64,000 nt of DNA from the NCBI RefSeq assembly GCF_001475935.1, contig NZ_LDQA01000022.1, positions 1 to 64,000 on the forward strand, read 5' to 3'. The notes beneath the pieces were generated by a model, which was given only the letters and a program-made list of their open reading frames with translations, was not told the origin of the DNA and made no database searches. The translations under genes and the position numbers were made by a program. Shown piece after piece: positions 1 to 64,000 of this stretch; the first letter of the stretch is position 1; the number at the start of each line of letters is the position of its first letter. The stretch comes from Aureimonas ureilytica (GTDB lineage: Bacteria > Pseudomonadota > Alphaproteobacteria > Rhizobiales > Rhizobiaceae).

Positions 1-99
1 GTTGATATAGCCCGGCCCGTTGTCCCAAGCCTGGGCCTGCGCGGTGCCGAGGCTGGTGGCCAAGGTGCAGGCGGTAAGAACGGCAAGAAGAATGCGCAT
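1..99 (-). CDS. Secreted protein, N-terminal fragment (cut by window edge)
   Basis: The reverse strand carries an ATG preceded by a GGAG ribosome binding site, followed by 33 codons that run off the left edge. The first 23 or so residues are a typical Sec signal peptide: a charged start (MRI), a hydrophobic leucine/valine/threonine core and an AQA-type cleavage site. Only about ten mature residues are visible (AWDNGPGY), so the family cannot be named. It reads in the same direction as the BA14K gene to its right, but a terminator separates the two, so it probably has its own promoter. Confidence 0.6.
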   Translation of the reverse strand, partial: MRILLAVLTACTLATSLGTAQAQAWDNGPGYIN

Positions 100-246
100 A
101 ATGGCGAACTCCAGAGCGACGGATGCGCCGCCCTTCAGGCTCCCCGGAGTCTCCGGGATGGCGAAGCGGCTGTCTTGCCATCCTGTGTAGCGTCCGCATC
201 CTGAACGACGGCTGAATATCGCTTTTTCATTTGTTCGCGTCCTGGC

Positions 247-279
247 AAAAGAAAAGGGGCCGGCGCGCGCCGACCCCTT
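247..279 (-). terminator. Rho-independent terminator of the BA14K gene
   Basis: A 13-bp inverted repeat with one mismatch (AAGGGGCCGGCGC at 254-266 against 267-279) is followed, on the minus strand, by a T-rich tract (TTTTCTTTT). It lies about 20 bases past the stop of the gene ending at 301 and fits an intrinsic terminator for it. Confidence 0.75.
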
Positions 280-300
280 CCTGTCCAAGATTTCATTCGC

Positions 301-726
301 TCAGAGGCGGCAGATACGACGCTCGCCCGCGCTGTTGGCGACATAGGTGTTGGTGCGCGGATCGTAGGTCTTGTATCGCGCGGCGCAACGGGCAACCTGA
401 TCGCGCGTGACCACAGCGCCGCGATTGGCGCTGCCGACGGCGGCACCGGCCGCCGCGCCCGCCGCGAAGCCGAAGATGGCGGCGGCCGTGTTGTCGCGAC
501 GGTCGCGGTAATTGTCACGGTACCAGCGATTGTAGCGACGGTCGTCCCAGCGGCGGTAATCGCGGCGGTATTCCCGGCAATCGCGGGCGCCAGGGTTGCG
601 GGCGCAGAAGCGCTCGACGAAGCGCTGGCGCTCGCGGAAGCTCTGAGCCTCGGCGGGGGCGGAGAAAGTCACACTTCCAGTTCCCAGAACCACGATGGCC
701 ATGAGGGCCTGTGCGAATCGACGCAT
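301..726 (-). CDS. BA14K-family secreted protein
   Basis: The 141-residue product has a cleavable signal peptide (cleavage after about residue 27, APAEAQ), an Arg/Tyr/Asp-rich middle, a glycine-zipper-like stretch near residues 84-98 (repeated AAGAAAGAAVG) and a C-terminal module CAARYKTYDPRTNTY...CRL. That last module is the BA14K signature: a Cys, the RYxTYDPxTxTY core and a final Cys. BA14K was described in Brucella as an immunoreactive lectin-like protein and is common in Hyphomicrobiales. The glycine zipper suggests membrane association. Start is supported by GGAGA 8 bases upstream. The exact role in this organism is unknown. Confidence 0.85.
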   Translation of the reverse strand: MRRFAQALMAIVVLGTGSVTFSAPAEAQSFRERQRFVERFCARNPGARDCREYRRDYRRWDDRRYNRWYRDNYRDRRDNTAAAIFGFAAGAAAGAAVGSANRGAVVTRDQVARCAARYKTYDPRTNTYVANSAGERRICRL

Positions 727-942
727 ACAACAAGTCTCCCATTAAACATGCCAGCCGAACGGCGGGTCAGACCGGGCGAACGCTTGATGCGAAACAACCG
801 TTCCAACGGGCGATGGAATGGAAGTTAGACTTACGGTTATGAACCTCGCCTGAACGGTCTGCGACCCCGCGTCACAGCGCGCCGCGGTGGAAAGTCGGGA
901 GATCGGCTGGCTGGAACAGAGCGGGAACGCTATATCGTTTCG

Positions 943-2184
943 ATGGCCAAGATGAGTGTAATGGACAAGCTTGCGATCCTCAGCGACGCGGCGAAATACG
1001 ATGCATCCTGCGCGTCCAGCGGTTCGACCCGGCGCGACTCGCTGAAATCCGGCGGGATCGGCTCGACCGAAGGCTCAGGGATCTGCCACGCCTATGCGCC
1101 GGACGGGCGATGCATATCGCTCCTGAAAATCCTCATGACGAATTTTTGCATCTACGATTGCGTCTACTGCGTGAACCGCTCGTCCTCCAATGTCGCGCGC
1201 GCTCGCTTCACGGTGGAAGAGGTGGTCAGTCTCACCATGTCTTTCTATCGGCGCAACTATATCGAAGGCCTGTTTCTCTCCTCCGGCATCATCCGCAACT
1301 CCGACCACACGATGGAGGAGATGGTGCGCATCGCGCGCAAACTGCGCATGGAAGAGAATTTCGCAGGCTATATTCATCTGAAGACCATCCCGGACGCGTC
1401 TCCCAAGCTGGTCGAAGAGGCCGGCCTCTTCGCCGACCGCCTGTCGATCAATATCGAACTGCCGACCGATGTGGCCCTAGAGAGCTTCGCTCCCGAGAAG
1501 AAGCCGCGCGACATCCGTCGCTCCATGGGCCATCTCCGTCTCAAGATCGACGAGGCCAAGGGTGAGAAGGGCGACCGGATCAAACCGCCCCGTTTCGCGC
1601 CGGGCGGCCAATCGACGCAGATGATCGTCGGTGCCGATGGGGCGGATGACGAGGCGATCCTGACGCGCTCGGAAAATCTTTACGGGAACTATCGGCTGCG
1701 CCGTGTCTACTACTCCGCTTTCTCACCAATCCCCGATTCGTCCAGCCGCCTGCCACTGTCGAAGCCGCCCCTGATGCGGGAGCATCGCCTTTATCAGGCC
1801 GACTGGCTGATGCGCTTCTATGGGTTCGAGCGGGACGAGATCGTCTCGGGCGGCGAGGGCGGTATGCTCGATCTCCAGATCGATCCGAAGCTCGCCTGGG
1901 CGCTCAAGAACCGCGACCGTTTCCCGGTGGACGTGAACCGAGCCGAGCGGGAAATGCTGCTGCGCGTGCCCGGTCTTGGAACATGCTCGGTCGATGCGAT
2001 CATCTCCTCGCGCCGCCACCGGCAACTTCGGCTGGATGACCTGGCGCGGTTGTCACGCTCGGTCGCGAAGTTCCGCCCCTTCGTGTCGGCGCTCGACTGG
2101 CATCCTGGCGGACGCCTCGATGACGACAAACTCCGTAGCCGTATGACCACATCGCCCTTGCCACGACAACTCTCGCTTTTTTGA
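943..2184 (+). CDS. Putative DNA modification/repair radical SAM protein
   Basis: This 413-residue protein contains the radical-SAM cluster motif C-x3-C-x2-C in NFCIYDCVYCVN (about residues 67-75) and an alphaproteobacterial family-specific N-terminus (MDKLAILSDAAKYDASCASSG). Near the C-terminus, VNRAEREMLLRVPGLG followed by SVDAIISSRR looks like a helix-hairpin-helix element that could bind DNA. It matches the family annotated as putative DNA modification/repair radical SAM protein, which normally sits beside a uracil-DNA-glycosylase-like partner. No partner is next to it here: the downstream 235 bases are empty and then a regulator follows. The start is uncertain between three clustered ATGs at 943, 952 and 961, none with a good ribosome binding site. 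Confidence 0.85.
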   Translation: MAKMSVMDKLAILSDAAKYDASCASSGSTRRDSLKSGGIGSTEGSGICHAYAPDGRCISLLKILMTNFCIYDCVYCVNRSSSNVARARFTVEEVVSLTMSFYRRNYIEGLFLSSGIIRNSDHTMEEMVRIARKLRMEENFAGYIHLKTIPDASPKLVEEAGLFADRLSINIELPTDVALESFAPEKKPRDIRRSMGHLRLKIDEAKGEKGDRIKPPRFAPGGQSTQMIVGADGADDEAILTRSENLYGNYRLRRVYYSAFSPIPDSSSRLPLSKPPLMREHRLYQADWLMRFYGFERDEIVSGGEGGMLDLQIDPKLAWALKNRDRFPVDVNRAEREMLLRVPGLGTCSVDAIISSRRHRQLRLDDLARLSRSVAKFRPFVSALDWHPGGRLDDDKLRSRMTTSPLPRQLSLF

Positions 2185-2419
2185 AGCTTCCGGTTATCAC
2201 GAAGCGATTAAGTATCTTTACGCTACGGCAGTCGTTTTGGCGCGCAAGGGTTGCAAAATCCTCGGTTTTGATCACAAATTCGTCAAGCTTACGGGACGAA
2301 TGGGTTGGGTAGATTCGACGTGGGAAGGCAAATACGGCATAGGGGAGTGGAATGCCGTCTCTGTCCTCTGACCAGCAGGCTGCCCGCATATCGTGCAAGG
2401 CGTTCGAGGTTGGAGTAAA

Positions 2420-2815
2420 ATGATGGTCGATATGCAATCTGGAGTTACCGAGTTGAAGGCCGAACGCGATCCGATCGATGTGCAAGTGGGAGCGCGCCTC
2501 CGGTTGATACGGACGTCGCGTCGCGTCTCGCTGGAAGAGCTGGGCCGACGCATCGGCGTCACCTATCAACAGATCCAGAAATATGAGACCGGCGCCAACC
2601 GCATCAGCGCGAGCACGCTCTACCGCATCGCCAAGGCCTTCGAGACCAGCCCGATGTTCTTCTTCGAAGGCTTGGACGAGACCGAGGTCTCGCGCCCCGT
2701 GGCCAGCCGCGAGACGCTGCAATCCTCCATCGCGCTCGGCCGTATCCCGGATATCGAAGTGCGCCATCGTCTGCGCGCGCTGATCGAGGCGCTGGACCCC
2801 GAAGGCGGTCGCTGA
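2420..2815 (+). CDS. XRE-family transcriptional regulator (PraR-like)
   Basis: A 131-residue cytoplasmic DNA-binding protein. Residues about 22-80 form a Cro/C1-type helix-turn-helix: VGARLRLIRTSRRVSLEELG, then IGVTYQQIQKYETGANRIS, then TLYRIAKAF and the FFFEGL edge. This arrangement is typical of the PraR/SinR-like regulators common in rhizobia, which act in quorum sensing, biofilm formation or stress. The remaining 50 residues are a short helical tail. The start at 2420 is preferred over an in-frame ATG at 2393 because GGAG sits five bases upstream. It is monocistronic and ends at a strong terminator. Its target cannot be read from the sequence. Confidence 0.88.
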   Translation: MMVDMQSGVTELKAERDPIDVQVGARLRLIRTSRRVSLEELGRRIGVTYQQIQKYETGANRISASTLYRIAKAFETSPMFFFEGLDETEVSRPVASRETLQSSIALGRIPDIEVRHRLRALIEALDPEGGR

Positions 2816-2841
2816 TCGCCTGAACGCTCCCTTCATTCATC

Positions 2842-2869
2842 AAAAAGCCGGCTATCGAGCCGGCTTTTT
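2842..2869. terminator. Bidirectional intrinsic terminator
   Basis: A perfect 12-bp inverted repeat (AAAAAGCCGGCT, loop ATCG, AGCCGGCTTTTT) sits between the converging XRE regulator and M20 amidohydrolase genes. The A-run on one side and T-run on the other make it a terminator in both directions. Confidence 0.92.
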
Positions 2870-2897
2870 CGTGGGCGCATGTCTTGTCGGCGCGGCG

Positions 2898-4064
2898 TCA
2901 GGCCGGGAGCGGCAGCGCCTTCTGCGTGAGCGCCACCCAATAGGCCGCGCCGAAGGGCAGGGCCGCGTCGGCAAAATCGTAGCGGGGATGATGCAGCCCG
3001 GCGCTTGGCCCATTGCCGATGAAGACGAAAGCGCCCGGCCGCTGTTCCAGCATGAAGGAAAAGTCCTCGCCCCCCATCAGCGGCGCGACAGCCCGATTGA
3101 CGGCTGCTTCTCCCACCAGTTCGGCGGCCACATCTGCGCAGAACGCCGCCTTGGCGGCGTCGTTCACGGTCACCGGATAGTTCGGCGAGTAGATGTTTTC
3201 GGCCGTGAGGCCATGGGCCATGGCGATGCCGTCCGCGATCTCGCGAATGCGGGCCCAGGCGAAATCGCGCGTGTCCGTCATCAGCGAGCGCACCGTGCCC
3301 GAGACGCTGGCGCTTTCGGGAATGACGTTGTGCGCGAAGCCCGCGTGGAACTGCGTCACCGACACGACCAGCGAATCGAGGGGGTCGGTGTTGCGAGAGA
3401 CGATCTGTTGCAGGGCCTGAACCAGCGCCGAGCCGGCGAGGATCGGATCGAGGGTCTGGTGCGGAATGGCGGCGTGGCCGCCGCGCCCATGGAGCTTGAC
3501 GCAGAACTCGTCGGTCGCGGCCATGATCGGGCCGGGGCGCATGGCGAACTGCCCGACCGGCAGGCCCGGCAGATTGTGCATCCCATAGACCTCGTCGATC
3601 GCGAAGCGCTCCAGAAGCCCGTCCTCGATCATGGCGCGCGCGCCCGCGCCCCCTTCCTCGGCCGGCTGAAACACGAAGACGACCGTGCCGGCGAAGCGCC
3701 GCGCGGCGCATAGTTCGCGCGCCGCGCCGAGCAGCATGGTCATATGCCCGTCATGCCCGCAGGCATGCATGGCGCCTGCGCGCACCGAGGCGTAGGGAAC
3801 GCCGCTTTCCTCCTCAATGGGCAGCGCGTCCATATCGGCGCGCAGCGCAATGGTGCGGCCCGGCGCGCTGCCATGCGCGATGCCGACGACGCCGGTGCGC
3901 CCGATGCCCGTCACCACCTCGTCACAGCCGAACTCGCGCAGTTTCTGCGCCACGAAGGCGGCCGTGTCATAGACCTCGTAGAGAAGTTCGGGCATGGCGT
4001 GGAGCGTCTGCCGCCAGATGGCGAGATCGGAGGCGGCGTGGCGGAGGCTCTGCGAAACGGGCAT
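2898..4064 (-). CDS. M20-family amidohydrolase (hippurate hydrolase / N-acyl amino acid deacylase type)
   Basis: The 388-residue protein belongs to peptidase family M20D. Metal ligands are in MHACGHDGHM (Cys and His), the PAEEGG pair of glutamates and the GMHNLP histidine, with a C-terminal GGEDFSF and LHHPRYDF. The dimerisation domain lies between (GRGGHAAIPHQTLDPI). Members hydrolyse N-acyl amino acids, hippurate or auxin conjugates with one or two Zn/Mn ions in the cytoplasm. No signal peptide is present and the length is normal for the family. It is transcribed alone, converging on the XRE gene. The substrate cannot be deduced from the sequence. Confidence 0.88.
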   Translation of the reverse strand: MPVSQSLRHAASDLAIWRQTLHAMPELLYEVYDTAAFVAQKLREFGCDEVVTGIGRTGVVGIAHGSAPGRTIALRADMDALPIEEESGVPYASVRAGAMHACGHDGHMTMLLGAARELCAARRFAGTVVFVFQPAEEGGAGARAMIEDGLLERFAIDEVYGMHNLPGLPVGQFAMRPGPIMAATDEFCVKLHGRGGHAAIPHQTLDPILAGSALVQALQQIVSRNTDPLDSLVVSVTQFHAGFAHNVIPESASVSGTVRSLMTDTRDFAWARIREIADGIAMAHGLTAENIYSPNYPVTVNDAAKAAFCADVAAELVGEAAVNRAVAPLMGGEDFSFMLEQRPGAFVFIGNGPSAGLHHPRYDFADAALPFGAAYWVALTQKALPLPA

Positions 4065-4204
4065 GGGAAGTTCCGGGGGATGCCATAGAATGGCGACAAA
4101 TGAACCTTCTTAAAACGTTCGACCTATCCTGCCATGAGTCGGGTGCAGGTGCGAAGGGGTTCGAAGGCTCCGTTTCGCAGGTTCAGCGGAAAGAGAGGAC
4201 GAGG

Positions 4205-5410
4205 ATGCGGGCCAAGGCTCAGCTGCGGAGTTTCGTTCTGGCCGCCCTGATGGCGGCCGCGCCGTTTGCCGGGGCAGCCGAAGCAGCCAATTCGATCGCC
4301 ATCGACGTGGCGACGGGCAAGGTCCTGTCGCAGAGCAATGCCACGCAGCGTTGGTACCCGGCCTCCACCACCAAGCTGATGACAGCCTATGTCGCGCTGA
4401 AGGCGCTGGAAGAGGGCACCGTCCAGCTCGACACGCCCATCGTCATGACGCGCGACGCCGCGCGCCAGGCTCCGTCGAAGATGGGTTTCCCGCCGGGCTC
4501 CGTCATGCGCCTCGACACCGCGCTGCGCATGATGCTGGTGAAGTCGGCCAACGACGTGGCCTATGCGATCGCCCAGTCCTTGGGCGGCGGCTCGGCCGAA
4601 GTGTTCGTGGGCGCGATGAACCGCGCCGCCGCCGACCTTGGGATGCAGGACACGCATTTCATCAACCCGAACGGCCTGCCGGGCGACGGTCAATATTCCA
4701 GCGCCAAGGATCTTGGCATTCTGGGCGTTGCGATCCGCCGGCAGTTTCCCGCCTTCACAGACTATTTCTCGACCGAAGCCATCTCGTCCGGCCAAGCTCT
4801 GATCAAGAACGGCAACGGGCTTCTGGGGCGCTACAAGGGCGCGGACGGCATGAAGACCGGCTATATCTGCGCGTCCGGCTTCAACCTTGTCGCCTCCGCC
4901 ACGCGCGACAACCGCACCATCGTCGCTGTGGTGGTGGGCGCGGAGGGCCCGATCGTTCGCGAGCGGCTCGCCGCCGAGGTGATCGAGAACGGCTTCAACA
5001 CCAATCCGCGCTCCATCCGCGAGACGGTGGAGGATCTGCCGCATTCCGAGGGTCCGCCGGCCGACATCAGCGCCGCCGTCTGCTCGGCCGCCGGTCGCAC
5101 GCAGCGCGCCAACGAGCGCGAAAGCGAGGAAACGCGGACCGAGACCTTCGGCTCGCCCTATATGACCGAGATGACACGGCCGCCGGCCACCGTGCCGGTC
5201 GCGCTCGGCGGCGCAGCGGCGGGGCGTGGCTTTGACGCCGGCATCTCGATGATCGCGGCCTATGGCATCCCGATTCCGACGCCGCGCCCGACACAGGCGA
5301 GCGAAGCAGCGGGAACCGACGAAACGCGCGCGCTCGATGCGCGCCGGGCGGAGGCACGGCCGGGCGCCGACATCCTCGGAGATCGCGTGACGGCGGAGCG
5401 CACCCGATGA
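4205..5410 (+). CDS. D-alanyl-D-alanine carboxypeptidase (penicillin-binding protein, S11 family)
   Basis: A 401-residue exported serine peptidase that trims the terminal D-Ala from peptidoglycan stem peptides. Residues 1-27 form a signal peptide. The active-site motifs are all present: SxxK as S54-T-T-K57, SAN at 114-116 and KTG at 217-219. After about residue 285 there is a long, low-complexity, Pro/Ala/Glu-rich tail without the usual PBP5-like beta domain or an obvious amphipathic anchor. The start at 4205 (MRAKAQLRS) is chosen because it has a GAGAGGACGAGG ribosome binding site and begins the signal peptide; an upstream in-frame ATG at 4100 would bury it. The stop overlaps the next gene by four bases. 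Confidence 0.9.
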   Translation: MRAKAQLRSFVLAALMAAAPFAGAAEAANSIAIDVATGKVLSQSNATQRWYPASTTKLMTAYVALKALEEGTVQLDTPIVMTRDAARQAPSKMGFPPGSVMRLDTALRMMLVKSANDVAYAIAQSLGGGSAEVFVGAMNRAAADLGMQDTHFINPNGLPGDGQYSSAKDLGILGVAIRRQFPAFTDYFSTEAISSGQALIKNGNGLLGRYKGADGMKTGYICASGFNLVASATRDNRTIVAVVVGAEGPIVRERLAAEVIENGFNTNPRSIRETVEDLPHSEGPPADISAAVCSAAGRTQRANERESEETRTETFGSPYMTEMTRPPATVPVALGGAAAGRGFDAGISMIAAYGIPIPTPRPTQASEAAGTDETRALDARRAEARPGADILGDRVTAERTR

Positions 5411-6552
5411 GCGCCTTCTCACCCTCGGCCCCCGTTCCCGTCACGGTGCTGACGGGGTTTCTGGGCGCGGGCAAGACCAGCTTTCTGAACCGCCTGCTGC
5501 GCGCGCCGGAAGCGCGCGACACGGCCGTGATCGTCAACGAGTTCGGCGAAGTCGGTATCGACCATCTTCTGGTCGAGACAGCGCGCGACGGCGTGATCGA
5601 GCTGGCCGATGGCTGCATCTGCTGCACCGTGCGCGGCGATCTGGTGGACACGCTGGCCGAGCTGGTGGACAGGGTTCAGACGGGACGCCTCGCCCCCTTC
5701 CGCCGCATCGTCATCGAGACGACGGGGCTCGCCGACCCGACGCCGATCCTCGCCATGCTCATGGCCCATCCCGTTCTGCTCCAGCATTTCGCGTTGGACG
5801 GCGTGGTGACGCTGGTGGACGCCGTGACCGGGCGGGCCTCTCTCGCCGAGCGCGTGGAAGCGCGCCGCCAAGTCGCCTGCGCCGATCGCCTTCTCGTCAC
5901 GAAGACCGATCTGGTGCCCGACTGGGCGGGCCTTGAGGCGGAGCTTCGGATGCTGAACCCGCGCGCGCCGATCCGCGACGCGGCTCTTTCGAGCGTGGGC
6001 GAAGCCTTCGGCTGCGGCTTGATCGACCCCGAGACGCGCAAGGCCGATCTGGCGCGCTGGATGGGCGAGGGCGAGCACGATCATCATCACGGCGACCATC
6101 ATCATGATCACGAATGTGGCCACACGCATGGCGGGTCTTGCGACCATCCGAGCCACGCCCGGCCCCATGCCCATGGCGGCGTCGCCTCCTTCTCGCTGAC
6201 GCATGACGCGCCGATCGCCTCCTCCGATCTCGAAGCCTTTCTCGACCTTCTCTTCATGCGCCAGGGCGACAAGCTCCTGCGCATGAAGGCCGTGGTTCGC
6301 CTGCGCGAGGACGAAGCGCGCCCGCTCGTGCTGCATGGCGTGCGGACCTATCTTCATCCGCCCGTGCGTCTGCCCGCTTGGCCGGACGGCGAGCCGCCGC
6401 GCTCGCGCCTCGTCCTGATCGGGGATGGGCTGGACGAGCGGCTGGTGCGCGATCTCTTCGCCGCCTTCTCCGGTGCGCCGCGCATCGACGCGCCGGACCG
6501 CGCCGCGCTTCTGGAGAACCCGTTGTCGCTCGGGCCGGGCTCCTACCGCTAG
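5407..6552 (+). CDS. COG0523 / CobW-family GTPase, putative zinc metallochaperone
   Basis: A 381-residue G3E GTPase. The Walker A motif GFLGAGKT is at residues 17-24, the metal-binding CxCC (CICC) at 70-73, and the G-domain element VIETTGLADP follows. Between about 220 and 260 there is a very His-rich loop (HDHHHGDHHHDHECGHTHGG and more), a feature of COG0523 proteins that handle zinc, cobalt or nickel. The C-terminal CobW_C domain covers about 265-360. It overlaps the upstream carboxypeptidase gene by ATGA, so the two are translationally coupled. No Zur-type operator was recognised. Zinc is the likely metal, judging by family and His content, but this is inference. Confidence 0.88.
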   Translation: MSAFSPSAPVPVTVLTGFLGAGKTSFLNRLLRAPEARDTAVIVNEFGEVGIDHLLVETARDGVIELADGCICCTVRGDLVDTLAELVDRVQTGRLAPFRRIVIETTGLADPTPILAMLMAHPVLLQHFALDGVVTLVDAVTGRASLAERVEARRQVACADRLLVTKTDLVPDWAGLEAELRMLNPRAPIRDAALSSVGEAFGCGLIDPETRKADLARWMGEGEHDHHHGDHHHDHECGHTHGGSCDHPSHARPHAHGGVASFSLTHDAPIASSDLEAFLDLLFMRQGDKLLRMKAVVRLREDEARPLVLHGVRTYLHPPVRLPAWPDGEPPRSRLVLIGDGLDERLVRDLFAAFSGAPRIDAPDRAALLENPLSLGPGSYR

Positions 6553-6788
6553 GCGGGCGCGGCACTCTTGCGGATATGAAAGCGCCAGCCGCCGCCGGCA
6601 AGGGGCTCTGGCGACGCGCCTTCATGGTCTTCGCTCCGGCAAAGATGCGCCAGATCGAGCGGGGCCAGCGGATCGTCGGCCAAGACGATGAGCGTCGCGC
6701 CGGGCCGTAGCGCGGCCAGCGCCTTGCGGCTGCGCAAGACGGGCAGGGGGCATTTGAGGCCGCGAAGATCGAGCACCTCCTCGGCCAT
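6549..6788 (-). CDS. TusA-like sulfurtransferase (SirA/YedF family)
   Basis: A 79-residue protein with the family hallmark at its N-terminus: LDLRGLKCPLPVL, containing the CPxP active-site cysteine, followed by the RPGATLIVLADDPLAPLDL segment typical of TusA. Such proteins relay persulfide sulfur for tRNA thiolation, molybdenum cofactor or other sulfur transfer. The start at 6788 is chosen over a longer in-frame start at 6839 because it begins exactly at the domain and follows GAGGGA. The 3' end overlaps the CobW-type gene tail-to-tail by four bases. Confidence 0.85.
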   Translation of the reverse strand: MAEEVLDLRGLKCPLPVLRSRKALAALRPGATLIVLADDPLAPLDLAHLCRSEDHEGASPEPLAGGGWRFHIRKSAAPA

Positions 6789-6867
6789 TCCCTCGTTGTT
6801 CGGCGAGGCAGCGTTCCTATCTAAGCGTGAAGACGGCATCTTCCCCTCAACCTCCGAAGCGATCTTG

Positions 6868-7416
6868 ATGAGCGATTATTCGATCGACCCGCAGACCATC
6901 GTCGATTTCTGGCGCGACCTCGGCCCCGAGCGCTGGTTCGCGCGCGACGACGAGCTGGACGCGACGATCGCCCAGCGCTTCGGCGATGTCTATGAGCGCG
7001 CCGCCGCGGGTGAGCTGGACGGCTGGGCCGAGGAGCCGAACGGCGCGCTCGCGCTCGTTCTGATCTTGGATCAATTCCCGCGCAACATGTTTCGCGGCAC
7101 GCCGCGCGCCTTCGAGACGGATGCCAAGGCCCTGCAACTGGCCAAGGCCGCGCTCGCGCGGGGCGATCACTATCATGTGGGCGAGGATGTGAATCAGTTC
7201 TTCGCCTTGCCGCTCATGCATTCGGAGAATCTGGAGGATCAGGAGGCCTGCGTGCGCTGGATGGGCGAAATCGGGGAAGAGAACGTGCCCTATGCCGAGG
7301 AGCATCGGGACATCGTTGCGCGCTTTGGACGTTTCCCGCATCGTAATACCATTCTGGGTCGTGCGACGACATCGGAAGAACAGGCGTTTCTGGAAGGCGG
7401 CGGCTTCTCCGGTTAG
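6868..7416 (+). CDS. DUF924-family protein
   Basis: A 182-residue soluble protein. The N-terminal VDFWRDLGPERWFARDDELDATI, the LALVLILDQFPRNMFRGTPRAFETD block and the FFALPLMHSENLEDQE block are the three conserved stretches of DUF924, an all-helical TPR-like family of unknown function. The start at 6868 (MSDYS) is chosen because the conserved domain begins at once; the frame is open further upstream but without conserved residues. It diverges from the TusA-like gene. No function is assigned. Confidence 0.85.
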   Translation: MSDYSIDPQTIVDFWRDLGPERWFARDDELDATIAQRFGDVYERAAAGELDGWAEEPNGALALVLILDQFPRNMFRGTPRAFETDAKALQLAKAALARGDHYHVGEDVNQFFALPLMHSENLEDQEACVRWMGEIGEENVPYAEEHRDIVARFGRFPHRNTILGRATTSEEQAFLEGGGFSG

Positions 7417-7574
7417 ATTTTGTTTGGCTCGCTATCTATTGCGTTTTGTTGCAAACGGGATTTGATAAAGGTCACTTTAATATTGGCGGCTTAGGCTGGG
7501 ACGCAACATTCCCTTTCGGCAGGGGCGGCGTGCGCTAGGGCGAGCGCTTCCTGCCCAGGTTGGGTTGACGCGAC

Positions 7575-8858
7575 TTGGAAACATCATCGTCCTTCGCCTC
7601 CGGAGCGGAACTTGCGACAAGGAGCCTGAAACGGCCGAACTGGTTCTCGCGCACGAGGCCGGCGGAGGGCGATCCCGTTCGTCTTGATGGCTCTCGTTGG
7701 ATTTCCATCTACGAACCCCATGCCGCCTTTTCTCTACTGGACGAGCTGCAGCATCTGAGCCGCCGCGCGATCGAGCCCAACGTGTTTTTCGATCCGCGCT
7801 TCCTGATCCCGGCCATGCCCCGACTGGAGGACAAGTCGGTTCGCCTTCTGGTGGCGCGGGACGAGGCGGAGGGGCGCAGCCGTCTGCGCTTCTTCATGCC
7901 TTTCTCGGTGGAGGTGACGGCACCTCTCGCCCGTCGCAAGGCTGTGCGCGCCTGGACGCATCCTTTCGGCCGGCTCGGCACCCTGCCGCTGGATACCGAC
8001 GATCCGGCCGCGACGGCCGCCAGCCTGTTCGACGCGCTGCAGACGAGCGTGCGGGGGCTGCCGCCTATTCTCGTCCTGCCGGACCTGCCGCTCGACGGGC
8101 CGCTGACGGCGGTTCTGAAGGACGCGGCCCGTGAACGCGGGCTTTCGGTCGGCTGGGCGGATCGAACCCACCGCGCCTGTCTCGACGCGTCGACGGGCGA
8201 TGCCACGGGTGCCCTGCGCCTCGCGCTCGGCGGCAAGCGGTTTCGCGATCACCGCCGCCGCCTGCGCCTTCTGGAACAGGCGGGGAGCGTGCAGTTCGAA
8301 GTCGCGCGAAGCGATGGCGACCTGCGCAATGCCTTCGAAGACTTCCTTTATCTGGAAGCGGCCGGCTGGAAGGGCCGCGCCGGCAGCGCCCTGTTGCAGG
8401 ATCGGCACCGCGCGGCCTTCGCGCGCGAGGCGATGAGCAGTCTGTCGGCGCAGGGCGATGCGCGCATCTACGCGCTGCGGCAGGGCGGCGAAGTCGTGGC
8501 GAGCTTCGTGGTTCTCCTGTCGAACGGGGCGGGCGTTGCCTGGAAGACCGCCTATGACGAGCGATTGGCTTCCCTGCGCCCCGGCGCGCTTGTGGCGGCG
8601 CTCGCGACCGAGGCAATGATCGACGACCCCGCGATCCGCTTCGTGGACAGTTGCGCCGTGCCCGACCACGCCATCCTGAACGCGCTGTGGACTGGTCGCA
8701 TGGAACTCGGAACCATGGTCGTCGCTCTGGACCGCGCCGCCAATGGCGATGTGCCTCTGATCGTGGAGGATATCGACCGCCGACGCCGCGCGCTCGAAGG
8801 GCAGTGGAAGCGGCGCTCCCGAATGCAGGCGCTGATGCGTCGCATCATGCCGGATTGA
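7575..8858 (+). CDS. CelD/BcsL-like GNAT-family acetyltransferase
   Basis: The 427-residue product resembles COG5653, GNAT acetyltransferases sometimes linked to cellulose or exopolysaccharide synthesis. Visible features are an N-terminal region with ISIYEPHAAFSLLDEL and FDPRFLIPAM, the central KRFRDHRRRLRLLEQAG motif, and the acetyltransferase core with FEDFLYLEAAGWKGRAGSAL, then ARIYALRQGGEVVASFVVLL. No signal peptide or membrane segment is present. The start is a TTG with a poor ribosome binding site, so the true start may be different. No exopolysaccharide genes flank it, so the acceptor is unknown. Confidence 0.75.
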   Translation: METSSSFASGAELATRSLKRPNWFSRTRPAEGDPVRLDGSRWISIYEPHAAFSLLDELQHLSRRAIEPNVFFDPRFLIPAMPRLEDKSVRLLVARDEAEGRSRLRFFMPFSVEVTAPLARRKAVRAWTHPFGRLGTLPLDTDDPAATAASLFDALQTSVRGLPPILVLPDLPLDGPLTAVLKDAARERGLSVGWADRTHRACLDASTGDATGALRLALGGKRFRDHRRRLRLLEQAGSVQFEVARSDGDLRNAFEDFLYLEAAGWKGRAGSALLQDRHRAAFAREAMSSLSAQGDARIYALRQGGEVVASFVVLLSNGAGVAWKTAYDERLASLRPGALVAALATEAMIDDPAIRFVDSCAVPDHAILNALWTGRMELGTMVVALDRAANGDVPLIVEDIDRRRRALEGQWKRRSRMQALMRRIMPD

Positions 8859-8923
8859 CGCCTGCCGATGGGGCAGGCGCCGACAGCCGCTTGGCCTCTC
8901 CATCGCAAACAATCGGATTCCGT

Positions 8924-8966
8924 GTCGCGAGGGGCGGGTCGGGCGAACCGTGCCGCCCCTCGCGAC
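8924..8966. terminator. Strong hairpin between convergent genes, probable terminator
   Basis: A perfect 14-bp inverted repeat (GTCGCGAGGGGCGG at 8924-8937 and its complement at 8953-8966) with a 15-base loop lies between the convergent acetyltransferase and murQ genes. A second smaller hairpin (CGCCTGCC, 8859-8866 / 8872-8879) follows the acetyltransferase stop. Neither has a good T-run, so termination is inferred from position and stability. Confidence 0.5.
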
Positions 8967-8984
8967 CTCGGCGGTTTGAGAGGC

Positions 8985-9854
8985 CTATTCCTGCAAATTG
9001 TCGGCCTCGGCCCGCAGGATCGCCTCGCGAATGCGCCCGCCCGTGGCGTCCAGCGCTTCGCGCGCGCGATCGAGGCCGCAGCCCGCGACATCGGCCACCA
9101 TGCGCTCTGCCCGCGCCCGCAGCTTGTCGTTGGTCGGGCGCATCTCCACCATTCGGCCGCGAAACACCTTGCCGAGGCGAATCATCACCGCCGTCGACAG
9201 GAGATTGAGCGCGATCTTCTGCGCCGTGCCGGCCGCCATGCGGGTGGAGCCGGCCAGCACCTCCGGCCCTGTGCGCAGGAGAATACCGATCTCGGCCGCC
9301 CGCAGGAGCGGGCCGCTCGGCTCGTTGGCGAAGGCGATGGTCAGGGCACCGCGCTCGCGCGCCTTGGCGATACAGGCCAGGGTGAAGGGCGTGCGCCCGC
9401 TGGCGGCAACGCCGATCACCACGTCGCGCCCGCAAAGCCCGGCCTCCGCGATCATCGCGGCAGCGGACGCTTCGTCGTCCTCCGCGCCTTCGCGCGCCAG
9501 CGCAAGGCTGGTGACGCCGCCCGCCAGAAGAAACACCGCGCGCTCCGGCGGCCAATCGAAGGTCGGGCCAAGCTCCACGCCGTCCTGCAAGGCCAGACGG
9601 CCGGACGTGCCCGCGCCGCAATAGACGACGCGGGACTCGCGGTCTCGGCCAAGCCGCGCGGCGACGGCATCGGCGGCCCGCTCGATGTCGGGCAGCGCGG
9701 CCGCGACCGACGCCAGCGCCTTGGTATGGCCGCCCAGCAGGACCTCCAGAAGCGCCGATGTCGGGCGCGTTTCGAGATCGCTGAAACGGGGGTCCGCACG
9801 CTCCGTTTCGGGAAGCGAGGGATCGGAAAGCGGGGGCGTGGCAGGCAGCGTCAT
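8985..9854 (-). CDS. murQ: N-acetylmuramic acid 6-phosphate etherase
   Basis: This 289-residue lyase/etherase cleaves the D-lactyl ether of MurNAc-6-phosphate to give GlcNAc-6-phosphate during cell-wall recycling. The family motifs are clear: RFSDLETRPTSALLEVLL near the start, the sugar-isomerase phosphate site VVYCGAGTSGRLALQDG, the long EGAEDDEAS segment, GVAASGRTPF, and the EVLAGSTRMAAGTAQKIALNLLSTAVMIRLG block. The start at 9854 is chosen since GATGAGG lies just upstream and the protein then has the usual length; a longer in-frame start at 9941 is less likely. AnmK and MurNAc kinase genes are not nearby. Confidence 0.92.
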   Translation of the reverse strand: MTLPATPPLSDPSLPETERADPRFSDLETRPTSALLEVLLGGHTKALASVAAALPDIERAADAVAARLGRDRESRVVYCGAGTSGRLALQDGVELGPTFDWPPERAVFLLAGGVTSLALAREGAEDDEASAAAMIAEAGLCGRDVVIGVAASGRTPFTLACIAKARERGALTIAFANEPSGPLLRAAEIGILLRTGPEVLAGSTRMAAGTAQKIALNLLSTAVMIRLGKVFRGRMVEMRPTNDKLRARAERMVADVAGCGLDRAREALDATGGRIREAILRAEADNLQE

Positions 9855-9977
9855 GACCTCATCCGGCTGGTCCAGATATCCTGCCGGTAAATCGCCGAAC
9901 GAGGGGAAAGAGTTCCCCGCGTCCGACCCGTCGCAAAGCATCGCGCTTGTGGAGCGGGCGCGGGGAGTCCAGCTCCG

Positions 9978-12032
9978 TCAGCCGTCCGCGATCATGCGTT
10001 CGATCCGGTTCGTCAGAACGGCGATGTCGAAGGGCTTGGTGACGACCTGCATCCCCGGCTCGAGGTGGCCGTGGCTCAGAACCGCGCTTTCGGCATAGCC
10101 GGTGACGAAGAGAACCTTGAGCTGGGGGCGCAGCGCTCTGGCGGCGTCCGCCACCTGCCGACCGTTCATGCCGTTGGGCAGGCCGACATCGGTGATCAGA
10201 AGGTCGATGCGCGCGTCGGACGCGATCACCTTCATGCCCTGCGGCCCGTCGCCCGCTTCGATCGTGGTGTAGCCGAGGTCTTCCAGGACATCGACCACCA
10301 GCATCCGCACGATGGGCTCGTCATCGATCACGAGAACCGTCGTGCCGGCTTCCGCCCGGCCGGTGGCCTCGAGTTGGACATTGGCTTCAGGCTGCGCGGC
10401 GTCGGCATCGTGACGTGGCAGATGGATGCAGACGCGCGTCCCTTGGCCCGGCACCGAATCGATCCGCACCTGCCCGCCGGATTGACGCGCGAACCCGTAG
10501 ATCATCGACAGGCCGAGGCCCGTGCCGACGCCGATCGGCTTGGTGGTGAAGAACGGATCGAAGGCCCGCTCGATCACGTCGGCCGTCATGCCCGTGCCGG
10601 TGTCGGACACGCAAAGCGAGACATATTCGCCGGGCTCCAGATCGCGCTCGCGCGCGGCCCGCTCGTCCATATGGCAATTGTCGGTCTCGATCGTGATCTG
10701 CCCGCCATCGGGCATGGCGTCCCGCGCATTGATACACAGGTTCAGGAGGGCGTTTTCGAGCTGGTTGGAATCCACGAAGGTCGGCCAGAGATCGGCCTGC
10801 GCTTCGGTGGCCACGCGGATATGAGGTCCGACCGTTCGGCGGATCAGCTCTTCCATGTCGCTGACCAGACGATTGACGTCGGTCGGCTTGGGATCGAGCG
10901 TCTGGCGCCGGGAGAAGGCGAGCAGGCGATGCGTCAACGCGGCGGCGCGCTTGGCCGCCCCTTGCGCGCCCGTGATGTAGCGCTCCAGATCGTTCAGTCG
11001 CCCTTGCGCCACACGCGTCTGAAGCATTTCCAGCGAGCCCGTGATGCCGGCCAGGAGATTGTTGAAATCGTGGGCGAGCCCGCCGGTAAGCTGGCCGACA
11101 GCCTCCATCTTGTGGGACTGGCGCAAAGCATCCTCGGCCCGTTCGCGCTCGGCGATGGCATCGGCCATGCGCGTTTCGAGAAGCTCGTTCAGCGCCTGGT
11201 TCTGGCGCTCCACCGCCTTGCGCTCGGTGATGTCGAGGGCCGTGCTGACGAGGCCGACAACCGCGCCCATCTCGTCGCGCAGGGGGGCCTTGGTAGAGAG
11301 CCAGACACTAGGCGTCCCGTCCGGCCGGCGGATCTCTTCTTCGGTTTCCTCGCGCTCGCCCCGCTCCATCACGCCCTGGTCGGTGGCGCGCAGGCGCGCG
11401 GCCATCGCCTGATCGTCGAAATATTCGAACTCGTTGCGGCCGAGATAGGCGTCCGGCGCTTTGCCGATCAGTTCGGTCGTGCCGCGATTGGCCATCAGGA
11501 TGCGGCCGTCCCGATCCTTGGCATAGACGACGCCGGGCACCGCTTCGATGAAGCTGCGCAGCAGCGCGGTGGCGCGGTCGCGCTCGGCCTCCAGCGCGCG
11601 GCGTCCTTCGATGTCGAGGAGCACGCCGGGAAAGCGCAGCGGCGTTCCATCGGGCGCCCGGTCCACCCGGCCGTTCGCCTCGATCCAGTAATAGCGGCCG
11701 TCCATGCGGCGCACGCGATATTGATGCGCATAGGCCCCGCCACGGGCGATCACATCCTCGATCGCGACGATCACGCCCGGCTTGTCCTCGGGATGAACGG
11801 TCTCGATGACCTGCTGGAGGCTGAGGCCCTGACGTCCGCGCGAAGGGTCGATGCCGAAGGCCTGTGCGAACTGCTCGTCGATCGTGAAGCGATCGCTCGG
11901 CAGGTCCCAGAACCATGTGCCGATGATGGCACCCGCCGCGAGCGCGAGCTGAACGCGCTCGGCATCTTCGGTTTCGCCGGGATTGGTGTCGAGGCGGCGC
12001 CTGTCGCGCGCGTCGCCATCAAGGACGCTCAT
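9978..12032 (-). CDS. Hybrid sensor histidine kinase, PAS-PAS-HK-receiver
   Basis: A 684-residue cytoplasmic kinase without membrane segments. Residues about 27-145 are a PAS/PAC unit (TWFWDLPSDRFTIDEQFAQAFG...VRRMDGRYYWIEANGRV), 155-272 a second PAS/PAC unit (GVVYAKDRDGRILMAN...ALDITERKA), then a coiled linker. The phosphorylated His321 lies in GGLAHDFNNLLAGI, a HWE/HisKA-4-type dimerisation motif. The ATPase N box is NLCINARDAMPDGG, followed by DTGTGM and GVGTGLGLSM. The C-terminal receiver domain (about 564-684) has acidic IDDEP and phospho-acceptor Asp615. The partner regulator is unknown and no input ligand is evident. A 12-bp tandem repeat lies just before the start codon. Confidence 0.92.
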   Translation of the reverse strand: MSVLDGDARDRRRLDTNPGETEDAERVQLALAAGAIIGTWFWDLPSDRFTIDEQFAQAFGIDPSRGRQGLSLQQVIETVHPEDKPGVIVAIEDVIARGGAYAHQYRVRRMDGRYYWIEANGRVDRAPDGTPLRFPGVLLDIEGRRALEAERDRATALLRSFIEAVPGVVYAKDRDGRILMANRGTTELIGKAPDAYLGRNEFEYFDDQAMAARLRATDQGVMERGEREETEEEIRRPDGTPSVWLSTKAPLRDEMGAVVGLVSTALDITERKAVERQNQALNELLETRMADAIAERERAEDALRQSHKMEAVGQLTGGLAHDFNNLLAGITGSLEMLQTRVAQGRLNDLERYITGAQGAAKRAAALTHRLLAFSRRQTLDPKPTDVNRLVSDMEELIRRTVGPHIRVATEAQADLWPTFVDSNQLENALLNLCINARDAMPDGGQITIETDNCHMDERAARERDLEPGEYVSLCVSDTGTGMTADVIERAFDPFFTTKPIGVGTGLGLSMIYGFARQSGGQVRIDSVPGQGTRVCIHLPRHDADAAQPEANVQLEATGRAEAGTTVLVIDDEPIVRMLVVDVLEDLGYTTIEAGDGPQGMKVIASDARIDLLITDVGLPNGMNGRQVADAARALRPQLKVLFVTGYAESAVLSHGHLEPGMQVVTKPFDIAVLTNRIERMIADG

Positions 12033-12040
12033 CGTGCCAT

Positions 12041-12064
12041 TGTCCTGTCGAGTGTCCTGTCGAG
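12041..12064. repeat. Two tandem 12-bp repeats before the histidine kinase gene
   Basis: TGTCCTGTCGAG occurs twice without a gap, at 12041-12052 and 12053-12064. On the minus strand the copies lie 9-32 bases upstream of the histidine kinase ATG and each carries AGGACA, so the nearer copy may supply a weak ribosome binding site. It could be a regulator half-site pair or simply a slippage duplication. Confidence 0.5.
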
Positions 12065-12291
12065 CCTTTCCGTGTGGCGCGACCGTCTGCCATGTTTAAT
12101 AGGAGCGTTAGGCACCAAAGCAAGTTTGTGGCGCAGAGGCGGCGAGGTCGTGCACGGCGCCCCCCGGCTTGACCCTTTCACCCGCTTCTGTCTGTTGAAT
12201 GGGTGAAACAACGCCCCGTCCAGCCTCGGAGGGGGCCAGCGCGCTGCGTCCCGACGTCCGAGCGCTTGCATCGCGCGCGAGAAGGAAAGCC

Positions 12292-13473
12292 ATGGCAGAG
12301 ACGAGTTCGGCCTTGCCCATCCGCCCTCCAGTGCTTGCCCATCCGCCGCGCCGGCGGCTGGAGGAACTGGACGGTCTGCGAGGCATCCTGGCGCTGTTCG
12401 TCGTCGTCTATCATCTCCGGGAACCGCTCGGGGTCATATCCGGCCCTTTGACCCGCGCCCTGCCGATCGTGGGGGAGGGCTGGTTCGCCGTCGACGTGTT
12501 CTTCGTGATGAGCGGCTTCGTCATGGCCTATGTCTATGGCTCCACCTTCGCCCGGAAGGTGACGTGGGCGGAGTACCGGGCCTTCTTCGTCGCCCGCATC
12601 GCCCGGCTTTATCCCGTCCACCTCGCCGCCCTGCTGGTGCTGGCGATCGTCTTCGTCCCGCGGCTCTATGGCACGCCCGAGGTCATGGACGAGGCGGGAC
12701 GGTTTTCCTGGCAGTCGGGCCTCGCCTCGCTTCTGATGCTGCATTCGCCTTGGATCGATCATCGAAGCTGGAACTTCCCCTCCTGGTCGATCTCGGCGGA
12801 ATGGCACGCCTATGTGCTGTTTCCGTTTCTGGTCGGGCCAGTCCTGCGCAGGAAAGCGATGTGGCTCACGATCCTCGTGGCGCTCTGCGTCGGCGGCGTG
12901 TTCGCGCTCTATTGGGCCGATCTGCCGCCGGATCGCTATCCGACCAATGGTCTGGTGGTCCTGGCGCGCGTTCTGCCGCTGTTTCTAGCGGGCGTGGCGC
13001 TCTATCCCCTCCATCAAACCTTTGGGGAACGGTTCGCCCATCCCGCGTTGGCCTTGATGCTGGCAGGCCTCGTTCTCGCCCTTCTGAACGTTCCTGATCT
13101 CGCGCCTGTGGTGGTCTTTCTGATCCCGCTTCTGACGCTCGCCGTTCTCAACGCGCCTGTGCTGCAAGGCCCTCTCAGCTCCGCACCGGCGCGCTTTCTC
13201 GGCTCGATTTCCTATAGTCTTTATATGACCCATGCCTTGGTCATGCTGCTGGGCTATCCGCTCGTATGGTACGGGGCGCGCCTGTTTTGGAGCGAGGCGG
13301 CCGCGCACGCCAGCGCGCCGTTCCAGTGGGGCGTTCTCGCCGCCTCGATCCTCACGTCCATCGTTCTGGGAACGCTGGTCTGGCGCTTCATCGAAGTGCC
13401 CGCCCGCTCGCGCGTCGCGCGGCTTCTGGCGCCGGGCGGCCCCGCGCGCGAGGCGAGGTCTGCCCGAGCCTAA
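12292..13473 (+). CDS. Acyltransferase 3 family membrane protein (OafA-like)
   Basis: A 393-residue polytopic membrane O-acyltransferase. The family signature RRRLEELDGLRGILALFVVVYH with its catalytic Arg and His opens the first membrane segment, and about ten hydrophobic segments follow. SWSISAEWHAYVLFPF and SYSLYMTHALVMLLGYPLV are further conserved blocks. Such proteins transfer acetyl or other acyl groups to surface polysaccharides, O-antigen or peptidoglycan. The start at 12292 is chosen because AAGGAAAGCC precedes it; the frame is open further upstream. It ends overlapping the convergent GntR gene by four bases. No polysaccharide genes are adjacent, so the acceptor is unknown. Confidence 0.88.
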   Translation: MAETSSALPIRPPVLAHPPRRRLEELDGLRGILALFVVVYHLREPLGVISGPLTRALPIVGEGWFAVDVFFVMSGFVMAYVYGSTFARKVTWAEYRAFFVARIARLYPVHLAALLVLAIVFVPRLYGTPEVMDEAGRFSWQSGLASLLMLHSPWIDHRSWNFPSWSISAEWHAYVLFPFLVGPVLRRKAMWLTILVALCVGGVFALYWADLPPDRYPTNGLVVLARVLPLFLAGVALYPLHQTFGERFAHPALALMLAGLVLALLNVPDLAPVVVFLIPLLTLAVLNAPVLQGPLSSAPARFLGSISYSLYMTHALVMLLGYPLVWYGARLFWSEAAAHASAPFQWGVLAASILTSIVLGTLVWRFIEVPARSRVARLLAPGGPAREARSARA

Positions 13474-14192
13474 TCGGTCTCTCGCGGCCCCGGCACGAAG
13501 CGCAGCCCGTAGTCGAGATGGCGGCTCATGAGATAGGCATAGGCGAGGCGGTCGCCGGCCCGCAGCGCCGCCACGATCTCCCGATGGGTCTCGTGCGTGT
13601 TGGCTTGAACCGGGCGCGCGTCCTTGCCGACCCGCATCAGGTCTTCGATCACAGGGCGCAGGAAGCGGAAGGTGGTAAGCGTCGTACGGTTGGCCCCCAG
13701 CGCGATCAGCGCCTCGTGAAAGGCATAGTCCGCCTGCGCCCGCGCCGTGCTGGTCTCTGCCTTCAGAATCCGGTCGTTGACGCGATCCAGCGCATCGAAA
13801 TCCGCAGGCTCGGCGCGCTTCAGGATGTCCTCGCCGATCCCGATCTCGATCAGCCGGCGAAAGCCCTGCACATCGCGAAACTCGCCCGGCGAGATGCCGT
13901 CATGGAAGGAGAAGAGCCGGCGCAGCGCCTCGCCATGGCCGCTCGCCAGAACAGCGCCGACCTTGGGCCGCGTTTCCACCAGACCATAGGCGCGCAGCAC
14001 CACCAAGGCTTCGCGCACCGTATTGCGCGACGCCCCGAACATCTCGCCGAGTTCCCGCTCGGTCGGCAGCGCATCGCCGACCCGAAGGCTGCGCCGCGCG
14101 AACATCTCGCGCAAATCCTCCACCAGCCGATCCACCGCCGAGAGGCGCGGCTCGCCCTCCGAAGGGCTCGTCTCGGATTTGGAATCGGTCAT
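13470..14192 (-). CDS. GntR/FadR-family regulator, probable UxuR-like repressor of uxuA
   Basis: A 240-residue regulator. The N-terminal winged helix-turn-helix covers about residues 20-85 (LVEDLREMFARRSLRVGDALPTERELGEMFGASRNTVREAL). A C-terminal helical FCD domain follows (FRRLIEIGIGEDI...DYAFHEALIALGANRTTL...HETHREIVAALRAGD), which in this family binds a sugar acid and a metal. It is divergent from uxuA, and TGGTCCA-centred repeats lie in the shared intergenic region, so control of mannonate dehydratase in response to a hexuronate intermediate is the simplest reading. Start at 14192 is supported by AAGAGA; a longer in-frame start at 14264 has no such site. Confidence 0.85.
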   Translation of the reverse strand: MTDSKSETSPSEGEPRLSAVDRLVEDLREMFARRSLRVGDALPTERELGEMFGASRNTVREALVVLRAYGLVETRPKVGAVLASGHGEALRRLFSFHDGISPGEFRDVQGFRRLIEIGIGEDILKRAEPADFDALDRVNDRILKAETSTARAQADYAFHEALIALGANRTTLTTFRFLRPVIEDLMRVGKDARPVQANTHETHREIVAALRAGDRLAYAYLMSRHLDYGLRFVPGPRETD

Positions 14193-14201
14193 GGCGATCT
14201 C

Positions 14202-14286
14202 TTGTTGGTCCACAATGGCAAAAAGGGACGTCCACTTCGCTTCGGAACGACAACCTCTTGTCAAGGCGCATGATCTGGTCCAACAA
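14202..14286. promoter_or_regulatory. Candidate operators of the divergent GntR regulator / uxuA promoters
   Basis: Two related elements sit in the 120-bp divergent intergenic region. TTGTTGGTCCACAA (14202-14215) and TGGTCCAACAA (14276-14286) share a TGGTCCA core; read on opposite strands they give TGG(A/T)CCAACAA in inverted orientation. One lies just before the regulator ATG, the other about 26 bases before uxuA. A TTGTCA at 14258-14263 could be the uxuA -35 box, but no convincing -10 was seen. This spacing fits autoregulation plus uxuA repression. Confidence 0.45.
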
Positions 14287-14312
14287 ATAGCGAGTCAAGA
14301 GAGGGCTCGATC

Positions 14313-15515
14313 ATGTTGCCGATGATGAAGGAATGTTTTCGCTGGTACGGTCCGTCGGACCCCGTGCCGCTCGCCCATATCGCGCAGGCCGGCGCGACGG
14401 GCATCGTCTCGGCGCTGCACGGCATCTATGACGGCTCGCCCTGGCCCGAAGACGCGCTCTTGAAGCATAAGGCCACGATCGAGGCGGCCGGGCTGGAATG
14501 GTCGGTGGTGGAAAGCATCCCTGTCCACAATTCGATCAAGATCGGCGCGCCCGAGCGCGACCGCTATATCGGCTGGTACAAGGATTCGCTGCGGGCCGTG
14601 GCGCGGGCCGGCGTCTCTACCGTCTGCTACAATTTCATGCCCGTTCTCGACTGGACACGCACCGAGCTGAAACATCCCATGCCGAACGGCGCGCTGGCGC
14701 TGCGCTTCGACGCGGTGGATTTCGCGGCCTATGACGTCTTCATCCTGAAGCGGCCGGGCGCGGAAGGCGACTATGCGCCCGAGCGCGTGCGCGAGGCCGA
14801 GGCGCGCATGGCCGACATGACCGAGGAGCGCGCCGCGCGCATCGAGCGCAATCTGATCGCCGGCCTGCCCGCCAGCGAGCGCCAGTATGACCGCGTGCTG
14901 CTCCTCAAGGCGCTGGCCGACTATGACGGGCTGACGGCCGACGATCTGCACGAGCATCTCGCCCATTTCCTGCGCGAGATCACGCCGGTGGCGGCCGAGT
15001 GCGGATTGCGTCTCTGCATTCACCCGGACGATCCGGCCTTCTCGCTCTTCGGTCTGCCGCGCATCGTCTCGACCACCGCCGATGCCCGCCGCATCCTCGC
15101 GGCCGCCGACCATGAGGCGAACGGGCTGACCTTCTGCGTCGGCTCCTATGGCACGCGCGAGGAAAACGACCTGCCGGCCATGGTGCGCGAGTTCGGGCCG
15201 CGCATCCACTTCGCGCATCTGCGCAATGTGACGCGCGAGCCGGACGGCTCCTTCCATGAGGCCGACCATCTCGGCGGCTCCAGCGACATGCCGGCCGTCA
15301 TCATCGCGCTTTTGGACGAGCAGGCGCGGCGCGTGGCCGAGGGGCGGGCCGACTGGCAGATTCCGCTGCGGCCCGACCACGGCCATCTCATGGCTGACGA
15401 TCTCGACAAGGAGCGCATCAACCCCGGCTATTCCCTTATCGGCCGTCTGCGCGGTCTTGCGGAGATTCGCGGTGTGATGCAGGGCGTGGCGACGGAGCGG
15501 CGCCTTCGCGCCTGA
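14313..15515 (+). CDS. uxuA: Mannonate dehydratase
   Basis: The 400-residue enzyme dehydrates D-mannonate to 2-keto-3-deoxy-D-gluconate in glucuronate catabolism (EC 4.2.1.8). Family features include the N-terminal [13 protein letters not shown], the [13 protein letters not shown] block, [48 protein letters not shown] with metal ligands, [23 protein letters not shown], and [12 protein letters not shown] near the C-terminus. Length is normal. AAGAGAGGG provides the ribosome binding site. Downstream glucuronate isomerase, fructuronate reductase and KDG kinase are not in this window, so the rest of the pathway must be elsewhere or the enzyme serves another aldonate source. Confidence 0.95.
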
Positions 15516-15544
15516 TCCTTGCGCCGGACACGCTGACGGAACGA

Positions 15545-15575
15545 GGCTCGCCGCCGCCGCGCGGTGGGCCTTTTT
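15545..15575 (+). terminator. Rho-independent terminator after uxuA
   Basis: A 10-bp stem containing two G-T pairs (GGCTCGCCGC at 15545-15554 with GCGGTGGGCC at 15561-15570) is followed directly by TTTTT. It lies 30 bases past the uxuA stop. Confidence 0.75.
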
Positions 15576-15674
15576 CGTGGGCTGGGAAACACGGCCAAGC
15601 CTTGCCTCGCCCGGTCCGCCGGCCCAGAATCCACTTTGGCGGCACTGGCCGCTTCCGAGTCGAGGGGAGAGGCG

Positions 15675-16211
15675 ATGCAGCCCGACCGTGTTCCCGATGT
15701 GACCTTCCGCACGCGCGTGCGCAACGACGCGCTGGGCGGACCGAACCCGTTCGAGTGGAAGTCGCTGACGAGCGCCGATGTCTTTTCGGGCAAGCGCATC
15801 GTGCTGTTTGCCGTGCCCGGCGCCTTCACACCCGCTTGCTCGGAGACCCATCTGCCGGGCTTCGAAGCGCATTATGACGAGTTTCGGGCGCTCGGCGTCG
15901 ATCAGGTCGTCTGTCTGTCGGTGAACGACGCTTTCGTGCTCTTTCAGTGGGCCAAGGCCAGCGGCGTGGAGAAGGTCTTCATGCTGCCCGATGGCAATGG
16001 CGATTTCACGCGCCGCATGGGACTTCTCGTTCAGCGCACACAGACCGGCATGGGCCTTCGCAGCTGGCGCTATTCCATGCTCGTGGAAGATGGTGCGATC
16101 GTGAAGATGTTCCTCGAGCCGGGGGTGCGCGACGAGCCCGAGGGCGTCGGCGTCAAGGTCTCGGACGCCGGCACCATGCTGGCCTTCCTGCGCCAGCGCC
16201 CATCCGCCTGA
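15675..16211 (+). CDS. Peroxiredoxin, Prx5-like
   Basis: A 178-residue thiol peroxidase of the atypical Prx5 group. The peroxidatic cysteine lies in AVPGAFTPACSETHLPGF, and VCLSVNDAFVLFQWAKA is the second conserved block. It reduces hydrogen peroxide or alkyl hydroperoxides with glutathione or thioredoxin. A Trp/Arg-containing RSWRYSMLVEDG stretch near residue 135 is usual for the family. The start at 15675 is chosen because GGGGAGAGGCG precedes it. It stands 34-40 bases before the aldehyde dehydrogenase gene on the same strand, so the two may be cotranscribed. Confidence 0.92.
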   Translation: MQPDRVPDVTFRTRVRNDALGGPNPFEWKSLTSADVFSGKRIVLFAVPGAFTPACSETHLPGFEAHYDEFRALGVDQVVCLSVNDAFVLFQWAKASGVEKVFMLPDGNGDFTRRMGLLVQRTQTGMGLRSWRYSMLVEDGAIVKMFLEPGVRDEPEGVGVKVSDAGTMLAFLRQRPSA

Positions 16212-16251
16212 CCTCTGTTTCAGACCCTATCGCATCGGCAGGAGAATGCCC

Positions 16252-17682
16252 GTGAGCCACGCCTTGCAATTCTATATCGACGGCGCCTGGGTGGACCCGG
16301 CTGAACTGAAGCGCCTCGCCGTCATCGATCCCTCGACGGAGGAGCCTTGCGGCGAGATCGCAATCGGCTCGGCCGAAGACGTGGACAAGGCGGTGGCGGC
16401 CGCGCGGCGCGCCTTCGAAAGCTTCTCGCTCACCAGCCGGGAGGAGAGGCTGGCACTCCTGCGCCGGCTTCAGACGATCTACGAGCGGCGGCTGGACGAA
16501 CTCGGCGCGGTGATCAGCCGCGAGATGGGCGCGCCGCTCCCTTTCGCGCGCGAATGGCAGGCCGGCATTGGCCTGCGCCATCTCAAGAAGGCGATCGAGA
16601 CGCTGGAGACGTTCCGCTTCGAGGAACCGCGCGGCACGACCATGGTGTTCAAGGAGCCGATCGGCGTCGTCGGCATGATCACGCCCTGGAACTGGCCGAT
16701 GAACCAGATCATGGCCAAGGTCGCGCCGGCACTGGCGACCGGCTGCACCATGGTTCTGAAACCCTCCGAGATCGCACCGCTGAGTGCCATCCTCTTCGCC
16801 GAGATGATGGATGAGGCGGGCGTGCCGGCGGGTGTGTTCAACCTCGTCAATGGCGACGGACCTGGCGTCGGCGAGGCGATCTCGCGCCATCCGGGCATCG
16901 ACATGGTGTCCTTCACCGGCTCGACCCGCGCCGGCATTCTCGTTGCCAAAGGCGCGGCGGACACGATCAAGCGCGTGCATCAGGAACTCGGCGGCAAGTC
17001 CGCCAATATCCTTCTGCCCGATGTCGATCTGGAAGCGGCGGTGACCAAGGGCGTGCAGGGTTGCTTCGGAAACTCGGGCCAGAGCTGCAATGCGCCGACG
17101 CGCATGTTCGTGCCCGCCGATCGGCACGACGAAGCGGCCGAGATCGCCGCGCGCGCAGCCTCCGCCTTCAAGACCGGCCCGGCGGATGCGGACGGGGTGC
17201 ATCTCGGTCCGGTCGTCAGCCAGATGCAATATGACAAGATCCAGCGCCTGATCGAGACCGGTATCGCGGAGGGAGCCAGCCTCGTCGCGGGCGGGCTCGG
17301 GCGGCCGGATGGCATGAACCGGGGCTATTTCGTCCAGCCCACGGTCTTTGCGCATGTCACGCCCGACATGACGATCGCGCGGGAGGAAATCTTCGGCCCG
17401 GTCCTGTCGATCCTCTCCTATGAAAGCGAGGAGGATGCGATCCGCCTCGCCAACGACACGGTCTATGGGCTCGCCGCCTATATCCAGTCGGGCGATCCGG
17501 CCCGCGCGCGCCGCGTCGCCTCGCGGATGCGGGCCGGCAGCGTCTATCTGGACTATCCCGCCTGGGATCCCGGCGCGCCCTTCGGCGGCTACAAACAGTC
17601 CGGCAACGGGCGCGAATATGCCGATTTCGGGCTGGAGGAGTTTCTGGAGATCAAGGGCGTGGTCGGCTACGGCGCGGCCTGA
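16252..17682 (+). CDS. NAD(P)-dependent aldehyde dehydrogenase
   Basis: A 476-residue ALDH-superfamily enzyme oxidising an aldehyde to the acid. The conserved PWNWPMNQ (substrate-pocket Asn), the FTGSTRAG cofactor loop, catalytic Glu in QELGGKSANI, catalytic Cys in GNSGQSCNAPTRM, and the EEIFGPVLSIL and PFGGYKQSGNGRE blocks are all intact. The substrate cannot be read from the sequence. An ATG lies at 16246, but GGAG is only one base from it; the in-frame GTG at 16252 has that GGAG at seven bases and is preferred. It is possibly cotranscribed with the peroxiredoxin gene. Confidence 0.9.
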   Translation: MSHALQFYIDGAWVDPAELKRLAVIDPSTEEPCGEIAIGSAEDVDKAVAAARRAFESFSLTSREERLALLRRLQTIYERRLDELGAVISREMGAPLPFAREWQAGIGLRHLKKAIETLETFRFEEPRGTTMVFKEPIGVVGMITPWNWPMNQIMAKVAPALATGCTMVLKPSEIAPLSAILFAEMMDEAGVPAGVFNLVNGDGPGVGEAISRHPGIDMVSFTGSTRAGILVAKGAADTIKRVHQELGGKSANILLPDVDLEAAVTKGVQGCFGNSGQSCNAPTRMFVPADRHDEAAEIAARAASAFKTGPADADGVHLGPVVSQMQYDKIQRLIETGIAEGASLVAGGLGRPDGMNRGYFVQPTVFAHVTPDMTIAREEIFGPVLSILSYESEEDAIRLANDTVYGLAAYIQSGDPARARRVASRMRAGSVYLDYPAWDPGAPFGGYKQSGNGREYADFGLEEFLEIKGVVGYGAA

Positions 17683-17684
17683 GG

Positions 17685-18569
17685 TCAGGCCGCGCGCCGC
17701 TTGAGCGCGAGGGCGAGCGCCCGGCGGAAACCCGCCGGGCGGCTCGGCTCGGCCGGCGCGAGCTGGAAGACGGAGCGGCGCAGCGCATCGGTCAGTTCGC
17801 GCCCCTCTGGCGCAGCCTCGAAGCGGATCGGCGCGCCGACGCGCATGGTGATGCCGCGTCCATAAAGGCGGCGGAACGCGCCGATCAGGAGGCCATAGCG
17901 CAGCGTCTGCGAGAAGGGGCTGACGAAGTGGAAAAGAGGGCCGTTCTGCCCTTCCACATGAACCGGCAGGACGGTGGCCCGGCCCATACGCGCCAGCCGG
18001 GCGGCGAAGGGCTTCCACGGCAGATCTTCGGCGCGACCAAAGGTCTTGGGCGCGGTGGCGACGCCGCCGGCCGGGAAGATGATGATCGTGACACCTTGCC
18101 CGAGCAGGCGCATGGCCTCGCGCCGCGTCTGAAGGTTCAGCGCCTGCGCCTCCCGCGTCTCCTCGAAGGAGATGGGAAGGCCGAACTCGGCCAGTTCCTC
18201 GATGCGCATGAGATCGTTGCTGACGAGAATGCGGAACGGGCGGCCGAGCCGTTCGGCCAGCGCCAGAAGCGCCGCGCCGTCCCCGATGCCGAACGGATGG
18301 TTGGCGAGGATCACGAGCGGCTCGCCAGGCGCGATGGCCGGCGGCCAGGTCCCGGATATGTCGAGGTGAATGCGCATGAGGGCCAGCATGGCCTGAAAGC
18401 GCGAGGCGGGTTCGCGTCGGGCGCTCTCGCGCCAGAGCGCGTAGAGCCGCGCCAGCTTCCGCCGCCCGGCCGCCTGTTCCATGGAGCGGATCACCAGACG
18501 CCGGGCGAGGCGATCATGCGGGCGGGCATAGCTCAGTTCGGGAAACAGCATCGGCAGGCCACGAGACAT
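17685..18569 (-). CDS. Lysophospholipid acyltransferase-family protein
   Basis: A 294-residue protein with the glycerolipid acyltransferase motifs: LVILANHPFGIGDGAAL (the HX5D-like catalytic motif with preceding Asn), the EEFGLPIS-like SFEETREAQALN segment, and IIIFPAGGVATAPK, the phosphate-binding FPAGG form typical of the ornithine-lipid/hemolysin-like branch. It probably acylates a lysolipid or ornithine-lipid precursor on the inner face of the membrane. No OlsB-type partner is adjacent. Start is ambiguous between Met1 at 18569 and Met7; neither has a clear ribosome binding site. Confidence 0.8.
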   Translation of the reverse strand: MSRGLPMLFPELSYARPHDRLARRLVIRSMEQAAGRRKLARLYALWRESARREPASRFQAMLALMRIHLDISGTWPPAIAPGEPLVILANHPFGIGDGAALLALAERLGRPFRILVSNDLMRIEELAEFGLPISFEETREAQALNLQTRREAMRLLGQGVTIIIFPAGGVATAPKTFGRAEDLPWKPFAARLARMGRATVLPVHVEGQNGPLFHFVSPFSQTLRYGLLIGAFRRLYGRGITMRVGAPIRFEAAPEGRELTDALRRSVFQLAPAEPSRPAGFRRALALALKRRAA

Positions 18570-18665
18570 CCGGGACAGAGTCCCCTGACTTAGCCCGGCC
18601 GCCTGACGGCCCGATGACAGAGCCGGCGAGGGGAAGAGCTCCCGCTCGCCGGCCCTTTCGAAGCG

Positions 18666-20042
18666 TCAGCCGAACACGGCTGTGAGCGCGCCGTCGATGG
18701 CGGCGGTGATGGCGTCGATCTCGGCGGCGCTGACCACCAGCGCCGGGGCAAGGCAGAGCGTGTTGTTGAGGCCGGGGATCGAGCGGTTCGACGCGCCGAT
18801 CATCACGCCGCGCGCGCCCGCTTCCGCGATCACGCGCGCCACGCTCTTCTCGTCCACCGGCTCCTTGGTCGCGCGATCCTTCACCAGCTCCGCGCCTTGG
18901 AACAGGCCGAGCCCGCGCACATCCCCGATGACCGCGTGCTTGTCTTTCAGCGCCAGGAGGTTGGCCCGCAGCCGCGCGCCCATGGCGAGGCAATTGTCGA
19001 GCAGCCCCTCGTCCTCGATGATGCGCATGTTTTCCAGCGCCGCCGTCGGACCCGCCGTGCAGCCTCCGAAGGTCGAGATGTCCCGGAAATGGGCCATCGG
19101 ATCGGCATCGTCCTTGAACTTCTCGAACACGGCCTCCGTCGTCACCGTGCAGGAGATCGCCGCGTAGCCCGACGCCACGCCCTTCGCCATGGTCACGAAA
19201 TCGGGCTGGACGCCGAAATTCTGGTAGCCGAACCAGGTGCCCGTGCGCCCGAGGCCACAGACCACCTCGTCTATATGGAGAAGGATGTCGTACTTGCGGC
19301 AGATCTCCTGAACGCGCGGCCAGTAGCCTTCGGGCGGCACGATGACGCCGCCGCCCGCGGTCACGGGTTCGAGGCACAGAAGGCCGATCGTGTCCGGCCC
19401 CTCGCGCAGGATCACCTCCTCGATCGCGTCGGCCGCGCGCTCGCCATAGTTCTCGACATCCCACTGCTTGCGGTATTCGAGGCAGTGCGGAACCATGACG
19501 AAGCCGTCCGGGTAGGGTCCGTACATGGCGGCGCGCTGCAGCTGGCCGGAGGCGGCGAGCGTGCCGATCGTGGTGCCGTGATAGTCGCGCTCGCGGCAGA
19601 GGATCTTCCATTTCTTGCCGCCGTTATGGCGCTCGGCGATCTGCCGGACCATCTTGAAGACCTTCTCGTTGGCCTCCGAGCCGGAATTGTTGAAGTAGAC
19701 GCGCGACAGGCCGGGCATCTTCTCCAGAAGCTTCTGCGCGAAAAGCGAGCCGGGAATGGAGCCGGCGGACTGGGCGAAATAGTTCAGCTTGACGAGCTGG
19801 TCGCGCACGGCGTCCGCGATGGAGGTTCGGCCATAGCCGACATTGACGGTCCAGACGCCGCCCGACAGCGCGTCGAGATATTCGCGCCCCGCCGCGTCCC
19901 AGACCTTGAGCCCCTTGCCCTCCACGATGATGCGCGGATCGTTGGTTTCCAGCGGCTTGTGCTGGAGCATGTGGTGCCAGACATGTCGGCGGTCCGCCTC
20001 GATGATCGGGCGAAGATCGTTGGGGTGGGGAGCGATGTTCAT
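18666..20042 (-). CDS. Class III aminotransferase (taurine/omega-amino acid:pyruvate type)
   Basis: A 458-residue PLP-dependent enzyme of fold type I, class III. Visible motifs are YLDALSGGVWTVNVGYG, YFNNSGSEANEKVFKMVRQ (phosphate-binding Gly-Ser), the DYHGTTIGTLAASG block, the HIDEVVCGLGRTGTWFGYQ block with the PLP-binding Asp, and TMAKGVASGYA with the Schiff-base Lys. The N-terminal HVWHHMLQHKP stretch resembles taurine- and beta-alanine:pyruvate transaminases. No taurine transport or sulfoacetaldehyde genes lie beside it, so the amino donor stays open. It is read alone, with AAGGG upstream of the ATG. Confidence 0.85.
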   Translation of the reverse strand: MNIAPHPNDLRPIIEADRRHVWHHMLQHKPLETNDPRIIVEGKGLKVWDAAGREYLDALSGGVWTVNVGYGRTSIADAVRDQLVKLNYFAQSAGSIPGSLFAQKLLEKMPGLSRVYFNNSGSEANEKVFKMVRQIAERHNGGKKWKILCRERDYHGTTIGTLAASGQLQRAAMYGPYPDGFVMVPHCLEYRKQWDVENYGERAADAIEEVILREGPDTIGLLCLEPVTAGGGVIVPPEGYWPRVQEICRKYDILLHIDEVVCGLGRTGTWFGYQNFGVQPDFVTMAKGVASGYAAISCTVTTEAVFEKFKDDADPMAHFRDISTFGGCTAGPTAALENMRIIEDEGLLDNCLAMGARLRANLLALKDKHAVIGDVRGLGLFQGAELVKDRATKEPVDEKSVARVIAEAGARGVMIGASNRSIPGLNNTLCLAPALVVSAAEIDAITAAIDGALTAVFG

Positions 20043-20524
20043 GGACGAGGCCCTTTCGGACGGTTCTCTGGAAAAGTCGGGGGCGGTGAGCCGCTACGAG
20101 GGGCGGAGAGAGGTTTGACGCGAAACGGATAGTCCGAGAGGCGATCGGGTATTTTGGGGACTGTCCTCTCGCATCCGACACTCGACCTGCCGGCGATCTC
20201 GGCCCGCCGGTTTGCCGGCCCGAACGCCCACGGGTTCTAGCCACCACCTCAGCCGCATAAAAGGGATCGTAAAGGGTGCCGACAACCTCGGCAATGGCGA
20301 CATCGGGTCTTCCGCCGGGATGATCCGGGCGGGGCGCGCATCCATTAAGAGGCGGATGGCGAGTGGGGGCAAACGGCTCGGTCGATGCTATGCGTCAGGG
20401 CCGGGACGCGCGGACACCGACCCGGCGAGCCCGTAGCCCCCGGATCGGCTCATTCTATGGCTTGGAACGCAGTCGCTGAGCGCGAAAACGGATGGCTTTC
20501 GTAGATGGGGGAGCCTGCGCGGCC
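20043..20524. other. Intergenic region, no gene recognised
   Basis: About 480 bases between the transaminase start and the stop of the hypothetical gene ending at 20525. No open frame here shows protein-like composition. Several GC-rich partial repeats of GCCGGC/CCGGC occur near 20190-20220 but none forms a convincing terminator. It presumably holds the transaminase promoter. Confidence 0.5.
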
Positions 20525-21052
20525 CTACCGCCCGGCCGCCGGCCCGTAGAGCCCGAGTGCGTCCGTTTGGAAGGGGCCTGCGCCGCTCTTCCCCTTGGGC
20601 GGCTCGACGCCCAGAAACTCGGCGAGCGCCTTTTCCAAGGCGCGATCGGCTTCGCCCTCCGGTTCCTCCATCGCGCCGATCAGCGTGTCGAGCGTCATGC
20701 CGAGCTTATTGAGGTCGAGCGTCTGTTCGATCGCCTGAAGCGCCGCAGCGCCGCCCTCCTGCTGCCCGGTCGCCTCGATCGCGCCGCGCACGGCGCGGGC
20801 ATAGGAACCGAGCGAGGCGTAATCCTCGACCTTCAGGCCAAGCGCCTCACCCAGCCGCTCGAACAGCTTGAGTTTGACCTGCGTGACGCCGGGTTTCTCC
20901 GTGCCGGTGAGGGGACCCGAATCAACCATCTTTCGCGCGGCCGCGATCGGGCTGTCGTCGGGGGCGATGCGGTTTCGTGGATCGGGCGTCATGGCAGGCC
21001 GAAGCAATTGGACGGCCGTGTTCTGCAGGGCACTGAGCATGAGCGGTTTCAT
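20525..21052 (-). CDS. Hypothetical protein
   Basis: A 175-residue soluble protein I do not recognise. It has no signal peptide or membrane span. The composition looks like a real protein: amphipathic stretches such as VKLKLFERLGEALGLKVEDYASLGSYARAVRGAIEA and LDLNKLGMTLDTLIGAMEE, an acidic C-terminal third and a short Pro/Gly-rich tail. Codon use resembles its neighbours. It lies 350-500 bases from the flanking genes on the same strand and is probably transcribed alone. It could be a small helical scaffold or a phage-remnant protein, but nothing supports either. Confidence 0.6.
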   Translation of the reverse strand: MKPLMLSALQNTAVQLLRPAMTPDPRNRIAPDDSPIAAARKMVDSGPLTGTEKPGVTQVKLKLFERLGEALGLKVEDYASLGSYARAVRGAIEATGQQEGGAAALQAIEQTLDLNKLGMTLDTLIGAMEEPEGEADRALEKALAEFLGVEPPKGKSGAGPFQTDALGLYGPAAGR

Positions 21053-21172
21053 CCCTCGAAGCAGAGCCGGCGCGTCCTGCGCGGTCCTGCCGGTTCGATC
21101 GCTCCGGCCTCATGCCTCGCGCGTGAATCATCCTTTTCTCTCTTATAGCGTGTGGTGGTTAAGCCTTCCGTG

Positions 21173-22150
21173 TCAGCCACCGCCGATCAGGATGCCGGCC
21201 GCCAGAACCAGCGCGCCGCCGATGATGACCTGTGTCGTCGCGCGCAGGATCGGCGTTTCCATGAAGCGGTTCTGAATCCAGACGATGGCCCAAAGCTCTA
21301 TGAAGACGACCACGAAGGCGACGATCGTCGCCGTCCAGAACTCCGAGATGAGATAGGGCAGGGCATGGCCGAGCCCGCCCAGCGTCGTCATCAGCCCGGT
21401 GGCAAGGCCCCGCTTGATGGGCGAGCCACGGCCCGACAGCTTGCCATCGTCATGCGCCGCCTCGGTGAAGCCCATCGAAATGCCCGCGCCGATCGCGGCC
21501 GCGAGGCCGACCGTCAGCGTCGTCGCCGGATCGCGCGTGGCGAAGGCCGTGGCGAAGATCGGGGCGAGGGTGGAGACCGAGCCGTCCATCAGCCCGGCCA
21601 GCCCCGGCTGGATCAGCGTCAGGATCAATTGCCTCCGCGAGGCCGTCGCTTCGTCGGCGCGCGCGCCTTCGCTGAGATGCGCCTGCTCGAGTTCGCCTGC
21701 CCGCGTCTGGTGGCCGCGCTCGGCGGCCGCGAGATCGCCCAGGAGACGGCGTGTGCCGGCGTCGCTCGTGCGCGCGGCGGCCGCCTCGTAGAAGCGGGCG
21801 GCGGCGTCCTCCATCCGCTCGGCCTCGGCGCGGATTTGCTCCAGCCCGAGATTTTCCACCAGCCAGACCGGGCGGCGCGAGACGTAGTCCGCCACATGCT
21901 CGCGCCGGATCAGCGGAATGGTCGGGCCGAACCGCCGTTCGTGCTCGGCGATCAGGGTGCGGCGATGGCCGTCCTCCTCGCGCTCCATCTCGCGGAACAC
22001 GGCGGCGGAAGCCGGATAGTCCGCCTCCAGGCGCTCGGCATAGGTGGCATAGATGCGGCCGTCATCCTCCTCCGCCGAAATGGCGAGTGCGAGGATTTCA
22101 CGCTCGCTGAGGTCGGAAAAGGCGCGGCGGCCGAACGGCAGGAAACGCAT
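21173..22150 (-). CDS. mbfA: Membrane-bound ferritin MbfA (ferritin-VIT1 fusion), iron exporter
   Basis: The 325-residue protein joins an N-terminal ferritin-like (erythrin-vacuolar iron transport) domain, residues about 8-150, to a C-terminal VIT1/CCC1 membrane domain, residues about 175-325. The diiron-site glutamates and histidine are seen in LALAISAEEDDGRIYATYAERL and EREEDGHRRTLIAEHERRFG, and again in AERGHQTRAGELEQ. The membrane part begins LILTLIQPGLAGLMDGSVSTLAPIF and has about four to five spans. In Bradyrhizobium and Agrobacterium this protein exports iron and protects against peroxide, under Irr repression. A perfect ICE palindrome 22 bases upstream of the ATG supports the same control here. 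Confidence 0.95.
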   Translation of the reverse strand: MRFLPFGRRAFSDLSEREILALAISAEEDDGRIYATYAERLEADYPASAAVFREMEREEDGHRRTLIAEHERRFGPTIPLIRREHVADYVSRRPVWLVENLGLEQIRAEAERMEDAAARFYEAAAARTSDAGTRRLLGDLAAAERGHQTRAGELEQAHLSEGARADEATASRRQLILTLIQPGLAGLMDGSVSTLAPIFATAFATRDPATTLTVGLAAAIGAGISMGFTEAAHDDGKLSGRGSPIKRGLATGLMTTLGGLGHALPYLISEFWTATIVAFVVVFIELWAIVWIQNRFMETPILRATTQVIIGGALVLAAGILIGGG

Positions 22151-22171
22151 GGAGGCTCTCCAAGACTCTAG

Positions 22172-22188
22172 TTTAGAATCATTCTAAA
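22172..22188. promoter_or_regulatory. Iron control element (Irr box) upstream of mbfA
   Basis: TTTAGAATCATTCTAAA is a perfect palindrome with 7-bp arms around TCA. It matches the rhizobial iron control element bound by Irr. It lies 22 bases before the mbfA ATG and 28 bases past the hmuS stop, so it should act on mbfA and repress it when iron is low. Confidence 0.85.
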
Positions 22189-22216
22189 ATAGAGAATGGG
22201 TGATGCCAACAGGCTC

Positions 22217-23248
22217 TCAAGCGCTGAAGCCAGCCCCAAGCCGCGTCACCAGCGCGCGCCAGCGCGGGTCTTCCGGTCCTTCTTCGCTGCGCACGCCGAA
22301 GAACTGCGCGATGAGCTCGGCCCGGGCGTCGTAGAGTTCGACCGAGGTCAGCTCGCCATGCCGCGTCGGCTTGCGCACGGCGAAGGCTTCCGCCACCAGA
22401 TCTTCGCGCAGATGAAGGTTGAAGCCGGGATCGACCACGTTGATCCAAGGCCCCATGGCGCGGATGGTTTGGACCGGACCGGAATGAATCTGGATGCAGC
22501 CGCGAGTTCCCACGAAACACATGATCGGCAGCTCTGTGGCGCTGGCGTCCTCCAGAAGCCGGGTCGCGGCCAGCGCGCCGATCTTTTGCACGTGATCCTG
22601 GCCGAGAAGGCGGAGCGCCGCGCGCCGGTCGAGCCCATGGCGGCGCAGGAGCGGGAAGAACTCGTGGACGTCCCGCATCTGCGAGAACTCGGCGCGGAAG
22701 ACCGCCGGATCGCCCGCCTGTGTGGCCGATGTCGCCGGGTAGGGCGCGATGTCCAGCGGCTCGGCCTTGGGCGCGGCGAAGCGTGTGCGCAGGGCTTCGA
22801 AGGCGTCGAGGCTGGAGGTGGCCCGCAGATGCACCTTGATCACCGCATCGCCCGCCGCGTCGAAAATCTGCACCGAGCGGCGCGGGCCGGCTTCATGCGG
22901 GGTCTCCACCGCGAAGGCGGCGCGCCAATGGCGGGGGAAGAGGCGCAGGTCGATCGGCGGATTGAGCACGAGGCCGGTTTCTTGTCCGAAGCGGATTTGG
23001 CCGAACGTGCCGACCTTCTCGTGGACGGCTGCGTCGTTGCGCGTCAGCACCATGATTTCGCCGAGCGCCGGGAGGGCCTCCACCAACGCCTTCGGGTCGA
23101 GGCGCAGGCGCACGACCTCCGGCCCGCGATGGGCCACGAGGAGCTCCGCCTCCGACAGACCGAGTTCCGCGGCGAGGTCGCGGCTGCGCTTGCCCGTGGC
23201 GTAGAAGGGGGTGGCAACGGTCGTGGTTGGATCGCTTAGCGTGTCCAT
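22217..23248 (-). CDS. hmuS: Hemin-degrading factor HmuS
   Basis: A 343-residue cytoplasmic heme-binding/degrading protein of the HemS/ChuS/PhuS family. It has two structural repeats, roughly residues 35-170 and 205-335. The motif MCFVGTRGCIQIHSGPVQTI in the second repeat and the MRDVHEFFPLLRRHGLDRRAALRLLG stretch are conserved. It receives heme from the HmuUV transporter and degrades or hands it on. The ATG lies inside the last codons of hmuV, with AGGA eight bases upstream, so it is translationally coupled and is the last gene of the hmuTUVS operon, an unusual order since hmuS more often comes first. Confidence 0.93.
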   Translation of the reverse strand: MDTLSDPTTTVATPFYATGKRSRDLAAELGLSEAELLVAHRGPEVVRLRLDPKALVEALPALGEIMVLTRNDAAVHEKVGTFGQIRFGQETGLVLNPPIDLRLFPRHWRAAFAVETPHEAGPRRSVQIFDAAGDAVIKVHLRATSSLDAFEALRTRFAAPKAEPLDIAPYPATSATQAGDPAVFRAEFSQMRDVHEFFPLLRRHGLDRRAALRLLGQDHVQKIGALAATRLLEDASATELPIMCFVGTRGCIQIHSGPVQTIRAMGPWINVVDPGFNLHLREDLVAEAFAVRKPTRHGELTSVELYDARAELIAQFFGVRSEEGPEDPRWRALVTRLGAGFSA

Positions 23249-24042
23249 GGGGCATTCCTGATCTGCGCCGCCGTCTGCGGCAGGACGAAGGGTTGGGGCG
23301 GGAAGGGCGTTGCGCCGACCGGCAGTCGAACGCCGAAGACCTCTTCCACCAGCCGGTCGGTCAGCACCTCGGCGGGCGGCCCGTCGGCGGCGACGCGCCC
23401 GCCTGCCATGGCGACGAGGCGATCGGCGAAGCCGGCGGCAAGGTTGAGATCATGCAGCACGGCGACCACGGCACCGCCGCCTTCCGCGAAGTCGCGCGCG
23501 ATCTGGAGCACGCCGAGCTGGTGTCGGATGTCCAGGCTGGAGACCGGCTCGTCCAGAAACAGAAGCCGGGCATGGCCCTCCGCGACGGGCGCGCCGATCT
23601 GGCAGAGGACGCGGGCGAGATGCACCCGCTGCTGCTCGCCGCCGGACAATTCCTCGTAGAGCCGGCCGGCGAAGCCTGCGAGATCGACTCGGGCCAGCGC
23701 GATCTGGATCGCGGCGGGCTCGCGTGCCCGTCCGCCCGCCTCCAGCCCGAAGCGGACGACCTCCGTGACGGTGAAGGGAAAGGCGAGGCTGGAGCTTTGC
23801 GGCAGGACGGCGCGTCGGCGCGCCAGACGCTCGGGCGTCCAGCGGGAAAAAGGCTGACCGTCCAGCCTGACATCGCCGCCTGACGGCTCGACCTCACCCG
23901 TCATCAGCTTGAGGAGGCTGGATTTTCCCGCGCCGTTCGGCCCGATCACGATCGTGACCATGCCGGGTTCGATCGCAAGGTCGAGCGGATGAACCACCGT
24001 GCGGCCGTGATAGGCGAGGCTGGCGGAGGATAGAGTGAGCAT
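23236..24042 (-). CDS. hmuV: Heme ABC transporter ATP-binding protein
   Basis: A 268-residue ABC ATPase that powers heme import. Walker A is GPNGAGKSS (about 34-42), the signature LSGGEQQR lies near 138, Walker B is LLFLDEPVSSLD and the switch His is in VAVLHDLNLAA. The Q-loop is in VLPQSSSLAFPFTV. All are intact. It lies between hmuU (7-base gap) and hmuS (13-base overlap) and forms the inner-membrane importer with HmuU, fed by HmuT in the periplasm. Confidence 0.95.
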   Translation of the reverse strand: MLTLSSASLAYHGRTVVHPLDLAIEPGMVTIVIGPNGAGKSSLLKLMTGEVEPSGGDVRLDGQPFSRWTPERLARRRAVLPQSSSLAFPFTVTEVVRFGLEAGGRAREPAAIQIALARVDLAGFAGRLYEELSGGEQQRVHLARVLCQIGAPVAEGHARLLFLDEPVSSLDIRHQLGVLQIARDFAEGGGAVVAVLHDLNLAAGFADRLVAMAGGRVAADGPPAEVLTDRLVEEVFGVRLPVGATPFPPQPFVLPQTAAQIRNAPWTR

Positions 24043-24048
24043 CGGCGA

Positions 24049-25140
24049 TCAGAGTCCCGCGAGGCCGCGACGGCGCAGCAGAATCCAGAGAAAGACGGGC
24101 GCGCCGAGCGCGGCAGTGAGAATGCCGATGGGCAGTTCGGCGGGCGCGACCAACGTGCGGGCCGCCATGTCGGCGAGAAGCAGAAGTATGGCCCCGCCGA
24201 GCGCAGCATTGGGCAGGAGATGGCGGTGGTCCGGCCCGAACCAGAGGCGCAGGAGATGTGGCACCACGATGCCGACGAAGCCGATCGTGCCCGACACCGC
24301 GACGGCCGCGCCGGTGGCGAGTGCCACGAGGAGGATCGTCAGGCGCTTCAACCGCTGCACGCGAATGCCGAGATGATAGGCTTCCGCCTCGCCGAGCACG
24401 ATGCCGTTGAGCCCGCGCGCCAGAAAGGGCGACAGGAGAAGCGCCGCGCCCATCATCGGCAGGCCGGCCCAAAGCTTGGTCCAGGTCGCGCCCGACAGAC
24501 CGCCGAGGCTCCAGAAGGTGAGGTCGCGCAACTGGTTGTCGTCGCTGAGATAGACGAGAAAACCCGTGCCCGCCGCCGCGAAGGCGCCGAGCGCGATGCC
24601 CGCGAGCAGGATGAGCGCGACCGAGGAGCGGCCCGCCCGCGTGCCGATCCGGTAGATCAGGAGCGTCGCGGCCAGACCGCCGGCGAAGGCGGCGACGGGC
24701 AGGGCATAGAGGCCGAGCGCGGCGGCGAGGGGCGCAAGCGCGCCGCCTGAAAGAACGATCGTGGCGACCGCCGCGAAGGCCGCGCCTGATGATACGCCGA
24801 TCAGGCCGGGATCGGCCAGCGGGTTGCGGAACAGGCCCTGCATCATCGCGCCGACGAGCCCGAGCGACGCGCCGACCAGCGCCCCCAGGAGAACGCGCGG
24901 CAGGCGGATTTGCCAGACGATGACGGTGTCGGCGAGCGACGCGACCTGGCCCTTGGGGCCGGCCAGCAGGATCGCGCCGACGCGGCCGGGCGAGAGCGGC
25001 GAGGGGCCGGTGCCGAGCGCGGCCACTAGCGTTGCGAGAAGCAGCAGCGACAGCGCGAGCGTCGCCATGCGCGCGCTGTCGCTGCGGTCCCCCGCAGAGG
25101 AGCGGGCGTAAGCCACGAGAGGCAAGGCCTCAACGGACAT
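24049..25140 (-). CDS. hmuU: Heme ABC transporter permease
   Basis: A 363-residue FecCD/BtuC-type inner-membrane permease with about nine to ten membrane segments. The typical WQIRLPRVLLGALVGASLGLVGAMMQGLFRNPLADPGLIGVSSGAA block is present, as are the coupling-helix region SFLVY-like loops and the C-terminal FVGIVVPHLLRLWFGPDHRHLLPNAALGG motif. The ATG overlaps the 3' end of hmuT by 11 bases and follows GAGGAGG six bases upstream. It forms the translocation pore of the HmuTUV heme importer. Confidence 0.95.
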   Translation of the reverse strand: MSVEALPLVAYARSSAGDRSDSARMATLALSLLLLATLVAALGTGPSPLSPGRVGAILLAGPKGQVASLADTVIVWQIRLPRVLLGALVGASLGLVGAMMQGLFRNPLADPGLIGVSSGAAFAAVATIVLSGGALAPLAAALGLYALPVAAFAGGLAATLLIYRIGTRAGRSSVALILLAGIALGAFAAAGTGFLVYLSDDNQLRDLTFWSLGGLSGATWTKLWAGLPMMGAALLLSPFLARGLNGIVLGEAEAYHLGIRVQRLKRLTILLVALATGAAVAVSGTIGFVGIVVPHLLRLWFGPDHRHLLPNAALGGAILLLLADMAARTLVAPAELPIGILTAALGAPVFLWILLRRRGLAGL

Positions 25141-26029
25141 GGGCCGCCTCCTCGGGCGCTGGCGCGGCGGCGCGCAGGCCCGCCTCGGGATAGAGGCGCG
25201 CGGCGAGATCGCGCAGCGCCGCCGGCAGACGCGGGCCGAAGCCGAGCAGGTAAGCGGCGTCCATGCGAACCACGCTTCCCGTCTGGCCGGCGGGCGTGGC
25301 GGCGAGCGCTGGAATCGACAAAGGGTCCTGCCCGCCCGGGCCGGCGCGATCGACCATCAGGATCACGTCCGGCTGGAGCGCGGCGGCGGCTTCCGGCGAG
25401 ACCATCTTGTAGCCCTCTGCCTCGGCGAAGACGTTTTCGCCGCCGGCCAGACGGATCACCGCATCCGCCCCCGTGCCGCGCCCCGCCGCGTTGGCGCGCC
25501 CGTCGGCGATCGACAGGATGAAGAGAACGCGGCGCTTCTGCTGAATGCCTTTCAGGTCCTCCGCCAGGGCCTGCAACTCGCGCTCGGTGCGCTGCGCCAG
25601 GGCCTCGCCCTCGGCCTCGCGCCCGACCGCGCCGGCCACGATGCGGATCTTGTCCAGAAGCTCGGGAACGGTCTGCCCGCTCGGCACATGGCGAACCGGC
25701 ACGCCGGCAGCGTCGATCAGCGCCACCGCCTCTTTCGGCCCCGCGCCATTGTCCATGAGAATGAGGTCCGGCGACAGCGACAGGACGCCCTCGGCCGACA
25801 GCGCGCGGAGATAGCCGACATTGGGTTTCTCCTGGAGCGCGGCGGGCGGGTAGAGGCTGGTCGTATCCACCGCCGCGACGCGCCCCGCTTCGCCCAGAGC
25901 ATAGAGAATTTCCGTCACCGCACCGCCGATCGAGACGACGCGCGTCGGCAGCGGATCGGCGCGAGCAGCGGTCGAAAGCGCGGGCAAGGAAAGGAGGGTC
26001 AAGGCGAGGGCGAGGGTGGACGCGCGCAT
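25130..26029 (-). CDS. hmuT: Periplasmic heme-binding protein
   Basis: A 299-residue type III periplasmic binding protein. A signal peptide of about 24 residues ends at TAARA. The mature part starts with TRVVSIGGAVTEILYALGEAGRVAAVDTTSLYPP, the usual HmuT opening with a conserved Tyr that can ligate heme, and continues with NVGYLRALSAEGVLSL and DLILMDNGAGP. It carries heme from the outer-membrane receptor to HmuUV. It is the first gene of the hmuTUVS operon, divergent from the TonB receptor, with iron-control-like repeats between. Confidence 0.93.
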   Translation of the reverse strand: MRASTLALALTLLSLPALSTAARADPLPTRVVSIGGAVTEILYALGEAGRVAAVDTTSLYPPAALQEKPNVGYLRALSAEGVLSLSPDLILMDNGAGPKEAVALIDAAGVPVRHVPSGQTVPELLDKIRIVAGAVGREAEGEALAQRTERELQALAEDLKGIQQKRRVLFILSIADGRANAAGRGTGADAVIRLAGGENVFAEAEGYKMVSPEAAAALQPDVILMVDRAGPGGQDPLSIPALAATPAGQTGSVVRMDAAYLLGFGPRLPAALRDLAARLYPEAGLRAAAPAPEEAAHVR

Positions 26030-26114
26030 GGCAGGCCGTTCCGCAGCTGGAATGATCGTGCCTGCTTAATATCCGCGCGTGCGATGCGTCAAGTAAATCA
26101 TCCTATAAAGTCAA

Positions 26115-26143
26115 TTTAGAATGGTTCTTTGAATGATTCTATA
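26115..26143. promoter_or_regulatory. Overlapping ICE-like elements between hmuT and the heme receptor
   Basis: TTTAGAATGGTTCTTTG at 26115-26131 keeps one exact ICE half-site (TTTAGAA) and the TTCT of the other. It overlaps TTTGAATGATTCTATA at 26128-26143, a second degenerate copy. The two are phased by 13 bases in an AT-rich divergent promoter region. By comparison with the perfect copy at mbfA, Irr is the likely binder. No HmuP/HemP gene was found nearby. Confidence 0.65.
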
Positions 26144-26318
26144 TATTACGTTGGCGGTTTTGAAGCGTTCTGATGTAGTAAAATCGAGTCGTATTTGTTT
26201 GACTCTTCGTTTTTACGGGAGATAGACAACACTGCACGCGATGGCGTTGAGCGCCTCGGCCTCGATCGAGGCGTGCGCGATCTTTTTGTTGCTTTCACCT
26301 CGGAAAGGATCAGGGCAG

Positions 26319-28514
26319 ATGGCCGTGACCAGTCGAACTCTCTTGATCGGTGTGGCCGCCTGCGCCCTGTTCGCCCCTCAAGCCGCGCAAGCTCAGACGG
26401 CGGTGTCGGCCACTGACGCGGTTCAGCTTCAGACCGTGACGGTCGAATCCGGTGAGGCCGGGGCGTCGGACGGGGTGGCTGGAACGCAGACCACCAGCAC
26501 CACGACGCGCGCGGCGATCGACAATCAGTTGATCGACACGATTCAGGATCTCGGCCGCACGCAGGAAGCGGGCATTTCTTTCAATCGCGCCACCAACAGC
26601 ATCAATATTCGCGGCCTCGAAGGGCCGCGCGTCCTCACCACGATCGACGGCATTCGCGTGCCCTATCTCAGCGACGTGACGCGCGGGGCGAACGGTGGGG
26701 CGGACAGTTTCGACTTCAACGCCCTCTCGGCCCTGGACGTGACGCGCGGGGCGGACCCGCTTCTGGGCTCGGGCGCGCTCGGCGGCGTTCTGGCGCTGCG
26801 CACGCTCGAGCCCGAAGACCTCCTGCTCGGCGGGCGTCGCATCGGCACCCTGTCGAAATCCGGTTATGATTCGGCCGACCGAAGCGGGTTCACCAGCCAT
26901 GCCCTGGCGATCCGCGCGGGCGACACGACGGCGCTGGTTCAGGGCACCTATCGCAGCGGCCACGAAACGGAGACGATGGGCGAGGCCGACAGTCTCGGCG
27001 CCTCCCGCACGAAGGCGAATCCGGCCGATGACGAGGCTTATAGCCTCTTGGCCAAGGTCTATCAGAATGTGGAGGGTGGGCACCGTTTCGGGTTTACGGG
27101 CGAAATCTACCATCGCGACGCGACGGTCGACGGGCGCACCAGCCAAAGCGCGACCGGCAATTACCGCGCCGGCAACTATCACACAGGTGAGGAGGTCGGG
27201 CGGCGCAAGGCGGCGCTGACCTATGATTTCGACACGCCGGACGGCGAGGGCTGGATCGATACGGCGCGGGCGGTTCTGTATTATCAGGACGTCTCGCGCG
27301 ACACGACCGTCGATGCCTTGCGCTCGACCTCGGTGATCGGGCCGTTCACGCGCGACAATTCGATCGAGGAAGCAGCGGTCGGCATCAACGGCTTCGCCTC
27401 CAAGACACTGGACGCGGGCTCGGTCCGGCACCGCCTGACCTTCGGCACCGAGCTTCGCAGCGCCGACACGACGCAATATTCCGCCGGCCGGGACGCCTGC
27501 TCGCTGCGCCGCGCGCGCGATCGCTTCGCCTGCGGGATGCTCCATACCAACCAGGCCGACGCGCCCGATGTCACCAGCCGCCTCGTCGGCCTCTACGGCG
27601 AGGACGAGGTCTCGCTTCTCGCGGGCCGGCTGCGCGTGACACCGGGCCTGCGCTTCGACTGGTACGACAACGAACCGGAATCCACGCCCGAATATCGCGC
27701 CAGCGCCGCCTATGACGGCAAGCTGCCGCCTGAGAACAGCGACCACGCCTTTTCGCCCAAGCTTGGGCTCGAATACGATCTGGTGCCCGCTCTCACCGCC
27801 TATGCGCAATATACGAGGGGCTTCCGCGCGCCGACGGTGGGCGAGCTGTATTCGCGCTATGGCGCGGTCGGCTCCTATCTGCGCCGGGGCAATGCCGATC
27901 TCGAGGCCGAAACGAGTGACGGGTTCGATGTCGGCCTGCGCGCCGGGGACGAGGCGTTGGGCGCGCGGATCAACCTCTTCACCACGCGCTACCAGAACTT
28001 CATCGACACAGTGCAGCTGACCAGGCCGGGCGGGGAATATCCGCTGGGCGGCGTGTCGAGTTACACCAACGTTCCCGACGCCCGGATTTCGGGCGTCGAA
28101 CTGGGCACTCATGCCCGCTTCCTCGACCATTGGACGGCGCGCGCCTCGCTCGCCTATGCCGAAGGGCGCAACCTGACGGACGATACCTATCTCGACTCCG
28201 TGCCGCCGCTGACCGCGATCCTCGGCTTGGGCTACGCGCAAACGCATTGGGGTGGCGAGGTGACGACCAAGCTCGCCGCGCGGCGGGATAAGGTGGACGA
28301 CGGCTTTAAGGCGCCGGGCTATGGCGTGGTGGATGTCACCGCCTGGGTCGAGCCGGAGCCGCTGCCGGGCCTGAAGATCGCCGCCGGTGTCTTCAACCTT
28401 TTCGACAAGACCTATTATGACGCGGTGAACGTGCCCGAGGCGCGCTCGCAGCCGAACCTCTTCTATTCCGAGCCCGGCCGCTCCTTCCGCGTCAACGCGA
28501 CCTATCGGTTTTGA
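26319..28514 (+). CDS. hmuR: TonB-dependent heme/hemoglobin receptor
   Basis: A 731-residue outer-membrane receptor. The signal peptide ends at AQAQ (about residue 25). The plug domain follows (SINIRGLEGPRVLTTIDGIRVPYLSD...SALDVTRGADPLLGSGALGGVLAL), then a 22-strand barrel ending in aromatic Phe (NATYRF). The heme-receptor FRAP and NPDL motifs appear as RGFRAPTVGELYSRYG and NADLEAETS; a conserved His should lie between, but none is visible, which is unusual. The start at 26319 is chosen because AGGG precedes it and the signal peptide begins there; the frame is open to 26241. It is divergent from hmuTUVS and should be induced by low iron. Confidence 0.9.
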   Translation: MAVTSRTLLIGVAACALFAPQAAQAQTAVSATDAVQLQTVTVESGEAGASDGVAGTQTTSTTTRAAIDNQLIDTIQDLGRTQEAGISFNRATNSINIRGLEGPRVLTTIDGIRVPYLSDVTRGANGGADSFDFNALSALDVTRGADPLLGSGALGGVLALRTLEPEDLLLGGRRIGTLSKSGYDSADRSGFTSHALAIRAGDTTALVQGTYRSGHETETMGEADSLGASRTKANPADDEAYSLLAKVYQNVEGGHRFGFTGEIYHRDATVDGRTSQSATGNYRAGNYHTGEEVGRRKAALTYDFDTPDGEGWIDTARAVLYYQDVSRDTTVDALRSTSVIGPFTRDNSIEEAAVGINGFASKTLDAGSVRHRLTFGTELRSADTTQYSAGRDACSLRRARDRFACGMLHTNQADAPDVTSRLVGLYGEDEVSLLAGRLRVTPGLRFDWYDNEPESTPEYRASAAYDGKLPPENSDHAFSPKLGLEYDLVPALTAYAQYTRGFRAPTVGELYSRYGAVGSYLRRGNADLEAETSDGFDVGLRAGDEALGARINLFTTRYQNFIDTVQLTRPGGEYPLGGVSSYTNVPDARISGVELGTHARFLDHWTARASLAYAEGRNLTDDTYLDSVPPLTAILGLGYAQTHWGGEVTTKLAARRDKVDDGFKAPGYGVVDVTAWVEPEPLPGLKIAAGVFNLFDKTYYDAVNVPEARSQPNLFYSEPGRSFRVNATYRF

Positions 28515-28755
28515 CGCCGTGGCCGCCGACCAGTGCGTGCAGGGCCGGCGGCTTCCCGAACTTTTGGCGGCGCGCGCGTCTGCTCTTCTGAGGCTTCGGT
28601 CCTCCAAAGCTCTGACCGTCCAACCGTTTTATCAGCCCGAAGCGGCCTGCATGCTCGGTCTGATGGTTCTTGCGAAACCCTGAGACGCTGATCTCTCTGT
28701 CTCAGGCCCGCTGCCACGACATGTGGGCCTCAAGGGCTGGGTGTTCCGCTCCGCG

Positions 28756-28801
28756 ATGCGCTCGTCATCGACCCTGAAACCTGCGTCGCTGACGAGCGCA
28801 T
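28756..28801. repeat. Long imperfect hairpin
   Basis: ATGCGCTCGTCA (28756-28767) pairs perfectly with TGACGAGCGCAT (28790-28801). After one mismatch the stem continues with CGAC/GTCG, giving 12 + 4 bp around a 12-base loop. No T-run follows, so it is not a standard terminator. It may be a 3' stabiliser of the receptor mRNA, a protein site or a REP-like unit. Confidence 0.6.
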
Positions 28802-28841
28802 GATGGTGGGCCCTCTGGGCACGTGAAGGATTCTCACTTCT

Positions 28842-28890
28842 CGATCTTTGAACTCTTGTGCTTTTGAATATACAAAAGTATCAAAGATCG
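28842..28890. promoter_or_regulatory. Nested palindrome before the oxidoreductase/E1-E2 operon
   Basis: Outer arms CGATCTTTGA (28842-28851) and TCAAAGATCG (28881-28890) enclose the 18-bp palindrome CTTTTGAATATACAAAAG (28861-28878). The ribosome binding site GGGAGGA follows immediately. The inner palindrome resembles GntR- or IclR-type operators; the outer pair could fold in the leader RNA. No regulator gene is adjacent, so the binding protein is probably encoded elsewhere. Confidence 0.55.
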
Positions 28891-28905
28891 CAGGGAGGAT
28901 ATTCG

Positions 28906-30228
28906 ATGACCATTCTTCAGGTGGGCCTTGCGGCCGAGCTTCAGGCCTATGCGGACAAGAACGGGCCGGTGACGGTGGGGCTCGCGGGCTCGGGCCAGAT
29001 GGGCACGGACATGGTGGTGCAGCTCACCCTCATGCCAGGTGTCCGGCTGGGGGCTCTGTCCGAGCTGAACATCGCGGGCGCGGAGGCCGCGTTGCGCATG
29101 GCGGGCACCGAATTCGCCCACGCCGGCGGCGTCAACGACATCGACCGCGCCATCGAGGGCGGCAAGGTCGCGTTGACGCAGGATTACAAGGCGCTCTGCG
29201 CCTCGGGCCATATCGACGTCGTGATCGACGCCACGGGCAATCCCAATGTCGGGACGCTGATCGCGCTGGAAGCCTTCCGAAACGGCAAGCATGTGGTCAT
29301 GCTGAATGTCGAGGCCGACATCACGATCGGCCGTTTCCTGCGCGAGGAAGCCGCCAAGGCCGGCGTCGTCTACACGGGCGCGGCGGGCGACGAGCCGGCG
29401 GCGACGATCGAGATCGTCGGCTTTGCCCAATCGCTCGGCTTCGACATCGTGTGCGCGGGCAAGGGCAAGAACAACCCGCTGAAGTTCGACGCGACGCCCG
29501 ATGCCTATGAGGAGGAAGCGGCGCGGCGCAACATGAATGCGCGCATGCTGGTGGAGTTTGTGGACGGCTCCAAGACCATGATCGAGATGGTGGCGGTGGC
29601 CAACGCGACCGGGCTCGTGCCCGATGTTCCGGGGATGCACGGCCCGGCCGCGACGCGCGACGAGCTCGCCTCGGTTCTCTGCACGAAGGAGGACGGCGGC
29701 GTTCTCTCAGGGACCGGCAAGGTCGATTATTCGATCGGCAAGGGCGTCGCGCCCGGCGTCTTCTGTATCGTGAAGCCCAGGCACGAGCGCGTGCTGGAGC
29801 GCATGAGCGATCTGAAGATGGGCCCCGGCCCCAACTACACGATCTTCCGCCCCTACCACCTGACCTCGCTGGAAGTGCCGCTCTCGGCGGTGCGCGCGGT
29901 GGTGAAGAAGGCGCCCGACATGCAGCCCGCCGAGCGCCCGGTGGCCGAATGCGTGACGCTCGCCAAGCGCGATCTGAACCCCGGCGATACGCTCGGCCAG
30001 ATCGGCGAATACGACTATCGCGGCTTCGCCATGACCTGGGAAGGCGCGCGGGACGAGGGCGCTCTGCCGCTGGGTCTGGCCGAGCGCGCCCGCGTCATCA
30101 AGCCGATCAAGGCCGGCGAAAAGCTGACCTACGCCAATTGCCAGCCGGACGACAGTCTCGTCATCACCCAGATCCGCCAGCGCCTCGATCAGGCCGACAG
30201 CCGGTTCGCGGCCAGCGCGGCGGCCTGA
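28906..30228 (+). CDS. COG4091-type NAD(P)-dependent oxidoreductase with SAF domain (homoserine dehydrogenase-like)
   Basis: A 440-residue protein. Residues about 17-140 form a Rossmann fold starting TVGLAGSGQMGTDMVVQLTLMPG, with VVIDATGNPNVG and HVVMLNVEADITIG following. This is the pattern of predicted homoserine dehydrogenases of COG4091. A conserved central block has GDEPAATIEIVGFAQSLGFDIVCAGKGKNN. The last 100 residues contain a SAF/AFP-like domain (VAECVTLAKRDLNPGDTLGQIGEYD...LPLGLAERARVIKPIKAGEKLTYANC). It heads the E1alpha-E1beta-E2 operon, so it likely makes or consumes the 2-oxo or hydroxyketone substrate of that dehydrogenase. The actual substrate is not known to me. Start at 28906 is supported by GGGAGGA. 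Confidence 0.75.
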   Translation: MTILQVGLAAELQAYADKNGPVTVGLAGSGQMGTDMVVQLTLMPGVRLGALSELNIAGAEAALRMAGTEFAHAGGVNDIDRAIEGGKVALTQDYKALCASGHIDVVIDATGNPNVGTLIALEAFRNGKHVVMLNVEADITIGRFLREEAAKAGVVYTGAAGDEPAATIEIVGFAQSLGFDIVCAGKGKNNPLKFDATPDAYEEEAARRNMNARMLVEFVDGSKTMIEMVAVANATGLVPDVPGMHGPAATRDELASVLCTKEDGGVLSGTGKVDYSIGKGVAPGVFCIVKPRHERVLERMSDLKMGPGPNYTIFRPYHLTSLEVPLSAVRAVVKKAPDMQPAERPVAECVTLAKRDLNPGDTLGQIGEYDYRGFAMTWEGARDEGALPLGLAERARVIKPIKAGEKLTYANCQPDDSLVITQIRQRLDQADSRFAASAAA

Positions 30229-30249
30229 GGAGAGGGGAGGGAGGAACCC

Positions 30250-31302
30250 ATGTCCGCATTGCCCCAGATGGCCCCGTCCGCCGAAGAGGTAGCCGACACT
30301 CCGGCTGCGCGCGAGGGCGACAACAAGCCCTTCGCCTTCCGTCACTTCCCGCCCGAAGTGCTGAAGGACGCGCTGCGCCAGATGCATCTGATCCGCCGCT
30401 TCGAGGAAGGGGCGGAGGAAAGCTATATGCGCGGCCTCATCCACGGCACGATGCATCTCTCCATCGGGCAGGAAGCGTCCGCCGTCGGCACCTGCCTCGC
30501 GCTGACCGATACGGACCAGATCACCTCCACCCATCGCGGCCACGGCCATTGCATTGCCAAGGGTGCCGAGGTCGGGCGCATGTTCGCCGAGTTCTTCGGC
30601 AAGGAAACGGGCTATTGCCGGGGGCGCGGCGGCTCGATGCACATTGCCGACGTGACCAAGGGCAATCTCGGGGCCAACGGCATCGTGGGCGGTGGCTTGC
30701 CGATCGCGGTGGGTGCCGCGCTCTCCATGAAGATGCAGAAGCGGCGCGACGTCGTCGTGTCCTTCTTCGGCGACGGGGCCAACAACGAGGGCGCTTTCCA
30801 CGAGGCGCTCAACATGGCCTCGATCTGGAAGCTGCCGGTCGTTTTCGTGTGCGAGAACAACAAATACGGCATGTCGGTCTCGACCGAGCGCTCCACGGCG
30901 GTCAAGAACATCGCCGATCGCGCCGTGGCCTATTCCATGCCGGGCGTCACGGTGGACGGCAACTCGCTGTCGGATGTCGCCGAAGCCTCGCACAGGGCCA
31001 TCGAGCGCGCGCGGGCCGGCGAGGGGCCGACCCTCATCGAGTGCAAGACCTACCGCCATCGCGGCCATTCCAAGAGCGATCGCAACCGCTATCGCACCAA
31101 GGAAGAAATCGACGACTGGATCTCCAAGGACCCGATCGGCCGGTTCGAGGCCGAGATGCTGGACTATGGCGTCGTGGATGCGGCCGAGATCGAGGCGATC
31201 CGGGCGGGCGTCGAGCGCGAGATCGCGGACGGCATCGAATTTGCCAAGAACTCGCCGTCGCCCGATGCGAAGGACGCGACGGCCTTCGTCTACACGGCAT
31301 AA
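30250..31302 (+). CDS. Thiamine-diphosphate-dependent dehydrogenase E1 component, alpha subunit
   Basis: A 350-residue subunit of a 2-oxo acid or acetoin dehydrogenase complex. The ThDP-binding motif [31 protein letters not shown] (Gly-Asp-Gly then Asn-Asn) is intact, and [42 protein letters not shown] and the phosphorylation-loop-like [21 protein letters not shown] are conserved. GGAGG lies just before the ATG. With the next gene it makes the heterotetrameric E1. AcoA-type is more probable than PdhA because the E2 downstream is an AcoC-like hydrolase fusion. Confidence 0.88.
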
Positions 31303-31330
31303 CGGCCTTTCGAGCCGAAGGATTCTTGAG

Positions 31331-32344
31331 ATGAGCGAGACCATCGACGCGGCTGTCGGCCGCGAGCTGTCCTATGCCCAGGCGATCCAGGAAGCCATCG
31401 CCATCGCCATGGAGGAAGACCCGCGCGTCTTCATCATGGGCGAGGATATCGGCGTCTATGGCGGGGCCTTCCAGGTGACGGGCGATCTCGTCCACCGCTT
31501 CGGCGCGGACAGGGTGATCGACACGCCGATCGCCGAACTCGGCGGCGCGGGCGTCGCCGTCGGCGCGGCGCTGACCGGCATGAAGCCGATCTACGAGTTC
31601 CAGTTCTCCGACTTCGCGACGCTCGCCATGGAGCAGATCGTCAACCAGGCGGCCAAGCTCCGCTTCATGCTGGGCGGCAACGTCTCCGTGCCGCTCGTCA
31701 TGCGCTTTCCAGCAGGCTCGGGAACGGGCGCGGCCGCGCAGCACAGCCAGAGCTTGGAGGCCTGGCTCGGCCATGTGCCTGGGCTGAAGGTTCTCCAGCC
31801 CGCGACCCCGCACGATGCCAAGGGCATGTTGCTCGCGGCGATCGACGATCCCGATCCGGTGATGATCTTCGAGCACAAGATCCTCTACAAGATGAAGGGC
31901 GAGGTGCCCGAGGGGCGCTACACCGTGCCGATCGGCAAGGCGCTGGTGCGCCGCGCGGGGCGGGACGTGACCATCGTCGCCTCTGCGATCATGGTGCATA
32001 AGGCCTTGAGCGCCGCCGAGGAACTGGAAAAGCAAGGGATCGACGTCGAGGTCGTGGACCTGCGCACCATCCGCCCGATGGATCGCGAGACCATCATCGC
32101 GAGCGTCATGAAGACCGGCCGTCTCGTCTGCGTCTATGAGGGCGTGAAGACCTTGGGCGTCGGGGCCGAAATCTCGGCGATGATCGCGGAATCGGAAGCC
32201 TTCGACTATCTCGACGCGCCGATCATCCGGTTGGGCGGCGCGGAATCGCCGATCCCCTACAATCCCGAACTGGAAAAGGCCGTTGTGCCGCAGGTGCCCG
32301 ACATCGTTCAGGCCGTGCGCGCGCTGGCCCGGCGGGAGCGCTGA
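31331..32344 (+). CDS. Thiamine-diphosphate-dependent dehydrogenase E1 component, beta subunit
   Basis: A 337-residue transketolase-like beta subunit. Conserved parts are [68 protein letters not shown], and the C-terminal transketolase domain from [15 protein letters not shown] onward, with [17 protein letters not shown]. It completes the E1 with the alpha subunit 28 bases upstream. The E2 gene follows after four bases, so all three are one transcript. Confidence 0.9.
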
Positions 32345-32348
32345 CGCG

Positions 32349-33704
32349 ATGCCGACCGAAGTGATTCTCCCCAAGGTCGACATGGACATGGCGACCGGCC
32401 AGATTTCGCGCTGGTTCTACAAGGACGGCGATACGATCAAGAAGGGCGAGCCGCTGTTCGAGATCGAGACCGACAAGGCGGCCATGGAAGTGGACGCGCC
32501 GGCCTCCGGCACGCTGCGCAATGTCACGGGCGCGCAAGGCGTCGACATCGCGGTCGGCTCGCCCGTCGCCTGGATCTATGCCGAGGGCGAAGCGGTGAAT
32601 GCGCCCGCGCCGACGGCCGATGCCGGCAAGCCGACCACGGTCGGTCCGGACCCGGATGGGGCCAAGCCTTGCTGCGCCAAGGAGGCGGGCGAGCGCCGGG
32701 GCGTTCGCGCGACGCCGCTCGCGCGGCGCATCGCGCGCCAATATGGCATCGACCTCTCCAGCGTCACCGGCCATGGCCCGATGGGGCGCATCGGCCGCGA
32801 GGATGTGGAAGCGGCACAGCAGGCAGCGGCCCGCGCCCGGCCGGCGGAGGCTCCGGTTCGCACCGAGCCACCCGCGCCGGCACCCGGTCTTGCCCGCCAG
32901 CCAGCGCCCCAGCCGGCACCGGCCAAACCGCGTCTCGTTGTCAATGGCGAGACGCCGCTTCACGTCGTGACGCTGCGCGAAGGGGAGGGCACACCACTCG
33001 TCCTCCTTCACGGTTTCGGCTCGGAAAGCGCCAGCTGGCGTCCGCTTCTGGCGGAGTTCACCGGCCCCAATCCGGTGCTTGGGCTTGATCTGGCCGGTCA
33101 TGGCGGTTCGGTCGGGCGAGTGGCGGACGGGTTCGACGCGCTGGTGTCCGGCGTGGAGGAGACGCTTCGGGCGTTGGGCCTCGCCTCCTGTCATCTCGTC
33201 GGCCATTCGCTCGGCGGCGCGGTGGCGAGTGCCGTCGCGGCCGGGTTGGCGATCGACGTGCGCTCGCTCCTGTTGCTCGCGCCCGCCGGCTTCGGGCCTG
33301 ATATCGACACCGCGTTTGCGGAAGGCTTTGCCCGCGCGCGGGAGGAAGCGCCGATCCGCTCATGGCTGCGCCATCTCGTTAGCGATCCCGCCGCCATTTC
33401 GGACGGGTTCGTGCGCGCCACCGCGCGGGGCCGGGCCGATGGCGTCCAGTCGGAGGCGCAGACGCAGCTGGTCAGCCGGCTCTTCTCCAACGGGGCGCAG
33501 CATTTCGACGTGCGCGGCCTGCTCACCGATCTCGCCATGCCGGTAAAGATCGTGGCGGGCGCGGAGGATCGGGTCGTGCCGATCAGGCATTTCACCGGCC
33601 TGCCGGGGCGCGTCGCCTTGCACGTGTTCCCGCGCACCGGCCATATGCCGCAAATCGAACAGCGGGCCGACGTGGCGCGGCTCCTGCGCGAACTCACGCG
33701 CTGA
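32349..33704 (+). CDS. AcoC-like dihydrolipoyl acyltransferase: lipoyl domain, E3-binding domain and alpha/beta hydrolase
   Basis: A 451-residue protein of three parts. Residues 1-78 are a biotinyl/lipoyl domain with the lipoylated Lys in EIETDKAAMEVDAP. Residues about 117-155 are a peripheral-subunit-binding domain (RATPLARRIARQYGIDLSSVTGHGPMGRIGREDV). After an Ala/Pro-rich linker, residues about 205-450 are an alpha/beta hydrolase with LLHGFGSESASWRPLL, nucleophile Ser in GHSLGGAVAS, an Asp in VAGAEDRVVP and a His in RTGHMPQIE. The usual E2 catalytic domain is replaced by the hydrolase, as in AcoC of acetoin dehydrogenase. No E3 (lipoamide dehydrogenase) is in the operon, so a shared one must serve. 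Confidence 0.88.
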   Translation: MPTEVILPKVDMDMATGQISRWFYKDGDTIKKGEPLFEIETDKAAMEVDAPASGTLRNVTGAQGVDIAVGSPVAWIYAEGEAVNAPAPTADAGKPTTVGPDPDGAKPCCAKEAGERRGVRATPLARRIARQYGIDLSSVTGHGPMGRIGREDVEAAQQAAARARPAEAPVRTEPPAPAPGLARQPAPQPAPAKPRLVVNGETPLHVVTLREGEGTPLVLLHGFGSESASWRPLLAEFTGPNPVLGLDLAGHGGSVGRVADGFDALVSGVEETLRALGLASCHLVGHSLGGAVASAVAAGLAIDVRSLLLLAPAGFGPDIDTAFAEGFARAREEAPIRSWLRHLVSDPAAISDGFVRATARGRADGVQSEAQTQLVSRLFSNGAQHFDVRGLLTDLAMPVKIVAGAEDRVVPIRHFTGLPGRVALHVFPRTGHMPQIEQRADVARLLRELTR

Positions 33705-33830
33705 ACAACTGGAACACATCCCGGCCAGGCGGAGACGCCTGTCATCAGGGACACTACGCTAGTTCAACACCCTGACGCCGTGCCGATGGACCTGCGTTCG
33801 TCGGCACGGCTCCTGCGTTTGGGGAGGCCC

Positions 33831-34490
33831 ATGGCCGAGTTCGATCTCATCATTTTCGATTGCGACGGCGTGCTCGTCGATAGCGAAGTCCTCGCGCGAC
33901 GGGCCATGCAGTCGGTCTTCCGACAGGCCGGGATCGATGTCATGGCCGAGATGGTCAGCAACTTCGTGGGCATGAAATTCCACGACATCCTCGATGGTAT
34001 CGAGGCGCGCACCGGCCAGCGCATTTCGCAGGATTACCACCCCCGCTTCTGGCAGGAGACGAAGGCGCTCTTCACGGAGCACCTGCGGCCCGTGCCGGGC
34101 GTGGTGGAATTTCTGGACACCTCCTCGCTCCCGCGCTGCGTCGCCTCCTCGTCCGATCACGAGCGCATCCGGCACAGCCTCTCGGTCACGGGCCTTGCCT
34201 CCTATTTCGCGGCGGATGCGATCTTCTCTTCGCATGACGTGTCGCGCGGCAAGCCCGAGCCCGATCTCGTGCTTCACGCGGCCGCCCGGATGGGCGTCGA
34301 TCCCGCGCGCTGCCTCGTGATCGAAGACTCGCGCTTCGGCATCATGGGCGCGAAGGCGGCGGGCATGACGGCCTATGGATTTCTCGGCGGCGCACATCTT
34401 CTCGCCAATTCCGGCGAGGCGCTGCACGAAGCCGCGGCCGATTTCGTCGCTCGGACTTATGAGGAGATCGCGGCTGAGATGGCGCGCTGA
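33831..34490 (+). CDS. HAD-family hydrolase (beta-phosphoglucomutase-like phosphatase)
   Basis: A 219-residue HAD subfamily IA protein. The nucleophile and acid are D10 and D12 in LIIFDCDGVLVDSE, motif II is VASSSDHERI, motif III Lys is in GKPEPDLVL, and motif IV is VIEDSRFGIMGAKAAGM. An alpha-helical cap lies between residues 20 and 85. Such enzymes dephosphorylate sugar phosphates, sugar alcohol phosphates or related small molecules. GGGGAGG precedes the ATG at 33831. It is 127 bases after the E2 gene and may be cotranscribed. It also converges towards the PTS operon, so a role with sugar phosphates is possible but not shown. Confidence 0.85.
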   Translation: MAEFDLIIFDCDGVLVDSEVLARRAMQSVFRQAGIDVMAEMVSNFVGMKFHDILDGIEARTGQRISQDYHPRFWQETKALFTEHLRPVPGVVEFLDTSSLPRCVASSSDHERIRHSLSVTGLASYFAADAIFSSHDVSRGKPEPDLVLHAAARMGVDPARCLVIEDSRFGIMGAKAAGMTAYGFLGGAHLLANSGEALHEAAADFVARTYEEIAAEMAR

Positions 34491-34505
34491 CGATTGCAAA
34501 GCCGA

Positions 34506-34535
34506 ATTCGTGAGCGACGGATGCCGCTTACGAAT
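34506..34535. terminator. Hairpin between convergent genes, possible terminator
   Basis: An 11-bp stem with one G-T pair (ATTCGTGAGCG, 34506-34516, with CGCTTACGAAT, 34525-34535) and an 8-base loop sits 16 bases past the HAD-family stop and before the stop of the convergent small gene. There is no clear T-run on either strand. Confidence 0.4.
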
Positions 34536-34566
34536 CCCGTTGCGGTGGATATCCGTTGCCAAGTTT

Positions 34567-34938
34567 TCAGTCGCGCTGACAAGGCCCGATACTTTGGGCG
34601 CCGTACCCAGTCACATAGGCTTCTGGGTCCAGGAGAAGCTCAACACCGTCGTCACGAAAAACATCGCCGGTTAAACCACCTCGCTGGAAGGCTGTCGACG
34701 CATCGCGATCCGGAAAATGTATGACCGCACGCTTCCCGTTGTCTGAGAAGCCGACTGAAAGCGTCGGATAACGCAGCGCCCTATCGAGGTAGCAGGTGAA
34801 GGTCTGTTCGCCTTCCAAACGGAAGGAGGGTTCGTTGTCGAACCAACCCACTCTTACGATGACGAAAGCGATCCCTGCCACCGCAACGCCTGCCGAAACC
34901 AAGACCGCAATGCGGATCAGGCGCTGAACCCTTGCCAA
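34567..34938 (-). CDS. Hypothetical membrane-anchored protein
   Basis: A 123-residue protein with a positively charged N-terminus and one strong membrane span (residues about 9-30, IAVLVSAGVAVAGIAFVIVRV), then about 90 residues that should lie in the periplasm. The outer part holds two cysteines, one in TFTCYLDRAL and one in IGPCQRD near the end, which could form a disulfide. I do not recognise the family. The region is less GC-rich than its surroundings. It lies 110 bases beyond the HPr-EI gene on the same strand and is the end of that group, though it may have its own promoter. Confidence 0.6.
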   Translation of the reverse strand: MARVQRLIRIAVLVSAGVAVAGIAFVIVRVGWFDNEPSFRLEGEQTFTCYLDRALRYPTLSVGFSDNGKRAVIHFPDRDASTAFQRGGLTGDVFRDDGVELLLDPEAYVTGYGAQSIGPCQRD

Positions 34939-35047
34939 TTCCTACATCCCGTCCCGATCGGTTCAACCGGATGTATTTAACACCGTCAGGTCGAGGAGCG
35001 AACAATGACCTGTCCGCCCCGAAAGGATCTTTGGCCGTCCCAGTCCC

Positions 35048-36994
35048 TCAAATCTCCGTCACGCATTTCTTGGCGCGAGGGATGGAAGTCGGGCTCATGG
35101 AGAGTTCGCTCACGCCATTCTCCACGAAGAAGGGGATGAGGTCGGGGCGGGCTGCCGCTTCGCCACAGACGCCGATCCAGATGCCGGCTTCGCGCGCAGC
35201 CTGCGCCGCATGGCGGATGGCGGCGAGGACAGCCGGATGCTCCGTGCGGTTCAGCTTGGCGACACGTGGATTGAGGCGGTCGGCCGCCATGACATATTGC
35301 GTCAGATCGTTCGTGCCGACCGAGAAGAAGTCCACCTCGCGCGCGATCTCGGCCGCGAGGAACACGGCCGCCGGGGTCTCGATCATCACGCCCAGTTCGA
35401 ACGCGCCATGCGCGATGCCTGCCGCATCCAGTTCGGTGCGGCATTCGTCCAAGAGCGCGCGCACGGCATGGACTTCGCCGACATCGGCGATCATCGGCAG
35501 CAGGATCTTGACGTTGCCGACCGGCGAGGCGCGAAGCAGCGCGCGAAGCTGGGGCTTGAAGACATCGGGCCGCTCCAGGCACATGCGCACGCCGCGCCAG
35601 CCGAGGAACGGATTGTCCTCGTGCTCGAAATCGATGCCGGCCACCGGCTTGTCGCCGCCGATATCGAGCGTGCGGATCACGACCGGATAGGGCGCGAAGG
35701 CTTCCGCGAGCTTGGTGTAGGTCTCAGCCTGCTCGTCCTCGCCCGGCAGGGAGCGCCGTTCCATGAAGAGGAATTCGGTGCGGAACAGGCCGACGCCCAT
35801 GGCGCCCGCCTTGAGCGCCCCCTCGATCTCGGCGAGCGAGCCGAGATTGGCGGCGATTTCAATGCGCCTGTTGTCACGCGTCCTGGGCTCCACGGTGCGA
35901 TAGGCGTCGAGCTTGCGGCGCTCCTCCGCCTCGCGCGCGATGGCGCTTTGGAAGCGCACCGTCGCCTCGCCGTCCGGATCGATGGCGACCTCGCCGCTCG
36001 ACCCGTCGAGGCCGATCGTGCGCGCGGCCTTCAGCACCGCTTCCTCCGTGGGAAAGCCGAGCACGGCCGGGATACCATGGGCGCGCGCCATGATGGCGAC
36101 ATGGCTCGTCGCCGCGCCCTTGCGGCAGAGGATGCCGCCGATGTTCAAGAGCGTCGCCTTGGCGAGGTCCAGCGCGGCGATCTCGTCCGCCACGATGATC
36201 GAGCCCTTCGGCATTTCGGCGAGCGTCGTATCCTTGCGCCCCAGAAGCGTCAGCGCGAGGCTGCGGGTGACGCTGCGAATATCCTCGGCGCGGGCGCGCA
36301 GATAAGGATCGCTCAGCGCTTCGAAGTTTGCTGCGATCTCGCGGCCGGCCTCGACCACGGCGCTGGGCGCGTCGCGCCCGTCGCGGATCGCGGCCTCGAC
36401 GGCTGCAATGAACTCGCCATCCTCTGCGACTTCCACCAGAGCGTCGATGATGGCGGCATCGTCGCGCTTCAGGCCCGGCCGGCTCTTGGCTTCGCGGAAG
36501 GACTGGACGGTTTCGGCAAGCGCCGCGCTGTAGCGCGCGCGCTCGGCCTCCCGCTCATGGCCGGGCACGGTGCGGGGCTGGATGTCGAGTGCGGCGGGGA
36601 AGAAGGCGAAGGCCGGGCCGATCGCCGTGCCCTCGCTGGCGCCGATGCCGCGCGATGCGCCGGTGGCGAGCGGCTGCGCCGGCGTGGCATGCGTCTCGGC
36701 CGGTTTGGCCGACAGCGCAACGTCGCCCGCATCCGGCGTCTGAAGAAAGGTGGAGAGAGCCGAAAGGGCGTCGGCGGCGTCGTCGCCATCGGCGCGCAGC
36801 GTCGCCTCGTCGTTCTCCTTGACGCCCAGCAGCATCAGCTTCACCGCGCTCTTGGCGCTGGCGCCTCGCCCGTTGCAGCGGATTTCGATGTCGCTGGCGA
36901 AGCTCTTGGCGAGCTTGACGAATTGCGTGGCCGGGCGGGCATGAAGCCCCTCGTGCACGCGCACGACGACGGATCGCTCGATCATGGCACTCAT
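35048..36994 (-). CDS. PTS HPr-Enzyme I fusion (multiphosphoryl transfer protein)
   Basis: A 648-residue cytoplasmic protein. Residues 1-92 are HPr, with the phosphorylated His18 in VHEGLHARPATQF and a SAKS serine region. After an Ala/Thr/Pro-rich linker (about 93-115), residues 116-648 are Enzyme I: active His298 in GAATSHVAIMARAHGIPAVLG, PEP-binding GVGLFRTEFLFM, and the C-terminal IGVCGEAAA region. It transfers phosphate from PEP to its HPr and then to a IIA protein. No IIA or GAF domain is fused, so the glucitol-type IIA next door is the natural partner. Start 36994 has GGA at eight bases; the frame is open further upstream. Family-standard EI Cys and His residues are intact. Confidence 0.92.
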   Translation of the reverse strand: MSAMIERSVVVRVHEGLHARPATQFVKLAKSFASDIEIRCNGRGASAKSAVKLMLLGVKENDEATLRADGDDAADALSALSTFLQTPDAGDVALSAKPAETHATPAQPLATGASRGIGASEGTAIGPAFAFFPAALDIQPRTVPGHEREAERARYSAALAETVQSFREAKSRPGLKRDDAAIIDALVEVAEDGEFIAAVEAAIRDGRDAPSAVVEAGREIAANFEALSDPYLRARAEDIRSVTRSLALTLLGRKDTTLAEMPKGSIIVADEIAALDLAKATLLNIGGILCRKGAATSHVAIMARAHGIPAVLGFPTEEAVLKAARTIGLDGSSGEVAIDPDGEATVRFQSAIAREAEERRKLDAYRTVEPRTRDNRRIEIAANLGSLAEIEGALKAGAMGVGLFRTEFLFMERRSLPGEDEQAETYTKLAEAFAPYPVVIRTLDIGGDKPVAGIDFEHEDNPFLGWRGVRMCLERPDVFKPQLRALLRASPVGNVKILLPMIADVGEVHAVRALLDECRTELDAAGIAHGAFELGVMIETPAAVFLAAEIAREVDFFSVGTNDLTQYVMAADRLNPRVAKLNRTEHPAVLAAIRHAAQAAREAGIWIGVCGEAAARPDLIPFFVENGVSELSMSPTSIPRAKKCVTEI

Positions 36995-37148
36995 AGTTCC
37001 ACAGAGGACAAGGAAATCGAAACCGGCGAAGGACCGGGGAGGGGGCTCCGGCCGCTGGCTCGGGGGACGAGCGGAGCCGATGCCGCGCATCGGTCGCGAT
37101 GCTCAGTGGCGAGCGGCTCCGAAGGGTCTGCCCTCGAGGGCTCGGCGG

Positions 37149-37529
37149 TCAGCCGCCGATCGTGATCTCGGCGCCGGGCTGGAGCGCGCCGGCGAGCGTC
37201 GCGGCATCGACTTCGCTGGCGGTGATTTCGCCGGGGCGCTCGGGCGTTTCCGCGCCGTTGAAGTTGATGACGACATGGCCGATGTCGCGCACCTTGGCCC
37301 ATGCGAGCGGCCCGATGCCGGTGAGCCTGGCCTCGACGGAGCCGACCCGGATCGTCGCGCCCGGCGCGGGGGGCTCGTCGCTCGGGCCTTCCACCACACG
37401 GTGCGTCACCGAGACTTCGGCCAGCTCCGGCGGCGCGCCGTCGGCAAAGAGAATGAGAACGCCGCCTTCCAGAAGGTCGGCCACATCGGGGCCGATGGCG
37501 GTGACGGCGGTGCGGAATTGTAGGCTCAT
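37149..37529 (-). CDS. srlB: PTS glucitol/sorbitol-specific IIA component
   Basis: A 126-residue protein of the EIIA-Gut family. YRTTVTAIG-like opening (FRTAVTAIGPDV), VLILFADGAPPELAEVSVTHRVVEG, and the GHVVINFNG block with GDITAS-like GEITASEV tail are characteristic. The His in SVTHRV is the probable phosphorylation site. It passes phosphate from the HPr-EI fusion to the IIB domain next door. GGAGAG precedes the ATG. Confidence 0.88.
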   Translation of the reverse strand: MSLQFRTAVTAIGPDVADLLEGGVLILFADGAPPELAEVSVTHRVVEGPSDEPPAPGATIRVGSVEARLTGIGPLAWAKVRDIGHVVINFNGAETPERPGEITASEVDAATLAGALQPGAEITIGG

Positions 37530-37626
37530 GACACTCTCCGGGAAAGGGCAGCGGTGATGAGTGCCGCGCCCGGCAGGGGCGGGCCGGCGCGCCGGCCCGC
37601 TTCGATATCAAAGGAACACGTCGCGA

Positions 37627-38670
37627 TCAGAGGAAGAAGCTCGCGACCCAGGCGATGAGCACCGAGACGGGACCCATGATCTGGCGGCTGAGAAGAACGG
37701 CCGGCACGCCGATCTCGATCGTCTTGGGCTTGGCTTCGCCGAGCGCGAGGCCCACCGGCACGAAGTCGCAGCCGACCTGCGTGTTGTAGGCAAAGAGCGC
37801 CGGCAGGGCCATGGCGGGGGCGATCGTGCCATTGGCGATCTGCGGGCCGATAATGGCGACGCCGATCACCTGCGCGATGACGGCGCCGGGGCCGAGGATC
37901 GGCGAGAGGAACGGCAGGCCGCAAATGGCCGACAGGACGATCAGACCAAAGATATTGTTGGCGAGCGGTCCCATCGGAGCGGCCAGAAGATCGCCGATGC
38001 CGGTGTAGAGGATGATGCCGATCAGCATGGTCACGAAGGCCATGAAGGGCAGCACGTTGCGGATCACCATGTCGATGGTGCGCCGTCCCGCATTGAAGAA
38101 GATGCCGACGGCCCGGCCCATGACGCGGCCGACCGAGGTGATCGCGCCGATCAGGCCGCCCTTGTTGGTGGCCGGCATGGAATTTCCGAGCGCGGCGGTG
38201 GCTTCCGCCGCCGAGGAGAAGCTGCGCGGCGCGGCGGTGGGCTGGCCCATGCCGGCGGGCGAGGCCGAAGCCTGGCCGCTCGCAGCGCTCGTGCCATCCG
38301 CCGGGGCCATATCCTCGGGCGTCACGCCCGAAACGTAGATGTCCTCGGTGATGAATTGGGCGAGCGGGCCGCTCTGGCCGACCGGCATGATGTTGACGGT
38401 CGGGATTCGTTTGCGGGCATAGACGCCGCAGCGCGCCGTGCCGCCGCAATCGATCACCACAGCCGCGATCTCGCTTTCGAGCGGCGGGGTGCGGAACCCG
38501 TCCACGACGGTCGCGCCGGTGAGCTCTGCGAGGCGCTGGGCGACGGCGGGGATGCCGCCGCCGGTGACGGCGACGATCTTGTCGCGCTCCGGCGTCGGCT
38601 GGATCACCAGAGGCCCGCCCCAGCCGCCCTTGCCGGCGGACACGCGAATGGCTCGAAATGTCTTGGTCAT
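37627..38670 (-). CDS. srlE: PTS glucitol/sorbitol-specific IIB component (SrlE type, with membrane region)
   Basis: A 347-residue protein of the EIIBC-Gut family. The N-terminal ~180 residues are the IIB domain (GKGGWGGPLVIQPTPERDKIVAVTGGG, then VVIDCGGTARCGVYARKRIPTVNIMPVGQSGPLAQFI). The Cys in DCGG or RCG is the probable phospho-acceptor. The C-terminal part is membrane-embedded, with about four to five spans from KGGLIGAITSVGRVMG on (FILPFMAFVTMLIGI, LIVLSAICGLPF, MGPVSVLIAW). It makes the transporter with the IIC protein coded immediately upstream. AAGGA precedes the ATG. Confidence 0.92.
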   Translation of the reverse strand: MTKTFRAIRVSAGKGGWGGPLVIQPTPERDKIVAVTGGGIPAVAQRLAELTGATVVDGFRTPPLESEIAAVVIDCGGTARCGVYARKRIPTVNIMPVGQSGPLAQFITEDIYVSGVTPEDMAPADGTSAASGQASASPAGMGQPTAAPRSFSSAAEATAALGNSMPATNKGGLIGAITSVGRVMGRAVGIFFNAGRRTIDMVIRNVLPFMAFVTMLIGIILYTGIGDLLAAPMGPLANNIFGLIVLSAICGLPFLSPILGPGAVIAQVIGVAIIGPQIANGTIAPAMALPALFAYNTQVGCDFVPVGLALGEAKPKTIEIGVPAVLLSRQIMGPVSVLIAWVASFFL

Positions 38671-38695
38671 GGGTCTGTCCTTCCGGTCCCGAGCC

Positions 38696-39541
38696 TTAAA
38701 GCGTCACGCCTTCGCGCTGCGCGAGAAACCGCGTGACGCGCTCGGTGACGATGCCCTTGAGAAGGATCACGACGATGCCGACCATGAAGTAGAAGATGGC
38801 GAGATTGATGTGGTAGCCGGCCGGGATGACGCCCCGGTTTTCCAGCTCCAGAAGCGCGACCAGAACGCCGCCCCAGACGAAATACTCGCCGGCATTGGCA
38901 TGGGGGAAGAGGCCCAGGATCGGATGGCAGAAGGACACGGCCGAATCGTAGAAGGCCGGCTTGTGCTTCTCTTCCAGGAAGGTGCCGAACGTATAGGCCA
39001 TGGGGTTGGTCAGGAAGAACATGGCGAGCACCGGCAGAACGGTGTAGCGCGTCAGAGCGTAGCGACCGGCCTTCTGAGCCAGACCATGCACACGCTCTTC
39101 GCCGATCATGCCGGTCAGCGCGTAGAAGGCCGTCATCAGGACGACGAGGGTCGGGATGATGCCGGTGACGAAGCCGAGGAAGACCTCGCCGCCCTTCTGG
39201 AACATGCCGATGAAATGGCGGCCGATCGTGGCGAGCCAGCCGAGCTGCTCTTCCTGGTTGCCGGGCGAGAGCTGCTGAACGCGCTTGGCATATTCGGAAG
39301 CCGAGATCGAGCCGCCGCTGCTGGCAGGGGCGGTCGCCTGCGCGGTTCCGGCGGCGCCCGGATCGGCGGCCTGGGCCAGGAGCTGAGCGCCGTGATGGGC
39401 GCTGTCGGCCAGCGCGCCGTGATGGCCGGCGAGATCCGTGGCGGGCGCGACGATCGCGGGGTCGCTCAAGGCATGGGCATAGGCGGCGCCATGGCTGGCG
39501 AGATCCGCCACGCCTTGCGCCATCATCATGGTCAGCATCAT
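38696..39541 (-). CDS. srlA: PTS glucitol/sorbitol-specific IIC component with an N-terminal extension
   Basis: A 281-residue membrane protein. The C-terminal 180 residues match EIIC-Gut: IGRHFIGMFQKGGEVFLGFVTGIIPTLVVLMTAF, TVLPVLAMFFLTNPMAYTFGTFLEEKHKPAF and INLAIFYFMVGIVVILLKGIVTERVT. The first ~100 residues are an additional Ala/Gly/Ser/His-rich stretch (HHGALADSAHHGAQL...) not seen in E. coli SrlA. The ATGs at 39541 and 39538 are preferred because GGGAGGGG lies just before; a longer in-frame ATG at 39559 would overlap that site. It is first of the transport genes after gutM, with a hairpin between. Confidence 0.88.
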   Translation of the reverse strand: MMLTMMMAQGVADLASHGAAYAHALSDPAIVAPATDLAGHHGALADSAHHGAQLLAQAADPGAAGTAQATAPASSGGSISASEYAKRVQQLSPGNQEEQLGWLATIGRHFIGMFQKGGEVFLGFVTGIIPTLVVLMTAFYALTGMIGEERVHGLAQKAGRYALTRYTVLPVLAMFFLTNPMAYTFGTFLEEKHKPAFYDSAVSFCHPILGLFPHANAGEYFVWGGVLVALLELENRGVIPAGYHINLAIFYFMVGIVVILLKGIVTERVTRFLAQREGVTL

Positions 39542-39567
39542 AAGGCCCCTCCCGGCCATTTTGAGGA

Positions 39568-39585
39568 AAACCCCCTTCGGGGTTT
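39568..39585 (-). terminator. Attenuator-like hairpin between gutM and the IIC gene
   Basis: AAACCCC (39568-39574) and GGGGTTT (39579-39585) form a 7-bp stem; on the minus strand the stem is followed by a short T-run. It lies 27 bases before the preferred IIC start. It could lower read-through from the regulator genes into the transport genes, or protect the downstream transcript from decay. Confidence 0.45.
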
Positions 39586-39659
39586 CTCGTCAGTCTGGAA
39601 ATCCTTTGTCAGGCGCGCCGCGCCACTCCCGCGCGGCGGCCTTGCTCATCGCTCGTCGC

Positions 39660-40097
39660 TCAAGCGAGGGACGGCGAGAATGTTGCGAGATTATTGGCCT
39701 CGGATGGCGTCGTGCCACGCCGAACGGTCTCGATCTGATCGAGAGCCGTCAGAAGCGCCCGCTCCAGCGGATGTTTGGGCTGGGCCTCGGCGCCGGCGCG
39801 GGCCTGCGCCAAGGACAGGCCCTCGAAACGCGCCACCGGCTGGAAATGCGCGAAGATGGTACGTCCTTCGAGGGCGACGACGCGCCGGAGCGTGCCGTCC
39901 GGCGCCGCGACGGCCATGACGATCGCGCCGCGCCTGAAGCCGCCGCCGCTCTTGCCCGCGCCCATCCAGCCATCGGAATATTCCGAGGACAAATGCCGGA
40001 ACGCATCGCGATAGCGACGGATCTGGACGAACGTGCCCCAGCATTGCAGCATCCACGCCAGCGCCAGAAGCGCCAGGATCACCTGCCAACTCCACAT
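39660..40097 (-). CDS. gutM: Glucitol operon activator GutM (SrlM)
   Basis: A 145-residue protein with an N-terminal membrane-like segment (SWQVILALLALAWMLQCWGTF) and the GutM family core: QIRRYRDAFRHLS...GWMGAGKSGGGFRRGAIVMAVAAPDGTLRRVVALEGRTIFAHFQPV. In E. coli it activates the glucitol operon. The last 30 residues extend beyond the E. coli length. GGGAGG lies upstream of the ATG at 40097; a longer in-frame start at 40148 lies inside the operator and is rejected. It is the first gene after the palindromic operator. Confidence 0.85.
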   Translation of the reverse strand: MWSWQVILALLALAWMLQCWGTFVQIRRYRDAFRHLSSEYSDGWMGAGKSGGGFRRGAIVMAVAAPDGTLRRVVALEGRTIFAHFQPVARFEGLSLAQARAGAEAQPKHPLERALLTALDQIETVRRGTTPSEANNLATFSPSLA

Positions 40098-40142
40098 GGA
40101 AACCTCCCGACGATGCTCTCCCGTGCATCGTTGCCTAACAAT

Positions 40143-40174
40143 GAACATTTGACTTCTTCTGTGTCAAGATGTTC
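40143..40174 (-). promoter_or_regulatory. Operator/promoter between sorC-type regulator and gutM
   Basis: GAACATTTGAC (40143-40153) and GTCAAGATGTTC (40163-40174) form an inverted repeat with one extra base on one side. On the minus strand the repeat contains a perfect -35 box TTGACA (40162-40167). A weak CATTGT-like -10 lies 18 bases later. An adjacent repeat CTGACA/TGTCAG (40174-40190) overlaps the regulator's stop codon. The likely binder is the SorC-family protein encoded just upstream, so the PTS genes would be released by its sugar-phosphate ligand. Confidence 0.6.
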
Positions 40175-40186
40175 TGACAGGTCGTG

Positions 40187-41152
40187 TCAGCTGGCGGGCA
40201 CTTCGAGAAGGCGCAGGGCGCTGGTTTCGTCCGTGATGAGGACGGTCGGCCGGACAAGGGCGAGGGAGGCGCGCAGAATGTCGATCTTATCCGGCCCGCC
40301 GGAGGCCATGATGCGCTTGGGCGTTCGGCTGATCGCCTCGACCTCGGCCGACATGATGCGCGCGTTGATCGGATGATCCACCAGTTTTCCATCCGCATCG
40401 AGAAAGTGGAACAGGAGATCGCCGACCGCCCCGGCCCGTTTCAAGGACAGACGGTCGGCCTCCGCGATATAGCCGGTGCGATAGGTGGTGGCGTTGGCTG
40501 TGATGCCGCCGACGCTGAGCACCACCATGTCGAGATGGCCGGCCATGTCGAGAACCGAGCTGAGGCCGCAGCGCTCGATCAGCGCCGTCTTGGTCTCGAC
40601 GCTGTCGACGATGGCGGGCGCGGTCAGAAGAAAGGCGTCGCCGTTGAAGATCTGCGCGAAGCGCCAGGCAAATTCGGCCGGGTTGAAGCGATGGGCCTGG
40701 CTGATGCCGCCGAGCAGCGAGACGACGCGCATATCCTCCAGCGCCCGCGCCTCGATGAAGGGGAGCGATTCGAACAGGGTTCGGCCCCAGCCAAGGCCGA
40801 CCGTCATCCCATTGGCGACCGTTTCCGACAGGTAATGGCCAATGGCCGCGCTGATGACGGGCGCGGGGTCTTCGCCCGAGCCCGGCGCGGGCACGACGAT
40901 GGCCGTGTCCAGTCCGAAGCGTTTTTCCAGCGCGCGCTCGGTCTGCGTGAGTTCGGCCAGCGGCCCGGCAACGGAAATGCGCACCTCCGAGCGGTTGCGA
41001 GCTTCGGCCAGAAGCCGGACAACGCTGACGCGGCCGACGCCGAGCGCCGTCGCGATATCGTTCTGCGTCATCTGCTCGACGTAATACATCCAGGCCGCCC
41101 GAACCCGCATCCGGTCGGCCCGCGATCCAACGAGAGATCCCTGATCGGACAT
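40187..41152 (-). CDS. SorC/DeoR-family sugar-responsive transcriptional regulator
   Basis: A 321-residue regulator. The N-terminal helix-turn-helix is in MRVRAAWMYYVEQMTQNDIATALGVGRVSVVRLLAEARNR. The C-terminal SorC sugar-binding domain has GLGWGRTLFESLPF, VVSLLGGISQAHRFNPAEFAWRFAQIF and FLLTAPAIVDSVE. The domain binds a phosphorylated sugar or sugar alcohol in related regulators. It opens the PTS operon region and probably controls it through the palindrome downstream of its stop. The start at 41152 is chosen because AAGGA lies nine bases upstream; an in-frame ATG at 41176 has none. Confidence 0.88.
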   Translation of the reverse strand: MSDQGSLVGSRADRMRVRAAWMYYVEQMTQNDIATALGVGRVSVVRLLAEARNRSEVRISVAGPLAELTQTERALEKRFGLDTAIVVPAPGSGEDPAPVISAAIGHYLSETVANGMTVGLGWGRTLFESLPFIEARALEDMRVVSLLGGISQAHRFNPAEFAWRFAQIFNGDAFLLTAPAIVDSVETKTALIERCGLSSVLDMAGHLDMVVLSVGGITANATTYRTGYIAEADRLSLKRAGAVGDLLFHFLDADGKLVDHPINARIMSAEVEAISRTPKRIMASGGPDKIDILRASLALVRPTVLITDETSALRLLEVPAS

Positions 41153-41318
41153 GTCTGTGGTTCCTTGCGTTCTCATCGGGCGCTTGGGGTCGAAGGCGCG
41201 TTACGCCCCCGCGCGGACGGGGGCTTGTTCCGGCTTTGTGATGGCGCCGGTCCGGAGAAAATTCCTCATCTTCCGATCGGCCCTGTGCTAATGTTCACTC
41301 GCAAATGGGAGAGCGTCC

Positions 41319-42023
41319 ATGTTGCCATATCCTGATAGTCTGGCTCTGCCTTTCAAGGAAGGGATCCGCGACCTCCGGTCTTCGATCCGACGCGAGGCGA
41401 AGGCCGGCGCGGTGTCGAGCCGGTTCTTCGGAACGCCCGAGCCGACGCGCCAACTGGCGCGGCTGGCCGATGGCGTCTTCACGCGGGCCGAGCGCTTCGC
41501 CGGCATGGTGCTGGCGCGCGACGGCGCCGATCTCGGCGCGCGGCTGGACCGGCTGGGCGCGGGTCTGGCGCAGGGGCAGGTGGCCGAGCGCACGCGGGAC
41601 GTCTATGCCGTCTGTCAGGCCATTCTCGATCTGGACGGGCCGAGCGGGGCCTTCGTATCCGAACTCAAGCTCGCGAGCCGCAATCTCGACCGTCCGCTCA
41701 CAGCCCCGTCCGATGCGGCTCTTTCCGCTGTGCGCATCGCCGCGCGCATGGCCTCGCTCGACATCGTGCGCCCCTGCCTGTCCGTGGTGCTCACCCAGGA
41801 GGAGCGCGACGAGAGCACCCATCTCAACGCTCGCATAGCGTTGATCGCCTGGCTCGCCGTCCTGGTGCGCCTCGACAATCCGCGCGAGGATGCGCGGGTG
41901 ATCCTCGCCAGCGCGCGCTGGGCGATGGAGGCGGAAGAGGGAGAGTGGCTGGCGCTCCTCAAGGCGCGCAAGCTGGACGAACTGGCCGCGCTCTGGCGCC
42001 AGACCGTGCCCTATCTTCCCTGA
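41319..42023 (+). CDS. Hypothetical protein
   Basis: A 234-residue soluble protein I do not recognise. It has no signal peptide or membrane span, and looks largely alpha-helical with many Arg/Ala/Leu residues. Notable stretches are GIRDLRSSIRREAKAG and ARIALIAWLAVLVRLDNPREDARVILASARWAMEAEE. GGGAGAG lies before the ATG. It is followed after 40 bases by a second unknown gene on the same strand, so the two probably form a small operon. It diverges from the SorC-type regulator. Confidence 0.65.
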   Translation: MLPYPDSLALPFKEGIRDLRSSIRREAKAGAVSSRFFGTPEPTRQLARLADGVFTRAERFAGMVLARDGADLGARLDRLGAGLAQGQVAERTRDVYAVCQAILDLDGPSGAFVSELKLASRNLDRPLTAPSDAALSAVRIAARMASLDIVRPCLSVVLTQEERDESTHLNARIALIAWLAVLVRLDNPREDARVILASARWAMEAEEGEWLALLKARKLDELAALWRQTVPYLP

Positions 42024-42063
42024 TAGGCCCAAGACAGAATCAGAGAATGAGGGGAGCGATCCG

Positions 42064-42723
42064 TTGAGCGACAGCGCGCTGAAGCTAAGCTTCGACTTTC
42101 CCGCGGAGGGCGATGGCCGCTCGCAGTTGCGCCGCTCGATCCGGCGTCTGGCGGCCTTCTCGCGGCTGACCCATGTCGGGCTCGACCAGTTCAACGCCCG
42201 TTATGGCACCGATCTTCAGATATCTTCGCGCAAGCTCACGCGCGCCTTTCTGGAATGGGTGCGCAAGTTCGACGCCGAGCGTGAGCTGGCCTCGCGCGAT
42301 CGGCGTGATTTCAGCCATTTCGCGGCCGGGCTTTTGATGAGCAGCCTGATCCGCAACCGCCCGGTCGAGCCGGTTCCCTCGACCCGTGCGCCTGCGCCCT
42401 CGAACCAGCCCGTCAGCTCGGAGCAGTCCCTGATCGCCTTCTGGCCGGAAGGCGTCTTCTATTTCGAATTCTGCATCACCGTGCTCGACAAGGTTCTGGC
42501 GGAACAGTCGCTGGAGGGCATCCATCTCTCGCCACAGGCGGTGGAACTGCGAAGCTGGCAGTCCTTCCGCGAGAATGTGCAGGACGATCCGAACCTCGCC
42601 ATTCCCTTTCTCGACCAGTTCCTCGGCGGTGATCCGGTCTGGGACTTCCCGACGGCGGCGCGTTTCCGCACCGCCCTCCAGCCGCATTTTCTCAAAGCCG
42701 ATCGGCGTCTGGCCGAGGGCTGA
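42064..42723 (+). CDS. Hypothetical protein
   Basis: A 219-residue soluble protein with no family I recognise. The first 110 residues hold conserved-looking FSRLTHVGLDQFNARYGTDLQISSRKLTRAFLEWVRKFDAER, the next section SEQSLIAFWPEGVFYFEFCITVLDKVLAEQS. The start is TTG with a strong GAGGGGAG ribosome binding site seven bases upstream. It follows the previous unknown gene by 40 bases and shares its orientation. The two could act together, but nothing in the sequence shows how. Confidence 0.65.
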   Translation: MSDSALKLSFDFPAEGDGRSQLRRSIRRLAAFSRLTHVGLDQFNARYGTDLQISSRKLTRAFLEWVRKFDAERELASRDRRDFSHFAAGLLMSSLIRNRPVEPVPSTRAPAPSNQPVSSEQSLIAFWPEGVFYFEFCITVLDKVLAEQSLEGIHLSPQAVELRSWQSFRENVQDDPNLAIPFLDQFLGGDPVWDFPTAARFRTALQPHFLKADRRLAEG

Positions 42724-42744
42724 GCCCGCCGGCCTCGCTCCGTC

Positions 42745-43611
42745 TCAGACCGCCGTGCCGTGCGTCCGGTCGTAGCGATTGACGGCGGACGGCGCCCATC
42801 CCTCCGGCAGGCGGTTCGGCTTGTAGACCTCCACCATCAGCGGATAGCAGGCCGCCGCGTCCGAGGAATGAACCGTCGAACAGTCGCCGCCGGGACACGC
42901 CGACAGGCAACCCAGAAGATCGATCTCGGCGAAGAATTCCAGATAATCCCCCGGCCGCACCGGGCTCGCCTTCATGAAATACTGCCCGGTATCGCGTGTG
43001 AAGCCGGTGCACATGAAGACGTTGAGCACGTCATGCACATGGCGCTCGGCCTCATGAAGCGGCAGGCCCGTTTCCTGTGCCAGCGCGCGGGTGAGGTTGG
43101 AATGGCAGCAATGGTGGTAGGTGCCGCCATCGCTGAGGAGCGAATGCGTATAGGGATCGCAGCGCGTTCCGATCACGTCATGGACCGCGCCGCCGAAGGC
43201 ATCGAACCCGTACCAATCGAGCGTATCATGCGTGATCGTCGCCATGGGGCGGAGCGTGGGAAAGCTGGAGAAGAGCTGATCGCTAAGGCCGACATGCGTG
43301 CCAACCAGCGCGCGCGTCTTGCCGCTATAGAAGCGCTCCGTCAGATCGTTCGCATGGAACAGATTGAGATCGCCGACCTGCGGCCCGTCCACGGAGAGAA
43401 TGCGGAAGAAATGCCCGGCCGGCGCATGGAAGCAGGCCGCGTCGCGCGCCGGCACCGTGACCCGCTCCACCAAACTCCAATCCTCGCGCACAGCGCGATA
43501 GGCCGCGAGATCGGGCCTTGGCAGGGTCTCGACGGGATAGCAGACAACGGGCGCAACGGCCTTGCGAGCCTCGGCATCCACGGGAGCGGTCGTCAGGGGC
43601 TGGGGCTTCAC
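42745..43611 (-). CDS. DUF1989 / urea carboxylase-associated family protein
   Basis: A 288-residue protein. The DUF1989 core spans about residues 52-250: RVTVPARDAACFHAPAGHFFRI, DGPQVGDLNLFHANDLTERFYSGKTRALVG, SFPTLRPMATITHD, and HDVIGTRCDPYTHSLL with HHCCHSNLTRAL. The Cys/His-rich part suggests a metal site. Family members usually sit beside urea carboxylase genes and act in amidine or urea metabolism. No such gene is nearby, so this is an orphan copy. A GTG at 43611 has GGAG seven bases upstream and is the most likely start; the frame continues upstream without conserved sequence. Confidence 0.82.
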   Translation of the reverse strand: MKPQPLTTAPVDAEARKAVAPVVCYPVETLPRPDLAAYRAVREDWSLVERVTVPARDAACFHAPAGHFFRILSVDGPQVGDLNLFHANDLTERFYSGKTRALVGTHVGLSDQLFSSFPTLRPMATITHDTLDWYGFDAFGGAVHDVIGTRCDPYTHSLLSDGGTYHHCCHSNLTRALAQETGLPLHEAERHVHDVLNVFMCTGFTRDTGQYFMKASPVRPGDYLEFFAEIDLLGCLSACPGGDCSTVHSSDAAACYPLMVEVYKPNRLPEGWAPSAVNRYDRTHGTAV

Positions 43612-43951
43612 ATGCACACTCCGGTTGGAACCAAGCTCGTGCCTTCGATAGCGCGAAGGCGCGAGCCTTGTCATCGTCGGGGGAGGGCGGCTTGTGGAGC
43701 GTGGCGACACGATCCTGTGTCGATGCCGTTGAGTGCTGTCTCCAGCCGCCTCCAGTTTCCCTTTGGAAGCAGGGATGGCCGGTTCGCCGCCTTAAGCCAG
43801 TGAGACTCGAGGTCAGGAAAGGCATGGCGGCGAGTGTCGCGGGTAGGCTGCGTGGCTCAGCCCGCTTGTCGCTGGTCTGGCGAGAATGGCTTGCCGAGAG
43901 CGCATCGGCCGGTCAGTCTCCGCGCCTGTGAGGCACGGCCGGGGGAGAAGC
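43612..43951. other. Intergenic region, divergent promoters
   Basis: About 340 bases between the divergent DUF1989 and dihydroxyacetone kinase genes. No credible gene. Two short perfect hairpins are visible: GCCTTCG/CGAAGGC (43641-43660) and CGACAC/GTGTCG (43705-43722). They might be regulator sites. Confidence 0.5.
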
Positions 43952-45646
43952 ATGAAGAAGCTCATCAACGATCCGAAGACGCTGGTCGCCGAGATGCTGG
44001 AAGGGGCGGTGCGGCAGGCACCGGGGCAGGTGCTTCTGGCTGGCGAAAGCGTCGTTCTGCGCCGGGACGCGACACCCCCGAATATCGGGCGCGTCGCCGT
44101 CCTGTCGGGCGGCGGCAGCGGCCATGAGCCCGCTCACGCCGGCTATGTCGGGGAGGGGATGCTGACGGCGGCGGTCGCGGGCGATGTCTTCACCTCGCCC
44201 TCCTCGGACGCGGTTCTGGCGGGCTTGCGCGCGGTCACGGGCGAGGCGGGAGCGCTGCTCATCGTCAAGAACTATACCGGAGACCGGCTCAATTTCGGCC
44301 TGGCAGCGGAAATCCTGAGAGGCGAGGGCAAGCCGGTCGAGATCGTCGTGGTGGCCGATGATGTGGCGCTGCGCGACACTGTGCCCAAGACGCGCCGGCG
44401 CGGCATTGCCGGCACCGTGCTGGTTCACAAGATCGCGGGCGCGGCGGCCGAGCGGGGCGGTGACTTGGCCGAGGTCGCAAGGCTTGCCAGCGCGGCCGCC
44501 GCCGATCTCGGCTCCATGGGCCTCGCGCTGGAGCCCTGCATCGTGCCGGCCGCCGGCAAGGCGGGCTTTGCCTTGGGCGAAAGCGAGATCGAACTCGGCC
44601 TCGGCATTCATGGCGAACCGGGCGTGCGCCGGGCGTCGATGCAGCCGGCCGCCGCGCTGGTTGAGATTCTTCTGTCGGCCATCGCGGACGATCTCGCGCT
44701 GAAGCGGGGCGAGCGCTGCGTCCTTCTCGTCAACGGCCTCGGCGGCACGCCCCCGATGGAGCTCGACGTGGTGGCGCGCGAAGCGCTGGCGCAGGCCGAA
44801 GCGCGTGGGCTCGTCGTCGAGCGCGCCTGGACGGGGACGCTCCTCTCGGCGCTCGACATGCGGGGCTGTTCGCTGTCTCTCCTGCGCGTGGACGATGCGC
44901 GACTGGCCCTGCTGGACGCGCCCACCGGCGCGCCGGCTTGGCCGGGTGGCGGACATCTCAATCGCGACATGCATCTGGCAGCAGCCGAAACTCCGGCCAG
45001 GGAAGAGCAGAATGCGCCCGTTCCAGCTGAGATGGAGGCGATGCGGCGCGTCAGCCTTGCGGTCATGTCGGCCATGGAGGCGGCGGAAGCGGAACTGACC
45101 GATCTCGACGCGCGCGCCGGGGATGGCGATCTCGGCGCCAGTCTCGCGCGCGGCGCCGAGGCGGTTCGTGCGCTACCCAGCGGCGCATGGGCCGATCCTC
45201 CTACCGCGCTGCGATCCATGGCCGATGCGCTTCGGCGCGCGATCGGCGGCAGTTCGGGGCCGTTCTACGCTACGGGCCTGATGCGGGCCGCCCGTGAACT
45301 CGCAATCGGCACGTCGGACGCCCGAGCAGTCGCCGCGGCCATGAAGGCGGCCTGCGATGCGATCGCGGAGCTCGGAGGAGCGCAGGAGGGCGACCGGACC
45401 ATGCTGGACGCGTTGTGTCCGGCCGAACGAGCGCTCAGCGACTCCGTGGCGGCGGGCGAGTCGCTGCCGACGGCCTTTGCCAGAGCCGAGGAAGCCGCCC
45501 GCAATGGAGCGGCAGCGAGCGCTCAGATGTCACCGCGCCTTGGCCGCGCAAGCTATCTCGGCGAGCGCGCCCTCGGCATTCCCGACGCCGGAGCCGTCGC
45601 CGTCTCCATTTGGCTACGCGCGATCGCGGAGGCCTTACGAAGCTAA
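43952..45646 (+). CDS. ATP-type dihydroxyacetone kinase, DhaK-DhaL fusion
   Basis: A 564-residue cytosolic kinase. Residues about 1-330 are the DhaK domain: KKLINDPKTLVAEML, GRVAVLSGGGSGHEPAHAGYVG, and substrate-binding covalent His in LGLGIHGEPGV. Residues about 365-564 are the DhaL domain with the ADP/Mg site LDARAGDGDLGASLARG and GGSSGPFYATGLMRAA. It phosphorylates dihydroxyacetone or a related ketose such as erythrulose using ATP, because both domains are in one chain and no PTS DhaM is adjacent. GGGGGAG precedes the ATG at 43952; the frame is open further upstream. It stands alone next to tRNA-Thr. Confidence 0.9.
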   Translation: MKKLINDPKTLVAEMLEGAVRQAPGQVLLAGESVVLRRDATPPNIGRVAVLSGGGSGHEPAHAGYVGEGMLTAAVAGDVFTSPSSDAVLAGLRAVTGEAGALLIVKNYTGDRLNFGLAAEILRGEGKPVEIVVVADDVALRDTVPKTRRRGIAGTVLVHKIAGAAAERGGDLAEVARLASAAAADLGSMGLALEPCIVPAAGKAGFALGESEIELGLGIHGEPGVRRASMQPAAALVEILLSAIADDLALKRGERCVLLVNGLGGTPPMELDVVAREALAQAEARGLVVERAWTGTLLSALDMRGCSLSLLRVDDARLALLDAPTGAPAWPGGGHLNRDMHLAAAETPAREEQNAPVPAEMEAMRRVSLAVMSAMEAAEAELTDLDARAGDGDLGASLARGAEAVRALPSGAWADPPTALRSMADALRRAIGGSSGPFYATGLMRAARELAIGTSDARAVAAAMKAACDAIAELGGAQEGDRTMLDALCPAERALSDSVAAGESLPTAFARAEEAARNGAAASAQMSPRLGRASYLGERALGIPDAGAVAVSIWLRAIAEALRS

Positions 45647-45823
45647 GGCGGTTCGTTTCATGCAAAGGAAAAGGGATGGCGCTTGGGCGTCCTCCCGAGT
45701 CAGTGTCGCAACTCCGACGAAGAGCCGAGCAGTATAGTGACGCGCTCCAGTACCAAAAGACGGCACCGCAAAATGTAGCTTGTCGTTCGATCAGAGTAAA
45801 AGTCTTTTTGGTGGGGAAGTATC

Positions 45824-45898
45824 TGGTGCTGCGAGAGAGGATTGAACTCTCGACCTCTCCATTACCAATGGAGTGCTCTACCACTGAGCTACCGCAGC
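45824..45898 (-). tRNA. tRNA-Thr(GGT)
   Basis: The minus strand folds into a 75-base tRNA with CCA encoded. The acceptor stem is GCTGCGG/TCGCAGC (one G-T pair), D-stem GCTC/GAGC, anticodon stem CTCCA/TGGAG with loop TTGGTAA giving anticodon GGT (Thr), and T-stem GAGAG/CTCTC with TTCAATC loop. Confidence 0.95.
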
Positions 45899-46063
45899 GC
45901 TTCGATGGCGGCTATTTGCCATAGGGAGCCGAGGAAGGCAAGCAGGATTCTGCTGTCTTTTTTCATCGTGCCGACATGAGAAAAGGCTAGACAGGCTTTT
46001 TCGAGCCTTCTATAAGGCACTCACCAACGCAGAGATGCACTTCGAAAGAAGAAGCGCTGCGAA

Positions 46064-46139
46064 GCCCAAGTAGCTCAGTTGGTAGAGCATGCGACTGAAA
46101 ATCGCAGTGTCGGTGGTTCGATTCCGCCCTTGGGCACCA
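46064..46139 (+). tRNA. tRNA-Phe(GAA)
   Basis: A 76-base tRNA with encoded CCA. The acceptor stem is GCCCAAG/CTTGGGC, D-stem GCTC/GAGC, anticodon stem TGCGA/TCGCA with loop CTGAAAA giving anticodon GAA (Phe), and the T arm contains GGTTCGATTCC. A T-run follows the CCA end. Confidence 0.97.
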
Positions 46140-46511
46140 TTTTTCATCATCAGAACTAAACAAGAAAATCCTCTTCTGATCAGGCGTTTCTCTGCGCAGA
46201 TAATGCTGTTCGCGTCGACATATAGAGATGCGCCGTTGCGCTGTTCAGAACCCGCGCAAAGACAGCGACCGTCCATTGATTTTTCGAATGGATTGGGACG
46301 TTGGTTCGAGCATTTCCACAGACCATGCCTCGACTGACCCCGAGCCTCTCCTTCGGACAACCCTTGGTGGAGGACGGATGCGAAGTCCGACGACCCGGAA
46401 ATCTGGCCCGCGAACTACACCTCTGGCCGCCCCGTATGAGGCGCGTTAGGAGGGGCATCGGGTCGCCTTGCAGAGGCGACGGGCGCTGCGGTCATCAGGG
46501 CAGGTTGGGAT
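46140..46511. other. Intergenic region, no gene recognised
   Basis: About 370 bases between tRNA-Phe and the acyltransferase gene. No credible gene, no integrase remnant and no repeat of the tRNA 3' end was seen in the downstream sequence. A short inverted repeat TCCATT/AATGGA (near 46272-46293) is the only structure. Confidence 0.5.
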
Positions 46512-47741
46512 ATGGATACGCCCCGAAACGGAGTGCGCGGGAAATTGGCGGAGCTGGAAGCGCTTCGTGGCATCGCGGCCCTTATCGTGCTCGTGCATCA
46601 TACGATGCTGGCCTTCACGCCGCGTCTTCATGGTCTGACCTATCCGGGCCAGGCCTATTCGCTATCGCGCACGCCGGCCTTCGCGCTCGTCAACGGGTCG
46701 GCGGCGGTTGTCGTCTTCTTCGTCTTGTCGGGCTATGTGCTCTCGCTCGGCGTGCTGCGCACCGGCAGCGCACAGCTGGCCGCGACGTCCGCCCTGAAGC
46801 GCTGGCCGCGTCTGGCGGGTCCGGTGATGTTGACTAACCTGATGGCCGGGCTTGTCATGGCGTTCGGCGGATTTTCGAATCAGGCCGTCGCACCGCTCGT
46901 ACCGTCCATCTGGCTCGGCTGGTTCTACACGTGGTCCAGCGCGGGCCTGCGCGAAATTCCCGATAGTCTTTGGGAAGGGGCAACGACCTTCTTCACCGGC
47001 CACGCGGCTTATAACTCCAGCCTCTGGACTATGTTCTACGAGTTCGCCGGTAGCCTCCTCGTGCTTGGGGCAGCGCTCCTCATGGTTCGACTGGAGCGGT
47101 TACGGTGGGTTGGCCTGGTCTCAATTGGCTGTGCCGCGTTCTGCATCAGCCCCAGGCTGACCCCCTTCCTTGTCGGCCTCGGGCTTGCGTGGCGTGATCG
47201 CACGAAGAGGGAGGATTGGGGCTCGGGACGAATCCTGTTGGCCGTCTCTGCCATTCTGCTTCTCGCCGGATATCATGAAAATGTCGTCGGTGGCCGCCCC
47301 GAGGGCTTCTATGCCGCGCTTGCGCCGGTGGCCGAATGGGACGCGCTGCGCCTTCGCGTGGTTCTGCATACGATTGCCGCCTGCCTCGCGCTGCTCTTGT
47401 TTCGCCGCTCGGCGGGGCTGCGGCGTGCCATGAGTGGCCGGCTGGGGCGCGGGCTCGGGTTTCTGTCGTTCGGAATCTATCTTTGCCAAGTCCTCGTCAT
47501 CTGTTCCGTCTCCAGTCTGACATTCGAAGCCACGGCCGGGGCAGGGTGGTTCGTACAGATCGCGGCGACCTTTGGGGTGACGATGCTGGGAACTGTGGTG
47601 CTCGCCGTGCCGGTCGCCGTCTTCGATCGATGGTGGACGGGCTGGGTCGGCCGCGTGATACCGTCTCGTGGTCGCAGGGCGAACGCGGATCGATCGGCTA
47701 CGGCTGAACCAAGCGCTGACCGATGGGGCGGGCGTTCGTAA
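46512..47741 (+). CDS. Acyltransferase 3 family membrane protein
   Basis: A 409-residue polytopic membrane O-acyltransferase. The catalytic-region motif ELEALRGIAALIVLVHHTMLAF with its Arg and His pair leads the protein, and about ten membrane spans follow, with FFVLSGYVLSLGVLR, LWTMFYEFAGSLLVLGAAL and LGFLSFGIYLCQVLVI. It is distantly similar to the acyltransferase at 12292. It probably acetylates a surface glycan. The C-terminal 40 residues are an Arg/Ser-rich soluble tail. There is no strong ribosome binding site at the ATG. It sits 370 bases after tRNA-Phe on the same strand; no polysaccharide genes are adjacent. Confidence 0.88.
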   Translation: MDTPRNGVRGKLAELEALRGIAALIVLVHHTMLAFTPRLHGLTYPGQAYSLSRTPAFALVNGSAAVVVFFVLSGYVLSLGVLRTGSAQLAATSALKRWPRLAGPVMLTNLMAGLVMAFGGFSNQAVAPLVPSIWLGWFYTWSSAGLREIPDSLWEGATTFFTGHAAYNSSLWTMFYEFAGSLLVLGAALLMVRLERLRWVGLVSIGCAAFCISPRLTPFLVGLGLAWRDRTKREDWGSGRILLAVSAILLLAGYHENVVGGRPEGFYAALAPVAEWDALRLRVVLHTIAACLALLLFRRSAGLRRAMSGRLGRGLGFLSFGIYLCQVLVICSVSSLTFEATAGAGWFVQIAATFGVTMLGTVVLAVPVAVFDRWWTGWVGRVIPSRGRRANADRSATAEPSADRWGGRS

Positions 47742-47806
47742 CGGAGGCGCACGCCGCACTGCGTTCGCGCGCTCACCTCTTGATCCGCGTTGTGCGCTTG
47801 CAGGCC

Positions 47807-48283
47807 CTATCGCAGACGCGAAAGCCGGCCTGCGACGATGCGTTCGATGCGCCAGAGCGCGTCCGATAAGGCTGGTCTGTCGGCGCAAGGAATCTGGCGC
47901 GTCAGATCGTCATTCATGGCGGACCAGACCTGCCGGACCTCGCTGCGGACCCGCGCGCCATCCTCGGTCAAAACCACGAAGGTTCGCCGGAGATCGGCGT
48001 CGTCCATCTCGCGCCGGCACCAGCCCCGCCGCTCCAGACTGTCCAGCATTTTCGAAACGGTCGAAGGCCGAACGGAAAGCTCCCGCGCGATCTCGCAAAT
48101 GCCGCGCCGTTGGTCGGGATCGATCGCGTCCAGAAGCTGATCCTGCCCCGCCACGACGCCGATTTCGGCGAGCTTCAGCGAGATGAGCTGGCGCGTGGAC
48201 TTGGACAGAGCGAGGAGCGGTCGAATGAGATTGTCTGGCACGTTCTCACATGTCGGCTCGGCCGTTATTTCTGCCACGGTCAT
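47807..48283 (-). CDS. MarR-family transcriptional regulator
   Basis: A 158-residue winged helix-turn-helix protein. The DNA-binding region is RRGICEIARELSVRPSTVSKMLDSLERRGWCRREMDDADLRRTFVVLTEDGARV, with the D-D-x-R-R wing expected for MarR. The N- and C-terminal helices make the dimer. MarR proteins usually respond to small phenolic or oxidising compounds. It diverges from the gamma-glutamylcyclotransferase-like gene and converges on the acyltransferase. The target is not evident. Confidence 0.85.
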   Translation of the reverse strand: MTVAEITAEPTCENVPDNLIRPLLALSKSTRQLISLKLAEIGVVAGQDQLLDAIDPDQRRGICEIARELSVRPSTVSKMLDSLERRGWCRREMDDADLRRTFVVLTEDGARVRSEVRQVWSAMNDDLTRQIPCADRPALSDALWRIERIVAGRLSRLR

Positions 48284-48473
48284 CGCATTCGCCGTTCGTT
48301 TCGTGATTCATTCGAACACACTGACCAAGCGGGCGGGACAGGTCTTTTAACTGCTTATCATCCGTGGGATTGGGGGCGCCCGTCTTGAGCGGCGCGACGG
48401 CGCGCGACATTTCGCCTGATCCACCGAAGCGAAACGACAGGAACCGTGGGACGGACGGCTGCCTTATCCCGAC

Positions 48474-48881
48474 ATGCTTCATGTCTTTGTCTACGGCACG
48501 CTCAAACGCGGTTTTCCATTTCACTCCCTCGGACTGGCCAGGAGTGAGTTTCTAGGTGAGGTGCGGACCAGCGAACCCTATCCCATGGTGATCGCCGGAT
48601 CGTTCTACGGCCCGATGATGCTGGACCGTCCCGGCCATGGCCTGCCCGTGTGGGGCGAGTTGTACGGAGTCGAGCCCGACCACCTTCCTCGGCTGGACGA
48701 GTTGGAAGGCGTCGGCAAGCCCGGCAGCTTCCGCTCGAAATTGCGCATTCGCGCCCGTTCCGGCGGCGAGCCGCAAGAGACGATCGGCTATATGAAGGCG
48801 CGCAACTGGCTCAGCCCCGTTCACACGGGCTATCTTTCCGATTATCGCGACACCCGTTTCATCCCGCCCTGGGAGCGCTGA
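48474..48881 (+). CDS. AIG2-like / gamma-glutamylcyclotransferase-family protein
   Basis: A 135-residue cytosolic protein. The family opens with VFVYGTLKRGFPFHSLG, where YGTLKRG is the substrate-binding signature, and has VWGELYGVEPDHLPRLDELEG containing the catalytic Glu region, then YRDTRFIPPW. Family members act on gamma-glutamylamines or glutathione to give pyroglutamate. The start coincides with the beginning of the domain. It is divergent from the MarR gene by 190 bases, so MarR may control it. Confidence 0.85.
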   Translation: MLHVFVYGTLKRGFPFHSLGLARSEFLGEVRTSEPYPMVIAGSFYGPMMLDRPGHGLPVWGELYGVEPDHLPRLDELEGVGKPGSFRSKLRIRARSGGEPQETIGYMKARNWLSPVHTGYLSDYRDTRFIPPWER

Positions 48882-49042
48882 CGGCGTCCCAGCGAATCGG
48901 AACCGATGAATGCCGGCCGCTCAATCGCTGCCGACAGCGGCTTCGTTGTCGCGCGTGTCGTCAGGAAGGCTTCCCGTGCCCGGCGTGGCGTCCTTGTTGG
49001 TGAGTCTGGAATCGGTGTGGGGACCCGCTGCCGGCTTGCAAT

Positions 49043-49177
49043 ATGGATCATCCGCGCGGGATCAAGACTGAAGGCGATCAGGTCGCCCACCGCGCCATGA
49101 AGGGCTGGGTGATCATCCTCATTCTGGCGGCACTGGCTCTGCTGCTAATTGTCTTCGTTCTGGTCGGGCAGAGCTAG
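49043..49177 (+). CDS. Possible small single-pass membrane protein
   Basis: An open frame of 44 codons, with a second in-frame ATG at 49097 leaving 26. The last 26 residues (KGWVIILILAALALLLIVFVLVG) are one strong hydrophobic span of the kind found in small bacterial membrane proteins. Neither ATG has a good ribosome binding site. It converges with the phosphopantetheinyl transferase gene and overlaps its stop by a few bases. It may be real, or a chance hydrophobic frame. Confidence 0.35.
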   Translation: MDHPRGIKTEGDQVAHRAMKGWVIILILAALALLLIVFVLVGQS

Positions 49178-49809
49178 AAAGACGCCAGTGTGACGATCCT
49201 TGGGAACGTCAGATGCCGGAGCTGGAACCTGTGGCCGGTGCGGGTCGTGGCGTGGCCGGCGGGCAGATCGATGGCGATGTCGCCATAATCCAGGAAGCGG
49301 CCGTCGAGCGGGAAGGCAGCTTTGTAGACCGCCTCCTTGGCGCTGAAGAGAAGCCGTGCCGCGAAGCTCGGTTCCAGATCGCCGGTGCGGTCGTTGGGCA
49401 TGACGACGAGATCGAGAAGCTCGTCCGGCAGGGGCAGGCTGGGCTCCACGTCGATGCCGAGCGAGCGGATCGCGCCGACGCTTGCCACCGCCGCCACCGC
49501 CATCGTCTCGTCATGGGCGAGCGAGCCGACCACCCCGTCCGGCCAGAGCGGCTGGCCCGAGGGGCCACGTGGAATTTCAACCGCTTCGCCGAGCCGCGCC
49601 GACAGAAGCGTGCGCGCAGCCAGCCGAGCCGCGCCGCTCGCCCGCCGCCGCTCCGCCCCGCGCGCAGAGATCGAGCGCGCTTCGGCTGGCAGGAGATAGC
49701 TCTCGTCGCCCGGCCGGATCCGGCGGCAGGCCAGCGCGATGCCCTCGGTGACGAGGCGGCCCAGCGCCGCGGCGAGCGCGATCTCGTCCGGGGCGTCGTC
49801 CGTCGTCAG
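49174..49809 (-). CDS. 4'-phosphopantetheinyl transferase (EntD/Sfp type), apparent CTG start
   Basis: This 211-residue frame activates carrier proteins by adding phosphopantetheine from CoA to serine. Motifs include SYLLPAEARSI near residue 38, PRGPSGQPLWPDG, SLAHDE, IRSLGIDVEP (Mg-binding GIDVE) and LFSAKEAVYKAAF (the xxKEAVYK motif). It is open back to a stop well inside the GNAT gene, but from the GTG at 49533 back it has no ATG, GTG or TTG at all; starting at 49533 would delete the first 90 residues of the conserved domain. A CTG at 49809 overlaps the GNAT stop (C-TGA) and has GAGG seven bases upstream. It would prime the peptide synthetase of the same operon. Confidence 0.82.
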   Translation of the reverse strand: MTTDDAPDEIALAAALGRLVTEGIALACRRIRPGDESYLLPAEARSISARGAERRRASGAARLAARTLLSARLGEAVEIPRGPSGQPLWPDGVVGSLAHDETMAVAAVASVGAIRSLGIDVEPSLPLPDELLDLVVMPNDRTGDLEPSFAARLLFSAKEAVYKAAFPLDGRFLDYGDIAIDLPAGHATTRTGHRFQLRHLTFPRIVTLASF

Positions 49810-50285
49810 CGTCGGGCCTCGGCGGCAGGCCAGACGAGCCGAGCGATCATTTCGCCGTCCTCGTCCAACCCCTTTTCCTGAAAGCCGGCCGCACGATAAA
49901 GCCGGCGCGCGGCCTCGTTGCCGGGGTCGTAGCAGATCGAGACTTCGCGGACATGGCCGAGCGCGCGGATCTCCGACAGGGCGGCCTGCACCACCGCTCG
50001 GCCGTAGCCTTTGCCCTGCTCATCGGGAGCGATCATCAGGCGATAGATGCGCGCCTCGCTCTCGCTTTCCGAGGCGTCGTACATGAGGAACCCGACCAAT
50101 TGATCGCCAGCCAAGACGGCGCGCGGCCGGGCGTCGGCGTCTTCTTCCGCTTCGGCGAGCGAGTCGGCGTTGCTGGCGAGGAAATGCGCCTGTGACTCTC
50201 CCAGGACCATCGCCGCGATGGCGGTGCGGTTGGTGTCATCGACGGGCGCCAGCCGCACCTTGGCTTGAGCGGGCTCGGTGCTCAC
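49806..50285 (-). CDS. GNAT-family N-acetyltransferase
   Basis: A 159-residue acetyltransferase. The core has ARIYRLMIAPDEQGKGYGRAVVQAAL, where Q-G-K-G-Y-G-R is the acetyl-CoA pyrophosphate loop, then VSICYDPGNEAARRLYRAAGFQEKG. The GTG at 50285 overlaps the synthetase stop as GTGA and has GGAG eight bases upstream, so it is preferred over an in-frame GTG at 50294. Between a polyamino-acid-type synthetase and its PPTase, a likely job is to acetylate the product or precursor, or to give self-protection against a cationic peptide. Both are inferences. Confidence 0.82.
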   Translation of the reverse strand: MSTEPAQAKVRLAPVDDTNRTAIAAMVLGESQAHFLASNADSLAEAEEDADARPRAVLAGDQLVGFLMYDASESESEARIYRLMIAPDEQGKGYGRAVVQAALSEIRALGHVREVSICYDPGNEAARRLYRAAGFQEKGLDEDGEMIARLVWPAAEARR

Positions 50286-53200
50286 GCGCCGCACTCCGTT
50301 CCGCCAACGCCTGTGACCGGCCGAACGAAGCGGCTGAGCTTGGCCGGGTTTCCGCTCCAGATGGAATGGGGCTCCAGAACCTCGCCCTTCATGACGAAAG
50401 CGTCCGTATCGGCCATGGAGCCTTCGCCCATAGTCACGCCGTAATGCACGAAGGCGGCGGGGCTGAGCGTGCAGCCCTTGCCGATGCGGATCAGGTCCGA
50501 CTTGAACGCGCCTTCCTCCAGCGAATGGGCCTGGATGACGCAGCCCTCGTTCAGCGTCGCATCGTCGCCGATCTCCACCAGGGAGCGCTCGGTGAGGTTC
50601 GCACCCGCGTCATAGACGCGCTTGCCGACCTTCACGCCCAGCATCCGCAGCACCATGGGACGGAAGGGCGTGCCGGGGAAGAGATTGACGATGGCGGAAT
50701 CGGCGAGCTTCCAGTGACGCTCGTGCCGCCAGAAGGAGCGATCGTAGATCGTCGTCATATGCGGCTTCAGCTTGCGAAAGCCCAGACTCGCGCGCTCGAT
50801 CAGAAGCTGCATCGGGATTTCGATGGCGACCACGAGAAGCGAGCCGACGAAGAGCGCGACCGCGCCCCAATCGGTGTAATAGTTGAGCGCCCGGTCGCCG
50901 ATGGCGAGCGCGATGAACAGCTCCACCCACAGCACCGTCAGCATCAGGACGCCGGTCACGGCATTGTGCCGATTCTTGAGGCGCACGCGCTGGCGACGCT
51001 CCTGCGCACTGACGCTCGCGATCAGTTCCTTGTCGCGCGAAACAAGGCGGGGAATCTCGAAGGGCGGAGAGCCGAGCAGGCCGACATTCTCCCGCACCGG
51101 GCCGCTGATGGGCACCATGACCTTGGTGCCGAGCAGGCAATTGTCGCCTGTGCGCGCGTCGGACGGGAAGAAGATGTTGTTGCCGAAATAGTTCTGCGCG
51201 CCGACCTTGGTATGCTCCAGCCGGAAGGAGGAGGCGGACTTGTGCATGTTGAGCATGAACAAGCCGTCCGACACCATCGTATGGCTGCCGATCTCGCAGA
51301 GATGCGGGCTTTCCTGCTGCTGGTTGCTGCCGAAATTCGAGCCTGTCTGGGTGACGGTGTTGAGGTTCCAGCCGAGCGCCCGGATGTAATGGACGATGGC
51401 CGAGGAGTCGCCGAACAGGACGTTCAGGATCTTGTTGTTGGAGCAGAACTCCACCGCCGTCTGCAGCCAATAATGGAAGCCATAGAGCGTGTAGGTGCGG
51501 CCGGGCTTCAGCACGAGGCCGACCACGCGCGGCACCACCAGCGCCGCCAGAAGCGAGACGGCAATATAGCCGAACAGCGTCACCGTGGTGCCGAGCGCCA
51601 CGATGCCGATGGTTTCCTGATAGTCGTCGCCGACATTCTGCCAGTAGCTGTGAAACAGGAGCGGGAAGGGTGTGATGAGCGCAAAGAGCGCGATCAGCTG
51701 CATCACTTCGAACAGCCCGCGCCGAAGCTCCGACAGGCGGCGGTTCTCGACCTTGCAGTAATCGGCGTCCGTGCGCACGGCCGGAGAGCCGTGCCAGCAT
51801 TCGCCGTCCGGGATGGACTGGCCGCTATGCAGCGAGGAGGCATGGCCGAGCTGCGAGCCGTCGCCGACCTTGGTGCCGATGTCGAGCACGCAGCCCGCGC
51901 CCACGAAGGCATTGTCGCCGATCGTCACCGGGCCGGTGTGAATGTAGCCGGCGCGCGCGTGATAGCCGAGCACGATCGACTCCTTGCGGATGATCGTGTT
52001 GTCGCCGATCTCGATCAGATCGGTGCAAACCGGCACGTAGCGGCATTCGATGATCGTGTTGTGCCCGAGCCGCGCGCCCAGGAGCTGGAGATACCAGCTG
52101 TAAAGCGGGCTACCCCGGAAGAGGACGACGGGCGCGGTGCGGATCAGCGTCTGCACCACCCAGAAGCGGTAATAGCGCGCGCTCCAGATCGGGATCGACT
52201 CCTGCTTCCAGCGTCCGATCAGCGTCCATTTGGCAAGGATCGCAAGCCCTGACATGCCGAAGAAGATGCCGGCCGAGAGCAGCACGCAGCGCAGATAAAG
52301 CTGGATCGGCGCGTCCAGCTCGACATAGACCCAGTCGAGACCCCGGTCGAAGACCCAGAGGCCGAAATAGCTGTAGACCGAGTAGAACAGAAGCTGCGCC
52401 GCGCCTGTGGTCCAATAGGCCAAGTTCGTCGCGCGGTGCGTCGGCACGGGCTCGATCTCGGCCTGCTCGATCTCGTCCGGCGTCTGGAGATGCTCGGCCA
52501 GCCGCGCGACGCTGGGATAGAGGTAGATGTCGCGCATCGAGGTCGTGCCCCAGCCCGGCTGCGTGCGCACGCGGGCGCAGAAGCGCGCCATCAGCAGGGA
52601 GTTGGCGCTGAGATCGTCGAAGAAATGATCCTCGACGGAAATGCGCTCGACACCCAGGATTTCGCGCGCGGCATCCACCAGGAAGCGCTCGTTGTCGCTG
52701 CGCGGCTCGACGATCTCACGGTTGGCGTTGGTCTCGTTGAGCTGTGGCTTGGGCAGCTTACGCGTGTCGATCTTGTCCGACACGGTCATGGGAAGTGCGT
52801 CCAGCTGCTCCAGATAGGCCGGCACCATATAGGCGGGCAGGCGACGCTTCAGCTCGGCCGAAAGTTCGGGCTTGGACAGCGGCTCGGCCTCCGTCTTCAG
52901 CGCGTAATAGGCGGCAAGCTCGGTGCGCCCCGGCTGGATTTCCACCGCCGTCACCGCCGCCTGGGCGATGCCGGGCTGCTCCAGAAGGATCGCCTCGATC
53001 TCGCCCAGCTCGATCCGGTGGCCGCGAATCTTCACCTGCGTGTCGATGCGCCCATGATACTCGATCTCGCCATGCGAATTGATATGGCCGAGATCGCCCG
53101 TGCGATAGATGCGCGCCGAAGGGTTGTTCGGCAGGCCGATGAAGTCGGGAATGAACTTCTCGTCCGTGAGATCGGGGCGGTGCAGATAGCCGGCGGCCAG

Positions 53201-54343
53201 GCCGATACCGGCAATGCCGATTTCGCCGAGCTCGTTGCCCGCCGCGAGCTTCGCCTCGGCCGGGTCCAGAATGACGATGCTGTAGGTCGGCAGCGGACGG
53301 CCGATCGTCACCGGGCGGCCGGGAACTAGCGTCGCCATGGTCGCCGTCACCGTCGCTTCGGTCGGGCCGTAGGTGTTGAGGATTTGCAGTCCCGGCCGGG
53401 ACCAGCGCGACACGAGCCCCTGTGGGCAGGCTTCGCCGCCCACCAGAATGAGGCGCAGGCTCGGCACGTCGCTCTCGATGGAGGAAAGCAGCGTCGGGCT
53501 GCACGCCATGCATTGAATTTCGTGCTGGTTGAGGAAGTCCGACAGTTCCTCGCCCACCGGCGTATAGCGATGGGGCGCGGGATAGATCGTCGCGCCAGCC
53601 GCGAAGGGAACCCAGATTTCCTCGGTCGAGAAGTCGAAGGCGATCGTCATGCCCTGATAGACGCGGTCGCCCGGTCGGTAGCCGTAGCTTGCCGCCGCTA
53701 CCTGCACGAAATTGGCAATGCTGCGGTGAAGGATTTCCACACCCTTCGGCCGGCCCGTCGTGCCCGAGGTGTAGAGAATGTAGCAGGCGTCCTGCGGGCC
53801 GCCCCGCTGGCCGAGGGACGTTTCCGGCTCTGCCGAAATCTCAGCTTCGATCTCCTCGATCAGGAGGCTATCGACGGGAAGCGCGCGGGCGAGATCCACA
53901 TAGGCCGCCTCCGACACGACGAGAGCGATCGCGGCATCCTCGATGATGAGGGCCATGCGCTCGGGCGGGAAGGCGGTGGCGAGCGGCACGAAGACGCCGC
54001 CCGCCTTCATGATCGCCAGTGTCGCGACATAGGTCATGGCCGAGCGGCCGAGCAGCAGCCCGACGCGCGTGCCCGGCGTCACCCCGCGCCGTTCCAGAAC
54101 ACGCGCCATCTGGTTGGCGCGGGCATCGACCTCGCCATAGGTCCAGGACCGGCCGCCCGAGACGACGGCCGGCAGGGCCGAGAAGCGCTCCGTCAGACGT
54201 TCGAACACGTGATCGAGCCGCTCGCCACCGGGCGCTCCGCTCGGAAAATCGTCCCCGCGCAGGATAGGCGCAGGCTGGCCGCCGGACATGTCGGTGACCG
54301 TCTGGGATGCGGCGGAAAGGGAGCTGAGCTGAGAAGCTGGCAT
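50282..54343 (-). CDS. Pls/PosA-family single-module nonribosomal peptide synthetase (adenylation, carrier, membrane and hexapeptide-repeat domains)
   Basis: A 1353-residue membrane synthetase. Adenylation domain, about residues 45-530: A3 YILYTSGTTGRPKGV (188-202), A5 NTYGPTEATV (323-332), A7 YRTGDLGHI (413-421), A10 Lys524. Carrier domain, about 550-620, with phosphopantetheine Ser582 in DDLSANSLLMARF. The rest alternates membrane segments (about 645-705, 875-945, 1140-1190) with three left-handed beta-helix blocks of hexapeptide repeats (about 755-860, 1045-1110, 1235-1340). No condensation or thioesterase domain is seen. This is the layout of epsilon-poly-L-lysine synthetase Pls and the Acinetobacter poly-ornithine synthetase PosA. 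The pocket has D237, F238 and E241; Glu at that third position occurs in lysine codes, so a cationic amino acid is plausible. The ribosome binding site at 54343 is weak; an in-frame ATG at 54289 also fits. Confidence 0.88.
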   Translation of the reverse strand: MPASQLSSLSAASQTVTDMSGGQPAPILRGDDFPSGAPGGERLDHVFERLTERFSALPAVVSGGRSWTYGEVDARANQMARVLERRGVTPGTRVGLLLGRSAMTYVATLAIMKAGGVFVPLATAFPPERMALIIEDAAIALVVSEAAYVDLARALPVDSLLIEEIEAEISAEPETSLGQRGGPQDACYILYTSGTTGRPKGVEILHRSIANFVQVAAASYGYRPGDRVYQGMTIAFDFSTEEIWVPFAAGATIYPAPHRYTPVGEELSDFLNQHEIQCMACSPTLLSSIESDVPSLRLILVGGEACPQGLVSRWSRPGLQILNTYGPTEATVTATMATLVPGRPVTIGRPLPTYSIVILDPAEAKLAAGNELGEIGIAGIGLAAGYLHRPDLTDEKFIPDFIGLPNNPSARIYRTGDLGHINSHGEIEYHGRIDTQVKIRGHRIELGEIEAILLEQPGIAQAAVTAVEIQPGRTELAAYYALKTEAEPLSKPELSAELKRRLPAYMVPAYLEQLDALPMTVSDKIDTRKLPKPQLNETNANREIVEPRSDNERFLVDAAREILGVERISVEDHFFDDLSANSLLMARFCARVRTQPGWGTTSMRDIYLYPSVARLAEHLQTPDEIEQAEIEPVPTHRATNLAYWTTGAAQLLFYSVYSYFGLWVFDRGLDWVYVELDAPIQLYLRCVLLSAGIFFGMSGLAILAKWTLIGRWKQESIPIWSARYYRFWVVQTLIRTAPVVLFRGSPLYSWYLQLLGARLGHNTIIECRYVPVCTDLIEIGDNTIIRKESIVLGYHARAGYIHTGPVTIGDNAFVGAGCVLDIGTKVGDGSQLGHASSLHSGQSIPDGECWHGSPAVRTDADYCKVENRRLSELRRGLFEVMQLIALFALITPFPLLFHSYWQNVGDDYQETIGIVALGTTVTLFGYIAVSLLAALVVPRVVGLVLKPGRTYTLYGFHYWLQTAVEFCSNNKILNVLFGDSSAIVHYIRALGWNLNTVTQTGSNFGSNQQQESPHLCEIGSHTMVSDGLFMLNMHKSASSFRLEHTKVGAQNYFGNNIFFPSDARTGDNCLLGTKVMVPISGPVRENVGLLGSPPFEIPRLVSRDKELIASVSAQERRQRVRLKNRHNAVTGVLMLTVLWVELFIALAIGDRALNYYTDWGAVALFVGSLLVVAIEIPMQLLIERASLGFRKLKPHMTTIYDRSFWRHERHWKLADSAIVNLFPGTPFRPMVLRMLGVKVGKRVYDAGANLTERSLVEIGDDATLNEGCVIQAHSLEEGAFKSDLIRIGKGCTLSPAAFVHYGVTMGEGSMADTDAFVMKGEVLEPHSIWSGNPAKLSRFVRPVTGVGGTECGA

Positions 54344-54683
54344 AGGGTTTCAAATCTGAAAAGGAAGCGCGACGCCTGGTGCGATATGTCGCATTCAGGT
54401 CCGTGAGTTAGTCGAAAGCGTGTCGGAGCGGAAGCGTCCCGCAGCGCTGGACACGCCGGATTGTTCGTTGTTTTCGACAAGGCTGGTTTGCGCGATAGGC
54501 ATTGCCGCGCAAGGCGCTCTCGCGCCGCAGCGTGGCCAATTTGCGGCTCATGACGCGCTTGCGTGGTCAGCCATCCAAATAAGAGTGGCGCGCAATGTCC
54601 AAACCAACAAGTCTGGCTTACGTCTTCCCTAGGGGAAGTCCGCTTGGCGAGGTGGCAAGCGTGGGGCGGAAGGACTGCCATCG
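54344..54683. other. Intergenic region, divergent promoters
   Basis: About 340 bases between the divergent Pls/PosA-like gene and a small hypothetical gene. No credible gene in either strand. It presumably carries the synthetase operon promoter; I could not pick a clear -35/-10 pair or operator. Confidence 0.45.
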
Positions 54684-54908
54684 ATGTCGGAAGCGCAGCA
54701 GGTGCGAATGCTTCTGGAACGATGTCAGGCGATGTGCGCCGTCAGCGAAGCGGCCATTCGAGCGCTGGAGCAGGATATGGCGTCGAGCCGCTCCCTGCCG
54801 CTGGAACTCGGCGAGATGTTCGAAGGCCTCGCCAACTCCTATCTCGACCTCGCAGCGATCGTCAGCGCGCGGCATCGCGTGGGGCATGGAGCCGAGTCCC
54901 GGTCGTGA
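54684..54908 (+). CDS. Small hypothetical protein
   Basis: A 74-residue acidic, helical protein without a signal peptide or membrane span (MSEAQQVRMLLERCQAMCAVSEAAIRALEQ..., then ELGEMFEGLANSYLDLAAIVSARH). It has two Cys. I do not recognise the family. The ATG follows GGAAGGAC-like sequence about eleven bases upstream. It precedes the DUF4126 gene by 88 bases on the same strand. It could be a small regulator or a chance frame; the composition favours coding. Confidence 0.5.
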   Translation: MSEAQQVRMLLERCQAMCAVSEAAIRALEQDMASSRSLPLELGEMFEGLANSYLDLAAIVSARHRVGHGAESRS

Positions 54909-54996
54909 AGCGAAATCCGGCCGGTGATGGATACGGAGCCGGGCTCGAGATGTTGTGCTGACACTTCGTTCTCCATCGCATCTTGAGGAACATGCC

Positions 54997-55458
54997 ATGC
55001 TTCGCTCGCTTCTGATCGGCCTCGTCGCGGGCCAACGCGCCATGACGCCGCTGGCGCTTCTGTCGGGCGCGGCCCGGCGTGGGGACTTGCCGCCCGGCGC
55101 GCCGGCGCGTGATCTTCTGGCCCATCCCCTCGTGGCGCTCGGAACCACGGCACTCGCCGCCGCCGAAATGGCGGGCGACAAGATGGCGTCCGCGCCGGAC
55201 CGCACCGTGCCGGCGGGGCTTCTGGCGCGCAGTCTCACGGCAGGCTTTGCCGGCGCGGTGCTCGCGCCGCGTGGGGATCGGGCGGCGGGATCGGTTCTCG
55301 GCATCGCGGCGGCGATCGGCGCGTCCTATCTGGGTCTCGCGCTCAGACGCCAGGCGATGGATCGCTACGGGCAGACGGAAAGCGGCTTTGTGGAGGACGC
55401 AATCGTTCTCATGAGCGGCGCGGCGGTCACGCATCTTCTGGAGCGCGATCGCTGGTGA
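54997..55458 (+). CDS. DUF4126-family membrane protein
   Basis: A 153-residue protein whose start (MLRSLLIGLVAGQRAMTPLALLSGAARRG) is typical of DUF4126. It has about three to four hydrophobic segments rich in Ala/Gly, including ALGTTALAAAEMAGDKMASAPDR and GSVLGIAAAIGASYLGLALR. Function is unknown. The ATG at 54997 follows GAGGAAC and is preferred over the in-frame codon at 54955. It converges on the UPF0324 gene with four bases between the stops. Confidence 0.8.
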   Translation: MLRSLLIGLVAGQRAMTPLALLSGAARRGDLPPGAPARDLLAHPLVALGTTALAAAEMAGDKMASAPDRTVPAGLLARSLTAGFAGAVLAPRGDRAAGSVLGIAAAIGASYLGLALRRQAMDRYGQTESGFVEDAIVLMSGAAVTHLLERDRW

Positions 55459-55462
55459 CCGT

Positions 55463-56485
55463 CTAAAGAAACCAGACCACAGCAAGTCCGAGCGCCGCGA
55501 TCCAGATCGTTTCCAGAAGGATCAGGATCAACGCGCGCGGGCCGACCGTGACGATCTGCCCGAGCATGGTCTTCATGCCGAGCGCGGCGATGGCCGCGAC
55601 GAGCGCCCAGCGCGACAGGTCCGACAGAGCCGTCGCGACGACGGGCGGCACGAGGCCGAAACTGTTGATCGCCACCAGTGCGACGAAGCCGAGAAGAAAA
55701 CCGGGCACGCTGACCCTCCCTTCGCTCTGGCCGCGCGAGACGAAAAAGGAAATCGAGAGAACCACGGGCACCAGCATGGCAACGCGCAGGAGCTTGGTCA
55801 GCGTGGCGGCGTCGCCCGCCTCGGTCGAGATGCTGAAGCCCGCGCCCACGACCTGCGCCACGTCATGGATCGTCGCACCGAGGAAAATGCCGATCTGCGC
55901 GTCGCTGAACGGGCTCTGCTTCAGGAGGATCGGGTAGAGCACCATGGCGATGGTCGAGAAGGTCGTGACGACGACGACGGTGAAGATCACGTCGCTCTCT
56001 CGCGCGCCCTCGCGCTTGGGAAGAACCGAGGCGATGGCGAGCGCGGCCGACGCGCCGCAAATGCCGACCGCGCCGCCCGTCAGCAGCCCGAACAGGGCGG
56101 GGAAGCGCAGAGACCTTGCCAGAAACACGCCGACGCCGATGGTGGTCGCAACGCCGAGAATCGCAAGAAGGATCGGGGCAGGGCCGAGCATCATCGCGTC
56201 CGACACGGTGATGCGCACGCCGAGCAACGCCACGCCGAACCGCAGGACGGTGCGGGAGGTGAAGTCGATGCCCGGCTTGCAGGCACCCTCGACCGACAGG
56301 AAATTGAAGGCGATACCCAGAAGCAGGGCGAAAAGCATGACCGGCCCGCCGTAGTGCTCTGACAGGAAGGTGGCGGCCAGCGCCACGACGACACTGACGA
56401 GGCAGCCGGGAAAGAGGGACCGCGTGCTATACACCGCGCCTCGCGTCAGGCCGGCCGGGCCATGTTCCCTCAAGCTTCGGATCAT
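55463..56485 (-). CDS. UPF0324 (YeiH/TauZ-like) membrane protein, putative sulfite/sulfate exporter
   Basis: A 340-residue inner-membrane protein with about ten spans. Family blocks are VMLFALLLGIAFNFLSVEGACKPGIDFTSRTVLRFGVALLGVRIT, FGLLTGGAVGICGASAALAIASVLP, FTVVVVTTFSTIAMVLYPIL and IGIFLGATIHDVAQVVGAGFSIS. UPF0324 proteins are annotated as putative sulfate exporters, and TauZ of this group goes with taurine desulfonation. GAGGCAGGC precedes the ATG. It is last in the smoC-smoB-smoA direction, 50 bases past smoA, so exporting the sulfite released from sulfoquinovose is the likely role. Confidence 0.82.
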   Translation of the reverse strand: MIRSLREHGPAGLTRGAVYSTRSLFPGCLVSVVVALAATFLSEHYGGPVMLFALLLGIAFNFLSVEGACKPGIDFTSRTVLRFGVALLGVRITVSDAMMLGPAPILLAILGVATTIGVGVFLARSLRFPALFGLLTGGAVGICGASAALAIASVLPKREGARESDVIFTVVVVTTFSTIAMVLYPILLKQSPFSDAQIGIFLGATIHDVAQVVGAGFSISTEAGDAATLTKLLRVAMLVPVVLSISFFVSRGQSEGRVSVPGFLLGFVALVAINSFGLVPPVVATALSDLSRWALVAAIAALGMKTMLGQIVTVGPRALILILLETIWIAALGLAVVWFL

Positions 56486-56535
56486 GCCTGCCTCGCTCGA
56501 ACTCAACCGTGACGCGGTGGGGGCGGTCGGTGTCT

Positions 56536-57072
56536 TCAGTCTTGGATATGACGTCTGAAATGCCCGAAGGCTCCGCGCGAAAAGCAGAGCGGATCGCCCT
56601 CGCGATGGGCCGCGCGCAGGACTCGGCCGAGCATGATCGTGTGGTCGCCGGCATCGTGGAGCGAGGCTGTTTCGCATTCGAAACGCGCCAGCGTGCCCGC
56701 GATAACAGGGGCACCCTCGTCGTTGGCCTGCCAGTCCAGCCCTTCGAAGCCGAGCCCGCCGCGCGTGAAGCGCGTGCTCAAACCGTCCTCCTCCAGACCC
56801 AGAATATGGATCGCGAAATGCGGGGCGGCGGTGAAGAGCGCGTGGCGGGACGAACTCTTGGCCGGCGACCAGAGCACCAGCGGGGGATCGAGCGAAACGG
56901 AAGCGAAACTGTTGACCGTCATGCCGATCGGCCCGGCCGACGTTGCCACGGTGACCACGGTAACGCCCGTCGTGAAGGTGCCGAGCGCGTTGCGATAGGC
57001 GCGGGCATTCTCGGCGTTCGGGATGAAACGATGCTCCGTTCCATCGCGGATCGGCTGCATGATGCCCATCAC
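56536..57072 (-). CDS. smoA: Flavin reductase, SmoA-like
   Basis: A 178-residue flavin reductase-like domain protein. The core is YRNALGTFTTGVTVVTVATSAGPIGMTVNSFASVSLDPPLVLWSPAKSSSRH, where TVNSFASVSLDPP binds FMN, followed by FAIHILGLEEDGLSTRF. It reduces FMN with NAD(P)H to supply a partner monooxygenase. The ATG overlaps the stop of the aldo/keto reductase gene (ATGA), and the monooxygenase is two genes upstream. In the Agrobacterium smo cluster, SmoA plays this role, and the order smoC-smoB-smoA is the same here. Confidence 0.82.
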   Translation of the reverse strand: MMGIMQPIRDGTEHRFIPNAENARAYRNALGTFTTGVTVVTVATSAGPIGMTVNSFASVSLDPPLVLWSPAKSSSRHALFTAAPHFAIHILGLEEDGLSTRFTRGGLGFEGLDWQANDEGAPVIAGTLARFECETASLHDAGDHTIMLGRVLRAAHREGDPLCFSRGAFGHFRRHIQD

Positions 57073-57962
57073 GGCACGTCCCGGCCCATGGCCGCGCTAT
57101 AAAGCTCGAACCAGGTCTGGCGGTCGATGGAAACGCGCAAAGCCTCGCCGATGGCCGCAATGCGCGGGAGAGAATTGGTTCCGAGCACCGGCAGGATGCA
57201 GGCGGGGTGGGCAAGAAGCCAGGCGATGGCAACGGAGCCAGTGTCCACGCCCTGTTCGGCCGCGATCGCGTTCAGGCGCTTCAGAAGCGGGCTCTCGCTG
57301 TCCGCGAAGAGACGCCCGCCGCCGAGCGGCGACCAGGCCATTGGATGGATGCGTCGCTCCATCAGCGAGGCGAGATCGCCATTGCGGAAGGGCTCGGTTT
57401 CCAGAAGGCTCAGCTCGATCTGGTTCGTCACGAGCGGCGCGCGCATGGCCGACTGGAGCAGCGACAGGTCGTAGGGCCGGAAGTTCGAGACACCGACCGC
57501 GCGCACCTTGCCGGAGGCCACAAGTTCATCCAGCGCCGCGCCGGTCTCGGCCGGGTCGATCAGCGGATCGGGCCGGTGGATCAGGAGGAGGTCGATGCGC
57601 TCGATCGCCATCTCGCGCAGCGAGGTCTCGACCGAGGCCATGATATGGGCGCGGCTCGTGTCGTAATGCTTGACGCGCGCGCCGGCATGTCGGCCCATCG
57701 GCGCGACGATGCCGCATTTGGTGACGATCTCGATCCGGTCCCGCAGATCAGGCGCGGCCTTCAGCGCGCCGCCGAAGATCGCCTCGCCGCGATAGCCGCC
57801 ATAGATGTCGGCATGGTCCATCGTGGTGATGCCCTGCGCGAGGCAGGCTTCGATCTTGCGCTGGACATGGGCGGGCGAGGTGTCGCTGTCGTCGCCGAGC
57901 CGCCAGAGCCCGTAGACCAGCCGGCTGACATCCAGATCGGACCCGAGTTTCAAGCGTTCCAT
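57069..57962 (-). CDS. smoB: Aldo/keto reductase, SmoB-like (6-oxo-glucose reductase)
   Basis: A 297-residue AKR of the YdhF-like group. The catalytic tetrad is visible: Asp and Tyr in TTMDHADIYGGYRGE, Lys in IEIVTKCGIV, His in DLLLIHRPDPL. NAD(P) binding falls in AWSPLGGGRLF and LPVLGTNSLPRI. In the sulfo-SMO pathway of Agrobacterium, SmoB reduces 6-oxo-glucose, the product of SmoC desulfonation, to glucose. It starts one base into the smoC stop (TGATG) and overlaps smoA by four bases, so the three are tightly coupled. The assignment rests mostly on the gene order. Confidence 0.82.
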   Translation of the reverse strand: MERLKLGSDLDVSRLVYGLWRLGDDSDTSPAHVQRKIEACLAQGITTMDHADIYGGYRGEAIFGGALKAAPDLRDRIEIVTKCGIVAPMGRHAGARVKHYDTSRAHIMASVETSLREMAIERIDLLLIHRPDPLIDPAETGAALDELVASGKVRAVGVSNFRPYDLSLLQSAMRAPLVTNQIELSLLETEPFRNGDLASLMERRIHPMAWSPLGGGRLFADSESPLLKRLNAIAAEQGVDTGSVAIAWLLAHPACILPVLGTNSLPRIAAIGEALRVSIDRQTWFELYSAAMGRDVP

Positions 57963-59119
57963 CAGTGGCGGCTCCCAAGTCCGAGCGGGGTGGCGGGCGT
58001 GGTCGCGGGGACGCGGCCATATTCATGCGGCAGCGAGCAGGTCGCCAGCGCCGGCAGAACCTTGGTGCCGAAATGCTCGGCCTCGTCCAGATGCGGATAG
58101 CCCGAGAGGATGAAGGCGCGAATGCCCATCTTGCGATAGTCTTCGAGGGCAGACAGAATTTGGTCCGTCGAGCCGACGAGCGCCGCGCCGCAGCCCGAGC
58201 GCGCCCGGCCGATGCCGGTCCAGAGGTTGGGCTCGATATAGCCGAACTGGTCCGCCAGCGCGCGGGCGCGGGCCTGATGGGCGACCCCCAGCGAGATGCT
58301 GTCATGGGCGCGGTCGCGGATCAGCTTGCCATATTCGTCGTCGAGCCTGGAGACGAGATGCTCGGCATAGTCGCGCGCCTCCCGCTCCGTGTCACGCACG
58401 ATGACATGAACGCGCAACCCGTAATCGAGCGTGCGCCCATGGGCTTCGGCGCGCGCATGAACGGCATTCATGCGCTCGGCCAGCTGCTCGCGCGTTTCGG
58501 GCCACATGAGATAGACGTCGCACTGTGCGCCGCAGAGTTCCAAAGCGTCCGGGGAGTAACCGCCGAAATAAAGAAGCGGGCCGCCATTCTGCTGATAGGG
58601 CCGGGCCGGCTCGGTGGAGACGCCCTTGAAGCGATAGACCTCGCCCTCGAAATCGATCGTCTCGCGCGTCCAGGCCTGGCGCAGGATTTCGACCACTTCA
58701 TGCGAGCGGCGGTAGCGGAAGGCGCTGTCGGCGACTTCGCCGGGAAAGTCGGAGCTGATGACGTTGAGCGTCAGCCGGCCTTTGAGCATATGATCCAGCG
58801 TCGCGACCGTGCGCGCCAGCATGATCGGCTGCATCTCGCCGCAGCGGATCGCGGCCAGAAAGTTCATGCGGCTCGTCAGCGGCGCGCAGCCGGCGACGAA
58901 GCTCAGCGTATCCTGCCCCACCTGATAGGAGGAGGGGCAGAGAATGTTGCGGAAGCCCAGCCGCTCGGCCGTCAGCGCGATCTCGGAGCAGTGCTCCCAG
59001 CTGGACCGCAAAGTGCCGTCCGGCACGCCGAGAAAGGCATAATCGTCGGAGCATAGCGCCGAAAACCACGACACTTCGGCGGCATCGAGATCGGCGGACG
59101 TGATCGGGACGACGGACAT
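57962..59119 (-). CDS. smoC: FMNH2-dependent sulfoquinovose monooxygenase, SmoC-like (LLM family)
   Basis: A 385-residue luciferase-like monooxygenase, closest in type to alkanesulfonate monooxygenase SsuD. Seen are SYQVGQDTLSFVAGCAPLTSRMNFLAAIRCGEMQPIMLARTVATLDHMLKGRLTLNVISSDFPGE and RYRRSHEVVEILRQAW, with SGYPHLDEAEHFGTKVLPAL near the C-terminus. It would cut the C-S bond of sulfoquinovose with O2 and FMNH2, giving sulfite and 6-oxo-glucose. GGGAGG precedes the ATG at 59119. It diverges from smoD, with one of the repeated candidate operators between. An alkanesulfonate role is possible but the ABC importer beside it is sugar-type. Confidence 0.83.
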   Translation of the reverse strand: MSVVPITSADLDAAEVSWFSALCSDDYAFLGVPDGTLRSSWEHCSEIALTAERLGFRNILCPSSYQVGQDTLSFVAGCAPLTSRMNFLAAIRCGEMQPIMLARTVATLDHMLKGRLTLNVISSDFPGEVADSAFRYRRSHEVVEILRQAWTRETIDFEGEVYRFKGVSTEPARPYQQNGGPLLYFGGYSPDALELCGAQCDVYLMWPETREQLAERMNAVHARAEAHGRTLDYGLRVHVIVRDTEREARDYAEHLVSRLDDEYGKLIRDRAHDSISLGVAHQARARALADQFGYIEPNLWTGIGRARSGCGAALVGSTDQILSALEDYRKMGIRAFILSGYPHLDEAEHFGTKVLPALATCSLPHEYGRVPATTPATPLGLGSRH

Positions 59120-59175
59120 GCATTTCCTCCCGGAACGCGAAACCTCGTCTGGAGCTAACACCGGATATCGAGTAA

Positions 59176-59193
59176 ATCAATGGTGTATCAATT
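59176..59193. promoter_or_regulatory. Candidate SmoD operator 1, between smoC and smoD
   Basis: ATCAATGGTGTATCAATT lies in the divergent smoC/smoD intergenic region, 28 bases before the smoD ATG. It has a direct repeat ATCAAT-N5-ATCAAT. An 18-base element matching 16 of 18 positions lies before smoE in reverse orientation, and both are followed by TGCAGC. Shared placement before both transcription units makes it a likely binding site for the GntR-type SmoD. Confidence 0.7.
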
Positions 59194-59220
59194 TGCAGCT
59201 GCGAGTGGGAGGCAGGCGGG

Positions 59221-59925
59221 ATGCGGCAGGTGAGGGGCAGTCTCCCCGTCTATCTCCAACTGGCGGAAACGCTGGTGCGCGACATCGCGGCCGGGCGGCT
59301 GATCGAGGGCGAGAAGCTGCGCCCCGAGCGCGACATGGCGCTGACGATGGGCACCTCCATCGGCACGCTGCGCAAGGCCTTGGCCGAGTTGCAGAATCGC
59401 GGGCTGTTGGAGCGCGTGCAGGGCTCGGGCAATTATATCCGGGCGGCGAGCGACCCTAAGAGCCTCTACGCCATGTTCCGGCTGGAACTGATCGAGGGCG
59501 GTGGCCTGCCGACGGCCGAAGTGCTGGATGTCGAGCGCTTGCCCAAGCCCGAGGGGATCGCCGGCTTCGGCCCGTCGCCCGAAGGCCACCGAATCCGCCG
59601 CCTGCGCCGCCTCTCCGGCCGCATCGCGGCGCTGGAGGAAATTTGGCTGGACGGGAGTTTCGCCGACACCATCACGACCGACGATCTCTCGGAATCGCTC
59701 TATCTCTTCTACCGGACGCGCCTCGGGCTCTTCATCGAAAAGGCGGAGGATCGGATCGATCTCGGCCATGTGCCGGACTGGAAGCCGAGCGCCTTCGAAC
59801 CCGAAGTCGGCGCGCCGATCTGCCATATCTTCCGCAAAAGCTGGGCGGCGGACGGCACGATCGCGGAAGTTTCGCACACTTGGTACGACACCCGAGTGGC
59901 GCGCTATGTCTCGCGAATCCGGTAA
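59221..59925 (+). CDS. smoD: GntR/HutC-family transcriptional regulator, SmoD-like
   Basis: A 234-residue regulator. The winged helix-turn-helix is in VYLQLAETLVRDIAAGRLIEGEKLRPERDMALTMGTSIGTLRKALAELQNRGLLERVQGSGNYI. The C-terminal UTRA ligand domain holds RIRRLRRLSGRIAALEEIWLD and the aromatic VSHTWYDTRVARY end. It lies between smoCBA and smoEFGH, the same place as smoD in Agrobacterium, and probably represses both until sulfoquinovose or its glycoside binds. GGAGGCAGG lies before the ATG. Two matching 18-base sites flank the gene. Confidence 0.85.
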   Translation: MRQVRGSLPVYLQLAETLVRDIAAGRLIEGEKLRPERDMALTMGTSIGTLRKALAELQNRGLLERVQGSGNYIRAASDPKSLYAMFRLELIEGGGLPTAEVLDVERLPKPEGIAGFGPSPEGHRIRRLRRLSGRIAALEEIWLDGSFADTITTDDLSESLYLFYRTRLGLFIEKAEDRIDLGHVPDWKPSAFEPEVGAPICHIFRKSWAADGTIAEVSHTWYDTRVARYVSRIR

Positions 59926-59949
59926 GGGCCAGTGTCTCTGGCGCTGCAC

Positions 59950-59967
59950 AATTGATACATGATTGAT
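59950..59967. promoter_or_regulatory. Candidate SmoD operator 2, upstream of smoE
   Basis: AATTGATACATGATTGAT on the plus strand; its complement ATCAATCATGTATCAATT differs from the element at 59176-59193 at two of 18 positions. It lies 25 bases after the smoD stop and 74 bases before the smoE start. Confidence 0.7.
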
Positions 59968-60040
59968 CTAAGATTTTCTTCCGCGCTAGATTGCGGGAGA
60001 AAGCCGACTCTCGGATGTCGGATGGGAGGAAGCGGACAGC

Positions 60041-62396
<2,356 letters not shown>

Positions 62397-62416
62397 GTGC
62401 CGACGAAGCCACAAGC

Positions 62417-62445
62417 CGAACCGGCGCGGGTCTCGCGTCGGTTTG
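62417..62445 (+). terminator. Intercistronic hairpin between smoF and smoG
   Basis: CGAACCGGCGCG (62417-62428) and CGCGTCGGTTTG (62434-62445) form a 12-bp stem with two G-T pairs and a 5-base loop. No T-run follows. Hairpins at this place in sugar ABC operons often stabilise the binding-protein mRNA so it is made in excess over the permeases. Confidence 0.5.
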
Positions 62446-62494
62446 ATGGCGAAGCCTCGGCAGAGGGCGTTCACGACGGTAAGGATGGGTGATC

Positions 62495-63427
62495 GTGACC
62501 TTGGCAGCGACGGACAGCATGAAACGGACCGATCGACAGCCTGCGGCCTGGCTGCGCTGGCTCGACCCGAGCGACAAGGTGCTGGCCGCCTGGCTGCTCG
62601 CGCCGGCCGCGCTGCTTCTGTGCGTCATTATCGTCTATCCTGTCGGCCGGCTGATCTGGATGAGCTTCCAGAATCTGTCGCTGACCTCGGGTCTTCCGGC
62701 CTCCTTCGCCGGGTTCGAGAACTACGCCCTGATGTGGGACGATCCGGTCTTTTGGGAGGCGTCCTGGAACACGCTCCTGATCGTGGCCATCACCGTGCCC
62801 GGCGCGCTTCTCATGGGGCTCGGCATGGCGCTTCTGGCCAATCTGCCCTTCCGGCACAAATGGCCGGTGCGCCTGTCGCTCCTCATTCCCTGGGCGCTGC
62901 CGCTCTCCTTTGCGGGCCTCATCTTCGCGTGGTTCTTCCACTATGAATACGGCATCGTGAACGATGTGCTGAACCGGCTCGGGCTCCAAGGCGTGATCTG
63001 GTTCAACTCGCCGGGTTGGGCTTTTGCCGCCATCTGCCTCACCATCGTTTGGAAGACCGCGTCCTTCATGGCGCTGATCATCCTCGCCGGACTCCAGACC
63101 ATTCCGCGCTCGCTCTACGAGGCGGCGGATGTGGACGGAGCCGGGCGCGTCCGGCAGTTCTTCGAGATCACGCTGCCGCTCCTGAAGCCCGCCATCGTCA
63201 TCGCGCTGATCTTCCGCACGATCACCGCGCTCCAGACTTTCGACATTCCCTATATGATGACCGGGGGCGGCCCCGGGACCTCCACCGTCACGCTCGCCAT
63301 GTATATTCATCAGAACACCGTGTCCTTTCTGGACCTCGGCTATGGCTCGGCGCTGGCGGTGGTCATGTTCGCCTTCTCCATGGCCGTGACATTCCTGTAT
63401 CTCCACATGCTGCGCCGAAAGGGCTGA
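62495..63427 (+). CDS. smoG: Sugar ABC transporter permease, SmoG-like
   Basis: A 310-residue inner-membrane permease of the MalF type (CUT1) with six spans. The EAA coupling loop reads [37 protein letters not shown]-like [14 protein letters not shown] leads into the first periplasmic loop. The start is probably the GTG at 62495, which has AAGGA nine bases upstream; an ATG at 62519 is possible but has no ribosome binding site. With SmoH it forms the translocation pore. Confidence 0.85.
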
Positions 63428-63430
63428 GTC

Positions 63431-64000
63431 ATGAGCACGATGGCCACGTCCTCGCCTTTGGCGCTTTTCTCGGGCAAACCGCTGCGCTTCCTCGCGGCCG
63501 GCGTGCTGCTGGTGAACGGCCTCTTTCCCGCGCTCTGGATTCTCTTCACCTCGCTCAAGACGGAAGGCGAGCTGACCCTCAAGCCCATCACCTGGGCCCC
63601 GCATCAGCCGACGCTCGCCAATTACGTCACGGCCTTTTCCGACCAGCCGCTGCATCTCTTCCTGTTCAATTCGGTCATGGTGGCGCTGCTCTCGACGGCC
63701 TTGACGCTCGTCGTTTCGGTTCTGGCGGCCTATGCGCTGGCGCGGCTTCATCTGGCCTATCGCGGGTTGATCCTGTCGCTGATCATCGCTGTCTCGACCT
63801 TTCCGCTGGTCACGCTGCTCGTGCCGCTGTTCGAGACCATGCGCGCGCTGAACCTCCTGAACACATGGGTCGCGCTGATCCTGCCCTATACCGTCCTGTC
63901 GCTGCCGGTCTGCACGCTGATCCTCACCTCCTTCTTCGAGGGTATTCCGCAGGATCTGGAGAATGCCGCGATGATCGATGGTTGCACGCGGCTCGGCGCC
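63431..64000 (+). CDS. smoH: Sugar ABC transporter permease, SmoH-like (cut by window edge)
   Basis: The first 190 codons of a MalG-type (CUT1) permease are visible. It starts three bases after the smoG stop. The N-terminal LNGLFPALWILFTSLKTEGEL-like segment, ANYVTAFSDQPLHLFLFNSVMVALLS, and the EAA loop beginning DLENAAMIDGCTRLGA at the very edge are typical. The remaining ~90 residues, and a sulfoquinovosidase if the Agrobacterium order holds, should lie beyond 64000. Confidence 0.85.
   Translation, partial: MSTMATSSPLALFSGKPLRFLAAGVLLVNGLFPALWILFTSLKTEGELTLKPITWAPHQPTLANYVTAFSDQPLHLFLFNSVMVALLSTALTLVVSVLAAYALARLHLAYRGLILSLIIAVSTFPLVTLLVPLFETMRALNLLNTWVALILPYTVLSLPVCTLILTSFFEGIPQDLENAAMIDGCTRLGA

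Follow-up and report, generated by a model that had tools for sequence, protein, structure and literature searches.

A Pls/PosA-type synthetase cassette with acetyltransferase and phosphopantetheinyl transferase partners in Aureimonas ureilytica, and its probable cationic product

The window (the whole 64,000-nucleotide stretch of Aureimonas ureilytica contig NZ_LDQA01000022.1 that was analyzed) encodes, on the minus strand, a single-module peptide synthetase followed by a GNAT acetyltransferase gene (GTGA overlap) and then a 4'-phosphopantetheinyl transferase (PPTase) gene (CTGA overlap). These three open reading frames, their domain layout and both overlaps had been proposed in a first-pass annotation, and are confirmed at the following positions:

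50282..54343, minus strand: Pls/PosA-family single-module synthetase, 1353 aa (TIGR02353 and open frame; ATG at 54343)
53183..54202, minus strand: core of the adenylation domain (AMP-binding, residues 48-387; it holds every code residue but the tenth; PF00501, 1.6e-74)
52772..53002, minus strand: AMP-binding_C subdomain (residues 448-524, the last being K524, the tenth code residue; PF13193)
52487..52684, minus strand: carrier domain (PP-binding, residues 554-619, attachment serine S582; PF00550, 5.6e-7)
50342..52408, minus strand: C-terminal polymerization domain, apparently with three pairs of membrane helices and three left-handed beta-helix blocks of hexapeptide type (TIGR02353; AlphaFold2 model of modest confidence)
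50501..50533, minus strand: candidate active site Q1271-x-H1273-xx-E1276-xxxx-K1281 in the third repeat (conserved family-wide)
49806..50285, minus strand: GNAT acetyltransferase (Acetyltransf_1; the span assumes a GTG start, in a four-base overlap with the end of the synthetase gene)
49174..49809, minus strand: Sfp-type PPTase, 211 aa (PF17837 and PF01648 over cut-off; apparent CTG start)

The synthetase belongs to the Pls/PosA family, as had been proposed: TIGR02353 matches residues 646-1334 (9.1e-246) with 817.5 bits against a cut-off of 423.1. Its exact start is uncertain, because orthologue matches often begin near residue 27. As expected for this family, Pfam identifies one adenylation and one carrier domain, and none of its five Pfam matches is a condensation or thioesterase domain. 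The carrier serine column holds Ser in 108 of 108 aligned rows (an alignment without L155 and L157, which are too short). Pls, the epsilon-poly-L-lysine synthetase of Streptomyces albulus, is of the same family and domain order, but its operon partner is the peptidase PldII (PMC8117764), whereas the window synthetase is partnered by a GNAT and a PPTase. The A-PCP-TIGR02353 layout is also common to PosA, the delta-poly-L-ornithine synthetase of Acinetobacter baumannii (locus L151; PMC10522769), at 29% identity. PosA forms a single-gene operon (PMC10522769), unlike the cassette in the window, and no GNAT or PPTase is annotated alongside it.

The PPTase has the two domains expected of the Sfp type (4PPT_N and ACPS), which bears out the proposal that the operon carries its own PPTase; it also matches NF042923 (1.4e-30), yet below the cut-off of that model. 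Its apparent CTG start overlaps the GNAT stop by four bases, and the frame has no ATG, GTG or TTG upstream of 49533. Only two ACPS-family genes occur in the draft genome, the other being a 135-aa protein that is AcpS-like by eye, and the cassette PPTase is seemingly the only one of Sfp type.

In a tree of 105 of the 108 aligned synthetases (L119, L115 and L156 were omitted as short or odd), the window synthetase lies inside one well-supported Hyphomicrobiales clade, which is nested among DFEC-type, diaminobutyrate-linked synthetases. The three-gene order recurs in related loci, so that neither refuting outcome named in the first-pass annotation (no match to the family, no co-occurrence in relatives) was observed, and a chance neighborhood is therefore rejected: downstream of the synthetase in 80 related loci there is a PPTase in 73, a cognate GNAT in 60 (leaving out four distant GNAT matches of ~30% identity) and both in 59. 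The cognate GNAT is missing from 18 of 78 clade loci, including L060 and L086, which have <750 bases left downstream; synthesis thus does not require the GNAT. Six changes in GNAT presence were counted on the tree, a figure too high by up to one (L152 has a GNAT). Among 81 neighborhoods, no conserved flanking gene for transport, regulation or degradation stood out; the largest non-cassette clusters occur in 24 of the 81, on the opposite strand, and a same-strand cluster just upstream of the cassette in 12. No regulator site was resolved in 28 upstream regions, in which the recurrent seven-mers are GC-rich words; the commonest five-base dyad (8 of 28 regions, vs. 3 in shuffles) seems to be the start of a coding region common to relatives.

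For the C-terminal domain, an AlphaFold2 model covering residues 626-1353, built from 25 rows and with a mean pLDDT of only 64.7, contains three pairs of long helices and blocks of strands, an arrangement that would fit the alternating membrane/hexapeptide layout; Pfam hexapeptide families match at residues 805-834. The third-repeat motif is nearly invariant in the alignment: its Q occurs in all 107 rows, and its H, E and K in every row (106 of 107) but L118, whose sequence stops at a contig end. PosA and the window synthetase share the QxHxxE...K...Y...MKGE residues of this repeat. From this conservation, the domain probably has a single active site, in the third hexapeptide repeat around H1273, and the His/Glu/Lys/Tyr set, kept family-wide in the third repeat only, provides a testable hypothesis for how the C-terminal domain joins monomers. 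A fold search with the model returned non-significant matches only, all of them hexapeptide acyltransferases. Such a resemblance to enzymes with small acceptors, together with the failure of any conserved exporter or degradation gene to stand out alongside, would fit a synthetase that makes a very short oligomer, or transfers a single amino acid onto an acceptor in the envelope, with no free polymer. We regard this as very unlikely, given that characterized family members make homopolymers (PMC10522769) and that the candidate active-site residues are identical to those of PosA.

The specificity code read from the alignment is DFEALGTVTK, within a clade code of DFEA(L/M)GTVTK that equals none of the characterized codes available for comparison. 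The acidic pair that holds the two amino groups of a diamino acid in this family is present as D237 (code position 1) and E241 (code position 3). The window synthetase and PosA share Asp/Glu/Thr contact residues: a Thr is kept both where PosA has Thr304 and where it has Ser313 (contacts from PMC10522769). The proposal of a homopoly-amino acid product is accordingly upheld in part, being favored by the chemistry of the family; the code matches none of the characterized ones compared. The PosA code itself, DMEHNGTVSK, is a different one, which makes it less likely that the enzyme is a PosA and leaves unaffected the possibility that it uses ornithine. At code position 2 the window synthetase has Phe, a mark of shorter monomers, and not the Ala of Pls (PMC10522769).

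The PddA-type/DFEC-type poly-diaminobutyrate synthetases form the branch closest to the clade and share Phe at code position 2, and a PPTase-like gene (by eye) adjoins DFEC-type L108 and L109, as in the window. Their code, DFEC(L/V)S(A/V)VTK, differs from that of the clade, and no cognate GNAT was found beside nine DFEC/DFEP-type loci. A diaminobutyrate-kind transaminase adjoins seven of these nine (L108-L111, L153, L160 and L103, where it is directly upstream of the synthetase), with none alongside L105 and L154; beside the clade synthetases there is none at >30% identity in 78 loci. The PddA locus also has racemase and aspartate kinase genes, unlike the window cassette (PMC8225329). Because of the Phe and the nesting in a diaminobutyrate-linked branch, the cassette could make poly-diaminobutyrate or poly-diaminopropionate, as its relatives probably do, the monomer coming from a promiscuous general transaminase or by another route elsewhere in the genome. 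The transaminases beside those relatives are in keeping with this, as is dat over cut-off in 15 of 39 carrier genomes; but three code residues have changed and the linked transaminase has been lost, neither dat nor ectB is over cut-off in the other 24 carriers, and SbnA is over cut-off in none of the 39 (G177 falls short by 0.3 bits). None of dat, ectB and SbnA scores over cut-off in the A. ureilytica genome, and no SbnB match was found beside the 80 loci. We therefore consider a diaminobutyrate or diaminopropionate polymer somewhat unlikely. The best transaminase match of the same genome (C35) was set aside; by eye it is part of a GabT/GabD-like pair, and it has ~30-34% identity to synthetase-linked transaminases.

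Thus, we infer that the clade changed its monomer to a primary-metabolism diamino acid, with ornithine as first candidate, although the Phe in the pocket argues for a shorter one. A primary-metabolism monomer is moderately probable; ornithine in particular falls just short of an even chance. Counting against ornithine is a second synthetase in the same genome (contig C116) whose code, DMEHNGTVTK, is almost that of PosA, and which a second enzyme for poly-ornithine would duplicate. A premature stop in this paralogue was considered and rejected: its reading frame runs uninterrupted for 1337 aa, up to the TAA that ends the gene itself.

The closest solved relatives of the GNAT, by a profile of 32 rows, are two spermine/spermidine acetyltransferases of Enterococcus faecalis (2fl4, 1.6e-23; 9dsb, 1.7e-23; next match, 8.8e-9), which we take to be of the BltD type. 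The profile matches this type over its full length, at ~25% identity in a structural match, and the window GNAT differs in having a peptide synthetase as its partner. When the query is the window sequence alone, the uncharacterized GNAT 3owc scores about equal to the spermidine enzymes, and 3owc is also on top in a fold search. The 32 rows are acidic (pI 4.25-5.12). Across 151 related genomes, five have profile matches at E<=1e-18: four strong matches (1.3e-62 or better) all adjoin the clade's synthetase, and the fifth (4.7e-29) has no synthetase alongside. The relationship to polyamine enzymes, and a weak match to the model of the diaminobutyrate acetyltransferase EctA (1.2e-4, 22 bits, cut-off 120.6), could mean that the GNAT acetylates free polyamines or the monomer rather than the polymer, for example keeping competing amines from the synthetase. 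We judge this improbable, since a housekeeping polyamine enzyme would be expected also where there is no synthetase, whereas the strong matches are found only beside one. That the GNAT acts on the product of the synthetase is reasonably likely. By analogy with streptothricin acetyltransferase (Sat/STAT), its probable reaction is acetylation of the cationic product: streptothricin producers acetylate the beta-lysine amine of their cationic product (PMC11702664), which is alike in principle, but the sequence match to that enzyme is weak (NF000487, 3.9e-5, 23.3 bits, cut-off 420). The first-pass annotation had stated that enzymes for resistance or degradation are lacking; this does not hold as worded, in that the supposedly absent resistance function probably lies with the GNAT, the obvious candidate for self-protection in the place that PldII takes in Streptomyces.

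The mechanism as a whole (loading, choice of monomer, condensation and acetylation) is a proposal, with family membership as its directly observed part. The PPTase, by its family, would load the carrier domain; the adenylation domain would activate one alpha,omega-diamino acid, which most likely comes from primary metabolism, as L-ornithine does, and is less likely to be diaminobutyrate or diaminopropionate; and the membrane-bound C-terminal domain would condense the monomers successively, and may pass the chain through the membrane. The acidic, spermidine-acetyltransferase-like GNAT would then acetylate an amine left free on the chain or on an early oligomer, which could lower its charge, protect the producer or cap the chain. 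The three-gene unit very probably builds a short polymer from a single kind of positively charged amino acid, and we are confident that the product is a cationic isopeptide. The fullest reading, a self-contained cassette for a short cationic homopoly(amino acid), linked through side-chain amines (isopeptide), built from a primary-metabolism monomer and acetylated by the GNAT, is the best explanation overall and in our estimate slightly better than evenly balanced.

Poly-lysine is a food preservative. The known homopoly(amino acid)s are few, and the field regards their biological significance as unclear (PMC9606270). Pls/PosA homologues with another unusual code have been mentioned in Rhizobia and Methylobacterium (PMC10522769), so the presence of the family in alphaproteobacteria is not new, and the suggestion of an undescribed alphaproteobacterial system stands only for the clade with its GNAT, of which full-text searches of an open-access library, among them searches on Aureimonas and rhizobia, showed no description; nor did such searches yield a paper using any of four specificity codes of the synthetases. 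The enzyme family is already known, and the new element is a so far unstudied Pls/PosA-type clade with a GNAT partner. The clade is a natural experiment in which the scaffold stayed the same, the pocket changed, the monomer gene was lost and an acetyltransferase was gained. More speculatively, and with the balance tilted against it, N-acetylated cationic isopeptides may be widespread: the ancestors would have made poly-diaminobutyrate, the Hyphomicrobiales clade would have taken a primary-metabolism monomer and set a spermidine-acetyltransferase-like enzyme on the polymer, and acetylation, not hydrolysis, would set charge, chain length or self-toxicity. Carriers of the clade include many rhizobia and other plant- or soil-associated bacteria, so that a product would be reachable in easily handled strains. 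Some members of the clade sit on large plasmids.

The cassette occupies the minus strand of the window and encodes a synthetase, a GNAT acetyltransferase and an Sfp-type PPTase:

50282-54343, minus strand: Pls/PosA-family synthetase
49806-50285, minus strand: GNAT, sharing a GTGA four-base overlap with the synthetase stop
49174-49809, minus strand: PPTase of 211 residues, sharing a CTGA four-base overlap with the GNAT stop

Membership of the Pls/PosA family, proposed in the first-pass annotation, is borne out by domain search: the synthetase scores 817.5 bits against TIGR02353 (cut-off 423.1), as well as 403 bits against TIGR01733 (cut-off 317.4). A Pfam search identifies AMP-binding, the C-terminal part of AMP-binding, PP-binding and hexapeptide repeats, and neither a condensation nor a thioesterase domain. 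The predicted model of the C-terminal part, usable for layout alone because its mean pLDDT is 64.7, appears to comprise three pairs of long helices plus strand blocks, similar to the layout described for the delta-poly-L-ornithine synthetase PosA in sections of PMC10522769; Foldseek ranks hexapeptide acyltransferases first for this model, with no match significant. The closest named synthetases are those of Aureimonas sp. AU20 (75% identity) and A. ureilytica (73%), and the host contig (C99) belongs to a 5.0-Mb alphaproteobacterial draft genome of 183 contigs. A MarR-family regulator is encoded downstream on the cassette's strand (47807-48283), past an opposite-strand gene.

In a C-terminal alignment of 107 family rows that covers PosA-, DLED- and DFEC-type enzymes, no histidine of this part of the window synthetase other than H1273 is kept throughout. 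H1273 is present in 106/107 rows, the lone exception (L118) ending at a contig end; the next best histidine is kept in 95. Q1271, E1276, K1281, Y1301 and K1319 of MKGE are kept along with it. Because H1273 and these companion residues all sit in the third repeat, the alignment suggests a single putative catalytic centre in the pseudo-threefold C-terminal domain. The other kept positions are mostly glycines and prolines, plus residues in other repeats such as K705, Y724, R726, N1055 and T1225. Mutants of the tandem domains were reportedly the subject of work by Kito in 2013.

A scan of 84,980 species genomes yielded 102 synthetase relatives, and operon structure was counted in the best 80 of these. 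The expectation that the three-gene order is kept in relatives holds: a same-strand downstream PPTase homologue is present at 73/80 loci, a GNAT homologue at 64/80 (60/80 without four distant matches, L052, L058, L077 and L079, at ~30% identity and ~1 kb away), and both at 59/80. Setting aside two actinobacterial loci outside the clade (L103 and L105), the values within the Hyphomicrobiales clade are 73/78 for the PPTase and 60/78 for the GNAT; no further partner gene as frequent as these was found among the synthetase neighbourhoods. The clade is marked by its ten-residue adenylation code: of 102 aligned rows, 75 carry DFEALGTVTK and 9 carry DFEAMGTVTK (some rows are duplicates, L008 for instance being the window itself). 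A quick maximum-likelihood tree built from 105 rows places the DFEA-code sequences in a single group of 84 rows (support 100), to which DFEC- and DFEP-type synthetases are closest; long-branch warnings leave its deep branching order uncertain. L073, the first row to branch off within this group, has the GNAT, and one 16-row group plus L032, L051 and L086 lack it, a pattern that suggests early gain in the clade and later loss. GNAT presence requires 6 label changes on the tree, with 0/500 shuffles as low (L152 is mislabelled, adding at most one change). Mesorhizobium comanense has two copies (L032 and L036), one without downstream GNAT and PPTase, and at L086 a transposase-like frame (12020-12708, by eye) directly follows the synthetase, with no GNAT or PPTase before the stretch ends.

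Synthetase relatives occur in 51 plasmid records, 11 of them 60-80% identical to the window synthetase; the unit is thus able to move on plasmids. On one Phyllobacterium plasmid (L163, 4001-9770; code DFEALGTITK), synthetase and GNAT adjoin type IV secretion genes, and the 12 kb examined contain no PPTase match.

The PPTase frame contains no ATG, GTG or TTG before 49533 on sequence inspection, and orthologues in most loci match ~180-209 of its 211 residues, nearly from the beginning of the frame; CTG at 49809 is thus the best available start. CTG likewise stands at the PPTase start of L065, as called by a script that is biased towards overlaps, since it picks the start candidate closest to the stop of the preceding gene. 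A search of the genome turned up just two ACPS-family genes, and because the other (135 residues) reads by eye as AcpS-like, the cassette PPTase is probably the genome's sole Sfp-type enzyme. The genome has a further intact Pls/PosA synthetase of 1337 aa (contig C116, L007:4887-8900). Its code, DMEHNGTVTK, is one residue from that of PosA; the next gene looks MarR-like by eye, and neither a GNAT nor a PPTase match adjoins the synthetase. The cassette PPTase may serve this synthetase too.

Against solved structures, a 32-row GNAT profile retrieves two spermine/spermidine acetyltransferase chains (1.6e-23 and 1.7e-23; next GNAT, 8.8e-9). The single sequence finds the same chains, with the uncharacterised GNAT 3owc about equal, and a fold search with the predicted model (mean pLDDT 86.7) places 3owc first, followed mostly by SpeG and the E. 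faecalis enzyme. The GNAT rows are acidic (pI 4.25 to 5.12), with invariant acidic residues. Searched against 151 related genomes, the profile gives five matches at E<=1e-18: four (1.3e-62 or better) adjoin a clade synthetase, and the remaining one (4.7e-29) lies elsewhere. These genomes also include a fifth clade synthetase (L011, genome G029), which is without a GNAT. In Streptomyces, pls, for epsilon-poly-L-lysine, shares its operon with a degrading peptidase that has a postulated role in producer protection (in part of PMC8117764). Since streptothricin, also a cationic product, is acetylated as producer self-resistance (in part of PMC11702664), acetylation by the GNAT is proposed to take the role of this peptidase.

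In the sections of PMC10522769 concerned with PosA, Asp217 and Glu221 bind both amino groups of ornithine, Thr304 and Ser313 touch the side-chain amine, and Met218 sets monomer length, Phe in its place being said to mark diaminopropionate/diaminobutyrate enzymes. Compared with PosA of Acinetobacter baumannii (DMEHNGTVSK, read from L151), the window synthetase keeps the Asp, Glu and Thr304, has Thr for Ser313, and shares Gly-Thr at positions 6/7, where DFEC-type enzymes have Ser and then Ala or Val; but it has Phe for Met at position 2, so the predicted pocket is split in its indications. Best scores in the genome for the diaminobutyrate transaminase models are 241 bits for dat (cut-off 401.6) and 228.6 for ectB (cut-off 552.2), and 213.8 for the diaminopropionate gene SbnA (cut-off 349.95). 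Among 39 carrier genomes, 15 have dat above cut-off and 14 of these also ectB; none reaches the cut-off for SbnA (G177 falls short by 0.3 bits). The genome evidence favours a monomer from primary metabolism. Ornithine is quite possible, if a little short of probable; the C116 synthetase would already cover it, and a non-dedicated enzyme could supply diaminobutyrate.

A transaminase of the diaminobutyrate kind adjoins the synthetase in 7/9 DFEC/DFEP-type loci examined, and none does so at L105 and L154:

L108-L111: diaminobutyrate-kind transaminase beside the synthetase (L108 is cut by a contig end and passes 1/3 main models)
L153: neighbour annotated ectB
L160: neighbours annotated transaminase and aspartate kinase (L160 lies outside the DFEC/DFEP branch in the tree)
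L103: transaminase with 36.5% identity to its L109 counterpart

With the same query, no transaminase above 30% identity comes up beside any of the 78 clade loci; the matches at four Rhizobium loci (28-29%) are to other transaminases. L119 exemplifies a diaminopropionate system, with an SbnA/SbnB pair beside its synthetase (SbnA cut and below cut-off).

The suggestion that such a system is undescribed in an alphaproteobacterium does not stand for the family, already known from Rhizobia among others (in part of PMC10522769), and may stand for the clade, its code and its GNAT, for which no description was found in open-access full texts (a set that mostly excludes subscription papers). Other synthetases were noted outside the clade. 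A Rhodococcus plasmid (L158:4926-10977) encodes one whose code, DFEYLGTVTK, likewise contains Gly-Thr; next to it come a BPL_N protein and an HGSNAT-type membrane acetyltransferase, perhaps an independent pairing of a Gly-Thr code with an acetyltransferase. The Pseudonocardia contig L105 has two consecutive Pls/PosA synthetases (2411-6385 and 9067-13161), and a Streptomyces plasmid synthetase (L159:4848-8867) has the code DSECYGGVTK, reported in part of PMC10522769 for a Bdellovibrionales enzyme that is modestly active with arginine.
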